Positions 1 through 64,000 of a stretch of 64,000 nt of DNA are shown here, piece by piece; the stretch's first letter is position 1; the number at the start of each line of letters is the position of its first letter. The position numbers were made by a program, and so were the translations under genes. This stretch comes from Auriscalpium vulgare. Lineage: Eukaryota; Basidiomycota; Agaricomycetes; Russulales; Auriscalpiaceae. The stretch covers positions 3,038,001 to 3,102,000 of the forward strand of contig JAHBBC010000001.1 of assembly GCA_019915015.1 (NCBI GenBank). Direction: 5' to 3'. The notes under the pieces are model-generated. The model was not told the DNA's origin and searched no databases. It saw only the letters and a list, made by a program, of their open reading frames with translations.

Positions 1-696
1 AATGTGGCGCACTCCGTGTTTTGGGCTGATAGGGTCACGACGCGCCGGCGCATGGGCTGTTCGCCGTACTTTGCGGCCACGGGCACGCAACCGTTGCTGC
101 CACTCGATATCGTCGAAGCCACGTATCTCCTACCGCCGCCAGACTCAATCTTGTCTACGACGGATCTCATCGCGAGACGGGCGGTCGCCTTGCAGAAACG
201 CCGTACACAACTGCGGACGTTGCACTCGAAAGTTTATGACGCTCGCCGAATCGCGGCCGTGAAGTTTGAACGCGATCACGAGACGTCCATCAAGGACTAC
301 AACTTTCAACGGGGCGACCTTGTCCTACTCCGCTACACACAGTATGAGAAATCGCTGGACCGGAAGATGCTCCCGCGGTACGATGGGCCCTTCATTGTCG
401 TTGCTCGGCGAAAAGGCGGCCCGTACATCCTCTGCGACTTGAACGGCGCGATCTTTGACCGCCCGGTCGCCGAATTTCGCGTCATCCCTTACTTCGCCCG
501 TACACACATGGACCTGCCCAGGCTGCCCGACTTCATAGATGTGCCGATCGACCGGGTCGTGGCACTCACGTCTGGCGACCTGGCTCCCAGTGTAGTGGGC
601 GAGCTAGGCGAGTCACGTTCGCTCAGCGAAGACGGCGCCGACGGGAGCGACCGCGCGAGTGTAGGGAGCGATGTGGACGACCATGCCGATCAATAA
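1..696 (+). CDS. Ty3/Gypsy polyprotein, C-terminal part (integrase end)
   Basis: This is the last ~231 codons of a Gypsy-type pol gene, open from the window edge to a TAA at 694-696, so its true start lies upstream. The residues match the region following the integrase catalytic core: a stretch around YFAATGTQPLLPLDI, then a basic helix rich in Arg and Lys, then the integrase C-terminal beta-barrel signature with GDLVLLR and KMLPRYDGPF. In the family this domain helps bind the integration target. The Asp/Ser-rich tail after it is poorly conserved. No chromodomain is seen. The reverse transcriptase and RNase H would lie before base 1. A G-rich box of polypurine-tract type follows 25 bp after the stop. 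Confidence 0.85.
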   Translation, partial: NVAHSVFWADRVTTRRRMGCSPYFAATGTQPLLPLDIVEATYLLPPPDSILSTTDLIARRAVALQKRRTQLRTLHSKVYDARRIAAVKFERDHETSIKDYNFQRGDLVLLRYTQYEKSLDRKMLPRYDGPFIVVARRKGGPYILCDLNGAIFDRPVAEFRVIPYFARTHMDLPRLPDFIDVPIDRVVALTSGDLAPSVVGELGESRSLSEDGADGSDRASVGSDVDDHADQ

Positions 697-720
697 GCGC
701 TGAGGACAGCTCTGTCTTCA

Positions 721-733
721 AGTTGGGGGGAGG
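721..733 (+). other. polypurine-tract-like G-run box 1
   Basis: The sequence AGTTGGGGGGAGG lies 25 bp after the Gypsy pol stop and is preceded by a short GAGGACAG-type stretch able to fold as a small hairpin. In LTR retrotransposons a purine tract at this place primes plus-strand DNA synthesis next to the 3' LTR. An LTR boundary was not found after it, because both LTRs are not in the window. Related boxes recur at 3251-3266, 4706-4718 and 6498-6510. Confidence 0.6.
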
Positions 734-924
734 TTGGCAGAGCTCACGCGTCAAGAACAGGAGGGATCTCAATTGAACAGCGGAAGACACAGGCTATTTA
801 CATTTTGGGGAAAAAGAGAAGGCTACAAGGACACGGAGAAGGCAGCAGGAAACAAGAGGGGAACGGTACAGGAAAAGAGACAGAAGAACGAGGAACCGGA
901 AACAATGGAAACGAAGCAACACCA

Positions 925-2996
925 CTACTCCAAGGCAATGACGCCAGCGACCTCCCCTTCCACCCCCTCCGAATCCTCGGCAACAGGCAGAAGGATGCCG
1001 ATGTCGCCGACATCCGAGACGGGGGTAGCGGTCGCGCCGGGCAGGAAAAGGCCGGGGTGATCATCGGCCACAGCGGCGTCGGGCGCGGGACTGGCAACGG
1101 ACTCGGGGAGGGGCGACGGGGCGAGAGGGTCGGAGAAGGACGGCCCCATTGCGATCTCGTCGCAGGAATCCTGGAACCCTCCCCAGGTGTCGTAGGATTC
1201 GGCGACAGGAGTGGGCGAACGCAGGCGGGAAGGGCCAGCGACGGGAGGCGAAGCCGTGCGAATGAGCGCACGCGGGCTGGCAAGGAGCGGAGGCGAAGGG
1301 GAGCGAGCGAGGTCTTCCAGCTCGTCTTCAAGACGCGCCCGCGACTGGGGGCCGGAGGGACCAGCGACCGGGGGAGGAGTCGAGCGGATGCGGCCGCCAG
1401 GCGCTACCCGGAGAGCAGTGGGGATGACGGGCGACGGCTCAGACGCGGGAGTGGGGGACCGATCGAGGATATCGGCGATCTGGCGCGCGCGGAGGTGGAG
1501 GCGGTCGTGGCGGCGCGCCAGGACACGGAGGGCGTGCGCGTTAGCGGACAGCTCGATATAGAGCGCATTGAGGTCGCCAAGGGTCTCGCCGAAGTCCGAG
1601 ATGGGCGCCAGAAGGGACGTCCACTCAGCCTGAGCCGTCTCGATTTCGGCCGCCATATCGCGGAGGAGCGGCGCGGCGGGGCCATATGCGCCTGCGGGAA
1701 TGGGTCAAGGCAGGTAGGGAGAAAGGAGGAGAAGTGACCTACTGGGAAGGTCGGCGAAAGCTAGCGCCTCTGGGAAGGGCATCATCGCGACGCGAGAGCC
1801 AGGGGAGAGCCCGCGGTGGTTGGGGAGCGACGGCGAACCCGGCGGGTGCGCCACTTGCAACGAGGACGGAGGGTTGGCGCGCGCGCGTTTGCGTGGGCGA
1901 GGTCCAGGCGAAGGCGAGTCGGCGCGGGTACGGCGCTTGGGCCGCTGTACGTACCCGCCCTCCAGAACAGCGCCACCACAGTGCTTCTTGTGCACCCGGC
2001 ACTTGACGCACTTGGCGAGACTGTGGGGCTTGAAATAGCAGTCCGCGGGCTCGTCGAAGTGATAACGGCAGTACGTGCACCGCTGACTGGTCTACAGAGG
2101 ATGGAGGGGCGGTCAGACTCTAGGAGGACGAGACGGGAGGCAAGAACGCACCGGGACACGTTCACCGGCGTACCGCTCGACGAACGTGGGACGGACGCGG
2201 GAAGTTTGGTAGAGGGGATCGCCCTCGTCGTCGACCTCGCTGGACAGGGCGTCGGCGTCGATCGGGGCGCGGGTCTTCTTGCGGGCTTGACTCCGCGTTC
2301 GCTTGCGTGTAGGGGGAGTCGCGGGTACGGGCGCGGTAACGGCGGGGGGAGGAATGACCGGAGCGGGCACAACGGCGGTGCGAGCCCTGCGGGCTGCGTT
2401 CCGTTGGGCTCGCTCGTCGCGTGGAGAGAGCGGTGCGGGCTCGGGCTCGGGAGGCGGGACCGCAGGAGCCGCAGCGACGACGGGCGGGGGGACCGCTGGG
2501 CGTGCCGGGATCACGACCTCGACGCGAGCCGGCTTCTTGACGGGCTGGGGGCGGAGCGATTAGCGGACGTGAGAAGGGTGAGATGACGAGAACGCACCTT
2601 CTTCTTACGGGACGCGGGGGTAGGACGTGCCGGGCTGGCAGCAGGAGGGGAAGGGGCCGGGAACGGCGCGAGAGGCGCAAACGTCGGAGCGGGCGCGGGA
2701 TCGGCGGGGCGGAGGCGGCCGACCGCGCTGTCCAAGAGGCGGAGGCGGTCCGCCACACCGGGAGGCAGCGCGACGGCGCGACCCAGTAATGCCCACAGGC
2801 GCTCCTGAAGGGAAGGTTAGCAAGGCGGACACGAAAAAGGGGAGAGTGGGGCACGCACGGAAACGACGGCTGCGCGAACGCACCAAGCCTGCCGCTCAGC
2901 GACTGTACCGGACGCCGGGAGGTCGGCCTCCACGGAGGCCAGGTCGGCGACGACGATGTCGCGGGCGAAATCAGCCAGGGCGGACGGGTCGGCCAT
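925..2996 (-). CDS. antisense gene 1 of the Gypsy region: Pro-rich protein with a Cys/His zinc-type motif
   Basis: A spliced gene runs opposite to the Gypsy pol. I start it at the ATG at 2996 (MADPSALADF). Introns with GT-AG ends fall near 2855-2810, 2597-2545, 2152-2098 and 1738-1693, and joining the exons keeps one frame to the stop at 925. The order is a short helical N-terminus, an Ala/Pro-rich linker, a basic segment, and then a compact motif with CTYC, an internal Cys and His, CVKC and HKKHC. That spacing suggests a zinc-binding fold, which is an inference. A second helical segment starting MAAEIETAQ and a Ser/Pro-rich tail with the repeat PPVAGPS end the protein. No known enzyme domain is visible. 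It may be a captured host gene or an antisense gene carried by the element. Confidence 0.6.
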
Positions 2997-3427
2997 GGAA
3001 AGCGTGCGCGAGGAAAGGGAGGGGAAGTGAAGGCCAAGAACAAGAAGCGAAGCGCGGCGAACTTGTGGCACAAAAGAGACGCTGATGCCGTACAGATGAG
3101 CTGGGCCGTGCGTAGCGCGCGAGTTTTGCTTCCGTGTATAGGCGCCCTAGCTCGGCAGCAGGCGTGTAGTCACTATGACGTACGCGCGCAGCTACTTCGG
3201 AGCACTGCCTCGCGGCCACCAGAAAACCTACAAGTCGGAAGCGCCCATCACTCAGTGGGGGGGCGGATCGCGCGGAAGAGGTCGATGGTAGCCGACAAGG
3301 GGCAATGCACTGGGATCACTATACCATCAACGCGCAAGCAACCTTTTATTGCATTCCGACTACTAACGCACAGGATAGCTGGGCGACCAAGAACCTCTAC
3401 TGTCTTCGCCCAGCTACGCAGACGCAT
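2997..3427. other. spacer between antisense genes 1 and 2, with a degenerate G-run box
   Basis: No gene is supported here. It holds a variant box, CTCAGTGGGGGGGCGG, at 3251-3266, about 255 bp 5' of antisense gene 1. That is the same relative place as the boxes 5' of antisense genes 2 and 3. Confidence 0.5.
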
Positions 3428-4591
3428 TTACGTTGCGGAGGCGTTCACGCCGGCGTTCGCCGAACGAGGGCGGAACCGTCCCGCGCGGCGCGCAGGAGGG
3501 ACGTACGCGCCTTCCTCCATAGGGTTGTGCACGGGGCGACCCCCGCGACCGGTATCGCCGACTAGAATGATGTCCTCCTCGCCGGGGTGGCCCGTCACCG
3601 AAGGCGGCAGCCCGGCCACGCGAAGGGAACGCGCCAACGACGTGACGAGGCGAAAACGATCAAGCATGACAGCCCAGAGCGTAAGGTCGTGAATATGTTC
3701 CCGCGCGGTGGCTTCCAGCTGGTCGGCCGCGCGGGCAAACTCAACGCCATATGCCAGGTCGGAAGTACGGGAGCCGCGGACGAGCTGGACGTAATCGAAA
3801 GCGAGGCGAAGGTGTACAATGGAATCTTCGGCGTACGTCAGGAAGGACGCTGAAATGGGGCCGGCGATGCGTTGGAAGGTTTCGGCGAGGTCCACGGCGG
3901 TGCCGCCCGCGGCGGCGGTGGTGGCATGATAGGCCGCGGACAGGATGATCTGGGAGCCGCCATGCTCGGCGCGAAGGGCGGTGGAACACGCATACATGGC
4001 GTCGACGATCCCCTCATGCACTGCCAGACAGCCAGGGTTCTGGCGAAGGGGTACGCGGGTGCGGTACAACGCCCCGAGTTCGCCCTGGTACGCTGCGTGC
4101 GAGAGCTGGCCGCCCTCGAGCATCTTGAACAAGACAGCTTCGCCGAGGCGGACAACGTCACGCCCGTGGCTCAAAACTCCGCGGAAGGAAAGGGCGGCGA
4201 GGGGCGGCTGCCCGAGCGGATCTTGCGCGAGGCTGTTCGCCGGGGGCGCCGAGGCCATAACGAGGGACCCACCCCATACGGCGAACGTGTCGCGAACGTG
4301 GGGGGCGACAACGAAGAGGGCCTCGAACACGGGGACAGTAACCATGGCCGCCACACGCAGGAACAATGGGCGCTCAGAAACACGGACACCCTCCTGTGGA
4401 GAATCAGTATTGGGCAGTAAAGAGCGGCCGCGCAGTTCACATACAATGGCACCAGCCACGCGGCGACCCCAGGCTTCCCTCTCCTCGACAAGGGCGACCA
4501 CGGGAGTAGCCTCTAGCATCAGCGACGGCGGGGCGAGGAGAAGCGTGAGCAAGTCGAGGGCGCGGACAGACAGGACAAAAGGCGACGGCAT
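3428..4591 (-). CDS. antisense gene 2 of the Gypsy region, unknown helical protein
   Basis: An open frame of 387 codons starts with MPSPFVLSV and ends at 3428. A short intron may lie near 4420-4370 (an acceptor ending CCACAG), because the paralogue at 5124-6347 has an acceptor at the matching place. The protein is Ala/Leu/Val-rich and predicted all-helical by composition. The C-terminus is basic (PPARRAGRFRPRS). Blocks shared with antisense gene 3 include VALxExExWGR, a P-x-FE-x8-AP stretch and LFK. No domain of known function is recognised. A G-run box lies 115 bp 5' of the start codon. It may be a gene belonging to the retroelement or a host gene trapped in it. Confidence 0.55.
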   Translation of the reverse strand: MPSPFVLSVRALDLLTLLLAPPSLMLEATPVVALVEEREAWGRRVAGAIVCELRGRSLLPNTDSPQEGVRVSERPLFLRVAAMVTVPVFEALFVVAPHVRDTFAVWGGSLVMASAPPANSLAQDPLGQPPLAALSFRGVLSHGRDVVRLGEAVLFKMLEGGQLSHAAYQGELGALYRTRVPLRQNPGCLAVHEGIVDAMYACSTALRAEHGGSQIILSAAYHATTAAAGGTAVDLAETFQRIAGPISASFLTYAEDSIVHLRLAFDYVQLVRGSRTSDLAYGVEFARAADQLEATAREHIHDLTLWAVMLDRFRLVTSLARSLRVAGLPPSVTGHPGEEDIILVGDTGRGGRPVHNPMEEGAYVPPARRAGRFRPRSANAGVNASAT

Positions 4592-5123
4592 GGTACGTGG
4601 GGAGCGTCGGCGACAGATGACCCAGTCAGCTTTTATGCTACAGCCAGCCGGGACTCCTGAGCCGGCGGCCGGTGGCCGCGTGCGCCTGCGGACAGGCGAA
4701 ATTTCAGTTGGGGGGAGGACGCGCGTGGAGGAGCGCAGAGCGATCGCAGGGCGTTCGCCAGCGAACCGCCGCCGAATAGGATCCGCGGACTACAAGCGGG
4801 AAAGGCAAATCAGCGGAGCAAAAAGGGCACCTATCGGGAGATTAGCGGGCGGATCAAAGACACAAGACACAGGCGCGGCGAGAAGCACCATGAGGAACCC
4901 GGAACAGCGATAAAGGCGAGGAGGAGCGACGAGAGCACGAAGACCGCGTTGACCGGATCAGAACGACAGGACAGGGTGGGGCGGACGTTCGCCGAACCAC
5001 GCGCGAGCTTCGCCCAGTCAGTAGTGAAGGAGGAGGAACCCCCGCCTCCCCGGGTCAACGAGGAGCGTCATAAGGACTCGCACAATTGCCATTTGAAGGA
5101 GCAGAACGGTACAGAAGTATCTA
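4592..5123. other. spacer with G-run box 2
   Basis: Box AGTTGGGGGGAGG lies at 4706-4718, preceded by a GGACAGGCG stretch like the one before box 1. No other gene is supported up to 5123. Confidence 0.5.
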
Positions 5124-6347
5124 CTACTCGGCCGCGTCACGAAGGGCAGCGGCCACAGCGGATGCGGTCAGCACCACCGAGGACGTCTGTATCTCCTCAT
5201 CATCTAGTGCCACCCCCAACTCTTCGGCGATCGTTAGGGCGACTTCAGCGTTGGACGCCGCGGAACCGTTGCTAGGGCTGTAGGTGACGCCGAGGGGGCT
5301 GTACGACGCCCCGTCCTCTCCGTCGGAGGAATCGGAGAGATCGCCACCGAGCAACATCATAGCCACCGCGGAGCCGGCGAACGGATCGGCCACAGCAGCC
5401 GTCGCGGGCAGGCCAAGAAGGAAGTGGTGGTAGACGCGGCCGCGTTCCAGGAAGGCTATAAAGCTACGCTCCAGGATGACGACGGGCTCGGCAATGAGGT
5501 CGAGGAGATAAGGGGCGTCAGCCCACGCGGCGCGGATACCGACCAAGGAGCGCAAGGCGGAATGGAAGCGATCCAAGCTGCTAGTGGACTCAGCCACGAA
5601 GGCGCCCAACAAACGACCACCAAGTCCGGCGAGGTGACGGCCACGCGAAGCACGCGCGTTGAGCTGGGTAGTCAGGGAGGCGTGTTGATCGACCGTGGCT
5701 AGCAGAACACGGCTACCCCCGTCAGATTGGTCGATGACGATGGCAGCCTGCGTCAAAACACGGCGGAGAACGTCGGCGACGAAGGTCTGCATTCCGCGGG
5801 GACGATGGGCGGGGAACGTGGCGTGGAACTGACGTAGCTCCTCCAAATAAGACTCGACGTCGCTGGTCCCGGCGCGGTATGTGGTCCACAGATCCTCCTC
5901 AACGATGCTGGCTTTAAAAAGGAGCTCGCGCACGGGGAGCCCCTCGTCGGGGCCCAGGACGGCATCCCAGGGGTGCATGGGGGCGTGGTAGGCGGAGTAC
6001 AGCCGCAGGAGGGGCCGGGCCCATTCGGCGAAGCTGGCGGTAGTCGTGGGCGCTAGCAACATGGCCTGCTCAAACAAAGGCATAGCAACTCGTTCGGCGG
6101 CGGCAAAGATGCTGGGCGAACTGCCGCGGTCCAAGTTTTCCTGTGGGCAATTACGGTCAGATTTGGGCGTAAAAACGGACGAGCAACGCGGTTCACGTAC
6201 CAGGAGGGCCACCAGCTGGCGCCCCCAAGTCTCCAGCTCGGCCAGGGCCACGGCGGAGTCTTCGGCGAACGCGAAGGGACGCGGGACTTCAGCGAGCTGG
6301 CGTAAGGTATGGAGTTGGAAGGCAAGGATGGAAGGGGACCAGGCCAT
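5124..6347 (-). CDS. antisense gene 3 of the Gypsy region, paralogue of antisense gene 2
   Basis: The frame is open upstream to 6575, but I start at the ATG at 6347 (MAWSPSILAF). The residues before it are a low-complexity leader without likeness to gene 2, whereas similarity begins just inside this start. Shared blocks are VALAELETWGR, MPLFEQAMLLAP and LLFKASIVEEDLW. A likely intron with an acceptor ending GCCCACAG lies near 6185-6145. The protein is helical, with an acidic Ser-rich stretch (DSSDGEDG) before an Ala/Val-rich end. The function is unknown. It carries a G-run box 151 bp 5' of the start, as gene 2 does. Retention of a long open frame beside transposon debris suggests recent insertion or selection. 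Confidence 0.55.
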   Translation of the reverse strand: MAWSPSILAFQLHTLRQLAEVPRPFAFAEDSAVALAELETWGRQLVALLVREPRCSSVFTPKSDRNCPQENLDRGSSPSIFAAAERVAMPLFEQAMLLAPTTTASFAEWARPLLRLYSAYHAPMHPWDAVLGPDEGLPVRELLFKASIVEEDLWTTYRAGTSDVESYLEELRQFHATFPAHRPRGMQTFVADVLRRVLTQAAIVIDQSDGGSRVLLATVDQHASLTTQLNARASRGRHLAGLGGRLLGAFVAESTSSLDRFHSALRSLVGIRAAWADAPYLLDLIAEPVVILERSFIAFLERGRVYHHFLLGLPATAAVADPFAGSAVAMMLLGGDLSDSSDGEDGASYSPLGVTYSPSNGSAASNAEVALTIAEELGVALDDEEIQTSSVVLTASAVAAALRDAAE

Positions 6348-6497
6348 GTTGGTGGTTGGGTGTGTTTGGGATAGCGGCGTCGGGGATGGCGCAGCTAGGG
6401 CCTTCGGCGGTAGGGAGGGGGTCTTTTCAGGAGCGCGATTCGCCGAGCATCGCCGAGGGTCTCCGAGGAGGACCCGACTGAGGACAGTCGGTAGCTC

Positions 6498-6510
6498 AGT
6501 TGGGGGGAGG
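6498..6510 (+). other. G-run box 3
   Basis: AGTTGGGGGGAGG again, preceded by CTGAGGACAG as at box 1. If it is a true polypurine tract, the LTR would begin with TGATGGGACC at about 6513. No second LTR copy is in the window to prove this. Confidence 0.5.
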
Positions 6511-7039
6511 AATGATGGGACCTCGCGTGCTACAGGCACGTAGACCGGACCGCACACCTCAAACCACACCACCACACTCTCCCCTGGGCGCGGCGGGACA
6601 GAACCAAGGTCGGCGAAACGCAGCGAACTGAGGGAAGGTTGCCACTCGCGAAGGGTAGAGTGACCGGAGGCGGGAGAGGTCGTAGGCGCCGAACGAAGGG
6701 TAGCGTGGGAATCGAGAGGTGATAGAGCATAGAGTGTACGTGTACGAGTGATGACAAAGCAATCTACCCTTGGGAGACGACACCCGAGACTTCACAGCAC
6801 AAAACAAGAGATACGACCCTAGCGAGCGTTCGGCGAACCAGGCGACGGGACCTAACCATGCACTAGGGGAAAGGCGAAGATAGCAGCGGCAGGGGAAGCG
6901 GTAGTCTCGGCGAAGAGTCACCAAGTCAGTACGGCTTAGGCGAACACGGCGAGCGAAATGGGAGACTGAGGGACTCGACAGCACGGTGCTGGACTGACGG
7001 TATGTGTATTACGTTTGCGACGGGACTGACGGTATCTGG
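6511..7039. other. possible 3' LTR remnant between the Gypsy and Copia elements
   Basis: No gene is supported. The stretch ends with two copies of GGACTGACGGTAT at about 6990-7040, next to the 3' end of the Copia element. It may hold a Gypsy LTR, but a matching copy would be needed to show its limits. Confidence 0.35.
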
Positions 7040-9457
7040 CTAGTAGGAGAAGGACGGCAGCGGCAGCGCGCCCCAGGATAGAGAGCGCGCTGTGGTTGGG
7101 GGTTTTCGCCAGCGGTCGCGCGCTCTCACGCTCCTTCTTACCCTCTCTCCTCTCGCCCCAGGCAGTAGAGCACTCCTCACCCCGACCCTTGGCCCCCCCA
7201 GCGACTGCAGTGGGGGTTTACTCATCAGCGGCGCCAGCTTGTCCTGCACCTCTCGCTTCGCCCACACGCGACACCCCCACTCGTGGAGTTCCCCGAGTTG
7301 AGGCTTTTGTTTGTGTACGCGTTCGAACGGAGTAGCTCCCGGCAGCGCGCGCGAGCCGGTCCGGTTCCAAATCCAGACGGCATGGGACATCGCCGCAGCC
7401 CATAGGAACTTCGGCAAGCCCGATCCAATGAGCATAGCACGTGCGCGGGTCACAATAGTGCGGTTCAAGCGTTCAGCAACGCCGTTCTGCGCCGACGAGT
7501 CATGCACGGTTTTCTCGTGGTGAGTACCCACATTTTTGAGATGTTCTTCGAACTCCGTGCTGACGTACTCGCCGCCGCGGTCGGTGCGGAAGGTTTTGAT
7601 GGGCCCGCCGTCGCGCTGCACCTGCACGAATTTCTCGTACTGGCGATACTTCGCGAAGGCCTCGCTTTTGGCGCGCAGGAAGTGAATTATGACCTCGTAA
7701 GTGCTGTTGTCTGCCAGCATCATCGCGTAGTTTTTACCACTGATGGATTCCACACTAGATGGTCCCCATAGGTCCGATGAAACGAGGTCGCCGTAGCGTG
7801 TCGCACGTTCCCGAGTAGTCTCTTTGGGATACGGCGCGCGCGTGATTTTTGCCTGCACGCAAGACGAGCACAAGCCCATCTCCATGGCGTAGGGGTCTAG
7901 TTCAAGTCCTTCGACGGTGCCGTCACGGACAAGTTTCTTCGCGGAATCCACGGAGATATGTCCGAGTCGACGGTGGAGTTCCGTCGCAGAGACGACAAGG
8001 TGAGCTTCGGCTGCGTTTGCCGAGACGGAGTGAAGCTGATCGTGCACCTTGTAGAGCCCGCCCGTTTGCGGGATCTCCACAATTAGGTTGCCCTTCGGGT
8101 CGTAGACACGGCACTTCCCGTCGCGAAGTCGCACGTCAAAGCCGATTCGGTCCAAGACTCCGATTGAGATCAAGGTACCGGCCATTGCGGGCGCATACAG
8201 AACATGGCGCAAGATTACCGATGTGGTTTTGTCACCCAACGGCAATTTGACGAGGACATCGCCATAGCCGTAGGATGTGAAGGTGCGCTTGTCCGCTGCC
8301 GTTATAGGCTTCGGCTCGGTGCTGACGAAATTCTGGAATTCGTCGCGATAGGGGGACATGTGGTGGCTCGCGCCGGTATCCATGCATCGCACGGCGATCT
8401 TCGACGCGTCCGACGACACTTTAGCAAGCGCCGCCTGGTCCGTGGCGATCCACGCAAAAGGCGGCTCCTCGGAGTCCTGCGCCGCAGCGATATTCGCTTT
8501 CGGCGTCTCCTTCGACGTGGTTGCGGTCGCGGCATTCGCGGCGCGCTTTTTCTTGTCCGGCCACTGACCTTCCTTTCCTCCACCCTTGAAGAAGCAGTCC
8601 TCGGCTTTATGGCGCTTCATCCCGCAATTCGTGCACTTCTCCGTCGAGTCCTTCGACTCGGACGACTTCTTCCCCTGTCTCCTGCCCTTGCCTTTACCGG
8701 ACGAGCGCGACTGCGCGGCATTCAATGCGGTCTCGCCTGACGACCCGTTCGACTTCTCTTGTTCCTCCCGGTTGGCCTTTACTTTGAGCCAAGACCAGTG
8801 CGCGATGACGTCGGAGAGGAACTCGTCGAGGGTGCGGGATTTGCCGGTAACACGTTCGGCTGAGAACTGGGTGTCGAGGAAGGTGTCGAAGATGGACGGG
8901 AGGGACGTTTGGACGACGAGTAAGAAATCCTTGTCGTCCATGGCCATACCGAGGTTGGCTAATTTTATCTTCATTCCCAGCAAGTTGTCGATGTGCGCCT
9001 GCACGTCGGTTGTCCGCACGTCGCCCGTATATGAGCACTTCGTGTTCTGGATCTCGCGACGTAGTTCAAGCGCAAGCATGTCCGACTTCTTCTCGAATTC
9101 TTTGCATAGGGATTCCCATGCATCCTTGGCGGTCGAAAACTGCTCGAGTTTGAGGACGCGCCGTTCGGAGACAGTCGAGTAGATCTGGGTAAGGATCGTG
9201 GAGTTATTTGTCTGGTACTCATCGTATTTCTTCAGCTGCTTGTCATACTCCGCCCATTCCGCGTCAGTTGCCTTCGACGAGAGCAATTTGGGCTCTGTCG
9301 GCACGACGCGAACCTTCCCCTCGAGTTGCCGCAGTAGCCCCTTTCCGCCGAGAACCTTCAGGATCCTGGCCTTCCAGGTTATCCAGTTTGTTCCATCATC
9401 GGCGAGGACGGGGATGGTGTAAACCTTCACATTTGCGGTGTTGTCGAGGGATAGCAT
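7040..9457 (-). CDS. Ty1/Copia gag-pol, internally truncated (no reverse transcriptase)
   Basis: The frame of 805 codons begins MLSLDNTANV. Residues 1-230 are a Copia-type gag. A zinc knuckle CTNCGMKRHKAEDC (CX2CX4HX4C) sits at 275-288. The aspartic protease centre DTGAS is at 360-364. The integrase follows, with its HHCC zinc region at about 495-534 (LHRRLGHIS, CSSC) and the catalytic triad D562 (SDLWGP), D625 (TDRGGEY) and E662 (GVAERLN). Similarity stops near residue 743 (about base 7229). The rest is unrelated, low-complexity sequence, so reverse transcriptase and RNase H are missing. A C-run/G-run tract at about 7193-7215 may be the old polypurine tract, which would make this an internal-deletion derivative. 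Such a copy could move only with help from a complete relative. Confidence 0.85.
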   Translation of the reverse strand: MLSLDNTANVKVYTIPVLADDGTNWITWKARILKVLGGKGLLRQLEGKVRVVPTEPKLLSSKATDAEWAEYDKQLKKYDEYQTNNSTILTQIYSTVSERRVLKLEQFSTAKDAWESLCKEFEKKSDMLALELRREIQNTKCSYTGDVRTTDVQAHIDNLLGMKIKLANLGMAMDDKDFLLVVQTSLPSIFDTFLDTQFSAERVTGKSRTLDEFLSDVIAHWSWLKVKANREEQEKSNGSSGETALNAAQSRSSGKGKGRRQGKKSSESKDSTEKCTNCGMKRHKAEDCFFKGGGKEGQWPDKKKRAANAATATTSKETPKANIAAAQDSEEPPFAWIATDQAALAKVSSDASKIAVRCMDTGASHHMSPYRDEFQNFVSTEPKPITAADKRTFTSYGYGDVLVKLPLGDKTTSVILRHVLYAPAMAGTLISIGVLDRIGFDVRLRDGKCRVYDPKGNLIVEIPQTGGLYKVHDQLHSVSANAAEAHLVVSATELHRRLGHISVDSAKKLVRDGTVEGLELDPYAMEMGLCSSCVQAKITRAPYPKETTRERATRYGDLVSSDLWGPSSVESISGKNYAMMLADNSTYEVIIHFLRAKSEAFAKYRQYEKFVQVQRDGGPIKTFRTDRGGEYVSTEFEEHLKNVGTHHEKTVHDSSAQNGVAERLNRTIVTRARAMLIGSGLPKFLWAAAMSHAVWIWNRTGSRALPGATPFERVHKQKPQLGELHEWGCRVWAKREVQDKLAPLMSKPPLQSLGGPRVGVRSALLPGARGERVRRSVRARDRWRKPPTTARSLSWGALPLPSFSY

Positions 9458-9477
9458 GGCAATAGGGGGATTTTGCT

Positions 9478-9497
9478 ACAGGGCCCATAACCTGTTG
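9478..9497 (-). other. probable Copia primer-binding site
   Basis: Read on the minus strand, AGGTTATGGGCCC lies about 20 bp 5' of the gag start. A GGTTATGGGCC-type site in this position fits a tRNA-fragment primer site of Copia elements. The call rests on position and on memory of the motif. Confidence 0.45.
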
Positions 9498-9523
9498 AAC
9501 TCGCAGGGCTAGAATACCAGACT

Positions 9524-9649
9524 CAGTGATGGTACAAATCACTGGCATTCATGTATTTACCTAGAATACCAGACTACGAGAATATGAGCACTACAGTATG
9601 AGAATAGAGAACTCGGGCTCACCTCAGTGATGGTACAAATCACTGAGGT
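9524..9649. repeat. two near-identical palindromes, probably in the Copia LTR
   Basis: CAGTGATGGTACAAATCACTG occurs at 9524-9544 and 9625-9645. The second copy extends to perfect 11-bp arms (ACCTCAGTGAT and its complement) at 9621-9649. TAGAATACCAGACT is also present twice, near 9510 and 9560. They lie where the Copia 5' LTR should be. Confidence 0.6.
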
Positions 9650-9787
9650 GTAGATGCTACGACGACGCGACTTTACACCGCGCATTACCTAAGCCCGTAC
9701 TCTTCTCCACGACTATCGCGTTTCCGTATCGTACAGTAAGTATCTCGTGTCTGTCTGGCTGCTGAGACGTTTGACTGACTCCAACAG

Positions 9788-11047
9788 TACTCTGCCCTCT
9801 AGTCTTGATTACTGGCGCCTCGCTCGGTGGCCTCGGCGGCGAGGCTGCTCGTGTAGTGGCCAAGCACGCCGATCTGGTGATATTGGCGGGCCGAGACCAA
9901 GAGAAGTATGACCACCTCGCTCTCGAGCTCACCATCTCTGCCTGACTGGCGTGGAGATTGGATCAGACGGTCGCATTCATCAAAGGGGAGAACCCGACCG
10001 CTAACTTGCGCACGGTAGTTCTGGACTTGAACTCTCTAGCTTCGGTGAAGGCCGCGGCTGCGATAGTGAATTCATGGACTGAGCCAATTCACGTCGGTCG
10101 CTCGAATGCTGTGCCATGGCGTGTCATTGACATCTTTGAATATAGGTGCTCATAAATAATGTCGCCGTTAAGCTTCCCAAGGAGTTGACCTTGAGCGAGG
10201 ACGTTGAATATCAATTCCACGGCAATTTCCTAGCTCATTACCTCTTCACCAACTTGATCCTGGGGCGAATCAAGGCGGCGGCCTCTGCCGATTTTTCACC
10301 GCGTATCGTCAATGTCTCCAGCTCGGCGCACCGTTACACCCCTGTTCGATTTGAAGACTACAACTTCAGTGATGGGTCTTACAGTCAATTCAGTGCCTAC
10401 GGCCAGAGCAAGACGGCCAACATTCTCTTTACTGTTGAGCTCGCCAAGCGTTACGCAAAGGACGGCATATTGTCCTTCTCTCTTCATCCAGGAGGTGAGA
10501 CTCCGCTCGTGGAGTTGCAAAACCGCTGACATTCGATTTTCAGTTATCTCGACGCCTGGAGCGCAGAGTCTCCAGAAGGAGCGCATCGCATTGGGTAAGT
10601 TGTTGGTACATACTTCTTCATCTCGCTATAGACGAGTGATACAGGCACAATCGATAAAGACGGAAATCCGAAGCCAGGCTCTCAACCGCGCAAGAGTCTC
10701 TCTGCGGGTACAGCGACGTGAGCAATGCGGAGTTGCACTGATGGCACGACTACTCTGACACTGTGCCTTGTAGCCACATCGTTGCCGCGTTCGACCCCAC
10801 TATAAAAGGTGAGAGCCCGTGCACAGAGTTGATATCCGGTCGTCGTTGATTTTTTCTGCTCAGGTCAATCAGGCGCGTATCTCTGCGATTGTGAGGTTCA
10901 CAATGACCTCGCGGCTCCGCACGCTGTCGATACTGTGAGTTCTCATCAGTGATCGCCATGGCGGGCTTTATCTCATGCTACTTGTAGGAGAACGCCGCAA
11001 AACTTTGGGCTCTCGCGGAGAAACTGGTTGGACAGACCTTCGCTTGA
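9788..11047 (+). pseudogene. short-chain dehydrogenase (retinol dehydrogenase-like) lacking its first exon
   Basis: From 9788 an SDR can be spliced through seven GT-AG introns to the TGA at 11045-11047. It has the Rossmann motif TGASLGGLG, then LILAGRD-like residues, LDLNSLASV, VLINNVAV, VNVSSSAH, the catalytic YGQSK pair and HPGVIST, and ends with the ENAAKLWALAEKLVG tail typical of fungal retinol-dehydrogenase-like SDRs. These reduce or oxidise small carbonyls or alcohols with NADP(H) or NAD(H). The exon coding the usual ~30 N-terminal residues is not found: sequence 5' of 9788 gives no continuing frame and runs into the Copia LTR region. I infer that element insertion removed the promoter and first exon. 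All downstream exons are clean, so the loss is recent, or an unrecognised upstream exon restores it. Confidence 0.7.
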
Positions 11048-11106
11048 GTTGTCGCCGATGATCTATGTGTTTGGATTTGAGTTTAGATTGGGACGTGTAC
11101 CTCCCT

Positions 11107-11476
11107 CTGGCGGGCGTACTGCGGCCTGCGGGAAACGGCGAGTGGCGTGCTTCAGGAACTGGGTATACGTATGCTATGCTGAGCTGCCGCCTGCCATTGC
11201 CGCCGGCGCGGACAAACATTTTACATATTGGATTACAGAGGACGCATGAACGAACCTTAGTCTCCACTGCAACGCCGGCACGCGCCGTGGTTGTCGTGTG
11301 GTGGATCCGCTCCGCTCATCGTGGTAGTGCCCGAGAAGCCCGGTGGACGTCGCGGCAGCAAGTACTGGCGGGCCTGCGGGTACCGGCGAACGGCGCGATT
11401 CAGGAACTGGGTATACTTACGGCAAGCTGCCACCCAGTACTGCCATTGCCGCCGGTGCGGACAGACATTTTACATG
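11107..11476. repeat. diverged direct repeat of about 110 bp, two copies
   Basis: The stretch at about 11107-11228 recurs at about 11355-11476, sharing TTCAGGAACTGGGTATAC and a block ending ACATTTTACAT with substitutions between. Each copy lies in an open frame rich in Arg and Cys, but no protein family is recognised. Nothing else is seen between 11048 and 11614. Confidence 0.6.
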
Positions 11477-11614
11477 TTCCTGCCAATAGTCTAGCTCAGA
11501 TGAGTTCGCACCCAGCGATCACATAGTGCGATTGGATTCCGTCGACTGCTGTACATATACATATACACATACTTATTCGCCCATCTGCGCATCGAGGTCT
11601 CTCCGACGCGCCGC

Positions 11615-12827
11615 TCAGCTAAAGTGCACGCCACCGTCAACAGATATCTGCCAGAAGCGCCGCATTGCATGAGCGTTGTCCCGTCAAAGTAGCAGCAAGA
11701 CGCACCGTTTGACCCGTGACGAAGCCCCCGTGCTCGGAGGCCAAGAAGGAGACGACATGCCCAACGTCGGCGGGCGTGCCGAGCCGCGTAATTGGCAGGT
11801 GCTGCAGCATCTGTGAAAAGATCACAACGGGTCAGGGGAACTCGCGAGGGGAAGGGATACGACGCACTCCCGAGACTTCCACGCCGAAGTCCTTCGACAG
11901 TGTAGATTCCATGTATTTGTCTGCAGATAGGTGAAGCTCGAGAAGAGGAGATGGTAAGATCGCACGTACACATGTCCGTGTCGATTGCTCCGGGCGCGTA
12001 TGCGTTCACGGTGATGTTGTGCTTGCCCATGTCCTCAGCTAATAGACGCACTAAGTTAGCGACTCCTCTTCCCATTCTCTGGATCGTATGCGCACCGACG
12101 GCCTGCGTCATCCCTCGCACAGCGAACTTGCTTGTGGAGTACGCGAACGACCAACCCGAGCCTGCTCAGCGTCAGTGCATGCGTAATCAGCTCAGGAGGC
12201 CATGGTAGCGGACCTCGCACTCCGACAGCAGAAGACGCCCCTGCATAGATCGTAAGTCGCTGAAGGATAGGTGCATAGAGGAGGCATGCGCACCGATTAT
12301 CCGCCCCCCACGGCCCTGCGCGATCATCTGCTTCGCGGCGTACTTGTAGGAGAGCATGACGCCGCGCACATTGACCGCGAGTACACGCTCAAACTCCTCG
12401 ACGCTGACTGTAGAAAGTGTCGCCTCAGAACTGGACCTATGAATAAATCGATTGCAAACTTACTATCCAAGATCGACTTCAGATGCGCGATGCCTGCATT
12501 CGCCACCATCTGCGAAAGTCACGTGACACTGCTTGAGCTATGCGTCGATGTAGGGAGAGCACGACGCACCACGTCGAGACTTCCGAGCGCACCGACGACG
12601 CTGTCAACGAGTTCGATAACACTCTGCTCCTTGGAGACATCGCCCTCGAACACATGCGCACGACGCCCCTTGGCCTCGATCTCCTTCTTCACCACGGCGA
12701 GGTCGGCTGTCCCAGGCAGGTCGCTCACCGCGACGTCGAACCCGTCGTCTGCCAGCCGCAGCGCGATTCCACGCCCGATGCCCCGTGCGCCGCCAGTCAC
12801 CAGTGCTACGCCCTTCGAGGATGCCAT
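11615..12827 (-). CDS. SDR cluster member 1 (NAD(P)-dependent short-chain dehydrogenase)
   Basis: The gene starts MASSKGVALVTG at 12827 and, after splicing, ends VSVDGGVHFS with a TGA at 11615. The cofactor motif is TGGARGIG, the beta-4 motif is NAG (MVANAGIAH), the catalytic pair is in YSTSK, and the Ser is in the preceding GASSAV. After it come ITVNAYAPGAIDTDM and a final VTGQT-SVDGG segment. This is the classical SDR layout of about 255 residues, closest in appearance to acetoin/diacetyl reductases and 3-oxoacyl-ACP reductase-like enzymes. The substrate cannot be told. At least seven small introns interrupt it, at the same places as in the four paralogues at 18.5, 24.1, 26.0 and 28.5 kb. 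It has no signal peptide, so it is probably cytosolic. Confidence 0.85.
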
Positions 12828-13382
12828 AGATGTTGAAAGTATGTGGTGGTGTTATTGGACAGATCAGCTCGGAGGACGGAATGCGATGCTCTGAGCGAGT
12901 GCAGGGAGTGCAGGCTTTTGAGGCGGGCGCAACATCATATGATCGCTTTTCATACGGCGCAACTCTATAGAATATTGATCAGCGGTAGACAACCCAGCGA
13001 CTAGCATGGCCAAATTATGAAATGTCCTTTTGCAACGGAAGCGCTTTGGTCAACGCCGGTGGTGTCAGAATAATAAAGGTGCTCGCTGTGCGCGGGCGCA
13101 TCGCGAGTAGAAGCAGCAGACGTCCGTCGGATTGCCAAGCATCTTCGAGAGCGGGCCGGCGACCCAGGTGAGAAAGCACAGGCACAAAACGCTGGTCCCG
13201 TCGGGAGCCTACTCGTTCCTTCGGAAGGGCAGGTGCAAATGGTCGGCGGGAGCCGAAAAACTGCGGGCGACCGTAGACTTCTCGTGGTGGACAATCTGCC
13301 ATTGACGACTGAAAGAGATACAGACAACTGTTTCACACGCGCGCTGTATTTCAGCTTCCTGCTTGCGCGGAAGCGATCATGA
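12828..13382. other. intergenic, SDR 1 promoter side
   Basis: No conserved gene is seen. Overlapping short frames on the minus strand at 13001-13336 have no recognisable domain and are not called. Confidence 0.5.
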
Positions 13383-14596
13383 TCAGAGATGCGTGGCGAA
13401 CCACTCCACGGCGCTCTTGAAGGCGCCCTCCTTGCCGGCCTTGACTTTCGGGTCGCTCTGCATCGAGTTCTCAGGTATGCCGAGCGCCGTTAATGAAGAG
13501 ACACATACCAGATCTCCTCGGACCTAACTCAGGATCAGGCTCTCAGTGAAAGGTCCAGTGTATCAAACGACGCAATGCACTCACGGCAAAACCATGCGTG
13601 CAGCCCTCGAAGTAGGTGCGCTTGTAACCCGGAGCAAACTTGCCATTGCCGAGGAGCGCGTCAGCCCTGTCCTGCTTCTCTTTGGTGAACAGCGTGTCAA
13701 TCTCGCACGAGTTGATCAAGAGCGGAGCCTTGGACTTTTCCGCGTAATTCTGCAAGAAACAGCGCGTGAGACGACGGTGCAGAAGCAGAAGTGTGTGGAG
13801 GGCAGGCCCCATACGTTGAGGTCGACAACCTCCACGAACGTCGGGTGCGACACCACGGCGACGCTGACGAGGTTCTCCAAAGCAAAGTCGAACACGGGAC
13901 GAGCTGCGGAACCGCCAGCGACCATAAGCACAGTGTGAGTTTGAGGTGATGAATGTCGACGATGGCTGGGACGCACCGCCGTAGCAGTATCCTGTGGTGC
14001 CGAAGCGGGTCACACCCTGCTCCTTGAGCCCGATAATCAACCTCCTGGCAATTTCACCTGCATGAGCGGGAGGGTGGTTGCCGAGCCAGGTCATCAGGTT
14101 CAGAGGAATGCCCTAGGACTTCGTCAGTCTGGTAAGAAGGACCATGGAAGAAGCTCCTTACACCAGCATCGGTTGGCGCGTCGAAGGCGATGGGGTCTTC
14201 GTCAAACAGATCCGGAGCGTACACCTTAAACCCGTTCCTCGCGAAGTCATCGGCAAGAAGCTGGGAGAAACGATTGAGTATTTCGACGGGGCAGCTGGGA
14301 GCACAAACGAACTTGATGGTTTATGAGGTTCAAAGCGCCGTAGACGTCCGACAGGTAGATGACCGCCTTATCCCTGGGGTAGTCGCCCTCCGGGGTGGCC
14401 ACATAAGTCTTCACGCCATTGATTATCTCGATCTTTCCTGGGAACCAGACCGCAATTATGCCCAGCTCTTGGAAAACGAAGCCTACCAACCTTCAGGGGT
14501 ACCTTCGTGTCGCACGCCTGCACCAAGTCATCAAAATGTAATAACGTCGTTACGCGCAGACGGCTAACCTTTGAAGCAATCTGCACAGAAGCTCAT
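13383..14596 (-). CDS. dienelactone hydrolase family protein
   Basis: Eight exons (14569-14596, 14491-14517, 14313-14437, 14162-14260, 13977-14112, 13815-13903, 13585-13749, 13383-13469) join to exactly 252 codons, giving 251 residues, the usual family size. The N-terminus reads MSFCADCFKG-V-HEGTPEGK, then NGVKTYVATP. The nucleophile is C136 in GYCYGAR. D186 (CEIDTLF) and H220 (CTHGF) complete the Cys-Asp-His triad. The ending DPKVKAGKEGAF is typical of fungal members. Dienelactone hydrolases open lactones formed in catechol breakdown, but many fungal members have unknown substrates. It lies 555 bp from SDR 1 on the same strand, so a joint role in small-molecule catabolism is possible but not shown. 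The choice of the GTAAGG donor after codon 93 is required to keep frame. Confidence 0.88.
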
Positions 14597-14812
14597 CGTG
14601 TTGCGTTGCAAGACGAACAGGGGTATTCAACCTATTTATGTTTTATGAGAAATGTTGGTTAGCTTCCGTGATCAACCGATCGATGTGCTCCGACCTTGGT
14701 GACCCAAGCAAGATCACGAATCACCGATCAGAGAACCGGAGGCAAGTGCCCTTAGCTGTTGTGCATGGCCAGTCATGTCATGCAAATAATCATGGTGAAA
14801 ATAAACTCACTT

Positions 14813-14874
14813 ATCAAGTACTCACTAATCAAGTACTCACTAATCAAGTACTCACTAATCAAGTACTCACTAAT
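14813..14874 (+). repeat. 15-bp tandem repeat, about four copies
   Basis: The unit ATCAAGTACTCACTA is repeated without change up to the left end of the Harbinger element. A diverged unit, AATCAAGTGCTGAAAG, resumes right after the element at 18263. The transposon therefore sits inside or at the end of this array. Confidence 0.85.
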
Positions 14875-14942
14875 AGGGGAGCTCAGAGTAGACCGTTTTC
14901 GTTTCCGTTTCGTTTTCAAACGCCTTTCGTTTTCGATTCGGC
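14875..14942 (+). repeat. left terminal inverted repeat of the Harbinger element
   Basis: It is the reverse complement of 18195-18262 over 68 bases with no mismatch seen. It is rich in short TTTCG and TTTTC steps. Confidence 0.9.
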
Positions 14943-15027
14943 GCCCCGGCGTGATATTACATAATGTCACTCAATCTACGCCGCTGCGCGACACCGCCGC
15001 CATTGCTTTCGAGCTCTTCCACCAGCC

Positions 15028-16351
15028 ATGGCCCGTGCTACCTACCACGATGAGATTATCGACGCATACATCACATATATGGCTATCCAGATGGCACTCA
15101 TGCCTCCATCTTCAGCCACAGCTATGATGGAGCAGCTCCAACGCGATAGCTCAATCCTTCACACCATCCTATCCTCCCGCTACATCAACCCCCGTCCTCC
15201 CGTCGTTAAAGCCGGCAATCTCCAGCTTGCATGGGAGTATGCACAGGATCCTGCCCATCACCACCGCTTTATCAACATGCTCCGTGTCTCTCCCCACGTC
15301 TTCGACACTATCCTTGGCCTCATCGAGGGTCATCCCGTATTCCAGAACAACTCGAACACCCCGCAGGAGGATATCCGAACGCAATTAGCGGTGACCCTGT
15401 ACCGTATGGGTCGCTATGGCAATGGCGCATCTCTCGAGGATATCAGCCGTGCAGCGGGCTGTTCAGAGGGCGCTGTGGAGCTATACACGGAGAGATGTCA
15501 GGAGGCGCTGATGTCCTTGCATGGGATGTTTGTACGGCCGCTAACAGAGGAGGAGAAAGAGGTCGAGAAAAGGTGGATTGATGAGCAGCTTGGTTTCACG
15601 GGATCCACCTGGAGGGAGGGATGGGTGATGTACGACGGGACAATTGTTGTCCTGTACAGTCGCCCCGGCCTCGACGGTGACGCGTACTACACAAGGAAGT
15701 GCAACTATGGGTTCAACGTCCAGGTATGCTGGATATCTTCTAATAGCTCCTGACTGACATATCTGTACACAGATTGGCAATACACCGTCGAATCTACGAA
15801 TCGTTGACTATTCGCTTGGCATGACCGGTTCTGCTCATGATGCATCTGCATTTGAGCATACTGCAGCTGTCAAGCATACCGACTGGTTCTTCAGAGGTGA
15901 CGAGTTTGCATGGGGTGACTCTGCGTACCCTGTCAGCTCGCGGACCATCCCAGTTCACAAGAAACCAGCGTCGTTAGACCGCTCAAATGCCTTATTCGAC
16001 AAACACGTAGCTCGCCTACGCGTTCGCTCTGAACACACCATGGGTGCACTCAAGGGCCGATGGCAATCCCTTCGTGGCTTACGGCTCAATATCCGTTACA
16101 ATCGGGACCATATACGAGCGTGTCGGTGGATTTCATGTTGCATCATCTTGCACAACGCAGTGCTCGACATCGAAGGATGGGCGAGTGGGACAAGCTTTGC
16201 GACTTGGCACTCACGTGCTCAGGAAGAGGACGATAGGGGGGAGCCAGATGATCCTATAGATGATGATATCACAGAGGATGATGATTGCGAGGCTAGGAGA
16301 CGTGGCCTTGTGGCAGAAATAGTAGCCGCTCAACGAGCAGGACTTGTATAA
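15028..16351 (+). CDS. PIF/Harbinger DDE transposase
   Basis: Two exons (15028-15723 and 15773-16351) with one 49-nt GT-AG intron give 424 residues, the normal size. The N-terminal third holds a helical, helix-turn-helix-like region (SLEDISRAAGCSEGAVELY, about 135-153) of the kind used for DNA binding. The nuclease core of the DDE_Tnp_4 type follows, with D203 in VMYDGTIV, then HDASAF at 254-259, D281 in WGDSAYP, and E319 in RSEHTMGALKGRW. All three acidic residues are present. The C-terminus is strongly acidic. It should cut and join the element ends, normally together with the second element protein coded at 16467-18063. The start is the first in-frame ATG after the terminal repeat. Confidence 0.93.
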
Positions 16352-16466
16352 ATGAACAAGATTAAATCTGAGATTGTAAAGAGTAAGAGAGATATAATCA
16401 GAAAGAAGAAAGGACTGTGTAGCATTAAATGAGAGGCTGCAGTTAGAAAGGACAAAAGCAAAATGA

Positions 16467-18063
16467 TCAGACTAAGCCTCGCTCCAACTCGTCTGGAACC
16501 ACAGATGATCCTCGTCCAAGATCTCTGTCCAACTGGCTCTCATCCCAGGGAGGACTATTTTCTCTCTGGCTTGTCATCTCGCTCTCGGGCTCATCATCCG
16601 GAGGTGTCGATGCGCGCGGCAGAGATGAAGGCGTCGATGCAGCGGTTGACATAGAGCCCGTGCGTGAGATGGAACGAGCGGGCGTAGCGGCGGCGACAAC
16701 CAGAGGAGGATTCTGAAGGCGCGATATATTTTCACGGAGATCTTGAAGCTGCAGCTGAAGGTCATCGTCAAGTGCTTCCGACTTGCGGCGATACTCATCG
16801 TTCGTCCACAAGCCAATCTGCAGCTCACGAAAGAGGCGGTCGTGGCGATCGCGAGCGTCTTGGCGAAGACTATTCATGTCATCGCGCAGCCTGTCGACAG
16901 CTTTGCGGATGTTCTCTTCCTTTGACACCGCAAAGCTACGCCTGCCACATGAATTAGTCCACGTGCATTACCAACAACTAGTATTACTTACTCGATGGAC
17001 TCCTTCAGTATGTCTTGAATGCCGGTGCGTGACGTGGGCTTGAAGCGACCCTTCAAGCTCTCCAGCTTCTCTTCCGACAGGTGTGCGGGAGTCTTCTTCG
17101 CACTTGCTTGCGACGAGGGCGGCACGCGGTTCTCTTTGGGAGTGTGTGGCGTCTGCGGTGGCGATCCCGGGCCGGGTGCGGTCGCAGAAGAGTCTTGCGC
17201 GAGAGGCGCCGGGCCATCGTGAACGCGTAGGACGGGGTCTATGTCCTCTTCGCGCGGTTGCCGCACAGGTGGCGCGTCGTCGGGAGGCTGATAGTGCACT
17301 GTGCGGTGACCGTCCGGACCAACCCCAGTCGTGATGATGATCGGGTTTTCATTTGGGCGGGTGGCAAGGATCGCGTGAATTCGGGGGAAGACAGCGAACT
17401 CGGCCTCGATCTCCTCTGCACAGGATGTGTTAGCCTCCAGCGTGCTCATCGGAGATCACAAAATGAACTTACGCCAGATATTCTTGTGGCGTGCATCGGT
17501 ATCCTCGGATGGGCCATCTGGCCCTATGTAGCAGACCAAATACTCATCTGGACCATCGTCGGCATCACCTGTGTCGACGATGGCCTCATTCCCAGTGAGG
17601 ACACCTCCACCCGTGCACTTAATGCGCCGAACCTTGGAGTGATAGGTGATGCGTAGCCTACACAAGCCTGTGAGCACGTATGAGGCATCCAATAAGGGTA
17701 TGGACATACTGATTTATTTTCCCGAGCACCTTTGCTCCCAGACTGACGAAATCCGAGTCCGGAGCATCCTTCCAGAGGATGCGAGCAAGCCGCTGACCCG
17801 CTGCGACCTTACTTTCTCCGCTTTTCTTCTGGAAAGATGTCAGTAACAAAGCCCAGATGATGCGTGGGCCACCTGCATACCTCACCACGCTTGTTACCAA
17901 ACATAACCTTGCGATTTTGCGGCTGTTCGAGCTCCGTGATGAGCTGCAGGAGCAGCTCATTTGGCTTCTTATTTGTGCCCCAGCTGATGTTCTCCTCACG
18001 GGATTTCTTGCCCGGAGCTGTCTCAGGCTGGTCGGAGTCCGAGCGGCCGCGTTTCCGGGGCAT
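16467..18063 (-). CDS. Harbinger accessory gene (probable DNA-binding partner of the transposase)
   Basis: A multi-exon gene converges on the transposase. It starts MPRKRGRSDSD at 18063 and ends at 16467. Exons near 18063-17878, 17828-17715, 17655-17474, 17416-16990 and 16925-16467 carry, in order: a basic start, a WGTNKKPNELLLQLITELE helix region like the Myb/SANT-like start of second genes in fungal Harbinger elements, a mixed segment (CYIGPDGPSED), a Pro/Ser-rich linker, and a long C-terminal coiled coil starting KEENIRKAVDRL. In this superfamily a second, Myb-like protein is needed for transposition and nuclear import. Assigning that job here is an inference from position and the first helix region. 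Exact splice sites were not all verified. Confidence 0.75.
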
Positions 18064-18194
18064 TAAGAGAGTAGGAGAGTGTAGATTAAGGAGGTATCGC
18101 GAGGGAATGAGTGTGTGAGACACGAAGACGCCGCACAACGCGAGCGTCACCTAAAGTCACACGATTGTCACACATCGGGTCACTTATGCCGCGG

Positions 18195-18262
18195 GCCGAA
18201 TCGAAAACGAAAGGCGTTTGAAAACGAAACGGAAACGAAAACGGTCTACTCTGAGCTCCCCT
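18195..18262 (-). repeat. right terminal inverted repeat of the Harbinger element
   Basis: Perfect partner of 14875-14942. Confidence 0.9.
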
Positions 18263-18533
18263 AATCAAGTGCTGAAAGCCAAAACACGACAGAGCTGCTG
18301 CTGACGCGGCAGGTCATGCGCCAAGATACGCCAAGATACGGAATGTCACCTTGCACGGGCAAAAACGGCGGCAATGAGAGTGAGGTTCCGCCATCGACCT
18401 TCCACGGACAGGGCTCCGACATAGTCCGAAATGAGCACATGTTCTTCTAAATTTCCACTTGTACAAAGTACCTGCCGCAAGCCCAGTCAAAACTGTATAC
18501 GCATACTCAGTCAATACACGGGTTCTTTTACGT

Positions 18534-19777
18534 TCAGCTGAGATTCAGGCCACCATCGACGGAGACCTGACGCAATCAGTATAGCTAGACGTGATCCAGT
18601 GAAACTTTTATGCTTACAGTCTGGCCTGCAAATTTTGAGCCGGTCAGGCACAGGAAACATAACGGGGCGACAGCCAGGACAACCCACCAGAGATGTAATT
18701 GGCCTCCTTCGACGCCAAAAATGAGACCAAGCTAGCCACGTCCTGGGGTATTCCAATACGCTTGATTGCGAGGGCTGAAGTTACCTGTTTGGTGCACTAT
18801 TAGGCACTATTAGAAGAAAGGTATGCCTAGATTTACCGCCTCCCTCGTCAGGCCGCCTGCTGCCTGATCGTTGCTAAGAGCGTTGACTGTGAAATGATGT
18901 GAATTCTTTCAATGGATGGTTTGGAAGAGCGACATACTCATCCTGGTCTCTGTAGCGCCTGGAGCATAAGCGTTAACTGTGATACCATACTGTCCCAACT
19001 CGAGGGCTACACTCATCTCGCTGTTGATGTTGGCTAAGACCGTAGTGATATGTGACTAACCAGCGCTCTGAGTCAGCCCTCTCACAGCGAACTTGCTCGC
19101 AGAATACGCGAAGCCGATGTTGTACCCTGCGAAGGTCATTCAAAGCAAAGATTGACAGCCGCTTGGCATAAACCTACCGCGTTTACCAGAGGAAGACGAT
19201 GCCGCTGCAATGTCGTTGAGTTCGGGGCTAAAGAGGACCAGAGACAACAAGCGAAACCTATGATTCGGCCACCACGGCCTTGAGCGATCATCTGCTCTGC
19301 TGCGTACTTGTAGCACAGCATCACTCCGCGGATGTTGGTCGCGAATATCTTCTCAGCACCCTCGACTGTGACTGCTCCAAGGATTTGACCATGCACTCAA
19401 GTAGAGCAAGATGGTGCTTACACGTCAAGACGGAGTCCAAGGACAAGATGCCTGCGTTCGCCACCAACTAGAAACCCAGTAGTCAGCGAGGTGGCATTCA
19501 CAACGGTAAGATAATCACGCACGACGTCCAGGCTGCCCAAAGCATCAACAGTGCTTTTGATCATATTCTTCACATCCTGCTCGACTGTCACATCGCCCTC
19601 GAACGAATGTACGCGGTGTCCTTTGGCTGATAGCTCTTGAATGACGGCAGCGAGCTCTTGGGTACCGGGGAGGTCGTTGATTGCGACGTCGAAGCCGTCC
19701 TCGGCGAGTCTGAGAGCAATCGCACGGCCAATACCACGAGCAGCACCGGTGACGAGAGCAACACCCTTGTTCGACAT
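18534..19777 (-). CDS. SDR cluster member 2
   Basis: The frame opens earlier, but the family start is MSNKGVALVTGAARGIG at 19777, aligned with its paralogues. About nine exons splice to an ending GQTVSVDGGLNLS at 18534. Visible motifs are TGAARGIG, a VANAG equivalent, VRGVMLCYKYAAEQM-like helix residues, YSASK for the catalytic Tyr and Lys, ITVNAYAPGATETRM, and SLVSFLASKEAN. Frame and motifs are intact, so it is probably an active NAD(P)-dependent reductase or dehydrogenase with an unknown substrate. It lies 272 bp from the right end of the Harbinger element; the insertion separates it from SDR 1 and the dienelactone hydrolase. Confidence 0.85.
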
Positions 19778-19814
19778 TCTGGTAGGAGTCAAGTCCAAGT
19801 GGGAGTGTAGTTGC

Positions 19815-19824
19815 GCCTATATAT
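19815..19824 (-). promoter_or_regulatory. TATA-like box of SDR 2
   Basis: CATATATAGG on the minus strand, about 40 bp 5' of the start codon. Confidence 0.45.
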
Positions 19825-20409
19825 GCAGCCAGGTTCCAGTCCAGTGAATCACCTGCCCATAAAGCAGTCGAACCAGGCTCTCCCACGAAAGAATGGAGCG
19901 AGGAAGGAGCCGTTGTTGGGATCACATGTGCCACATTTTATGGCAATTGGTGCACCGAGGCTCTGAGCGCGGAAGATAAGGCAGCACAAGAGTAGCACAC
20001 ACGGCCTCATATGAACGCGCAAGGGAGAAAGACACATGTCGCGTGTCCGGCTGGCCGCTGGTCCAGCGTGCATGTGCAGGCGAGAAGGCCTGGCAAGGGT
20101 CGTGAAAGACTGCGAGCGAGAGACTTGGGGCGTGGAGCGACAGACGTGGAAAACGGGCATAAGCGTTTGCCAGGAAAGCGCTGATCTGGGCCTACGCGAG
20201 GACTTGTGCGAAGCGGTTTCCGGAATAGAGGGCGGAGAGGGCAAGGCGCAAGAGAGGGTGAGAACAATAAACGGAGGATAGGTCACACCGGCACAGTGAC
20301 ACAATGTGACCTGACGCGGCGACCGTCACCCTCAAGGCCAGCTTCGAGCTCTGTCACTTGGACCCTCTTCACCCGCTCTGAGTTATCGCCAAACTGCCTT
20401 GGAGAAGCT
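19825..20409. other. divergent intergenic region between SDR 2 and the chromo-like gene
   Basis: No further gene is seen. The frame of the chromo-like gene is open back to 20206, but similarity to a chromo fold begins only after the ATG at 20410. Confidence 0.5.
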
Positions 20410-23400
20410 ATGTCCCGCAGCTCCTCTGCTCTTGAAGACTCGCAAGTAAAGTTCGAACCTGGATCCAGTGACGGCGAGCAGCTCTGGGAGGCCATCGAAA
20501 TCGTCAAGGAGGATCACAAGCGTGGCTTCCTCGTACGATGGGCGGGAAACGATCCAAACACGGGCAAGCCATGGCCCAACTCATGGTCTCTGCGCGAAGA
20601 TTGTACAGACGATCTGGTACAGGAGTGGAGAGAGAAGCAGCGAGCAGCGAAGGGTGCGTACTTGTCTTGTGAAACGGTACGGTCGTCCGAAGATATCTCT
20701 CTAGAGAAAAGGACCTCGAAGCGGACACGCACTTCGCTTGTCTCCCTCTCTACGTCTACGACCTCCCGGACGACCCGTCATTCTTCCACCGGTACCGCGC
20801 AGCCTGTGGCGAGCTCTTCGAAACTCGCATCTGTCAACCAGCAGCGGAAGCGAAGTCGCTCTTCGGGCGCTCGGTCCTCACTCACCCCAGGTGTGGAGAA
20901 CAAGGGAGATGGAATTAGCGAAGCCCCGATGCACAAAAAACGTCGTGTTAACGAAAGCGAGGCCAAAGATGCGCAGCAGGCTCAAACCACTGTGCATAAG
21001 ACTCAGGCTAGCTCGAAGGGGAAGGGGAAGGGGAAGGGGAAGGCAGCCGCTGGGAGCATTGCGTCTCGCACCACCTCACCAGCTCAAGAAGTATCATCCC
21101 CATGGACTTTAACTTCTGGCGTCAAGGTCGGGCCGCCGAAGCGAAAATCGACTTCGCGCTCGGAGTCGACCAAGGCCCGCAGCCGGTCAACGGACGAGGC
21201 CAAGGGGAACGCCGGCATTGCGCCCGTCTCCACAGCCTCCAGCACACGTCCGCCGCTTACTTTAACGCAATCTCAAATAATTGCACTACGGGAGGAGGAG
21301 GAGGAGTCTACGCAGACCCAGGGTTTGCCCTTGGCACCTCATCAGGCCGATGCAGAAAATGGAGCAGAACGACATGGCGACGCTGAGTCACAGAAGGCTC
21401 CCGTGCCGAATGGCCATTTGCCATCTGGCCGCTCTTCTCCGCTGCAGTTGACCGGAGAGGCAGAAGTTGAGGTCACCCACGATCTCCCGGAGCTAGAGGT
21501 GTTCCGCAATGTAGATGAGGTTCTACGTTCTCTGTCACCCCTTCCATCGATCTCAGGCCAGCTCACTGTCGCCCATAACTCCCCGACAGTCAGTGTCGAG
21601 CATCGTACTGCAGACAGTAATTTCGGCCGTGCGGAGGCCCTCTCAACTGCTCAGACACGCACATCGCCCTCGCCGCAACGCGACTCACGTGTGCAGCGCA
21701 AAACTGCTCATCTTCGTCCCATTCCGCATATTTCGCCGTCCAAGTTTGCGCCACATTTACCCAGACCGCGCGAGCTCGAGCCACCTGATAGCTCCATCGA
21801 ACAATTCGACTCACCTATCAAGCGTGTCCGGGACGGATCGATCATACGCGAGTGGTCAGAAGAACAGCAACTGCCGCCCGCTGCATCCGGCAGCCGAGAA
21901 TCTGACCTGAAGAAGCGTACACGGGCTATGAAGGCGCATATGGAGGCGAGGAGGCGCCAGGTTCAATCAGCGAAACTACCCCTAGACGAAATTATGAAGA
22001 AGCCGACGTCGCTAGCTTTTTCGAAGACGAACCCGACGTCTGAGAAGAACCTTGCAGACGCGATGAGGGGGCTGGAATCGCAGCCGTCTCAGGTACAAAC
22101 GTCTGCAGCTATCGAGACGGTGCTTGAGCCTGAGCCTGAGCTCATTGCATCCGAGCAAATGTCCTCGGCGGGCGCGGTCGGGTCAAGTGACTCGAGGGAA
22201 CGCGACGTCCTGAGGGAGATGGAGGAGATGTATGTCGACCTCGACGGTGGCCAGCAGGGGGATAGTCAGATGTCCATCGACAGGCCCTCAGGGTCGGCGA
22301 ACGCGGTCCAGGTACATATCTCTTCAACGCTTGCCATCAGTGGCTGACGTCGCACTAGGCCTCGTCGCAGGATGAAATACCGGCTACCATATCTTCCAAG
22401 AATGTCTTTGACGAGAGCCAGGACTCGCTCCCAGACGTTAGCTCTCAGCGCTCTGAACTCGACAGAGCCTACAAGCTCCTACATATGAAGTCGGAAGAAA
22501 ACGCTCGTCTGCAGGCTCAAATCGAGGGCTACCAACATCAACACGATCGTGTCTCGTCCGAAGTCCAGACCGATCTCCTACCGTCAGCTCTCCTTTCGAC
22601 CCGGGACAATGCCGAAAAAGCCGCATTTAACGATGATCGGGAACAATGGGCAAGGGAGAAGCGTACGTTGCAAGACAGACTGCAGTGGGCCGAGGAGTCG
22701 AAGGCAAACGCAGAGACGGACGTCAACTTTTTCCGAGAGCAATACCAAACTGCTTCGGCATTTGCGAGCACGACTCGTGCGGAGAATGACGACCTCCTGA
22801 CGCGCGCGAAGCTCGCCGAATCGCAGGCGACTTACGGAGTTGCGCTCCTGCGCGCGACGTTTGACACCCGCATAGCTAAGCTCGAGCGCGAGGTGGCCAA
22901 GTACAAAGCTCTTGTGGAGTTGCTGACAGAGCGCGCTCGACGGACAGACGATGAAGTCCGCCTGCGAGCTGCTCTGGAGCCCGAACTTCGCCGCGAGAAC
23001 CGGACGCTCAGGGCAGACCTGGAGGAGGCCAGAGAGGAGGCTGACGAGAACGAGGAGAATCTCAGAGTCTCCGAGGGTCAGAGGAGGAAGTTACAGCGGG
23101 TCGTGGAAAAACTGAAAGCAGAGCTCGAGGAGGGTGCGAAGGTACAGCCCACAGGGAAGCAACAGCAAGTAGAACAGATTTCTGGCGACGAGGACGAAGA
23201 AGACGAGGATTACCTGCCTGAAGTGAATGGTCAAGCTTTGAGCGACGACGAAGAGGCATCCCCAAGACCCAGCAATGGAGACGTTGGAAGCGGCCGAGAT
23301 GCCTCTGCGTCTCCCGAACCTAAAGCTTTGTTCCATGCAGCTGCGGCCAGAAATCACAGTGGCATTGGATTTGATGACAGAGAGGACGAGGTTTATCTCT

Positions 23401-23558
23401 GCCGTTGGCGGTTTGAAGACAACAGACAGCTATGCCAGACTATCACTCGGAGTCAGGAGGTGCGTTTCAGTCAGTATTAGGATCATGAGCGGACTGTGTC
23501 TTACCACCCTCAGGACTTGCGCCTACACATCTTGACGGAACATGTGCCACTTACATGA
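20410..23558 (+). CDS. chromo-like / coiled-coil nuclear protein with a C-terminal Cys-His motif
   Basis: Three exons (20410-22311, 22359-23459, 23514-23558), all phase 0, give 1015 residues. Residues about 24-78 look like a chromodomain: WEAIEIV, FLVRWAG, then WPNSWSLRED and an acidic helix. A long disordered region follows, rich in Ser, Thr, Pro and Arg, with a KGKGKGK run and many SP/TP sites. Residues about 650-900 are a strong coiled coil, then an acidic stretch (DEDEEDEDY). The last 40 residues hold YLCRWR, a second Cys and LHILTEH, compatible with a degenerate C2H2 finger. Chromodomains bind methylated histone tails; here that is an inference. No clear yeast or animal orthologue is recognised. 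The ATG at 20410 (MSRSSSALED) was chosen over earlier in-frame ones because the extra residues are low-complexity. Confidence 0.75.
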
Positions 23559-24055
23559 ATATCATATCGGAAAAGTCGCACTTGGCACTTTTTTGTTGAC
23601 TTTGGCTCGGCTGCGCCATCGCAACGGAGGTCAATCCATTGTTCAATATCCGACCATTGACGACGTCGTGGTCGGTAGAGTCCCTCTTGCTTCTCAGGCA
23701 AGGATCATGTCATGCTGCACTATCTACTAGCTTCCTCCGAGAATGCTCGTCATATTGTCTGTCAATGGTGAGAGAATTGTCGATCAGCTGTCCGTTTGAT
23801 AAGCCATGGCTGGACAAGACCGTGGGCTACGCTGCCTGTTCTTAGGTGTCAGCTGCTCATTTTGTCAATGGGGGAACAGAACAGATCATGTCGAAGCTGA
23901 TGAAAATTACAGTCCGGCGATCTGTGGACAGAATACCGGTGAGAACTCTTGACCTGTACGTGCTCCAACGCGCGGGAAAACAGTATAAATCAACCGCTAG
24001 CTCATCCACCAAGTCGCCCTCACTCCTTTCATTGACACTAGCTCTTCGAACAAAC
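23559..24055. other. intergenic, promoter of SDR 3
   Basis: It contains TATAAA at 23984-23989, 67 bp before the SDR 3 start codon. No gene is seen. Confidence 0.5.
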
Positions 24056-25324
24056 ATGGTTTCTTCGAAGGGTATCGCTCTTGTGACCGGCGCTGCTCGT
24101 GGCATCGGCCGCGAAATTGCTCTCCGGCTTGCAGACGACGGCTTTGACGTCGCAGTCAATGATCTTTCTGGTACTGCTGAACTCGAGGAGGCCGCAAAAG
24201 CCATTGAAAGCAAGGGGAGGAAGTCTCTTCAATGTTTCGGGGACGTATCGGTGGAACAGGACGTCGTCGACATGATTGAGGCTGTCGTTGCTGCCATGGG
24301 CAGTCTCGACGTAGTGCGTTCATCCTTCCGTAATCAGACAGAGATGCTTACGATGTGTTCCATCAGATGGTGGCAAATGCTGGGATCCTCACCGTCCACA
24401 CGATCTTAGACGGTGCGTCTCTTCTTCCCCTATCTCCTATTGCGCACGCTCATGAGTTGCAGTTGATCCCGACGAATTCGACCGAACCTTGAGAGTCAAT
24501 GTTCGTGGCGTGATGCTCTGCTACAAGCATGCGGCGAAGCAGATGGTTGCCCAAGGACGAGGTGGTCGGATTATAGGTGTGTTCACCTTGGCCAATCTAG
24601 CGCCTGTATGCTCGAATGAACCTTTGTCTCCGTCAGCCGCCTCTTCTGTTGCAGGAAAGAAAGGCAGGCCAACATACACGTGAGAAAGGGTGATATCTCA
24701 TGAGATTGATTCAGGTTATCCGTACCTGTTTTCCTATTCCACCAGCAAATTTGCGGTGAGAGGAATGACACAAAGCGCAGGTGCGTCTCTTCACGATTGG
24801 AGAGTTGCGGCTCACCCAGTCTCATTTTCGATAACAGCTGCTGCACTTGGCAAATACGGCATAACTGTAAATGCATATGCGCCCGGTGGAGTAGACACAC
24901 GAATGCGTCAGTATAACCCATTTAATGCTCTAATCAACAATTGATGAATGCTCTATAGTTGACGACCTTGACGAACGCTTCCTCTCCGTCCTCGGGCCGG
25001 GTGGCGCGCGCAAGAATGTAATGCTGCTTATAATCACTCCACTAGCTGCGCTGTTGACAGATCGGTTTCCAGCTCGCCGCCAGTGGCTCAGTCGGTCGGA
25101 CTGGCGTTCCTGGCGATGTAGCCAATGTCGTATCTTTTCTAGCCTCGAAGGAGTCAAGCTTCGTCACTGGTAGGCCCAACCCTGCAAACCTGCGTGTCAG
25201 CACTGATGATCTCACACCTCTGCAGGGCAAAGCGTAGGTAGCAGGCAATATTCGACGTGATGATGATTGACTAACGCCTTACATTCCCCAGATCTGCGTC
25301 GACGGAGGTACTTACTTTGATTGA
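24056..25324 (+). CDS. SDR cluster member 3
   Basis: It starts MVSSKGIALVTGAARGIG and ends ICVDGGTYFD at 25324. The spliced product keeps TGAARGIG, MVANAGI, VRGVMLCYKHAAKQM, the catalytic YSTSK, ITVNAYAPGGVDTRM and VVSFLASKESSFVTG, so the enzyme is probably functional. The substrate is unknown. One intron, 24664-24714, has a GC donor (AAAG|GCAGGCC) where the paralogues at 26.5 and 29.1 kb have GT. The nearby GT alternatives break the frame. It is most similar to SDR 4, 630 bp downstream on the same strand, suggesting a tandem duplication. Confidence 0.87.
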
Positions 25325-25955
25325 CCGGATGTCAATTAAATTCAACCTATATGGAGTGCGTGTCTCGTTGCCCATCTAATTGCGTCCTCCTTGACGCCAG
25401 TCGACTAGTTCCTTCCCTATCGTAGTGCCTTCATGGGCTTGTGCATGATTAAGAACGTATCAAGTGCCGCCGTTCCTGATGACCTTGCCTTCTGTTGCTG
25501 CACGCGCTCACTTGCTGCGTTATCCTCTATCGGCGGTAGCACGGAACTTGTTACATGTGACATGGCTGCTTCCCTTTAAGACATATGTATGTCGTGTTGC
25601 AGGGCAGTAGCTTTAGTCACTTACTGACAAGGTGCCGTATGCCCACCGTTCCCCCTCTCGGCAGCAGGCCAGACAATCGTGAGTCATACTTGATGCTGGC
25701 ATCAAGATGAGTAACAAGGAACCTCATCTTCTTGAATAGTTCCTCCAAGTTCCTCAGTTGTATCGTGTGCTACCACGGTGTCCATTTACTTCGGCGAAGT
25801 CGGGCAATGCTGGCATTGAGAGAACCTGACACGAGAACGGTCGTGTCCGGTAGCTCAAAAACCCCGGTGTGTCTCACGACATTCATCTACCCGCTCTCTG
25901 AAGCCCCCTCTCACTGAAGCCCCCCTCACTTTTTTACGCACGCAGGTCGACTACA
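25325..25955. other. intergenic between SDR 3 and SDR 4
   Basis: No gene is seen. The motif TGAAGCCCCC is repeated twice at about 25900-25928, just before SDR 4. Confidence 0.5.
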
Positions 25956-27232
25956 ATGTCTGCGAGAGGTGTCGCTCTTGTTACCGGTGCCGCTCGTGGC
26001 ATCGGCAGGGAAGTGGCTCTACGGCTAGCGGATGACGGCTTCGACGTTGCTGTCAACGATCTCCCTGGTACTGGCGAGCTCGAGGATCTCGCCCAAGCAA
26101 TTGAAGGCAAAGGCCGGAAGAGCATCCGCTTCTACGGGGATGTGTCGGTTGAGCAGGACGTCGTTAACATGATCGAGGGCGTTGTCGCTGCCTTAGGTAG
26201 CCTCGATGTCGTGCGTTCTCTATTGTCTACAACTTATGGCAATCAGACACCTACTTAATGGGTGTGTCAGATGGTGGCAAACGCAGGGATTCTCACCTTG
26301 CAAACTGTCCTGGAAGGTGCCCTCCAATTTTTGTGCGGCTCTTCCAGAGTTCTGAGCATGACTGTAGTTGACGCTGCCGCATTTGATCGAACCATCGATG
26401 TCAATGTCCGTGGTGTGATGCTCTGCTATAAACATGCGGCGAAGCAAATGATATCACAAGGTCGCGGTGGCCGCATCATCGGTATATAATACTTTTCTGC
26501 TAACGTTTTCCGTTCTAACCTGTTCTAATTTTGTCTTCTCCAGGTGCTACCTCGATCGCTGGGAAGAAAGGTGAGCTGGCCATCAGTTTTCAACTTCAAG
26601 TTGATCTAACAGGAACGATGCAGGGGTTCCGTTCCTGTTCGCATACAGCGCTAGTAAGTTCGCAGTGAGAGGAATGACTCAAAGCGCAGGTGAGTTGGTC
26701 TTTGTAGCGTTTGTGAGCGCAGTTGCGACTTGTACATGCCTGGACAGCGGCTGAGCTTGGAAAGTATGGCATCACCGTGAATGCCTATGCGCCTGGAGGA
26801 ACAGAGTCTCGGATGCGTGCGTATATTGCCTATATTTTTATTTTCTGAATGTACTACCCGCCACTCTAGTTGAAGCACTTGACGGCCACTTCGTGGAGTC
26901 GCTTGGGCCCACTGGCCTCCGCGACAGCGTAAGATCATTGGTGTCGTGTTTCATCACGCAGCTCAGGCTGACGAGTGTCGTTAGATGGCTTCTACCAACC
27001 CGATACCAAGGACCGGCGTCCCGAGTGATATAGCGAATGTCGTGTCGTTTTTGGCTTCAAAGGAGTCTACTTTCGTCACGGGTAAGATATGCGTGCAGGT
27101 TGTCATTGATGGAGTGCTGATGAGCTGGGTGTCATCGTAGGTCAAAGCGTGCGTTGGCAAAGTTTCCTCGACCCTCTTCCACGACCTAATGCTACATAGA
27201 TCTCTGTGAATGGCGGCAGCCACTTCGATTGA
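25956..27232 (+). CDS. SDR cluster member 4
   Basis: It starts MSARGVALVTGAARGIG and ends ISVNGGSHFD at 27232. Motifs are intact: TGAARGIG, MVANAGILTL, VRGVMLCYKHAAKQM, a Tyr-Ser-Ala-Ser-Lys catalytic stretch, ITVNAYAPGGTESRM, and VVSFLASKESTFVTG. Introns lie at the same positions as in its paralogues. As a classical SDR it should oxidise or reduce a carbonyl or alcohol with NAD(P). Its 3' half was copied again downstream as a decayed piece at about 27880-28280. Confidence 0.87.
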
Positions 27233-27879
27233 AGCTATGTTGGCGGTACTTACCTGATAGCGGATAGGCGATTTGTTCTCTTATCATACCCGTACGCTGT
27301 TTGAGCTGCCCCAATCCATCGCACCACCCTGCACCAGACGTGTGAGCTGTGCGGCATGCTTATCCCGTCTTCTCAGACGTCAGGCGGAGGTGCAGCGCGC
27401 AAGGGCGGCATGGCATGAAGACAGCAGATGCGATGGGCCACCGCCGCGCCGTCGTTGGATGGCGGGCGGCCCGGGCGGCGCGAGGTGCCTTGGACGAGCG
27501 CGCCTGCCAGGATGCACAACCCATCTCCCCAACGTCTGCGCGCAGATCGACTGCTACGGCTTCTCGTCGCAAGCGTTCAACTTACCAGCCTTGTCTGCGC
27601 TCGCGCATCAAGTATTCATCCGCGTCGCCAGCGTGGTCTGTCTCGGGACTCAAACTCGGCGTCTTCCACAGAGTGTTGTATCTGCGTGAACTCCTGCAGG
27701 TATGCCTCTGTCTGCTCGCCCCCCTCCTCGCCTCATAGCGCTCACAGCTGATCGGCAGCCCAGAAACCCATCCGTCTCCCACACGTCTCCCCGCAAATCA
27801 ATTGCTACGACTTGCGGTCGTAAGGGTGCTGACTTCCATTACTGTACATGATGAGCTGCACCCATATGAAGACTCCGGC
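27233..27879. repeat. spacer with a diverged ~60-bp duplication
   Basis: A stretch starting AACCCATCTCCCC at about 27518 (to ~27578) recurs in diverged form at about 27764-27828, both followed by CTGCTACG/TTGCTACG and a CGTCGCAAG/CGGTCGTAAG block. No protein is recognised. Confidence 0.5.
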
Positions 27880-28280
27880 GCAACTCCGGCGGGCCTTGTC
27901 GATGTCGTATCTCATCACGCAGCTCCTGAGGAATGTCGTTAGCTCGCTTCGACCACCCAAGACGCGGACGGGCGGCCCGAGTGATTTAGCAAACGTCGTG
28001 TCGTTTTTGGCTTGAAAGGAGTCTACTTTCGTCCCCGCAGGTCCCTTGTCAACGCATGCCTCGACCCACGCCTGCGGATGCCGTGCCGTGCATTGGCCCT
28101 CTTTCGTGACCTAATACTGCATAAATCTCCGTGGATCATAGCTGCCGCCGCGGCAGCCACCACTTCGATACTCAAGGTGCGTAAGTCCCTGCCAAGGTCA
28201 GTTGTCGGCTCAGTCACTTGCAAGTCGTGGTACTTACCTGTAGCAGCCAAGTGGCAACTCCGACATGGCCACGGTGACTT
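27880..28280 (+). pseudogene. decayed 3' fragment of an SDR 4-like gene
   Basis: The sequence follows SDR 4 from its last long exon through the final exon and into the 3' flank (GGTACTTACCTG occurs after both). The block GTCGTGTCGTTTTTGGCTT is identical, but the next codon is TGA at 28013-28015 where SDR 4 has TCA. The final exon reads ATCTCCGTGGAT in place of ATCTCTGTGAAT and has lost frame. No 5' half is present. This is a partial tandem duplicate that has decayed. Confidence 0.8.
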
Positions 28281-28445
28281 GTTGTGGTATTCATACTACG
28301 CTTCTCGAGCTAGCTGGAGCATCATACATCGTGACTTGCGAGGCGCCGTGCCCAGTGCGCTAAGATAGCAGGTACCAATTGGCGCCAACTTGTCCCGAAG
28401 TTGGTATCCGAGTCAGCTGACGGGAGACCAGCATAAATCGCAGCA

Positions 28446-28455
28446 TATATATAAA
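28446..28455 (+). promoter_or_regulatory. TATA box of SDR 5
   Basis: ATATATAAAG, about 38 bp before the start codon at 28493. Confidence 0.5.
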
Positions 28456-28492
28456 GGGAACAAGGCTTTGCGCATCCTTCAGCACCATCGAA

Positions 28493-29804
28493 ATGTCTCT
28501 TACCAAAGGTGTAGCTTTTGTCACAGGCGCCGCCCGCGGTATGGGTCGTGGTATTGCCCTGCGATTGGCCCACGACGGCTTCGACGTTGCAGTCAACGAC
28601 ATCCCTGGCGCTGTGGGTCTCGAGGATGTCTCCAAGGACATCGAACGCCTGGGAAGAAGGTCTTACGTCGCCTTCGGCGATGTAACTTCTGAGCAGGACG
28701 TCGCTGGCGCAATAGATCGGGTTGTTGAGAAGTTGGGTAGCCTCGACGTCGTGCGTATTTCTTCAGCTTTATCGCTGCTATAGCTCATCCTCACCTTTCG
28801 CCATATCTCAGATGGTGGCCAATGCTGGGATAGCCTCCTTTGGAGGAGTGCTTGATCGTGAGTCCCTTGCTCTGTGTCGTTTCGTCTACAAATCACGGTT
28901 ATATGGTACAGTTACCCTCGAGGACTACGACCGTGTCATGGCAGTTAATGCGCGGGGAGTAATGCTATGCTATAAGCATGCGGCGAAGCAGATGGTTGCC
29001 CAAGGACGAGGTGGCCGCATCGTCGGTGCGTAATATATTTGTATCCTTCATTTCTTCATGTGTCTCAACGAGGCTTGATAGGTGCTGCCTCTTTGGCGGG
29101 TAAACAAGGTGGGATTTAATATATCATGCACACGAGGCCTAATCATTCAAAAGGGGGCCAGGGTACCCCGGTACCTTCGCATACTGTGCCAGTAAATTTG
29201 CTGTCCGAGGCATGACACAATGTGCAGGTGAACATCTGCGGCATACTGTAATCACTCCCTGTTAAGGCATGTGACTGACTCTTTCTCTTTCTCTTCGAAG
29301 CCGCAGAGTTGGGAAAGCACGGAATCACGGTGAACGCATATGCACCGGGAGCCATCGACACGCAAATGAGTTCGTCCCTAAAGCTGTCCCTAGCTCTAGA
29401 CCTTGTGGTTGACCATGTTATGATCTTGACAGTCGCTGATATGCGTGCACTGCCCTCTGGGGAGGCGACTATCAGTGCTGTGAGTGTTCCCAAATTTTCC
29501 ACCAACTCCACCCAGTCTCAACATATGCATAGTTGGTCGCGGCTTCGCCCATCGCACGATTGGGCATTCCCGAGGACGTGGCGAATCTCGTTTCATTCCT
29601 GGCTTCGAAAGAGTCTAGTTTTGTGACAGGTACTGTGCTGGTAGATACCTTTGAGCACGCCTTTCACTGACCTCAAGCTCCCGTCGTTTCCCCACCCATG
29701 CACAGGCCAGAACGTGCGTACATGCCCAAATCATATTGAGTCAGCTAATATTAATGGTTCCAATTCGGCAGATTGGCGTCAACGGCGGAGTGCACCTTGA
29801 CTGA
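28493..29804 (+). CDS. SDR cluster member 5
   Basis: It starts MSLTKGVAFVTGAARGMG and ends IGVNGGVHLD at 29804. It keeps MVANAGIAS, ARGVMLCYKHAAKQM, the catalytic pair in YCASK, ITVNAYAPGAIDTQM and NLVSFLASKESSFVTG. The frame is intact across introns placed as in the other four copies. It is the most diverged of the plus-strand copies: the cofactor loop has Met for Ile, and the insert around DMRALPSGEATISA is unlike the others. The substrate is unknown. Confidence 0.86.
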
Positions 29805-30037
29805 TCTCGAGTCGTGAGGTTGATGATGAATGAATAGGAAGTGCTTTCCCATCACTTCATCCCGTACTTATCTGCGCTTCACCGAGGTCCATTTGTACAA
29901 TTACAGCTCACATAGTACCGGGATTTAGTGACGTGGCCAATGCATATTCGTTAGTCTTGAGGTACAAACAAAAACTAGCTGCTGATATATCCTAGAGCCT
30001 CCCGAGGCATCAGAACTCATGAAATGTCGTAATCCAA

Positions 30038-32118
30038 CTAATCCAACTCGTTGAGAGCACGGGCATCGAGCACTGCATCCAAGAAGTCGCGAGTGGCGAT
30101 CTCGTCGGACACACGGGCCTCGATGTACTCGAGCAGCTCGCGCTTGGACGACTGGCTGTTGTCACCGCCGAGGAAGTGGCTGATGCCCAGACCTCCAAGG
30201 AGAGTGCCGACGCCGCTGAGCGCGCCCTTCTTGAGCGCATCGCCGACGGTGGTCTCAGCAACGTGCGCAACCTCGCCGACTACGCTCCCGCGCTTCGACG
30301 ATCTGGGCAGACGTCAGGTTGATATCACTGATGTGCATAGAGAGAAACTTACTGGCTCTTGCCATCGAAGTGATCGAGGAGTCCGCCGATGCCAGCACCT
30401 CCGAGGAGGGTGCCGACGCCGCTGAGCGCGCCTTTCTTGAGGGCATCGCTGACGGTGGTCTCCGCAACGTCCGCAACCTCGCCAACTACGCTCCTCGACG
30501 ACCTGGGTAGACGTCAGGTGGGGATCAATGATGTGCATAGAAAGAAACTTACTGGCTCTTGCCGTCGAAGTGGTCGAGGAGTCCGCCGATGCCAGCACCT
30601 CCGAGGAGGGTGCCGACGCCGCTGAGCGCGCCTTTCTTGAGGGCATCGCTGACAGTGGTCTCCGCAACGTCCGCAACCTCGCCGACTACGCTCCGGGCGA
30701 CGAGGTACTCGAGCAGCTCGCGCTTGGACGACTGGCTGTTGTCACCGCCGAGGAAGTGGCTGATGCCCAGACCTCCAAGGAGTGTGCCGACGCCGCTGAG
30801 CGCGCCCTTCTTGAGCGCATCGCCCACCGTGGTCTCAGCAACGTGCGCAACCTCGCCGACTACGCTCCCGCGCTTCGACGACCTGGGTAGAACATCAGAA
30901 TGAGATCACTGATGTGGATAGAAAAAATCTTACTGGCTCTTGCCATCGAAGTGGTCGAGGAGTCCACCGATCCCAGCACCTCCAAGGAGGGTGCCGACGC
31001 CGCTGAGAGCGCCTTTCTTGAGGGCATCGCTGACGGTGGTCTCCGCAACGTCAGCAACCTCGCCGACTACGCTCCGGGCGACGAGGTACTCGAGCAGCTC
31101 GCGCTTGGACTGGCTCTTGCCATCGAAGTGGTCGAGGAGTCCGCCGATGCCAGCACCTCCAAGGAGGGTGCCAACGCCACTGAGCGCGCCTTTCTTGAGG
31201 GCATCGCTGACGGTGGTCTCCGCAACGTCCGCAACCTCGCCAACTACGCTCCTCGACGACCTGGGTAGACGTCAGGTGGGGATCAATGATGTGCATAGAA
31301 AGAAACTTACTGGCTCTTGCCGTCGAAGTGGTCGAGGAGTCCGCCGATGCCAGCACCTCCGAGGAGGGTGCCGACGCCGCTGAGCGCGCCTTTCTTGAGG
31401 GCATCGCTGACGGTGGTCTCCGCAACGTCCGCAACCTCGCCAACTACGCTCCTCGACGACCTGGGTAGACGTCAGGTGGGGATCAATGATGTGCATAGAA
31501 AGAAACTTACTGGCTCTTGCCGTCGAAGTGGTCGAGGAGTCCGCCGATGCCAGCACCTCCGAGGAGGGTGCCGACGCCGCTGAGCGCGCCTTTCTTGAGG
31601 GCATCGCTGACAGTGGTCTCCGCAACGTCCGCAACCTCGCCTACTACGCTCCGGGCGACGAGGTACTCAAGCAGCTCGCGCTTGGACGACTGGCTGTTGT
31701 CACCTCCGAGGAAGTGGCTGATGCCCAGACCTCCAAGGAGTGTGCCAACGCCGCTGAGCGCGCCCTTCTTGAGCGCATCGCCGACGGTGGTCTCAGCAAC
31801 GTGCGCAACCTCGCCGACTACGCTCCCGCGCTTGAAGGCAACGATGCCACTGCAGGACTCGTGTCAGATGCGTGGTTCCGCAGAGAGGCAATTTGTACTC
31901 ACGGGGGAAGGTGGCTGAACTCGGACTGGATCTGGGCGACCACATCCGGGGGCGTGCCTGCGGGGATACTAAGAGGAAATGGAGGTCAGAACAGAGACAT
32001 TTCCCGGTGGACCTGCTTACACAAAGGGCGACCGGGCAGAGTGCACGGGGGCGGCAGCCGCGGGCGCGATCTGAGCGGCGGCAAGAGCAAGGATGACGGC
32101 GGCGGTGGAGGGATGCAT
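30038..32118 (-). CDS. secreted repeat precursor with Kex2-type sites (KEP-like), nine repeats on amplified exons
   Basis: Eight exons (32021-32118, 31903-31968, 31511-31849, 31311-31460, 30934-31260, 30553-30882, 30353-30502, 30038-30302) join to 575 codons, giving 574 residues. Residues 1-23 are a signal peptide (hydrophobic Ala/Leu/Ile run ending in Ala-rich sequence). A pro-region to residue 62 ends AFKR. The rest is nine copies of a ~40-residue repeat with cores SVVGEVA, ETTV, DALKKGAL and SGVGTLLGG. Lys-Arg pairs end at 62, 112, 271, 331, 381, 491 and 541, which would release three identical 50-mers (63-112, 332-381, 492-541), longer pieces of 159, 60 and 110 residues, and a 33-residue tail. 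Exons 3-7 are all multiples of three with phase-2 introns on both sides, and the introns between them are nearly identical. Signal, dibasic sites and repeats match fungal Kex2-processed repeat proteins. The activity of the peptides is unknown. Confidence 0.85.
30302..31849 (-). repeat. tandem exon-intron repeat array
   Basis: Repeat cores on the plus strand lie near 30250, 30455, 30655, 30830, 31040, 31215, 31415, 31615 and 31790, about 175-205 bp apart. The 50-nt introns at 31461-31510, 31261-31310 and 30503-30552 are almost the same sequence. Those at 30883-30933 and 30303-30352 are diverged versions. Coding and intron sequence were therefore copied together. Confidence 0.9.
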
Positions 32119-32274
32119 TATAATGATCGTTGAGTTTGATGATTGGATTGAGTGAGTTCGAAAAGCAGATAGAATATAGAAGCAGAGAAAATGTTTGACG
32201 TGAAGGTATCCAGTACCTGTAGAATGAACGAAGGGATGAGCAAAGGCTGGGGAAACGAAAGGCGCTGTCCTCCC

Positions 32275-32282
32275 ATTTTATA
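32275..32282 (-). promoter_or_regulatory. TATA box of the repeat-precursor gene
   Basis: TATAAAAT on the minus strand, about 157 bp 5' of the start codon. It is a strong match and suggests a strongly or conditionally expressed gene. Confidence 0.45.
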
Positions 32283-34239
32283 GCAGAAACTGTTGCGGGG
32301 CTAGCTCCTAAGATCAGAAAGTAGCCGCCTTCGTCAGCCCGCGAGAGACCGCACGCACAGGCCGGATGACCGCAAATTCCGATATTGAAACGCATACCGA
32401 CGGGGATAGCCACATGATATAGACGCCAAGTGTCCTGGTTACGTGCCTCCAGTCTCGAGATGGCAATGAGGACGACAGGGGAAACTTGATCATGAACGCG
32501 TGCCGACAGTACTGCCGACCATCATCGTCGCAAAGCACTGAAGCATGCAATGTCACGATCAGACGGCAGATGGCCCAATATGATCCCCGGGCCCGGATGC
32601 TCCTCGATGGCCTCATTCTCTTCCGTAGCGTCCGGAGTCCGTCTAGATCTGGAGACTGAAAGGGACTGTCTCAGCAACGTTGTCACCAGCGACAGACTCT
32701 GGCAACGGCGTCAAACTTGAGCTTGTCTTGGGGATGTGCAGCTCTGGCAGCCATAAGTTGTTCACTCGCCTGCGGGTTTGTTTTGCTTGCTGTGCTACAC
32801 GTTTTGCCAGGCCACCATCCCGCGCCAAACATAGGCTCCATTACTGGGTGACTGATGGCTGTTCTCCACTTGATGGATACTGTCCCAGCTACCGCTGGCG
32901 TGCTTCTGATTGTATTTGCGGCTTGGCATTTGCGACTGTTTCTTGGCCTGGTTACGTTCCATGGCCAGCACTCGGAGGGCTTGATGACAATGACAACGAC
33001 AATGAACTGACGCTTCCAGGAGAGTTTGGCGCTGGCATGCAGGAATGACGTCACGGAACAACAGGCGCCAGCACCGCCACCTTCGTCCTTGGTTACTCAG
33101 TCTCTAGTGCTATCACAGCCACCTGTCTCCTTCTCATCTGATGCTACAACTGGGTGTCGTCCACTAATACCGCACACTATAATTGCGTCTCTACACTAGT
33201 GAGCGACACCGCGCAGCCTGCTTCCTCTGTCTTCCTTTGTCTCTCGCCAGCTCTCCATCCGCTGCGCATGTTTCGCTACAGTCCGACGTATTCCAGCAAG
33301 GGAACCGGCTCATCCTTTATCCTCACAATGCAACATGGGCACAAAGGAGCGGTCATCCGAACAACGTCCTTGCTTTTTCTTCTAGCTCTTAACTCGGTGT
33401 ATAGCGGGACTCTACGCATATAAAGAGGAGTACATGCCAAAGAATGTTCTTCGTCCCCTCGACGTCGAGTTACACAGTGGCATCCGATGGGGACCGAGCC
33501 CCCCTTCGACACTCGGGCATTGACTGCGACAGGTGAGCGCTCTCCTCATCTCCATCGTCTCCCACTAACTGGGAGCCCCGACAGCGCCGCCTGCTTGTCC
33601 TTCGAATGGCCGGTCTTTGAAGGCAGGCACGGGCTGCGATGTCGCCGGGGAGGAACTGGGCTCGAGCGGATATCGCGACAGTGGGCTTTGGTCTCGGTTA
33701 GTGGCTCGAGCGCATGGCGCATGGAGTGGATGCTTACGCATTGCGCAGCGGCTAACGGAGCGGTCGTCAGGATCCCTCATCCACGCTTCCGCTCACAGAC
33801 GCCTTCGGAGCTCTGTGACCGCCTTGTTTCTTCCTGAATCACCGCCCGCTGCCGGACTACATGCATGTGAGTCTTAGATTACTGTTCGTTGATGGGAGGT
33901 CTGAGACTTACGCGATGCACAGCGTGTTATTTTTCTTAGGGCTCATAGCGACCAGCGCTAGGACGGAGGCGTCTGACAACGTCCTCTGAGGAGCTGCGAG
34001 CGTGATTTATAGGCCTCCGGTCGTACATAGTTATATGCCACAGTCTTTGTCGGCAACGCACACTCATTTCTTCCTTTCACCTTTCGCTGGCTTTTTTTCG
34101 TTCCAATGCCATTTGTTTGAATGCAATAGCTCTTTGAGTTGCCCTTAGACCGCGGGATGGAATCACACAGTAGCCCCTGGACAGGTAAATGAAGAATAAT
34201 AGTCATAAAGATTGCATTGGGGCTGCATTCGAAGTGCAG
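32283..34239. other. long spacer; a possible small gene near 33420-33870
   Basis: No conserved protein is recognised. TATAAA at 33420-33425 is followed by ATG at 33435 and another at 33490 (MGTEPPFDTRAL), with donor/acceptor-like sites at about 33530 and 33583. I could not splice a consistent frame to a convincing end, so no CDS is called. Confidence 0.3.
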
Positions 34240-36443
34240 TCAAACAGATTCCCACATGAGATCAAGCACAGGCACCTTCAGCTCCCGGCCCAAAGCCAGC
34301 GCATCCTCGTATGGCAACGCGCACCTAAACGCAGGCGGCCCGTCGATCCTGTCCGCCAGGGCTGCGCGCTGCAAGAGGCGCATCGCGGCGAGCTCATTGA
34401 CCTGTATAGCCGACATGAGCATTCATTCCAGGTTGATTTGCGACACCGCTGTGACGTACCGCAGCGGCGACCCACACTCGGCCGACCTCCATCTCGGTGT
34501 ACTCCCCAAGCAGCGTGTACTCCTCGCCGACGAGCCGGTTGTCCAGATCGTACTCGTCCAAGAGCAAACCGAGGATTGCAAGCATGCGGTCTAGCGGGAA
34601 AGGAGCGGGGCCGAGGAGGCGTTGCGGCACCTACATCGCGTCGCGTCAGTGCCAGGTGCCGCATCCAGGAAACGAGGGAGAGCTCACCTTCGCCGCGCCA
34701 GATTTCGCGCCTGCCCTGACCTTCGCCATCCCGCCACCCTTCCGCCGCCGCCCCTTCGAGTCCCGCCCGCGCCCGAACATGCGCACGTCGCTCTTCGGCG
34801 GGTTCGCCGACGCGAGGAACGCCGCGAGCACGATGTACTTCGACATCATCGGCAGGGCAGCGTATCCCGGCGCGCTCCCGCCGACCGTGTCCGTCCATTC
34901 GCTGAACCGCTTCGCGGGGCTGGGCTCCGCGCGCGCTTTGCCCTTGTCTTTCCGGGGTGTCGCTGGGATGCTGAGGCCAGGATCGGGGACGAGGGCGTTC
35001 GTGCGCGCCCATGCTTTGGCGTGCGTGAGGCGGGGGTGCAGCGCGTCCATTGCGGCAGAAAATGATGGCATGAAGCGCCGGATGAGCCGAAGCCGCTCGT
35101 CGTCGCCCAGCGCGATATGCTCCTTGTCAACGCTGTCTTCGCCTATGCGGGCTTGAACGTGGTCGAGGACAGGCTGGACGAAGCCAGGCCAGCGCCCCGC
35201 GGCGATGTAAGCGAGGTCGTGCGGGTCATGTACGAAGGGCGAGCACGCGCCATAGAGGGCGGAACAATAATGCGCGTAGAGGGGGCGGAGGGCAGGGTGG
35301 TACGGGTGTAAAGTTGCGGTATCCGGCGCCGGGGTTTGGGATGTACTCGGAGTGTTGTCTACGCTATCGTTGACGTCCCCAACATCTTGGGTGCGAGAGG
35401 GCTTTCGGTTTGTCGTCGTAGTCTTGCGCGAGGGAGCCTTACGCGTAGCCCTTGTCGTACGTGCAGGGGCGGTCTTCCTCCTAGGAGCTGTCTCCGCTAC
35501 GAGCGCGGCTTTTCGCGATTCAGATATGGAAGGCCTCGGGGTAGCATTTTGGAAGTGAATGGACATAGCCGCGAGGGTAGCTGGGGGAAGAATTCAGAAC
35601 ATAGAAAACAAGAGCAAGGTGGAAGATCTGAAAGACTACCAACATACCTTCCTTTGTGGGTGGCTGTACAAAGACACGGTACGGATTCAAAGCCGCGGTC
35701 CCTACAGAGCCGGGTGGAGGAGAGTATGGAGATGCGGAGATGAGTAGCAGGGTAAAAGGTACGCGGGACTAGACGGATAGTTCAGCTTCATGGCACGAGA
35801 GCATCATCGCACAGAGAGAGAGCACAGATGTGAGAAGCACACTCACCAGCTCCGATAGCCTTGAGAGAGGAACCAGCAGATCGGAAGCGAGACGCTCGGC
35901 GCGCTCGATGGCGATGACGAAATGGACGTTTGATGGTGCTTGAGAAGTTCCTGAAGCCTTTTCTGTGGAGGGTGCCTTTGCTTTCCCCTTCGCTCTGCTA
36001 TTCGCCTTGAGTTTCGTCGGTGCAGGTTCAGGGCTTGATCGCTCGTGGAGAAGCGTCTGAAGCCCGTGAATGAAACCATCCAAACCAGCAGAAGCCGCGT
36101 AGTTGGTACAGCCATGCTCCCAGGAGGGCATGTGTGTCGCCAGGGAGTTCAGGCATGTGTCATAGATGAGTCGTGGGGTGAAGGCGGAGACGGCGGAGAG
36201 GAATGCCGTGAGGAAGAGTGTTCCGGGCGCGAGGGGAGATTCTGCTGGCAATCCGTTTGCAATTGTTCCATTGTTGGAAGACAGAGCTGTAGTAGACGAG
36301 AGATCATGCAGCCAGGTACGCACTCTGACTCCCGTTGCCCGAGCTGTGCTCGGGTCGTGCACGTAGACGAAGGGCGGAGGCGATCCACTGTTCAACAAGG
36401 TGTGTAACTCGAGAAGTAGGGCGTCATTTGGCGGGCTTGTCAT
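34240..36443 (-). CDS. ORC5: origin recognition complex subunit 5
   Basis: Five exons (35847-36443, 35648-35768, 34688-35580, 34460-34630, 34240-34401) join to exactly 648 codons, giving 647 residues. The N-terminal AAA+-like part has the degenerate ATP-binding region FVYVHDPSTARATG and a Walker-B-like stretch (VHFVIAIERAERL), followed by the ISASPYSPPPG sensor region. The C-terminal ORC5 domain has the recognisable block LPMMSKYIVLAAFLASANPP and ends in a winged-helix-like part with ALALGRELKVPVLDLMWE. ORC binds replication origins and loads the MCM helicase in the nucleus. A long basic, disordered insert (KTAPARTTRATRK) lies between the two parts. The start at 36443 (MTSPPNDALL) is preferred over an in-frame ATG 28 codons upstream, whose extra residues are unlike the family. 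Confidence 0.9.
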
Positions 36444-37201
36444 AAAAGCTGGACCACTAGAGCGTGGGCGGAGGAGGACGCGCCTTGGAGTGCGATGGGA
36501 AGAACAAGACGTCGACGCGGCCGTCACAAACGCGCCTCGTCACGCATTGTCACATCACCTGACTGACATATTTACACACGTGATGTCAACGCGAACGCGA
36601 CGCGGATGCTAGAGAGAGACATGACCTACCCCGATACCTCGATATATTGCGTGAGAGCAGGGGTGGCAAGGCGCCATCGGTGGACAAGCCGCGGACGTAA
36701 TGGATTTGCGAGCTGCACAGCCCTGTCCTGGTGGGACGCCCAAGATGATGATGAGTACGTGGACTGCACGCCCGCCGGGCCAGTCGTATGACGGGTACGT
36801 GCGATTCCATCACGAAGCGGTGCCAACATCAGGCGATTCGATGAACTCGTCTGGTCGTGCCCGGCCTCGCACTCTCGGCCCGGCCGGCCTGGGACTACTT
36901 GCTCCCCCATCTGCGCCCACTTGCACCGAGCGCAATCGATTTGATGCACGCTTTCTGTGGCATCGATGCGCTCTGGCCTATTGACTCCTATTGGTAGCAT
37001 AACAAGGCCGCTGTCGAGGACTGAAGACAAGGGACGGCCGGGCATGTCCCGGAGAACAACCATATCGGGAGATGATCTCCGAATGGCGCAGTGGCTCCTA
37101 TCACATTGCAAACTGCCCATCGCGCATCCATCTCCTCTTAAACCTCCACCGCAGTACTACCCTTCACATCTCCCTCTACCCCCCTTCACCTGTCCGCTAT
37201 C
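36444..37201. other. divergent promoter region between ORC5 and profilin
   Basis: No gene is seen. The 80 bases before the profilin start are a CT-rich tract, a common feature of highly expressed fungal genes. Confidence 0.5.
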
Positions 37202-37763
37202 ATGTCCTGGCAAAGTACGTACCCTTTGCAAATCCCAGCAGTCTTTTCACGAGCACTCATCTCCATCATCCCAGCGTACGTCGATGAGAACCTCGTTGGA
37301 AGTGGCAAGGTCTCCAGGGCTGCCATCCTCGGCCGACAGGGCGGTGTCTGGGCAACGACCAGCGGCTACACTGTGCGCTCGTCTTGTGCTCATCCTATTT
37401 GTCCCCGCTGAATAGTGCATTAGCTATCGCCCGAGGAGCAGAAGGCCGTATTAGGCGCTTTCGATCATCCCGACACTGTGCAGGCCAGCGGATTCCGCCT
37501 CGCAGGCCAGAAGTACTTCACGCTCCAGGTAAATTCGCGCTCCATCTACGGGAAGAAGCAGGTGCGCATTGTTCCCACTGTTTCATCGTGAGGCTGATGC
37601 TGATGTGATGCTGCGGTGCGTTGCGTTACAGGCGGACGGCGCGATCCTCGTGAGGACAACGCAGGCCGTCCTCGTCGCGGAGTACACCGCACCCACCCAG
37701 GCCAGCGAGGCCACCGTCATTGCAGAGAAGCTCGCCGACTACCTGATCAGCGTCAACTACTAG
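37202..37763 (+). CDS. PFY1: profilin
   Basis: Four exons (37202-37214, 37275-37372, 37424-37561, 37632-37763) join to 127 codons, giving 126 residues, the normal profilin length. It starts MSWQTYVDENLVG and carries VWATTSGY, the KYFTL strand, and a C-terminal helix ending KLADYLISVNY, which in the family forms the poly-proline and actin faces. Profilin binds monomeric actin, exchanges its nucleotide and feeds formin-driven filament growth in the cytosol. The very short first exon (13 nt) with a split fifth codon is usual in fungal profilins and decides the start. Confidence 0.95.
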
Positions 37764-38031
37764 TTGTGCGCCCACGCTTGCTTGTAGAGGTTCAAGGGGA
37801 GATATGAGTCTGTATGCACCATCACCGAGGAAGATCTGCCAATTGTATCTAAATGCGTCCGTGGGTAGCCTGCCAAGTTGTCCATGGAGCTGTACGCCAC
37901 ACTCGCGACTCTGCTCAACACCGGCGCAGTCAGCATACATCAGAACATCAGTATTAATAGCACAGCCGTGAAGTGAATCTGCCCGCAAGGAGAATACAAA
38001 TAAAATAAGCAATAAACATCCCACCACTTAT

Positions 38032-41000
38032 CTACGCCATCACACTGTCCGTTAAACTTGAGATGGTCGCAAATGTCTGCAGAAGCGCTGGAACCACGAA
38101 GGGCTCGTGGCATTCCCTCTCAATGTTTCGAATGACTTGGGCATGCTGCGCACGCGCGTCTTCAAGCTCGCGCTCGACGCGTCGCACGATCGCGTGCAGT
38201 TCCGAGATATGCGTCTCAACCCAGGCTAGTAACCCTGCAGACGTGACGATCTTGAATGTACATGCCATGTAGTAGACTGTAACAGACGTACCGGTCACAT
38301 CTATCTCTTGTAGATTGACTGCGGCAGCACCTCCCGAGCCCTGCAGCGCAAGCAAACGCTCTCTAGCCACGTGCTGCGCCTCTTCCAACTTCCGCACCTG
38401 CTCCTCGAAGCCCGCATGGCGCAGGTGTAATTCCCGGATCGTGTCAGCATGCTGCCCTGCCTCTGTTTCCAACTGGCGCATGACACCACGTGTAATGTCC
38501 TGCTGCTCGAGCACTTTGCGCTCGGCCGAGCGTCCCGCAGCATGCGTTTCTTCTAACTCCAAGCGCAACGTTTGCATGTGCGTCTCGAGAGCGGATACGA
38601 CACCTGTGTGTTCTTTGTCCGCCGGGGGCAGTGTATTGATGCTGGAACAGTGCCTACCTTCGAGATCAGTCCTGCGTTCTTGCTCGGGCACTGGATTGAG
38701 CAGCCTTTGTATCCGCTGCGTCATTGCCTTCATGGCCTGAGCAAGCCGCTTCGCATCGGCAGTCGCTTTGGAGGCACTCTCTAGTGAGTCCTTAGCCTTC
38801 TTATCTGCCGAGACTTTTTGACGTGTTGTCGACTCCCGTAGGCCATGAACATGTCCTTCCAGCGACGTCAGAGCAGCTTATAGAAGACATTAGCTCGCAT
38901 AAACTCGTGACAGGTAAGTGAGTGCATACCCGTCACATCCGCATGCTGCACGTCCACGCCTGCATTTAGATTTTGCGGCTTCCCATGTATCTGGTTGATG
39001 CGCTGCACAATTGCCCGCCTCTCTGCAGCGACATGGACATCTTGCGAACTTCGCACAATCTGCGCAGCCTCTTCTTCTTCGTTTGCCTTCGCCTCAGATG
39101 CGTTCAACATTTGCTGCATGAGCTCCTCCTGGGTTTGAAACGAGAGCTCGGCGGCCCGTCTGCCAGACCGTTCGTCCTCCAGTCTTGTTTGCGCATGAAC
39201 GATGTGTGCTTCGAGCGATGAGATGGCAACTTCTCGTTGTCGCGTAAGTTGTGCAGCTCGAGTTGACGAACGATCACGCACCATCGAGTTGGACATTCTC
39301 CTCCTCTGGTCCTACCTCCTTAACATCACTATCCGAGTCACCAGCCTTCAATATATCTCTGAGGCCTATGATTTGGAGTGCGGCTTTGCGCCGGTCCGTC
39401 TCGAGCTGCTCCCTGAACTCCTGGGCCCTCCGCGATGCTTTGGCCGCCTCCGCCTCCGCACCGTGCAATTGCTTTTGCGAAATTTGGTTCATGCGGTCAA
39501 ACCGGTTCCGCTCGTCTTCGAGCATGCGAAGGTCGGCCTCTGCTTCGGAGAGCCTCGCCTGCAAGCCCCGGACATACGTCTCCACAGGCGACAAGGCAGC
39601 TGCAAAATGCAAGTAAGTAGCGAGCTGCGTGTGCCATGCCGGGAGAGCGCACCATCAGCGTTGGGGTTTTCGTTACCAACAGTGAGATTGGCGTTCGGAG
39701 GGTCCGGATTGTTGAGGCGAGCGAGAAGTCGCTCGACTGCTGGGCCCATGCTCAGTGTTTCATGGTTTTCTGTCGTCTCTGCTGCACCCATCATGTCGAC
39801 GATGAGGTCCCGGGACTCTTGTAGCTCGGTCGCAGCATCACGCTGGGCAGCCTGCGACTCTGAGAGCGCAGCCTGTAGCTCGTCCACACGCATCTCCAGG
39901 GCAGACAACGGGTCTGAGGGTAGCGCGCATGTCATCTAGAAATCCTCGCAGCCCGGGAAATGGATACGTGCCTTGTGCATTCTGCTGCCCTGGCTGTCTG
40001 GCTCCGGAGCCCTCGCCAAGACGCCGCGACAACGCCAGAAGACGCTGGTTTGTTTGCTCTTGAGCCTCCGTATACCGCCTAACTTGCGCCGCATGTGCCG
40101 CAGCAACTTGGTGCTGGCGCGTCTCGTTGAGTTGGCTTGCTTGCGCAGCTTGCTCCTGGACGGCCGCGAGACGCGTGCGCAGGTTGAGAAGCTCAGCCTG
40201 CCGTTCGGCAAGCTCTACTTCGGCACGTCGCGCCCTGCTGTAGCCATCCAGTGCGGCTTGCTCCAGTGCAGCTTGGTCTGCTATAGAGGGTTGTGTAGTC
40301 CTAGTGGCTTGATGTGTCGGAGTAGCCTGCGGTGCCGCAGGATTTTGTTGGGTTGTGGCGGTCTGTTGCCGTGTCTTGTACGTTTGCTGTTGCGGCGGCG
40401 TCACGGCGGCGGCTTTGGGCACTTTAACAGGCTTCGGAGTTTGTGCGTGCGACTTTTCAGGAACTGATGCGGAGGACGCGATGGGGCTGACAGCGGGAGC
40501 TGCTGAGAGCACGTCCACATCTCGAGCCCGCTTTGGGAATCGGATCTTTGGGGTCGAGGGGGCAGTTGTCGACGTGGACAAAAGCACCTGTTCTGATGAC
40601 ATCGCACCATTGGTGATGGCTGATGCTAGCTTAGTGGCGTCCTGATCGGACATGGAGAGTTGGTCCGGGGTACGGGTGATGACTGGGGTCATCGAAGAGA
40701 TGGTGGTGCTTCTGCCAGCAATCACGAACCTAGTGTCGCGTAGACGTTCATCAGCTACACGGTGGAGTCATGGGATATGAGGCGCTCACATCGATAGCCT
40801 CAGGCTAGTTGTCGATGGTTCAGCAACATGGAGAGGATGCATTTAAGAATACACGGCGTACATTCCACGCAAAACCAAATTTTCTTTCGGGTTCTCTTTC
40901 AGGAGTAGTCTAGTAATGACGGTCTCGACAAGTTTCCCGAAGGGTACCTGCATGGATGAGTTAAATGCAGTCCATCTACGCGTGAGGATGGCCATACGCA

Positions 41001-41235
41001 CTGCGTGATCCGGGAGCCAGAATATATCTGCCGCAGAAAAGGCAGGTGACCTCAATACATTTTCTGGCTTTGGCTGTGGTAGACGCAGCGTGGCCAAAAC
41101 ATTTCGAATCGTGCTGATAACGGGTGTGGTCAATACAGGCTTCGCTGAGATGTTCACGGCCGTAAGGCCGGAGAACTCGACGCGCAAGGCGATGGTAGGA
41201 GTGGATGAATTGGATTGGGCTGGCGTGCTCGGCAT
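38032..41235 (-). CDS. coiled-coil family protein A (unknown function, modular exons)
   Basis: The gene starts MPSTPAQSNSSTPTIALRVEF at 41235 and ends SSLTDSVMA at 38032. Order: an N-terminal domain of ~90 residues (LRLPQPK, ADIFWLPDHA) split by an intron; a Thr/Pro/Gln-rich linker with a basic RFPKRARD patch; then several coiled-coil exons. At least five of these exons open with the same pattern, as in ALSPVETYV, VAISSLEAHI, ALTSLEGHV, VVSALETHM and LLAWVETHI, and the joints I checked are phase 1. The C-terminus carries IERECHEPFVVPALL, shared with the two neighbouring genes. No known family is recognised. The coiled coils suggest a structural or scaffold role. Some splice sites between the coiled-coil exons are approximate. 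Confidence 0.7.
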
Positions 41236-41532
41236 GACAGCTTTCCAAGCCCGACCTATGCAAGGCTTGAGCTTGAGTCTCAGAATGAGATGGAGGTCGA
41301 TGGCGACACGGACTAGAAAGTGGAATATTGTACGTTTAACTTCAAGTTGCCCGGGCCGGCTGAGCGCGAGTTCACGTGCCGCGTTGGCGTCTCACAGATT
41401 CTGTTGTCGAGTAGACTGCTCAAGTACAATGATAGTAGTAGCAATGCGTACGTATGGTACACAGTAACGATACATCCTATAGGCTACAGTTATTTGCATA
41501 AATAATGCGTACGTGAAAAATGCACAAGTGTC

Positions 41533-43679
41533 TTATGGCAAGAGAACGCGATCCGTCATAGCAGACATGTCCAAAAACGCATCTAAGAGGCTCGGCACAA
41601 CAAAGGGTTCCTTACACTCCCGCTCAATCTCTTTGACGGTGCGCGCGTGGCGGTCCTGCTCATCGCGCAGGTGGCTTTCGGCGCGTCTCCGCGCCTCGAC
41701 CTCCGCGTCAAGCCTTGCCTCCGTGCGCTCCATGCGCTGCTTCAGGAATGTGATTTCCTCTTCATCCGGATGGTCCTGTCAGTTCACTCGGCAGTCTCTG
41801 GAGACAAGACAGACATCACCATATATATCCGCACTGTCGAGCATCTGATCAAGTGGTTGTTCTCCGCTGACTTCCATGATTTTGCGGAGGATGATGCGCT
41901 CGCGATGCCCGCTCTGTGCTATCTTGTCTCGCAAGATTGCAAGCGAAGACGCATTCGTGGAAGCTTGTTCTTCTTTCTCCTGCTCGTATTGCTTGATTTT
42001 CTCCTCCGCAGCGACTAGTTTCCGAGCCAAATCTTCTACCTCGCTCTTGGGAGCCTGATCTTCCCTCTCCCGTTCGTATCGTATGAGCATTTCCTTCGCA
42101 AAATCCAGCTGCGTCTGCAGGAACTTCATTTTGCTCATGGTCGCGACTGTCTCGTCCGAAACAGAGCGAATCGGGGCATGCGATGAGGAGACGGCTGACT
42201 TCGGGGCACCCCCGGGACCCGCAACTGCCGGCGTTGGATTGCCGGACGATGGCGCCGAGAGGGCCGGAGAAGCCGTCGATGTGGAGATGAGCTTGCTGGA
42301 CAATAAATTTGCCAGCGTCGAATCGTTCGAAGCGGGCTTGTCCTGTGATGTTTTAGAGAATAAGTTTGCGAACGTCGAGTTGTCCAGGAAAGAGAAGGAA
42401 GCTCCGGATGCCTTCGGTGTAGAGGCGAGCTTGGCCTGTGCGCTTCCTGAACCTACGTTCGCTGATATTGGCTTGCTTGACGGTGAGCCGGAGACTGCGA
42501 GCGCTGGATATGTGAACGCGGGCTTGGCCTGTGGTCTTTCAGGGCCCGAATCCGCTGATATTTGGACTGACAATGGGCCTGGGACAGCGATAGGAGCTGG
42601 AGGTATTGAGGGCGACGGCCGTGATGCAGGAGCTGTCCGGCTATACTTCTCCGCAAATGTGACTGGCCGCGACAAACGCAAATCGGCAAGTGACTTTGGC
42701 TCAATGGGAGGACGTGCAGGTTGCAGTGGACGCGATGCGGCTTGGACAGAGGCAACGGATGGAGGCTCCTGCGGACGAACGGTTGTAGACGGACGCGGCG
42801 CAGGATTGCCGAATATAGAGGTGGATGGTTTCTGCAGAGGAAGGGGTGTAGGCGTCAAATGCGACGCAGGATTGCGGTTTGGAAAGTAAGAGTATGGCTT
42901 CTGGGTAGGGACAGACGGTTGGCTGGTAGACGATGACGCTGCTTGCGACGGAAGCATAAGGGGGTAGGAGGATATTGGCAATACCGACACCCGTGAGGCA
43001 GTCAAAGCGGACGACGAGGCTATCGAAGGGGAGGTAGCCATCGGCCTTTGAGGAAGATTGCCGGGTCTCGGTGCAGATGGAGGCGGAGCAGGGGTCGGGG
43101 GTGGCACAGGAGGTTGAGAGGGAGCAGGTTGCGTGGGTTGCAAGGACAAAGGCCGAACGACAAAATCAGGTAGTTTGTTGCCCTCGATACGCGTTTTTTC
43201 GCCTTTGAACCGATATCTGGCAGGAATATAGCTCAGAAGCGGTGGCGTTCGACGAGGATACGTACAAACATAAACTCGTACTGTGATAGCGCTTAATCAG
43301 GATAGCACTACTTACGCTAGGATAGGGTGACGCACATGGAATACTCCGACAAGCATTTCGGATCCAAAGTTTCGACTTTTCGTGAGATAGAGGCGGGGAA
43401 GGTTGGCTGGACATGAATGGCGCTGCGTGAGTAGCCATGGTGTAGGCGAGCGGAAACCCTCACTGATGTAGTGGAAGCCGGCCAGAAAAGTTCCAGTCTG
43501 TTGAGACCCGCCACAGGCTTGATGATGTTCTTGACTTTTGGAAACGGCATACTAACGCTACGGAGCACATTATATGCGTATGCCACGATAGCGTGCGTGT
43601 TGCCGGACATCCCCTGAAGGACAGGAATCGTCTGGAGAATGTCGATTCGGATAGCAATCGTGATGTTATGAGCCGCCAT
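41533..43679 (-). CDS. coiled-coil family protein B (unknown function)
   Basis: It starts MAAHNITIAIRIDI at 43679 and ends MTDRVLLP at 41533. The first exon matches the N-terminal domain of proteins A and C (beta-like start, LRSVSMPFPKVK, LELFWPA). Two short exons follow near 43440-43280, then a large Pro/Ser-rich disordered exon (residues beginning PLSQPTQPAP-like and repeated SKP motifs), then a coiled coil (KEMLIRYERERE, EEKIKQYEQEKEEQ), and after an intron the shared ending IERECKEPFVVPSLLDAF. It lies 297 bp 5' of gene A's start on the same strand. Function is unknown; the A/B/C set looks like a local gene family. The frame of the second exon was chosen to keep continuity into RYRFKGEKTRIEGNKLPDF. 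Confidence 0.7.
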
Positions 43680-44167
43680 GGGACAAGTTATGAATGGGAG
43701 TGGAAAGCGAGTTGGGTACAACTCGGACTGAGCGCCTGTACGGGAATTGCCGATGCGCTGTACTATGTATCTGTCTTGCTAGTCAACGGCGGACTCAACT
43801 GAGGGTGGGCATGTGCATGAGTGCTGCATGTCGTGTGAGTGGCGCTGCCGCCAAAGATGCGAGAACAAGACACTGACGGTCTTTGCCAGCCAAGTGCTCA
43901 GCGGTCAAGGATGGCCTGCGATAGATGGCAATCACCCGCGCTTGTTAAGAACAAGTTCACAGGCGAGACGGTCTTCCAGTTGGATCAGTCACTGGCTTCC
44001 CCCCAAGTCGGCACATGAGTGCCCTGTTTGCTCCAGGTGTGGCGCAAGTAGACGATCCGATACGCGACACGAGTCAAATATGAATGGTCTCGGAAGACAA
44101 AGGTCTCTGACGCTTGGACGTCCCCCAGCCTCCCTCTCATGTCGTTGCTCATCCTCCTCCTGCCCTC
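43680..44167. other. divergent spacer between family genes B and C
   Basis: B and C are transcribed away from each other from this 490-bp region. No other gene is supported in it. Confidence 0.5.
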
Positions 44168-45520
44168 ATGAATCCCACAAATCCCCCGTCGACGGAGGAG
44201 ACGACTATCTCCCTGCGCTTCGTGTTCGCAGATCAGGCAGCCATCAGAGTCAAGGCGAACGACACAGAACACCTCATCCCGCTCGTCCGCAAATGCATCT
44301 CCAAGCTCGGGCTCATGCAGCCGAAAGCCACCCAAGTCTTCAAGTCTCAACTGGAGTCCGCGCTGGACATGTTCTGGACAAATGACGCGAATCATGTGCG
44401 CGACGCCCCGTTGTTGACTTGTTGTCGAGTCCACCGACCTTGCTTTGCAGAATTTCGGCCTCATGTTGTACAAGAAGTTTGTCCTGATAGATCCAGCGAC
44501 ACTCAAAGATCTTTCCGTGTACGTATGCCACCACATCTCAAAAGGTTAATCATGTTGGTACTCATTGCGCCTCAGCCAGAGCATCCAACTGTGCGTTTTA
44601 CCTAAGACCTTGCTGCTCGGCCATTGGCTTATATCTACTTCCCAAGATTCCATCTTCGTGGGCGTCTCACCATCATATCGGGTGTCTTGCCTGTGGCTTC
44701 CCTTTCTGCTTCCCCATCATGTGCACAACCCGTAGAGGCCCTCGTCGGTCCGTCGTGCCAGTCCTCAACCATCGTGGACGAGAAATCTGTTCCCTTTTCT
44801 CTTGTCGCCTGTGAGCCTTCTAGCGCGACTTTGCCTTTTGTTGCTCCTCCTCCGCCGCCAGACATAGCTCCGACGAGGGACCCGAGGCGGCGACCAGCGT
44901 TCGTGTCGGTCGCATCTTGGCGGCGACCAGCGGTCGTGTCGATCGCACCTTCGCGTCAGGAGAAATCTATTCAAACGGAAGAAGCCGATGTCGAGCTCGC
45001 TGCGGACCTCCTGGCCGTCAAAGCCGAACGCGATGAACTGCTGAAAAGGCTTTCCGAGGCTGACGAAGCGGCGGAAGGCTACCGAGATCAGCTCCGAAAG
45101 GCATTCGCGGCCAGAGCCTCTATGGCTGTGGAGGTCCAAGTGATCAGGCAGCAGGTCCGAGATGCTCAGGCCAAGGAAGCAGTGGCAATGAAACTCGTCG
45201 CCAAACTGCTTCGCCTGTTGGATTGCCAGACGCCTACTAGCTTTGACGGTACGTGCCGGTCCCTGCAGGGTCGCATACATCCTAACGGCCACGCAGCACG
45301 GATCGAAACAATTGAAAGGCGAGTGAAGGACCTCCTGGATGACTTTGAGGAGGAGCACGATGCGCGCAGGGCTGCGGAGCGCCGCCTGGAGGACGAGGAA
45401 GAGCGGCATGAGCAGGTCCTCCGGGCAATCGAGACGGAGCGTAACGAGCCGTTCCTTGTGCCGGCATTATTGGACGTTTTCGTGAGCATGTCTGAGATGA
45501 CGGAGCGGGTGTTGAAGTGA
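44168..45520 (+). CDS. coiled-coil family protein C (unknown function)
   Basis: It starts MNPTNPPSTEETTISLRF and ends MSEMTERVLK at 45520. Exon 1 (to about 44396) is the shared N-terminal domain: ISLRFVFAD, KLGLMQPKA, DMFWTNDANH. Exon 2 (about 44453-44518) continues NFGLMLYKKFVLIDPATLKDL. After a Pro-rich part comes a coiled coil (VKAERDELLKRLSEADEAAE, then after an intron at about 45248-45297 ARIETIERRVKDLLDDFEEE). The shared ending is IETERNEPFLVPALLDVF. This is the shortest member. The join between exon 2 and the Pro-rich part (44519-44730) could not be settled by eye. Confidence 0.68.
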
Positions 45521-46423
45521 CCGCGCAGCGCTGGTACGTTACCGCTGGCTGTCGAGAGGGCGCACGCTCAATCCAGGTTGATAGATAGCATGCGGTCAGC
45601 TGTCAGGCTCCAAAGCCCATCTAAACGCTGTCAGCTGCAAGGGCTTACCGTATGAGGTGGGCACGTCGGTTTCGAGGAAATTGTGGATACCGCATGGTCG
45701 CAGAGGCCGCCAGCTGCCACCTGTCTTGATGACAATTGTTACTTCTTGCATTTACGAGAGATTTATTGCAGTGAATAAGGCACGTTATTGCGTTTACGAC
45801 AGACTTACCGTGTGTAATATTGCGCTCGCCGCTTGTGACCTATTCCTATGCACCGGCGCGTTCAGTGAGTTCGTGCTTTGCTAGGACACCGCGGCAATAT
45901 CTGACCGGGTACCAACTCCTCCGGTTTGTATGTCCGCCGTGGGTTTCCAATATATCTATCGAATTTATCGATCGCTACGCCTAGGGCAGTACCTTGATGA
46001 CAATTGGATGAAACCCTCGCTTGCAACTCGCTCAGCACCTTTACAAACACCGGTCTGAGACTGTCTTGTCCAAGTCAAGGCCAGAACATGGACGAGCAGC
46101 CGAGTACTGAAGTCAGAGCTTCGCCGTGCCTGCAGCGCCAGGGCGATCGGTCATTTCCCAATAAAGTTCAAGCAGTTGTATACATGCACTGTATTGTCCA
46201 GCGCAAGTAAGTAAGATGTATGTACCACAGTGTACACAGATTTCCACCAATTAGGTATTAGAACTGTACAAATATCACAAAGCCCCGACGGATAAAGGTC
46301 CAAAAAAGAGAGTTTGGAAGAGATTGGCATCAGAACGGATGGCCTGGTCCACGGGGGTGCGCTATATCCGTCGGGGGGAAAAGAGTGTTGTCAAAGAATG
46401 GGGAATAACAAATGAGGGTTATA
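45521..46423. other. intergenic, convergent
   Basis: No gene, RNA or clear repeat is seen between family gene C and the GMC gene, which end towards each other. Confidence 0.5.
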
Positions 46424-48743
46424 CTAACAGTTGCAGGTTGCCTTGATCAGATCGGCTGCGCGTTCAGCGAGCACATACACCGCGGTTTGGGGGTGGGCAG
46501 CGGGCACGAAGGGCTGAAGGACCTGTTAAGTACGGGGCACCCAGCATACCTGAAGAGACAGGCTACTCACGAAGGCGCTAGCGTCCACGACACGGAGGCC
46601 AATGGTGCCCTTGACAGTGAGGTCGGGGTTGAGGACGCCGGCCGAGGAGCTCGTGGAGGTCATGCTGGCCGTGGAAGTCGGATGCCACACGGTCGTTGAA
46701 AACTTGCGAGCGTACGCCTCGAGCTGCGCGTCCGTGATCGCGTTGGCGTACTCGCCGACGGGCTCCAAGATAAAGCCGGAGAAGGACTTCGCCGCGAGGA
46801 ACTGCTGCCCGGACTTGATCGCCGCTACCATAGTAAAGATGTCGAAATCGGAGTTCAGGAGGCCTGGGTCGATGACCGGAGAGTCGAAGGGGCTGCTCGA
46901 CTTCAGGGTTACGGTGCCGCCTGAATGAGGTCGTGGTGAGGCATGGGAAATGAGGAGAATGGGCTGACCGGAACTTACGAGATGTAGGAGATACAACGTT
47001 TGTGAACAGAGTGAAGAAATTACCCGTTGAGGGAGCCGTGAGGCCAGCAAATGATACAAAGCCGTCCTGCAAACGCATATACATGTCAGCCATTGGACCA
47101 ACCAACATGCCCGATGCGTACGCACAGTGAAGATCAGTTCGTAGTGCCCAGACGTGGGCCCAGCCGACGGATCCGTCGTAGTCTTGAAGATGCTCGATGT
47201 CGAAGGCAGACGTAACCACCCAAGCTGGTTCGCGGGTCCAAGGACGAGCTCGCCGGTGTGCGACGACTCCCACTGGGCCACCAAGTCCCCTGCAAACGTC
47301 GCGTTCTGGGAGATCGCGTCGAAGGTGGCCTGGGCAGTGGTGTTCACGGAGTACTGGCTCGACAGCAAGGGGTGGTCTTGCAAGTTGGCGCCGACATTCG
47401 CATTGTTGACAATGGTAGTGATGCCGTACTTGCTGAGCTCGGCCGAAGGGCCGATGCCGGAGAGCTTAAGCAGCTGGGGAGTCTTGACAGATCCCGCAGA
47501 TACGATGACCTCGCGCGTCGCATTGAGGACGTACTTTGTTGCTGATCGAAGTCAGCACGAGGACATGGCGTGTGAGATTCGCGCTTACCCGTCGCAGAGG
47601 TAGCGAACTGGACTCCTCGGAACACGGGCGTGCCAGACTGGGTGCCGGTCGAGATGAGCTTGGTCGCCTGCGTGTTGATCAGAACGTCGAAGTTCGTGCG
47701 GCTCAAAGCCGGTTTGATGTACGACGTGTAGGAGCTCGCACGCTGTCCGCCCCCAATGGTAAACTGCACCCAGCCTACACATCAAAGGCGGGGTTAGACG
47801 CGTCAACGCCGACAGCTTTCGCAGGATGCACATACCGATCCCAATGGTGTTCCCAGAGTTCATGTCCTGATTGAATGGGAACTGCGTGGGGAGGTCGGCC
47901 GTCGCGCCAATGACCTTCGAGTCCGTGACGAGCGGGAAGCCCGGAAGGGACACATCCACGGGTCCACTCGTTCCATGAATAGAAGGAGTGATCTCGCCCT
48001 GCGTGTTGTGGTTGTCCGCCGGTGCGACCAGCTTCTCCATCTGCAAGATCGACCGGCGTCAATCAGTCAGATGGCCCAAGTCGGCGTTGACAGCAGACGG
48101 ACCTTCTTGAAGTATGATTGCAACGAGTTCCACGACCAGCCGGAGTCACCTGTCACCGTGGCGAAGCGATTCCAGTCATCCTGAGAGGCGCGGTTGTGCA
48201 CCATGAAGTCTGAGAGGGGAGGTCTTAGGTCTCCTGCGGATGCCTAGACATACACCGGTGCGACTCACTGATGGACGTAGATCCTCCGAGTCCGAACCCA
48301 CGAGAATAAAGAATGGAACGGCCATCGAGACCTGCCTGCGCTGTCGTAGTGAAATTCCAGTCGAGTGCTGTGCCAATTTGGTTCGGAGCAAAAAACGGTA
48401 TTTCTGTTCCGAGGACGCCGTCAACACTGAAGGGGTGTCGACGATCAATCACTTTGCTCAAAGTGACAGACGGGGATCGTGCTCACTTGCCACCAGCTTC
48501 GATGAGGAGAACGTTGATGTTGGAGAGCTCGGACAAGCGCGCCGCGACCGTGCCACCACCGGCGCCCGCTGTAGAGCTGTTAAGATCACGAGACAGAGAA
48601 GCTGATTGAGAAGACGCACAGCCGATTACGATGTAATCATAGGTCTTCTTTGGGAGCTGAGAAGGGTCGGTATAGAGAGCTGCCAAAGCAGGACCCGCAG
48701 CTAGGAGTAAAGAAAGAAGAGCGGGTCGCGAAGACAACACCAT
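46424..48743 (-). CDS. secreted GMC oxidoreductase (aryl-alcohol oxidase / choline dehydrogenase-like)
   Basis: It starts MVLSSRPALLSLLLAAG at 48743; residues 1-21 are a signal peptide. Splicing gives YDYIVIGSGAGGGTVAARL (FAD-binding dinucleotide fold) and NVLLIEAGG, GMC signature 1 (RGFGLGGSTSI), signature 2 (VSAGSVKTPQLLKLSGIG), and the ending with the catalytic His in VWHPTSTASM and NPDLTVKG-LRVVDASAF. The last exon finishes AERAADLIKATCNC at 46424. These flavoenzymes oxidise alcohols, and in wood-decay fungi the secreted forms supply hydrogen peroxide for lignin-attacking peroxidases. That ecological role is an inference. About ten small introns are present. Aryl-alcohol oxidase is the best guess but the exact substrate is open. 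Confidence 0.88.
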
Positions 48744-49541
48744 AGCAACGGCGCAGGAGTCGAAACGAGGGGGGGGGGATGATATGAGGAGATTGATAGA
48801 GGACACTTTATAGCAGCGCGGATGGCATGGCAGTGGGAAGGCCGGAAAGATGGCGTTCGACAAGGCCGTTACGTGGGAGGTACCATTCTGTCAATTTGCA
48901 GCCGGCATCATGCTCTGATCATGCTAGTTGTGACACGAATTCTGACGAAGCACATGCGAAACTGCTGAGGGATCAATTAGCCTCCTTCTGCCGGGTCGCG
49001 GAAATAGCGGAGGGCGATGCGACGAGGTTCCACGGATACGGCGTGACAACAGACGAGCGCATGGGGTAGTCGTCGTGATGAGCCATCAGCCCCGGACGCC
49101 TCAATGGTGGACCATGTTCGCAGGGAGCTTGGGAGCGAGGGCGAGGGTCGCCGCCAGAACGAAGGGTCAATTCAGGGACTCGCGAGACCGCGACAAGGGC
49201 ACAGGAACGAGTGGCGGAGCGACGCGAAATGCGAGGCGTGACGTGTATTCCGCGGAGACCGCATGAGTCTCTGCTGGAGACTCCGAGTGGAGAGGGAGAC
49301 TGAGACCGCCGGCGCCTAGAGTCCACGACGACCCGACTCGGTGCCAGTCAGCCGCCCGAGGCCGCCGGCGCCTCTTTCCTCGCGGACACACCGGCCCGAC
49401 CGCTCCGCCTACATCTTTTGCTCTGCAAGGTCAGTCCGTCCGCGCAGCTATCTGCTCTACGTATCCAGTTGCGCGTCTGCAACCCGTGAAATCTGCAGTT
49501 CAGAGTCCCCGCACCAGCGTCTGCCCTTGTGAGCAACACAC
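48744..49541. promoter_or_regulatory. divergent promoter region of the GMC oxidase and NOP4
   Basis: TATAAAG on the minus strand at 48806-48812 lies 63 bp 5' of the GMC start. No TATA is seen for NOP4, as expected of a housekeeping gene. No other gene is supported. Confidence 0.45.
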
Positions 49542-52500
49542 ATGTCCGCCGTGAAGCTTGGCAAGCGCAAGGACAGAGACGAGGCAGAGTTGCAAGACAA
49601 GCACGGGTGCGTCACAGTTCTGTCTTTTGGTGCTCGCCCTAACGGCCTTCCCCCGAAAGGTCGACTCTCTTCGTCTCAAACCTGCCCTACACGGCGACCT
49701 CAACCGACCTCCAGACCCTCTTCTCCGACATTGCCCCAGTTCGGTCCGCGTTTGTCGTACAAGAACACGGCACTGGCGTCTCAAAAGGTGTCGGGTACGT
49801 CTCATTTGCAGTTCAGGAAGATGCGCAGAGCGCGTTCGACACGATCGAGACCGATGGCATCGCACTCAACGGCCGCGGTCTGCGCGTGTCTTGGGCAACC
49901 CAGAAGGTACGTATCGCTGTGATCTCCAGAACGAAGTCTTGGCTAAATTCTACCCAGCCCACCCGAAAAGAGCGGGCTGCCGATGCGAACTCGCAACCAC
50001 CCCGTGAAGCTCCCAGGGTCGTCCATGCGCGGATCCCCGCAGCACATGCTCCCCGCGACCCTTTGGCCATTCGCACCGTCGTCGTTTCTGGCCTGCCTTC
50101 TTCTATTGATGCTAAGACGATATGGAAAAAGGTCAGGAAGCTGCAAGGCGCTGAGAAAGTGGAATGGCCGGTTAAAAAGGACGACGGCTCAGAGGATTCT
50201 TCCACAAGTGCGTCTATATATCACCTCCTCTGGCAGGTACTGACACCGACTGTCCTCAAGCGCATACCCTATTCTCGACACCTGCCGCTGCGGAGGCTGC
50301 TGTTTCCAAGCTACACGCACATGTCTTCAAGGGCTCCTTGCTCTCTGCCTCGCTCAAGAAGCGTCTCGACAACGTCGCCAAGGTGAACAAGGGTGTTACT
50401 CCCGGCAGCAGCAAGGGTAAAGATGTTGCCTCGACCGCCATGCCCAGCCGCGCGAATCGCGTAATCGTGCGCAATTTGCCCTTCGACATCACCGAGCAGG
50501 ATCTGCGCGCTGTCTTCCTCCCCTACGGCCCTGTCTTCTCCATCACGATCCCGCAGAAGCCGGACCCTGCCACCTCGACCAAGGAGGAAGCGGACGGCGA
50601 CGACGATGTGAAGATGGAGGACGCGGAGCCTCGGACGATGCCCAAGGCGCTTGGGAAAGGCTATGCTTTCGTATGGATGTGGAGCAAGAAAGACGCAGAG
50701 AAGGCGATTGAGGGGGCCACGGGAACGAAGGTGCGGACCGGCTACGCTGCAGGCATGGTGGTGGACAAGCAGAAGAAGAAGAAAGAGTTGAGAGAGGAGA
50801 AGAAGCTGAAGCTGAAGGCGCAGGGGGCTGGCGAGGGAGAGGCGGGAGAAGAGGTCAGCGGTGAGCGCGTGATAGCGGTGGACTGGGCGCTCAGCAAGGA
50901 TAAGTGGGAAGAGGAAAAGAAAAAGTTGGCGGATGCCGAGTCGGAAGCCGAGTCGGACAGTGACGAGGATGCGAGCAGCGACGAAGACGAGGGAATCGCC
51001 ACTGACGACGAAGGCAGCGCACTTGGGCTTCATGATCATGACGACGACGGGCCTGAAGACGACGAGGACGACGAGGAAGCGGACCGCAGCGACGACGACG
51101 AGCCCACAAAACCGACGTTGCCACCCCCGGAGGCAGGGACCACACTGTTCGTTCGGAATATCCCCTTTGAAGCGACAGAAGACGAACTGCGCACACTGTG
51201 AGTTGCGGCGTTTCTTTTTGTGTTGTTCCCCTCCTCAATCGCATCATAGATTTCGTGTATTTGGGCCACTGCGGTATGCACGTATCACAATGGACCCCGT
51301 CATGGAACGCTCTCGCGGCACCGGCTTTGCATGCTTTTGGAACAAGGAGGATGCAGATAAGGCTGTCGATCAAAGCGAGATCCTGCGTACAGAGACAATG
51401 GGCCAGACATCTGCGGTATGTCTTAGCATACGCTCTCCACGAGATCGCCTTTGCCTAACTTTGACTGTAGCCCAAAAAGAATCCGTTCACCATGCCATCA
51501 ATTCTGACTCCCGATCCCTCAGCTCTCTCAGCGCAAAGCCTCGTCCTCCACGGCCGCACACTAGACGTTGTCCGTGCCGTCACGAGAGAAGAGGCCGGAA
51601 AATTAAAAGAAGAGGGCGAAAAGGCGCGAGAAAAGGCAGACAAGCGCAATATGTATCTCCTTCGAGAGGGAGGTAAGTGATCGAACTTGTCTTGCCCCTC
51701 AGGAGGCTGACTATAATTTATATAGTTATCCTGCCCAACAGCTCAGCTGCGGCGACGCTACCGGGGATCGAGCTGGAAAAGCGCTCGAACTCGTTCAATG
51801 CGCGGCGCACTCTCCTGCGGTCCAATCCTGCGCTCTACATATCCAAAACCCGCCTCAGTATCAGGCAGCTTCCCACCTTCGCCACGGAGCGCATGGTGAA
51901 GCGGCTTGCCATCCACGCGATCCGTACGTTCAAGGCGGAAGTCAGGGAAGGTGCGCGCCAGGATCTCACGGTCGACGAGAAGACATCTTCGACTGCACCC
52001 CCGGACGATGCGCAAGCCGCCGCCGCCGCCGCCGAGAGATTGAAAGCGGCCAAGGACAAGAAGTCTGGGTCTGGACGGCCGACGGCGGTAAAGCAGTCCA
52101 AGATCGTGCGTCAGCAGGACAAAGTCGATACCGTCACGGGCAAGGGCCGTAGCAAAGGATACGGCTTCCTCGAGCTGCACACACACGCGGACGCGCTGCG
52201 GGTGCTGCGGTGGGCGAACAACAACTCAGCCGTCGGCGCGCTGTTCGAAGAGTGGTGGAAGGCGGAGCTCCGGGACCTGCTCAAGGCGGAGAAGGCGAAG
52301 AAGGGCGAGGACGCGGAGACGCGGGTCAAGCGTATCCAGGAGGAGCTGGCATCGGAGGCCAGGAAGGCGAAGGGCACGCTGATCGTCGAGTTCTCCATCG
52401 AGAACGTGCAAGTCGTCCAGCGGCGCGCCGCCCACCAGCGCTCGGCGAAGCCCTCTGTGCGTTTCAATGTCAGGAGGTTCAAGTGCTCCTCGGCTGAGTT

Positions 52501-52730
52501 TTATATCGTTTTAGGATAAGGATAAAGTCAAGCCTCGCGAGCGGCTCACCCTGCCCACAGCTGCATCCGAAGACCGGCGACCGCGCGACTCGCGACCGCA
52601 GAAGAAACAAAAGCTTGTCTCCGATCCACCATCAACTAACGATATCAAGCAAGAAACCCAAACAACGCGCCTCGGCGCCATCATCGGCAGGAAGAGGAAG
52701 GAGCGGAAGGGGAAGAGCGGCGGCCGGTAG
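49542..52730 (+). CDS. NOP4: nucleolar RNA-binding protein Nop4/RBM28-like
   Basis: A multi-exon gene starts MSAVKLGKRKDRDE and ends GRKRKERKGKSGGR at 52730. Four RNA recognition motifs are visible through their RNP2-like strands: TLFVSNLPY, TVVVSGLPS, VIVRNLPFD and TLFVRNIPFE, with RNP1-like GVGYVSF, GYAFVWM and GTGFACF. A long acidic Asp/Glu stretch separates the third and fourth, and a Lys/Arg-rich tail follows. Four RRMs with an acidic spacer before the last match yeast Nop4 and animal RBM28, nucleolar factors for 60S ribosomal subunit assembly. A further exon set (51725-52462) with LPNSSAAATLPG and SKGYGFLELHTHADALR is the conserved C-terminal extension. The start is the first ATG and gives the expected basic N-terminus. 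Confidence 0.88.
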
Positions 52731-52922
52731 ATCTCGAACTCGGCTCTGCTGCGCATCACATTTGATTGAATATGATGCTGCGCTGCGCGCTTGTTTCTCG
52801 CGTCATATGCCCAATATTGTAACGAGGTTGCTTAGGGTTGCTTGTTGCGGCTGCCGACGGGTGATGCGCGTATATTGCGCCTGGTATGCGCATACAACGG
52901 CGAAATCGGAATGTAATACCAG

Positions 52923-52985
52923 AAACCGAGAAACCCACTAGTGATACCGAGAAACCCACTAGTGATACCGAGAAACCCAATGATG
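52923..52985 (+). repeat. 21-bp tandem repeat, three copies
   Basis: The unit ATACCGAGAAACCCACTAGTG is present three times, the first and last slightly altered, in the spacer 3' of NOP4. No gene is supported between 52731 and 53243. Confidence 0.8.
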
Positions 52986-53243
52986 CCAATACATTCTGAA
53001 AGTCCGAGTCCGACAAACCCATGATACCAACAGGTCATGAAAGAACCAATAAATTACCGTTCTCTCATTACTACTCAACATGTATGCAAACTAGGTCGGC
53101 GGGGGGTTTTCTAGGGCCATGCCGGAGACGGCGCTTTGGAAGGAAATATCGAATTGTAGTACAACACGGAATGCCTGTGCAGTCCGAAAGAGCTCATACG
53201 GTATGAATAGGTATCTCGCTGGTCAGAGGAGCCTCGTAACCCT

Positions 53244-55029
53244 TTAGACGTAGTCGTCCCGTGGTTTGTGAGACATAGGCGGCGGCGAGTCGCTCCCCCG
53301 TACCTTCATGACATCCATTTCGTGTTGACCGTCGTATGGTCCGACGTATGCATTTGTGGCGTAGGTGGCATCGGTCATCTGGCGAGAGATCATGTCAATG
53401 AGTATCTACGCGATGGTGCTTGTGAGGAGATAACGTACTGAGGTAACGTCTTTGCTGATAACGACGACGTTCTTTGCGCCCTGTGAGCTACGTAAGTCAT
53501 TTAAAGTCACCAGAGCGAGGATTATCCTACCGGTGCTCGCCGTTGCACGTTGACTGATGGGTGGTTGCCGCCGTCGCTGGACATCATTTGCGTGCCGCTT
53601 GTCTCCCACCCGCCCCGGGCGTTCAAATTGGACATAAGCGAGTTGGTGTAGAGCTTGGAGAGGGGAAGATTGAAAAGAAGATGCCTGCAAAACAAACAAT
53701 TCAGTTGGCAACCGACCATATTGGATGAACGAAAGCATGGCGTACGTAGGGCTTGTCTGTGCGATTCACCAGTCAGAAGGATGAAACGCGTCGTAGAGTG
53801 AAAAACATGAAACGTACACTAGCGAGGAACAGGATGACATCAATGGTCGCGACAAGGGCGGTAAGCAGGCCAGTCTGGACAGTGACTGTAACGTGCGGCA
53901 TTAACGGACATCCTGCAATGAGATCGAGATAGAGACTGACGGCGAACAATCTTGTTGATGATGTCGTCCGTTGCAACGAAGCCCGTGCGCTTCTTCTTCT
54001 GCACTCGCCGACACACCATCAGCACACAAGATCACGTTGAAACACACGGAGCGCCGTACCAAGTAGAAGACCAAAACGAAGGTGATCATGATATCTGCGA
54101 CGGCAGCGCAGACCAGCCAGATGACGACAACGACCTTGAAGTGCTGGAACTGCACAAAGTCGTGCCACCAGTTAACCGCGATCGCCGAGCCCAACGCGCC
54201 GCCTTGAAGTGATGGGAAATATGAATTAGATGTTAAGTGCCCTCGCTTTCGATGTGTAGACGCACAAAGAGAGCCGACGGCGAGGAGGCTAATGATGACG
54301 GCGATCCATGAGTATCCCGTAAGGCGCTTGACACGGTAAGCGAAGAACAGCTGTACGGAACACGAGATGATGCCCTAGCAAGGGATAGTGATATCAGTGC
54401 ATCGACCACATGGTGTCAACGAACGGATTTTACCGTCAAGGCAGGATCTAAGAGGCGACAGTGGTCGTTGGCATCAGTGATGAAGGCAGCCAATACGCCT
54501 AGATCAACGCACCTGTGTCGAAGACTGAGATGCGAGTTAGCGAATGTGTGATCTGGTGATGAGAGAACACTCACGCCATGTAGCGGTTTGCAGGTAGTCT
54601 ACCTCGCCTGTCGACCGATATTGAGATGGTATACCCGGAAACGGCAAGCGTCTTACCAAAGTGCGTGACGAGGTAATCGTAGAGAGTGGCGGCGGTGAAA
54701 CCAGCGTCGACGGAGTCTGCCAGGAAGAGAAAGGCAACCTGGGCGTGCCTCAGATTGCGAGCATGATGTCCACAGAGAAGGGACACATACGAAGACTTTA
54801 ATCCAGATAGCATCCCTAACAGATCGTCAGCCAGAGCAGACTTTCGAGAAGCAGCTGAGAGACTGACCGCTTGTAAGTCGTCAGATAAACGAAACATTGC
54901 ACAAACATGAACCCGTAGAGGATCAGGTTGAGCATCATGCCCACGACGAGGGCGCCGAAGCTGTAGAATGACCGGTCAAAGACGGTCGTGGAATGGCTGC
55001 GCTGCAACTCACTTGGGGCCGATATCCAT
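53244..55029 (-). CDS. multi-pass membrane protein, DUF6534-type
   Basis: It starts MDIGPK at 55029 and, after about nine short introns, ends SHKPRDDYV at 53244. Hydrophobic segments begin with FGALVVGMMLNLILYGFMFV, and several further membrane helices follow (for example VVVVIWLVCAAVADIMITFV). The C-terminal part, with RTGFVATDDIINKIV, TGLLTALVATIDVILFLA and LPLSKLYTNSLMSNLNAR, is the hallmark of the DUF6534 family, abundant in mushroom-forming fungi and of unknown function. The predicted layout is about seven membrane helices with a soluble Ser-rich tail. Receptor or transporter roles are guesses only. The gene seems intact. Confidence 0.8.
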
Positions 55030-58000
55030 GGCTGCTAGGATTCGTTAGGTGTACAGTGCGACTGCCAGCAGCCGCGAAGAATTAGTGCGAAAGATTATGG
55101 AGACGCCGGTGAATGCACGTACTATATGACGAGCCGCCCAGAGCTGGTTCTGCTGGCAAGGGAACTGATGTGGGATGGGATGCGTAGGGCCGTTGGGACC
55201 GGTACTTATCAGAAGTTTATAAACGGGGCAGCAATTAGATATCTTGACAGAATGAGCGGAGATCGGGGCCTATCAAATAGGAATGGATCGCAGCTCGAGG
55301 AAGCTGATGGACGCTGGACGGACAAGCCCAACGGTCTCCTAGCAGCTTCGGACACGAGCGCATGGAGGCGCATGGGAGCACAGCCATGATGCGCCTTCTC
55401 AAACGCGGTTCCTGTCACAGTTCCAGTGTCTGGCGCGAGTTACCGCGCGAGGACGATGGACATGCGACACAAGGCTACAATCAGATCTGCTGAGCCGACT
55501 TTAGTGAGGCCGACCTGAAGAGGCAGCCAGCGTGAGCTCAATCTCTCGCGCAGTTACTACCCTAGGCAAATCACGTCCGCTCTTTGCTCGCACCTGTGTC
55601 TGACATGTGTGATGGGTACCGCAGAGACTCTTGATATGTCCTCGGCTTGACAGCACTGTCGCGCCCATGCGGTTCGGAGGTTGCCCCGTGGGCGCCGCGA
55701 AACAGCCCGTGGAGCGGCGCAGCAGCTGAAGCGGCCCATCGCATCAGCTGGGTTTGATGCGGATGGAGAACGGCGGCAGAGCGTGGCAGATCGTGAGCTC
55801 GAGCGCTGGCAGGCAAGGCCGCCGTGCAAGGAGGACTTGCGCGTTCCCGATGCGGATACGGTACTATTCATCCTCGTCACGTGCGCATCACTCCATCAAC
55901 TCACCTATGCATTGTTCCAACTGTGTACATTCCTTGCCGGGACTCACCCCGTCCTAACATGCCGGACATTCGGTAAACAAGAAGCACAGCTCCACCCATG
56001 GCCGTCGTGAGAGACGTCGAGCTCTTTTCGTCGTCGATCAGATGTCGTCTTCCTCGCAAGGGCCTCCTTACACGCTTGGCGAGCTCTCATCGCACTTGCG
56101 CCTCCTTACACGCTTTCAGAGCTCCGATAATCACACTTGGGATAACCCCCTATCCCCACATTCACATGCACATGTCATACACTCGTGGGATCTCTCACAG
56201 CTGCGAACTGGCGAAGATTGGCCGCACAAGCAGCTTCGAGCTACGCATGCACTCATCAGCGCTTCAATTTCTCGCCACTCTATTCCATCACCCAAGATTG
56301 TTAGGCGCAGGCTTTTCCTGTAGCATAATAGGTCACCCACCGGTCCTGATCTCCGTTGAGCCGAGTCGAGTCTCGCGCCTCAGCGACCTTACATCGATGC
56401 CTTGCGAACTCATCTGGATCTTGGTTACGTAGACGGGAACCCCCGGAGGCCCGGTCGTCACTATCGCGCTGGAGGCCGCGTGGAACCAGGTGGAACACCG
56501 CCACAGCAGGGCCCGCGTGATTTGCGTCGCTGCGGAATGGCGCTATCCATGAACCTTCTGCGTCTGAAACATGCTCGATAATATATTCCTTGCCTCGACT
56601 CCTGTTGCCGTACATGTGTTGGTGCCTTTGGGATCTACATTCTTCAACCCATCGGACCCGCCTACAGATGCAGTCAGTTTGATTCCTCTACGGTCCGATG
56701 TAGCGGCTCCAGGGACGGGCATCAATCTTGCAATATAGCGCTCCGCTCGGAGCCTTCTAGCCGGCGTTGACCGCTAGTCTCCGTGGCACAGAAGACAATC
56801 GCGTTTATGACCGCGGCTTGGATCGTGCGGTGAAGGAAGCGGTGACGACCTTTTCGTCTCTAGGATGTTGTAATCGAAGACCCATTTCGTGAGCTCACCG
56901 CAATTTCGTATGAATGACTCGGGATCCACCGCGCATCGCTACTTAGAAGAGAACGGTGAGTCAGTCAGCGTGCTCAGGCTATCAGTAAGCTCATGCTATC
57001 AGTATCTTGAGAAGCTCATGACTTCATAATCTGGACCCCTTTCCGAAGTATGGCTAGCTCGTGGCCCATATGCCGTTCGTGGGTATGTTTGCACACTGTC
57101 TCACAGCTAGAATCGACTCGGTATTTGTTTGACCTCGCGGGTGCTATTGCTGACCATACAGGTAAAACACATACTGTCCAATGAAATTGCCAATGTGCCA
57201 CAATCAATGTTAGGCGGCATCACCAGCAGACTCGCAGGAGCTCTCGAAGTTGCGACGAAACAGATGGTCAGCACATGGAGCAAGAATTTATGGTTTCTCG
57301 CTCTGAGCTCAGTTCTTCTGAGGTCTTGCCTCGCTGGCGAACGACCCGCCACGGGCCCGAAAGATATCCCCACAAGATCGGCGATAGAGTCGAGACTGGG
57401 CACGCAAACTATCTGATGAGATAGTATATGGAACTACGAACTAAGGCAGTAATAGGCAGTACTGCGGCCGACAGGGTTCGCAGACTCAGCTGTTCACGGC
57501 AGCGAACGTAACTTTGTTGTGGCACGACGTGGCTGTGAGTCACAGAACGAACACAGTAAGAAGGGATTGGAAAGATCAACTCACGGTCCGCCTTCGACTT
57601 TCCGTGCACATGCCCCAGGTACTATCAGAAATCCGTTAGATAGGTCTTAGCAGGTCGTGGCCTGGTCAAAGATAGTATATGCTTGGCACCTTCCGGATGA
57701 GTAGAGTACCTGAACATCTCACTTCCCGAAGCACATTGCTGTTTCACGAACAATGACTCATGGGGACGTACGCGCGGCTAGTCACAGAGCTGAGAGCCAT
57801 GGTGACATGTATCGGAATAATTCATCTGGATCACTGGCACATCGGAGGGTGTCTTCGCCGGCCTAACTACTATTCCAATACAGTTTGGCGACGAGCTCAT
57901 CGGATGTTTAGGGTACCTGTCGATCGTACGTAAGATGGGTGATTAGGCGGGGCCGCGGGGAAAAGACTGACCAAGTCACGAGGCGGGACACGCCGTCATA

Positions 58001-58256
58001 GCGGGAAGGACTTTCCCAAGTTACCGTCAGGCCCGCCGCGGCTCCTGGGGAATGGCTGGGATGCCGGCGCAGCATCTGGACGACGAGTGAAACGCGCACC
58101 GTTCACGAGGTATCCAGCCCTTTACTTCCCTACACCGAGTTAACAGCAACAGCTTAAATCCGAGACCTGTCTTGAGTTCATTGGCGTCAATACATCCCAT
58201 ACTTGTTTCTACATACGTCCCAAGACTCTGATTCTACTCTTTGACTCGCCGGCATA
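55030..58256. other. 3.2 kb region without recognisable genes
   Basis: Only short frames without known motifs are present (the longest are about 100-145 codons, overlapping on both strands at 55681-56432). No transposon ends, tandem repeats or RNA genes were noticed. It may hold a non-coding transcript or decayed genes. Confidence 0.5.
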
Positions 58257-61180
58257 TTAAGCCTTGAAGACCCCCTTGATGATATCCGCAGCTGTTACAA
58301 CGGATGGTCAACATCATCTCCCGACAAAATGGACGAAGAGATTGTTCACCTTGCTCTGCAATGGCATATGCGGTCGCTTGCGTATGGGAGGCAATATGCA
58401 AAGGCACGATACTCAGGTCCACGACACGGACGTTCGCAGTGCCGTACACCTTCAGCTGCGGGTCGACGACGCCGCCCTTGGCGCGCGGCAGCATGGCGCA
58501 CGAGCCGACTGTGTGGTACGTCGTCGTCATGTACTTCTTGAGCCACGCCACGAGCTGCTCGTCGGTCTTGACGTCGGGGCCAGGGTTGATCTCCTTGCCT
58601 AGAGGACAATGCGGCGTTAGTACCCGCGGCTGAGATGTTGTGAAGCGACATACCGACGTGGGCGGACAGCGGTGCCAGCGTTCCGACCCGGCGGGCGAAT
58701 TTGACCTGTTCGAGGAACGTCTGCAGATCGATGTCCTCCTCGAAGTAGTGCGGATCGATCGTGGGCGACGCATTTGGGTCAGTAGACGCAATATGCTATA
58801 CAGAGGGATGCCACATCAACGAATTGTTGCCTCCGGGATGCAAAATAACTCACAATCGTTCCTCGCGAGAAGGGGTGGTTGATCGCTGGGCATAGAGAGA
58901 TGTACTTTTTGCCCGGCTCCGGAGTGTCTGTGGCCCCAAAAAATAAGCTTCTGACAGCTATTCAAGAACTGGTGGAAGGCGCACTCGGGTAACTCAAAAA
59001 ACCAGGGAAGCTGATGAGCTCCGTCTCTGCACCGTTCTTCGCAAGATCAAGCTGGACCTCGAGTTGCTCAGAGAGTCCAGGCTTGCCCGAGTACTTGCCC
59101 GCCTTGACCTTCTCCGCGAACGCGCCATGGATTGCATCTGCGCGAGTTGACACCAATGACAGCGGCGTATGCGTGAGGTTGAGAAGGCCGGTCACGAAGA
59201 GGCCCTCGCCCTTCTGACTGTCAGTGCAGATCTTTGTCAGATGTGCAGGGATCGGTATGAAGACGCTGAAGAACGCACTAAAGCTGTAAATTTTCGGCGG
59301 CAATCTCGGGGACGTGCAGTGGGTCCAATGTGTTGAAGTTCTCAGGGGCATTCAGCTCTAATCACCGGCCGCACAATAGTCAGTGCCAGTCGATTTAGCA
59401 ATCGGGATATAAACATACCCCAGGAAACACCGGTGAATAGGTGCTCCTGCACATTGCTGCCGACCGCCGGCAGATCCACGACGGTCTCAACCCCAGCTTT
59501 CTGCAAAATGTCATGATCGCCAATTCCCGACAGCTCGAGAATTTGTGGAGTCTTTATTGCTCTTATCGGCATTCGGATTAGTCGCCGAATATGCTGTATA
59601 GCTGGATTGCTCACCCTGCAGAGACGAGGACCTCTTTGCCAACTTTCACGGTTTTCTTCTGGCCGTCATGCAAGATCTCGACGCCTGTGGCGATCGCATC
59701 GGAACCCGGTCGCTCTTGGGAGAGAACCACGCGAGCAACAGTGGCAAGAGGGAGGATCTTGAGGTTCGAGGGCTGAGGAGATGGTACATAGTCCTGTATG
59801 CCTGGATGTCATCATGGGGGCAGACTGGGTACAACGTGTAACGTACGACGCTGTACGTGCGTGCGTTGGTACGCGGGTCGACGGTGGAGGTGACCATGAA
59901 TGAGCCGATGCCCTGCCCGCCGGACTGCAACACATGGGACATCACATCAGCGCGGAGAAGAGCGTCAGCTCCGTGAAGATACGAACCCCGTCAGTGACGG
60001 TCTTGATGCCTATTTTCTTGAGTGTCTACGGATTTGTTCCTAGGTCATTGACAGATAGAGGTAGAGAGAGAGAGCGTGACACACATCTTGGAGGGTCACG
60101 TCCCATCCTGGACTGCCGTTGGCGAATCCGACAGCGATAGGACCTAAGTATGCTGCGTTCAGAAAGGAAGCAAAATGACAGAGCGGAACAAACGGACCGT
60201 CTGTCCCGTGATACGCGGGATCCGACGTCTGCCTTTCAGCCTTCACTTTGGCGTCGGGCGGAGGAATGAATCTAGGCGGAGGTTGAAAGCAGGCAATCGT
60301 CAGCGAGGTTTGAAATGAGGTCTTCGAAGAAACACACTTGATGCTTTTATTCGAATACTTGAGGTAGTTCGCCCAGTTCCACCCGGGGTTCCCGAGCTTC
60401 TCCCAAGCTATCAAAGACGTTAATGAGCATATGAAAGGAATGGAGTCCTGTAATCGAGACTCGACAGCATGCACAGTGCCCGTCAAACTTGTCAGAAGCA
60501 GCAAAGCAGCATGTGTGCGAGGGGAAGGAGTCGTGCAGCGGACACGTGAATGTATGCTCGCGCAACTGGCATGACAAGTAGCAGGAATGGATGCAACTTA
60601 CCATCAATGTCAATGGCAGGAGGCCTGTTCCAGACATAGAAGTTCAGCGCAGAGGAACCTCCGAGGCCCTTCCCGCTGTATGCCAGGGAAACGGAATCGC
60701 TATCAGCGACGAGCACGGTGTCAGATGGGATAGACAACAGACCGGTTCCAGTGGTAGATCGTATTGTCCGCGTGCGATTGCGGCGTCTGAGATACAGAAG
60801 TCAGTGGATATATGCTGTGATTTTCGCGAGATCCGCACAGTTGAGAAGGCCCAGTCATAGTCTGGATTGCCAAAATTCTTAGCGTACATCGCCGGAAGTC
60901 CTGAGTGTTCGCGTGCGTCAAACGTTGGGTGACCCCACAGTATGTGCGCTTACGCGTCGTCGGGTCATCGCCGTGGTACTTGCCCGCTTCGAGGACGAGG
61001 ACGGAGACCGAGGGGTCCTCAGCCAAGCGAGTTGCAAGGGCAAGGCCCGATGTCTAGCAAGGCTATGAGTTCCTCAATCATGGACAGTGGAGGATGTGGA
61101 CGCACGCCTGCGCCTACTACGACATAGTCGAAAGACTTGTCGTGGACGTCTGCGATGTCTGCGAGCTGGATCGGGGCCAT
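58257..61180 (-). CDS. GMC oxidoreductase without signal peptide
   Basis: It starts MAPIQLADIADVHDKSF at 61180 and ends DIIKGVFKA at 58257, cut by about a dozen small introns. The FAD fold is DYVVVGAGTSGLALATRL followed by VLVLEAGK. Signature 1 is GKGLGGSSALNFYVWNRP, and signature 2 is AIKTPQILELSGIG with GSNVQEHL. The C-terminal domain has the catalytic His in YHTVGSCAM and the second His in ASHTQATAYAIAEQ. All key residues are in place. The lack of a signal peptide suggests an intracellular or leaderless enzyme, unlike the GMC oxidase at 46.4 kb. It could be an alcohol or glucose oxidase/dehydrogenase-type enzyme; the substrate is not clear. An O-methyltransferase on the same strand starts 2.6 kb upstream and ends 737 bp before it. 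Confidence 0.87.
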
Positions 61181-61917
61181 GGCTAGAGAATCAGGAGCGA
61201 AGATGGCGGCGGGGAGAGCAGAGCGGGGGGTGTATATCCAGTGTGCGCCGGAGCTGGGCCGGCCGGCCGCAGAGAGCGGGGGAGGTGCTGTGCATGGGGG
61301 CGAAGGGGAGAACGCAATGCCCAGCTGGGAACGCGAGAACGAGCCGGTAGGCCGGCGCCATCGCCGGCGCCACCCCGAAACGAGGGCGTTTAGACGGTTG
61401 ATGTGATGTCCGCGAAGTCGACGGGCGCGGGCGCTACATCTAACGACTATCTTCTGATACCATAAGGTCAAGCTACGGAGACTAGGCGGGGCCATGGCCG
61501 GCGCGTCTGATCATCATTTCTCAAATCGCGCCCACGATGTACTGCATCAGCTTCCTGCCGCGGACATGTGACGCAATGGCCACACGCCCCGGCGGCCCGC
61601 CCACTCTGTCATCAATATTGCATGATTATGATGCCACGCAGGTGCAACTTCGCACCGCTCCCAGGGACTTGGAGCGCGATCAGTCGTTTCTTGCATTGCT
61701 TCCGCAATTTCAAAATTTCGGTAGTGTTTTCCAACATCACACTAGTACTGATAGTAAGAGGAAGAGCCCCTTGTGTAGTTCAACACGCTCACCAGCGTCG
61801 TCCGAACATGTGTATCGGTCATGTACCTCAGAACCGTGTTCAAATGTGCAGCAATCAAAGTACTACTTACAAATAAAGTTTACCAATATCCTTCCGATCC
61901 CTAAGTGAAAAATATAT
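61181..61917. other. intergenic, promoter side of the leaderless GMC gene
   Basis: No gene is recognised. A GGATATACA stretch on the minus strand near 61227-61235 could act as a weak TATA. Confidence 0.4.
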
Positions 61918-63814
61918 CTACATGCTCTCCTTGCCATTGGCAGAACCTCCGTGACCAAGCGCCATTGGCTCGCACTCGATCGCTGATACCATACCGCGCA
62001 GCGGGTGTATCTTCACAACCCGAAGGCCCGCCTTCCCGAGGAGGACCTTCCACTCCCTCTGAAAACACATCTCAGAGACTATCGGGATCGGCATGGGTTG
62101 ACGTACCGCAGAGCGCTCAAGCGCATTAAAGACACCCATCATGTGCACACCCAGTGCGAGCGACATTTTCGCGGTCACCCCGAAGTTCGAAGGGATGAAT
62201 GCTGGGGCGGTGATGGGGCGATGCGTGGCGGCGTCCTTGAGATCGTCGAGGGTGACGTGCTCGTCGACTTGCCGAGACATAGTGTTGGGCGCGGAGATGA
62301 CTTCCACGATGACAATGCGTGAGGTCGGATGTGCGACGCGTGTGATGTTCTTGAGGATGGCGATCTACAAGGACGTCAGAATTCCGAGCCCCGATGCCAC
62401 CGCCTTTGCGAAGATACACACGCAGGCGTGATCAGGCCAATCATGCCTGAGGATGACGATAAGGAGAAAGACATCGACAGCGAAGATCAGAGACGTACAG
62501 GATGTAACGCAGGAGATAGATGAGCCCCTTGCCGCTCAGCGGCTGCACATCGAAGAAGTTGACGGGTTCCGCGATGACACGGCCTGAGGGCGCGTTGCAT
62601 GCGATGTTCGAGCGAGCAATGGGCATAACCTCAGGGAGATCTTGCACCACAAATCGGCTGTTCGGTAGTCTACCAAGCATGTAGCATGATCAACACGTGT
62701 ATTCCAGCGATAAGGCAGGAGACATACATCTCGGAGAGCGCGATTGACAAGTTCCCCTGTCCGCCTCCACAGTCGACGAATGTACGCCCGTCGAAGCGGC
62801 GCCACGGAATATCGTTCATGATGGCCGAATGGTAGGCATCGCCAAGGGACTGTTGCAAGGCGAACGATTGCGTTGACTGATGAGTGATTGCATGTAATCA
62901 AGTAACCGCACCCTGAACCGAACTCGCCCATTGCGTCAACTCCGCGGGACGCTGTTTCAACCACTGGAACAGTGTCAAAGGCGACGCGTGAGACAGCTGA
63001 AACGCCGTCTGGTCCGCTTGGCGCGAGTATCGCCACTCGTGCTCGGCGTGCGTGATCTGTGTCAAGAGCGACTGCGCGACCTTGGGCTTGCCGGGAGTCC
63101 TGATACAAGGATCGGCAATCAACCCGCCGCTCCATTGGAAATGCCATGATCGGAATAGCGTACATGATCCACTTGCGGCCATTGCGACCTTGGCGAAGCT
63201 CGAGCGCGGGCCGCGTGAGCGCGAAGACGCCCTCGCGCGGTTCGTGGAGCCAGCCTTGGGCAGCGAGATATCGTAGAACCACGGTGAGCTTCATCGCGTC
63301 TAGATCAAGGGCCTTCTGCAGGTCCTGGACGTGGGCGCCTTCGACGGGGGTGAGCTCGCGATCTGCGAGCCGGTCGAGCACGCCCGTCTTCACGAGAATG
63401 TCTAGTGTCGCAGTGTCGTATACCGCGCAGGACTGCTCGACAACCTTCTCGTAAGGCTGCTGAAGAAGGCTCTTGAGCTGCCCCTGCCGAGCAGAGAACG
63501 AGAGATGTGAGCATGATAATTTAGATGGTCGGATAGCATCGACGTACGATTGTAGCTATGTGAACGGGGGTGACGGCATCAGTGGTGATATAGATGGGAG
63601 TGTCGTGGGCAGTAAACACACCTAACGCGAGACGTCGGGCCTCATACAGCCTGGAAGGACACACGAACCTAGCATCGTCGAGAGGATGGGGCTCCTGTGC
63701 GTAGTTTGAGAGGTCCGGTAGTTCGTTCCGCTTGATCTCCTCACGCAGCGCGTCGAGGGCCTGGTTCATCGTAGCCTGGAGCGAGTCAAGCTCGGATAGC
63801 GTCGCTGGGACACC
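61918..63814 (-). CDS. SAM-dependent O-methyltransferase (plant caffeic-acid OMT type)
   Basis: The start MGVPATLSEL at 63814 is preferred. An in-frame ATG at 63898 lies inside a TATAAAT box and cannot be the likely start. After splicing, the N-terminal dimerisation-type helical domain includes LDILVKTGVLDRLAD and LRYLAAQGWLHE. A linker with TLFQWLKQRP follows. The SAM-binding motif is TFVDCGGGQGNLSIAL, followed by FVVQDLPEV and the GLIYLLRYIL strand. The end (VVKIHPLRGMVSAIE) is typical, with an added tail to 61918. Such enzymes methylate phenolic hydroxyls, often in secondary metabolism. The usual catalytic HDW stretch lies at an intron boundary and was not confirmed, so the activity is probable, not certain. 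Confidence 0.83.
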
Positions 63815-63886
63815 CATGATTGTTAGCGCTGTGGTACTGACGTCAGTGAGACTCAAGTCAGGGTTGACATTTCCACTGGGCAGGAT

Positions 63887-63893
63887 ATTTATA
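63887..63893 (-). promoter_or_regulatory. TATA box of the O-methyltransferase gene
   Basis: TATAAAT on the minus strand, 73 bp 5' of the chosen start codon. No gene is supported from 63894 to the window end. Confidence 0.5.
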
Positions 63894-64000
63894 TGCACTT
63901 ACAGTGGCTGGAGGAAGAGGCACAGATGGAACTGCGGCGCCCACGCGGGAACGATACGCTCGTGACAAAATAAGAGAACCGCGAAGTCCCCGCGAGGTAG

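Follow-up and report, generated by a model that had tools for sequence, protein, structure and literature searches.

A candidate arginine-delimited precursor of glycine-rich repeat peptides in Auriscalpium vulgare

The 64-kb stretch of DNA that we analyzed (the window), from the pinecone-rotting mushroom Auriscalpium vulgare, contains a gene whose product we interpret as a secreted, kexin-cut precursor of nine ~50-residue peptides that are delimited by Arg, belong to a family, and have a surface-active role; this combined reading is the best explanation of the data, and we give it about an even chance of being right as a whole. Judged by its sequence, the gene is a real and well-preserved precursor of the KEP (KEX2-processed repeat protein) kind, and the original prediction of a kexin-type, repeat-bearing precursor with a secreted-looking sequence was borne out, with a kexin-like gene also being present in the genome.

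Anatomy of the precursor gene

The gene model, rebuilt from the sequence, lies on the minus strand, with its ATG at 32118 and its stop codon ending at 30038. Eight exons encode 574 residues without an internal stop, and the seven introns have GT-AG ends and are 50 to 53 nt each. The precursor is laid out as a signal-like N-terminus (residues 1–23; 32050–32118), judged by eye from the sequence, a pro-region (residues 24–62; 31828–32049, with introns at 32020–31969 and 31902–31850), and nine ~50-residue Gly-rich repeats. The pro-region ends in AFKR and thus in Lys-Arg, as had been predicted, and the predicted number of repeats was also recovered. These repeats are of two types, with three of type A (starting at residues 64, 333, and 493) and six of type B (starting at residues 122, 172, 222, 281, 391, and 441). 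Repeat 1 (31678–31827, ending SSKR) is the first of three identical copies of the type A 50-mer (GSVVGEV...SSKR), the others being repeats 6 (30720–30869) and 9 (30140–30289). Three copies of the acidic linker ELLEYLVAR, placed from the flanking coordinates, follow repeat 1 (31651–31677), repeat 4 (31074–31100), and repeat 6 (30693–30719). The type B units are repeats 2 (31451–31650, intron 31510–31461) and 3 (31251–31450, intron 31310–31261), both with single-Arg ends (SSR); repeat 4 (31101–31250, ending SKR); repeat 5 (30870–31073, ending SSKR, intron 30933–30883); repeat 7 (30493–30692, ending SSR, intron 30552–30503); and repeat 8 (30290–30492, ending SSKR, intron 30352–30303). A C-terminal tail, ELLEYIEAR-VSDEIATR-DFLDAVLDAR-ALNELD plus stop, occupies 30038–30139.

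Indirect support for the splicing pattern came from paralogue models and not from the window gene itself: compared by eye, two predicted A. vulgare proteins matched two such models along the greater part of their sequence. P0036 was paired with paralogue C2_A, from which it differs at one junction, and P0006 closely resembled the first ~110 residues of paralogue C19_A.

The 45 residues compared were identical among units within each type, and all 16 variable codons were synonymous (five of five among the three A units and 11 of 11 among the six B units). Because the codons vary in this way and a tandem-repeat finder scored the array at up to 1896, the repeats are not a product of chance. Three of the five repeat introns were identical over 50 nt and a fourth differed at 6 of 50 positions, while the fifth, at 51 nt, fell outside this comparison. 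The repeat copies are young, and despite this the protein sequence of the repeats seems to be held constant by selection.

Other features of the window include two short-chain dehydrogenase genes on the plus strand (23846–24409 and 28421–28783), the second of which seems by eye to have further exons reaching ~29800, adjoining the 3' end of the precursor gene. A piece of a Copia-type LTR retroelement gag/pol (Retrotran_gag_2, Pol_BBD, and gag_pre-integrs; 7040–9475) and a piece of a GMC oxidoreductase (46526–47551) are on the minus strand, and positions 1–6000 have a GC content of 0.64 to 0.66 and an AT skew of 0.19 to 0.29, above most of the window, along with long overlapping open frames.

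Arginine at the unit boundaries

In the rebuilt protein the Arg of each Lys-Arg pair falls at residue 62, 112, 271, 331, 381, 491, or 541, exactly as first listed, and cutting there on paper yields, besides the first 62 residues, the same 50-mer three times together with pieces of 159, 60, 110, and 33 residues. The conclusion that three 50-mers and irregular pieces of 159, 60, and 110 residues are the products is nevertheless probably wrong, since the family pattern suggests that single Arg residues are boundaries as well. Lys-Arg is found at five of the eight repeat junctions, three of which continue into ELLEYLVAR, and the remaining three junctions have only a single Arg (SSR). With single Arg also taken as a boundary, all nine repeats become equal ~50-mers. 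If the chain past the signal peptide is cut after every Arg, 18 fragments result: the A 50-mer (three), the B 50/51-mer (six), ELLEYLVAR (three), ELLEYIEAR (one), a 33-residue pro-peptide, and four short pieces. The computed monoisotopic masses of the trimmed A core and the trimmed 49-residue B core are 4548.35 and 4669.41, respectively.

All 17 Arg residues of the precursor lie outside the nine 45-residue cores, an exclusion with a crude chance of 1.6e-10 that treats the non-independent repeats as independent. The same bias was seen in a set of 11 family proteins comprising the window protein, three paralogue models (C19_B was used and C19_A left out), and seven homologues. A core motif with fixed limits of -20/+22 located 37 cores (29 distinct; cores without the motif were not counted), and the distinct cores held 84 Lys and 1 Arg, compared to 80 Lys and 154 Arg in the rest of the proteins (Fisher 2e-29, a weight that is overstated as the sequences are related). 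Narrower limits of -18/+20 gave 71 Lys and no Arg, and limits of -25/+22, which extend beyond the boundary, gave 94 Lys and 13 Arg. For 35 cores we tabulated the residue preceding the bounding Arg, which was Ala (22), Lys (6), Ser (4), Pro (2), or Leu (1) upstream and Lys (22), Ser (8), Thr (3), or Gln (2) downstream; the left core edge was placed at Arg in this set, making its own Lys to Arg count partly circular, and the fixed limits were used for that count instead.

More remote sequences showed a related arrangement. We aligned 44 of the 88 Mycena-type proteins that had been fetched (ids P0010–P0079, 240 to 295 residues, with a Met start and an ELD or DLD end), and eight columns that were at least half Arg (Arg fractions of 0.66 to 1.0) contained 312 of the 397 Arg residues, with the residue before them varying but mostly being K, R, S, A, T, or V. 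A distant A. vulgare paralogue at C1:1.80 Mb has other cores and the same plan, with five Arg-bounded cores of 50 to 51 residues and linkers such as DFDELDAR and DFDDFLAVR. Since Arg is retained while the residue ahead of it varies, the second basic residue looks optional at the unit boundaries. A C-terminal [DN][DE]LD was common to 76 of the 92 proteins gathered, and this ending looks like an acidic linker that has been shortened by the stop codon.

Two other readings of the boundaries were weighed against this pattern. Processing by Kex2 at Lys-Arg only, with release of three 50-mers and tandem pieces of 159, 60, and 110 residues, agrees with the seven real sites at such spacing and with the five Lys-Arg repeat junctions, but homologous boundaries keep Arg while the preceding residue changes (in one column R15, S12, A9, T6, and G1), and the upstream Arg lacked a preceding Lys in 29 of the 35 cores, so we regard this reading as unlikely. 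Less probable still is that the protein escapes processing and remains long and repetitive, with helical repeats, in the cell wall or matrix. Low-confidence models with helical repeats would suit such a protein, and Rsp3 of Ustilago maydis, a repetitive protein that decorates hyphae, offers a precedent (PMC5923269); set against these points, Arg sits at the boundaries and Lys is common inside the cores, and the distant paralogue retains both linkers and Arg. The Arg patterning could also arise from a constraint other than cleavage.

The pro-region of the window protein resembles a Lys-Arg-bounded module of C2_A (FVLPDxLTPxQ...KR) that occurs five times ahead of the Gly-rich cores of that paralogue. 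Four of the five modules have introns at both of the places seen in the window pro-region, as compared by eye, and one has the first only. P0036 of A. vulgare has four modules and P0002 of Artomyces has several similar ones. Because the module is repeated in C2_A, P0036, and Artomyces P0002, the pro-region is probably a second peptide product rather than a leader alone. The difference between five modules in C2_A and four in P0036 suggests that copy number may vary between strains.

Homologues and paralogues

Protein searches found homologues, of which those in the Russulales are close. About 8000 candidates were scored in each of three protein searches, and the match counts are lower bounds. 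Two Artomyces pyxidatus proteins were among the matches listed for the full-length protein. Profile A1, built from sequences of this genome and Artomyces only, gave at least 11 matches that included Artomyces (1), Auriscalpium (3), Gloeopeniophorella (2), and Mycena (1, E 1.8e-3) besides four without a name, with unnamed Mycena-like matches from 3e-5. Profile A2 gave at least 83 matches, and the 47 with names among those listed were from Mycena (34), Roridomyces (6), Artomyces (4), Auriscalpium (1), Gloeopeniophorella (1), and Rickenella (1), while 36 had no name; this profile pooled Mycena-type and Russulales sequences, so its low E-values do not test the link between them. Family membership within the Russulales is firm, and the link to the Mycena-type proteins is weak by sequence, its main footing being the Arg plan and the C-terminus that both groups have in common; Gly-rich composition could inflate this similarity. 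We conclude that the family of Arg-delimited Gly-rich peptide precursors probably extends through mushroom-forming fungi beyond the Russulales.

Searching the 51.63-Mb genome (96 contigs, with the window gene on contig C1) and merging matches within 3 kb produced 20 clusters. The window-type core was present in three of these, namely the window, C2:722–727 kb, and C19:958–962 kb, with five gene models. The other 17 were found mainly by a distant-type query; among the distant loci, the reading of L041, L042, and L044 covered frames only, and L045 was left out. Bridges between the window-type and distant-type sequences in the genome had E-values of 2.4e-6 to 0.04. The C19:958–962 kb locus (L010) has two paralogues in which mini-exons encode a linker that carries both KR and a sequon of the N-glycosylation type; the first of them, C19_A, shifts frame within the final repeat and seems to be decayed.

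The original statement that no described family was recognized agreed with the Pfam, PDB, and literature searches, yet homologues do exist. PDB sequence searches gave no significant match (best E 0.42), and the literature that we searched by title and abstract held no description of this family, although members may be listed in tables that supplement the KEP surveys. Pfam scores above the cut-offs for the full protein, for PRC_RimM (51.7 bits) and FAM25 (38.1 bits), were rejected as they are summed over the repeats, with no single stretch passing.

Proposed processing and comparison with known systems

We propose that the precursor would enter the secretory pathway by means of its N-terminal signal and be cut after Arg, at both Lys-Arg and single Arg, by a kexin-type protease. 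Such cutting would release nine equal ~50-residue Gly-rich peptides (three A and six B). The short acidic linkers and a single pro-peptide of ~33 residues would be freed as well, and a Kex1-type carboxypeptidase may then trim the C-terminal basic residues. Kexins usually prefer dibasic sites, and the core has an internal KK that would stay uncut under the Arg-delimited reading. One kexin-like gene was found in the genome; its S8 and P-domain pieces lie at C4:1.86 Mb, and the P-domain had one match. When KEPs of Coprinopsis cinerea were expressed in Pichia, products of cleavage at single Arg were reported (PMC9769878).

The precursor resembles the KEPs (Le Marquer 2019, Umemura 2020, Vogt 2022) in its signal-like N-terminus, its units bounded by basic residues, and the occurrence of a kexin-like gene. 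It differs in that its units are ~50 residues long, compared to 9 to 24 residues in the commonest class of Dikarya, yeast-like basidiomycetes excepted (PMC6339444); three of its eight junctions have a single Arg only; it has a second kind of module and acidic linkers; and there are homologues with non-identical units. What sets it apart from known KEPs is that Arg alone apparently delimits the units and that the build is modular; no name was found for its family. Precursors of dikaritin or ustiloxin-type RiPPs share the KEP-like plan, but a dikaritin-type RiPP cluster was rejected because no UstYa-family gene is nearby: UstYa had no match in the 64-kb window and 14 in the genome, the nearest on the same contig being at 0.71–0.78 Mb, compared to 3.07 Mb for the precursor gene.

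Our best guess at a function, made by analogy, is that the products may be abundant helical peptides on hyphae that are surface- or interface-active outside the cell, like the repellents of smut fungi. Rep1 of U. maydis is a 652-residue precursor from which kexin releases ten amphipathic peptides of 35 to 53 residues and one of 228 (PMC4617103). The guess is made because the size and copy number of the units resemble those of Rep1, and because the core shows modest amphipathicity toward its N-terminus. The ~50-residue units fall within the 35- to 53-residue range, in a comparison by description only, and no Ustilago name appeared among the named matches listed in the protein and profile searches, in which many matches are nameless. 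The predicted amphipathic Gly-rich core held up in part, with modest amphipathicity in the A core, the B core, and an Artomyces core (shuffle p of 0.019, 0.013, and 0.004, respectively) but no significance for a C2_A core (0.38) or the second B segment (0.26). AlphaFold2 models of a two-repeat exon of the window gene and of Artomyces P0003 had low-confidence helices (mean pLDDT of 53 and 48, respectively). In contrast to the Rep1 case, the A. vulgare genome keeps hydrophobins (6 matches), and a repellent role could therefore be redundant. The net negative charge of the core also counts against the repellent-like guess, and it stands, along with the low confidence of the modelled helices, beside the original suggestion of a possibly membrane-active or self-assembling peptide.

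Two other roles appear improbable to us, to a similar degree. A defensive role, in which the released peptides would act on the membranes of microbes or animals, would accord with Gly-rich, modestly amphipathic segments and several paralogues, but the cores carry a net charge of -2 to -3, and the synthetic KEP peptides tested by Vogt et al., which are other and shorter ones, showed no antibacterial activity (PMC9769878). The family might instead be, or work like, the small secreted proteins Ssp1-6 of Pleurotus ostreatus and MiSSP24 of Laccaria bicolor, influencing ligninolytic enzymes. These are likewise small secreted multigene families of Agaricomycetes, the same fungal class (PMC5674062), but the likeness is by description alone and no Pleurotus or Laccaria name was among the 47 named of at least 83 matches listed.

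Returning to the Arg-delimited reading, its broadest form is an Arg-alone cut system across mushroom-forming fungi, with no constraint on the residue before the Arg, in which each precursor would release several ~40- to 60-residue Gly-rich helical peptides and short acidic linkers of the [DE]xx[DE]LxAR-like kind, some precursors also yielding an N-terminal peptide that can be repeated; such a large overlooked class, with ~20 places in this genome, we hold to be a serious candidate whose chances are somewhat short of even. KEP screens seek repeated sequences with kexin sites that are mostly dibasic (PMC9769878, PMC7329392). Should single Arg prove to be the real delimiter here, these screens would misjudge the products of the family and could miss homologues with non-identical units. 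If the interpretation is true, litter- and wood-decay fungi would possess a class of secreted peptides for which we know of no role.
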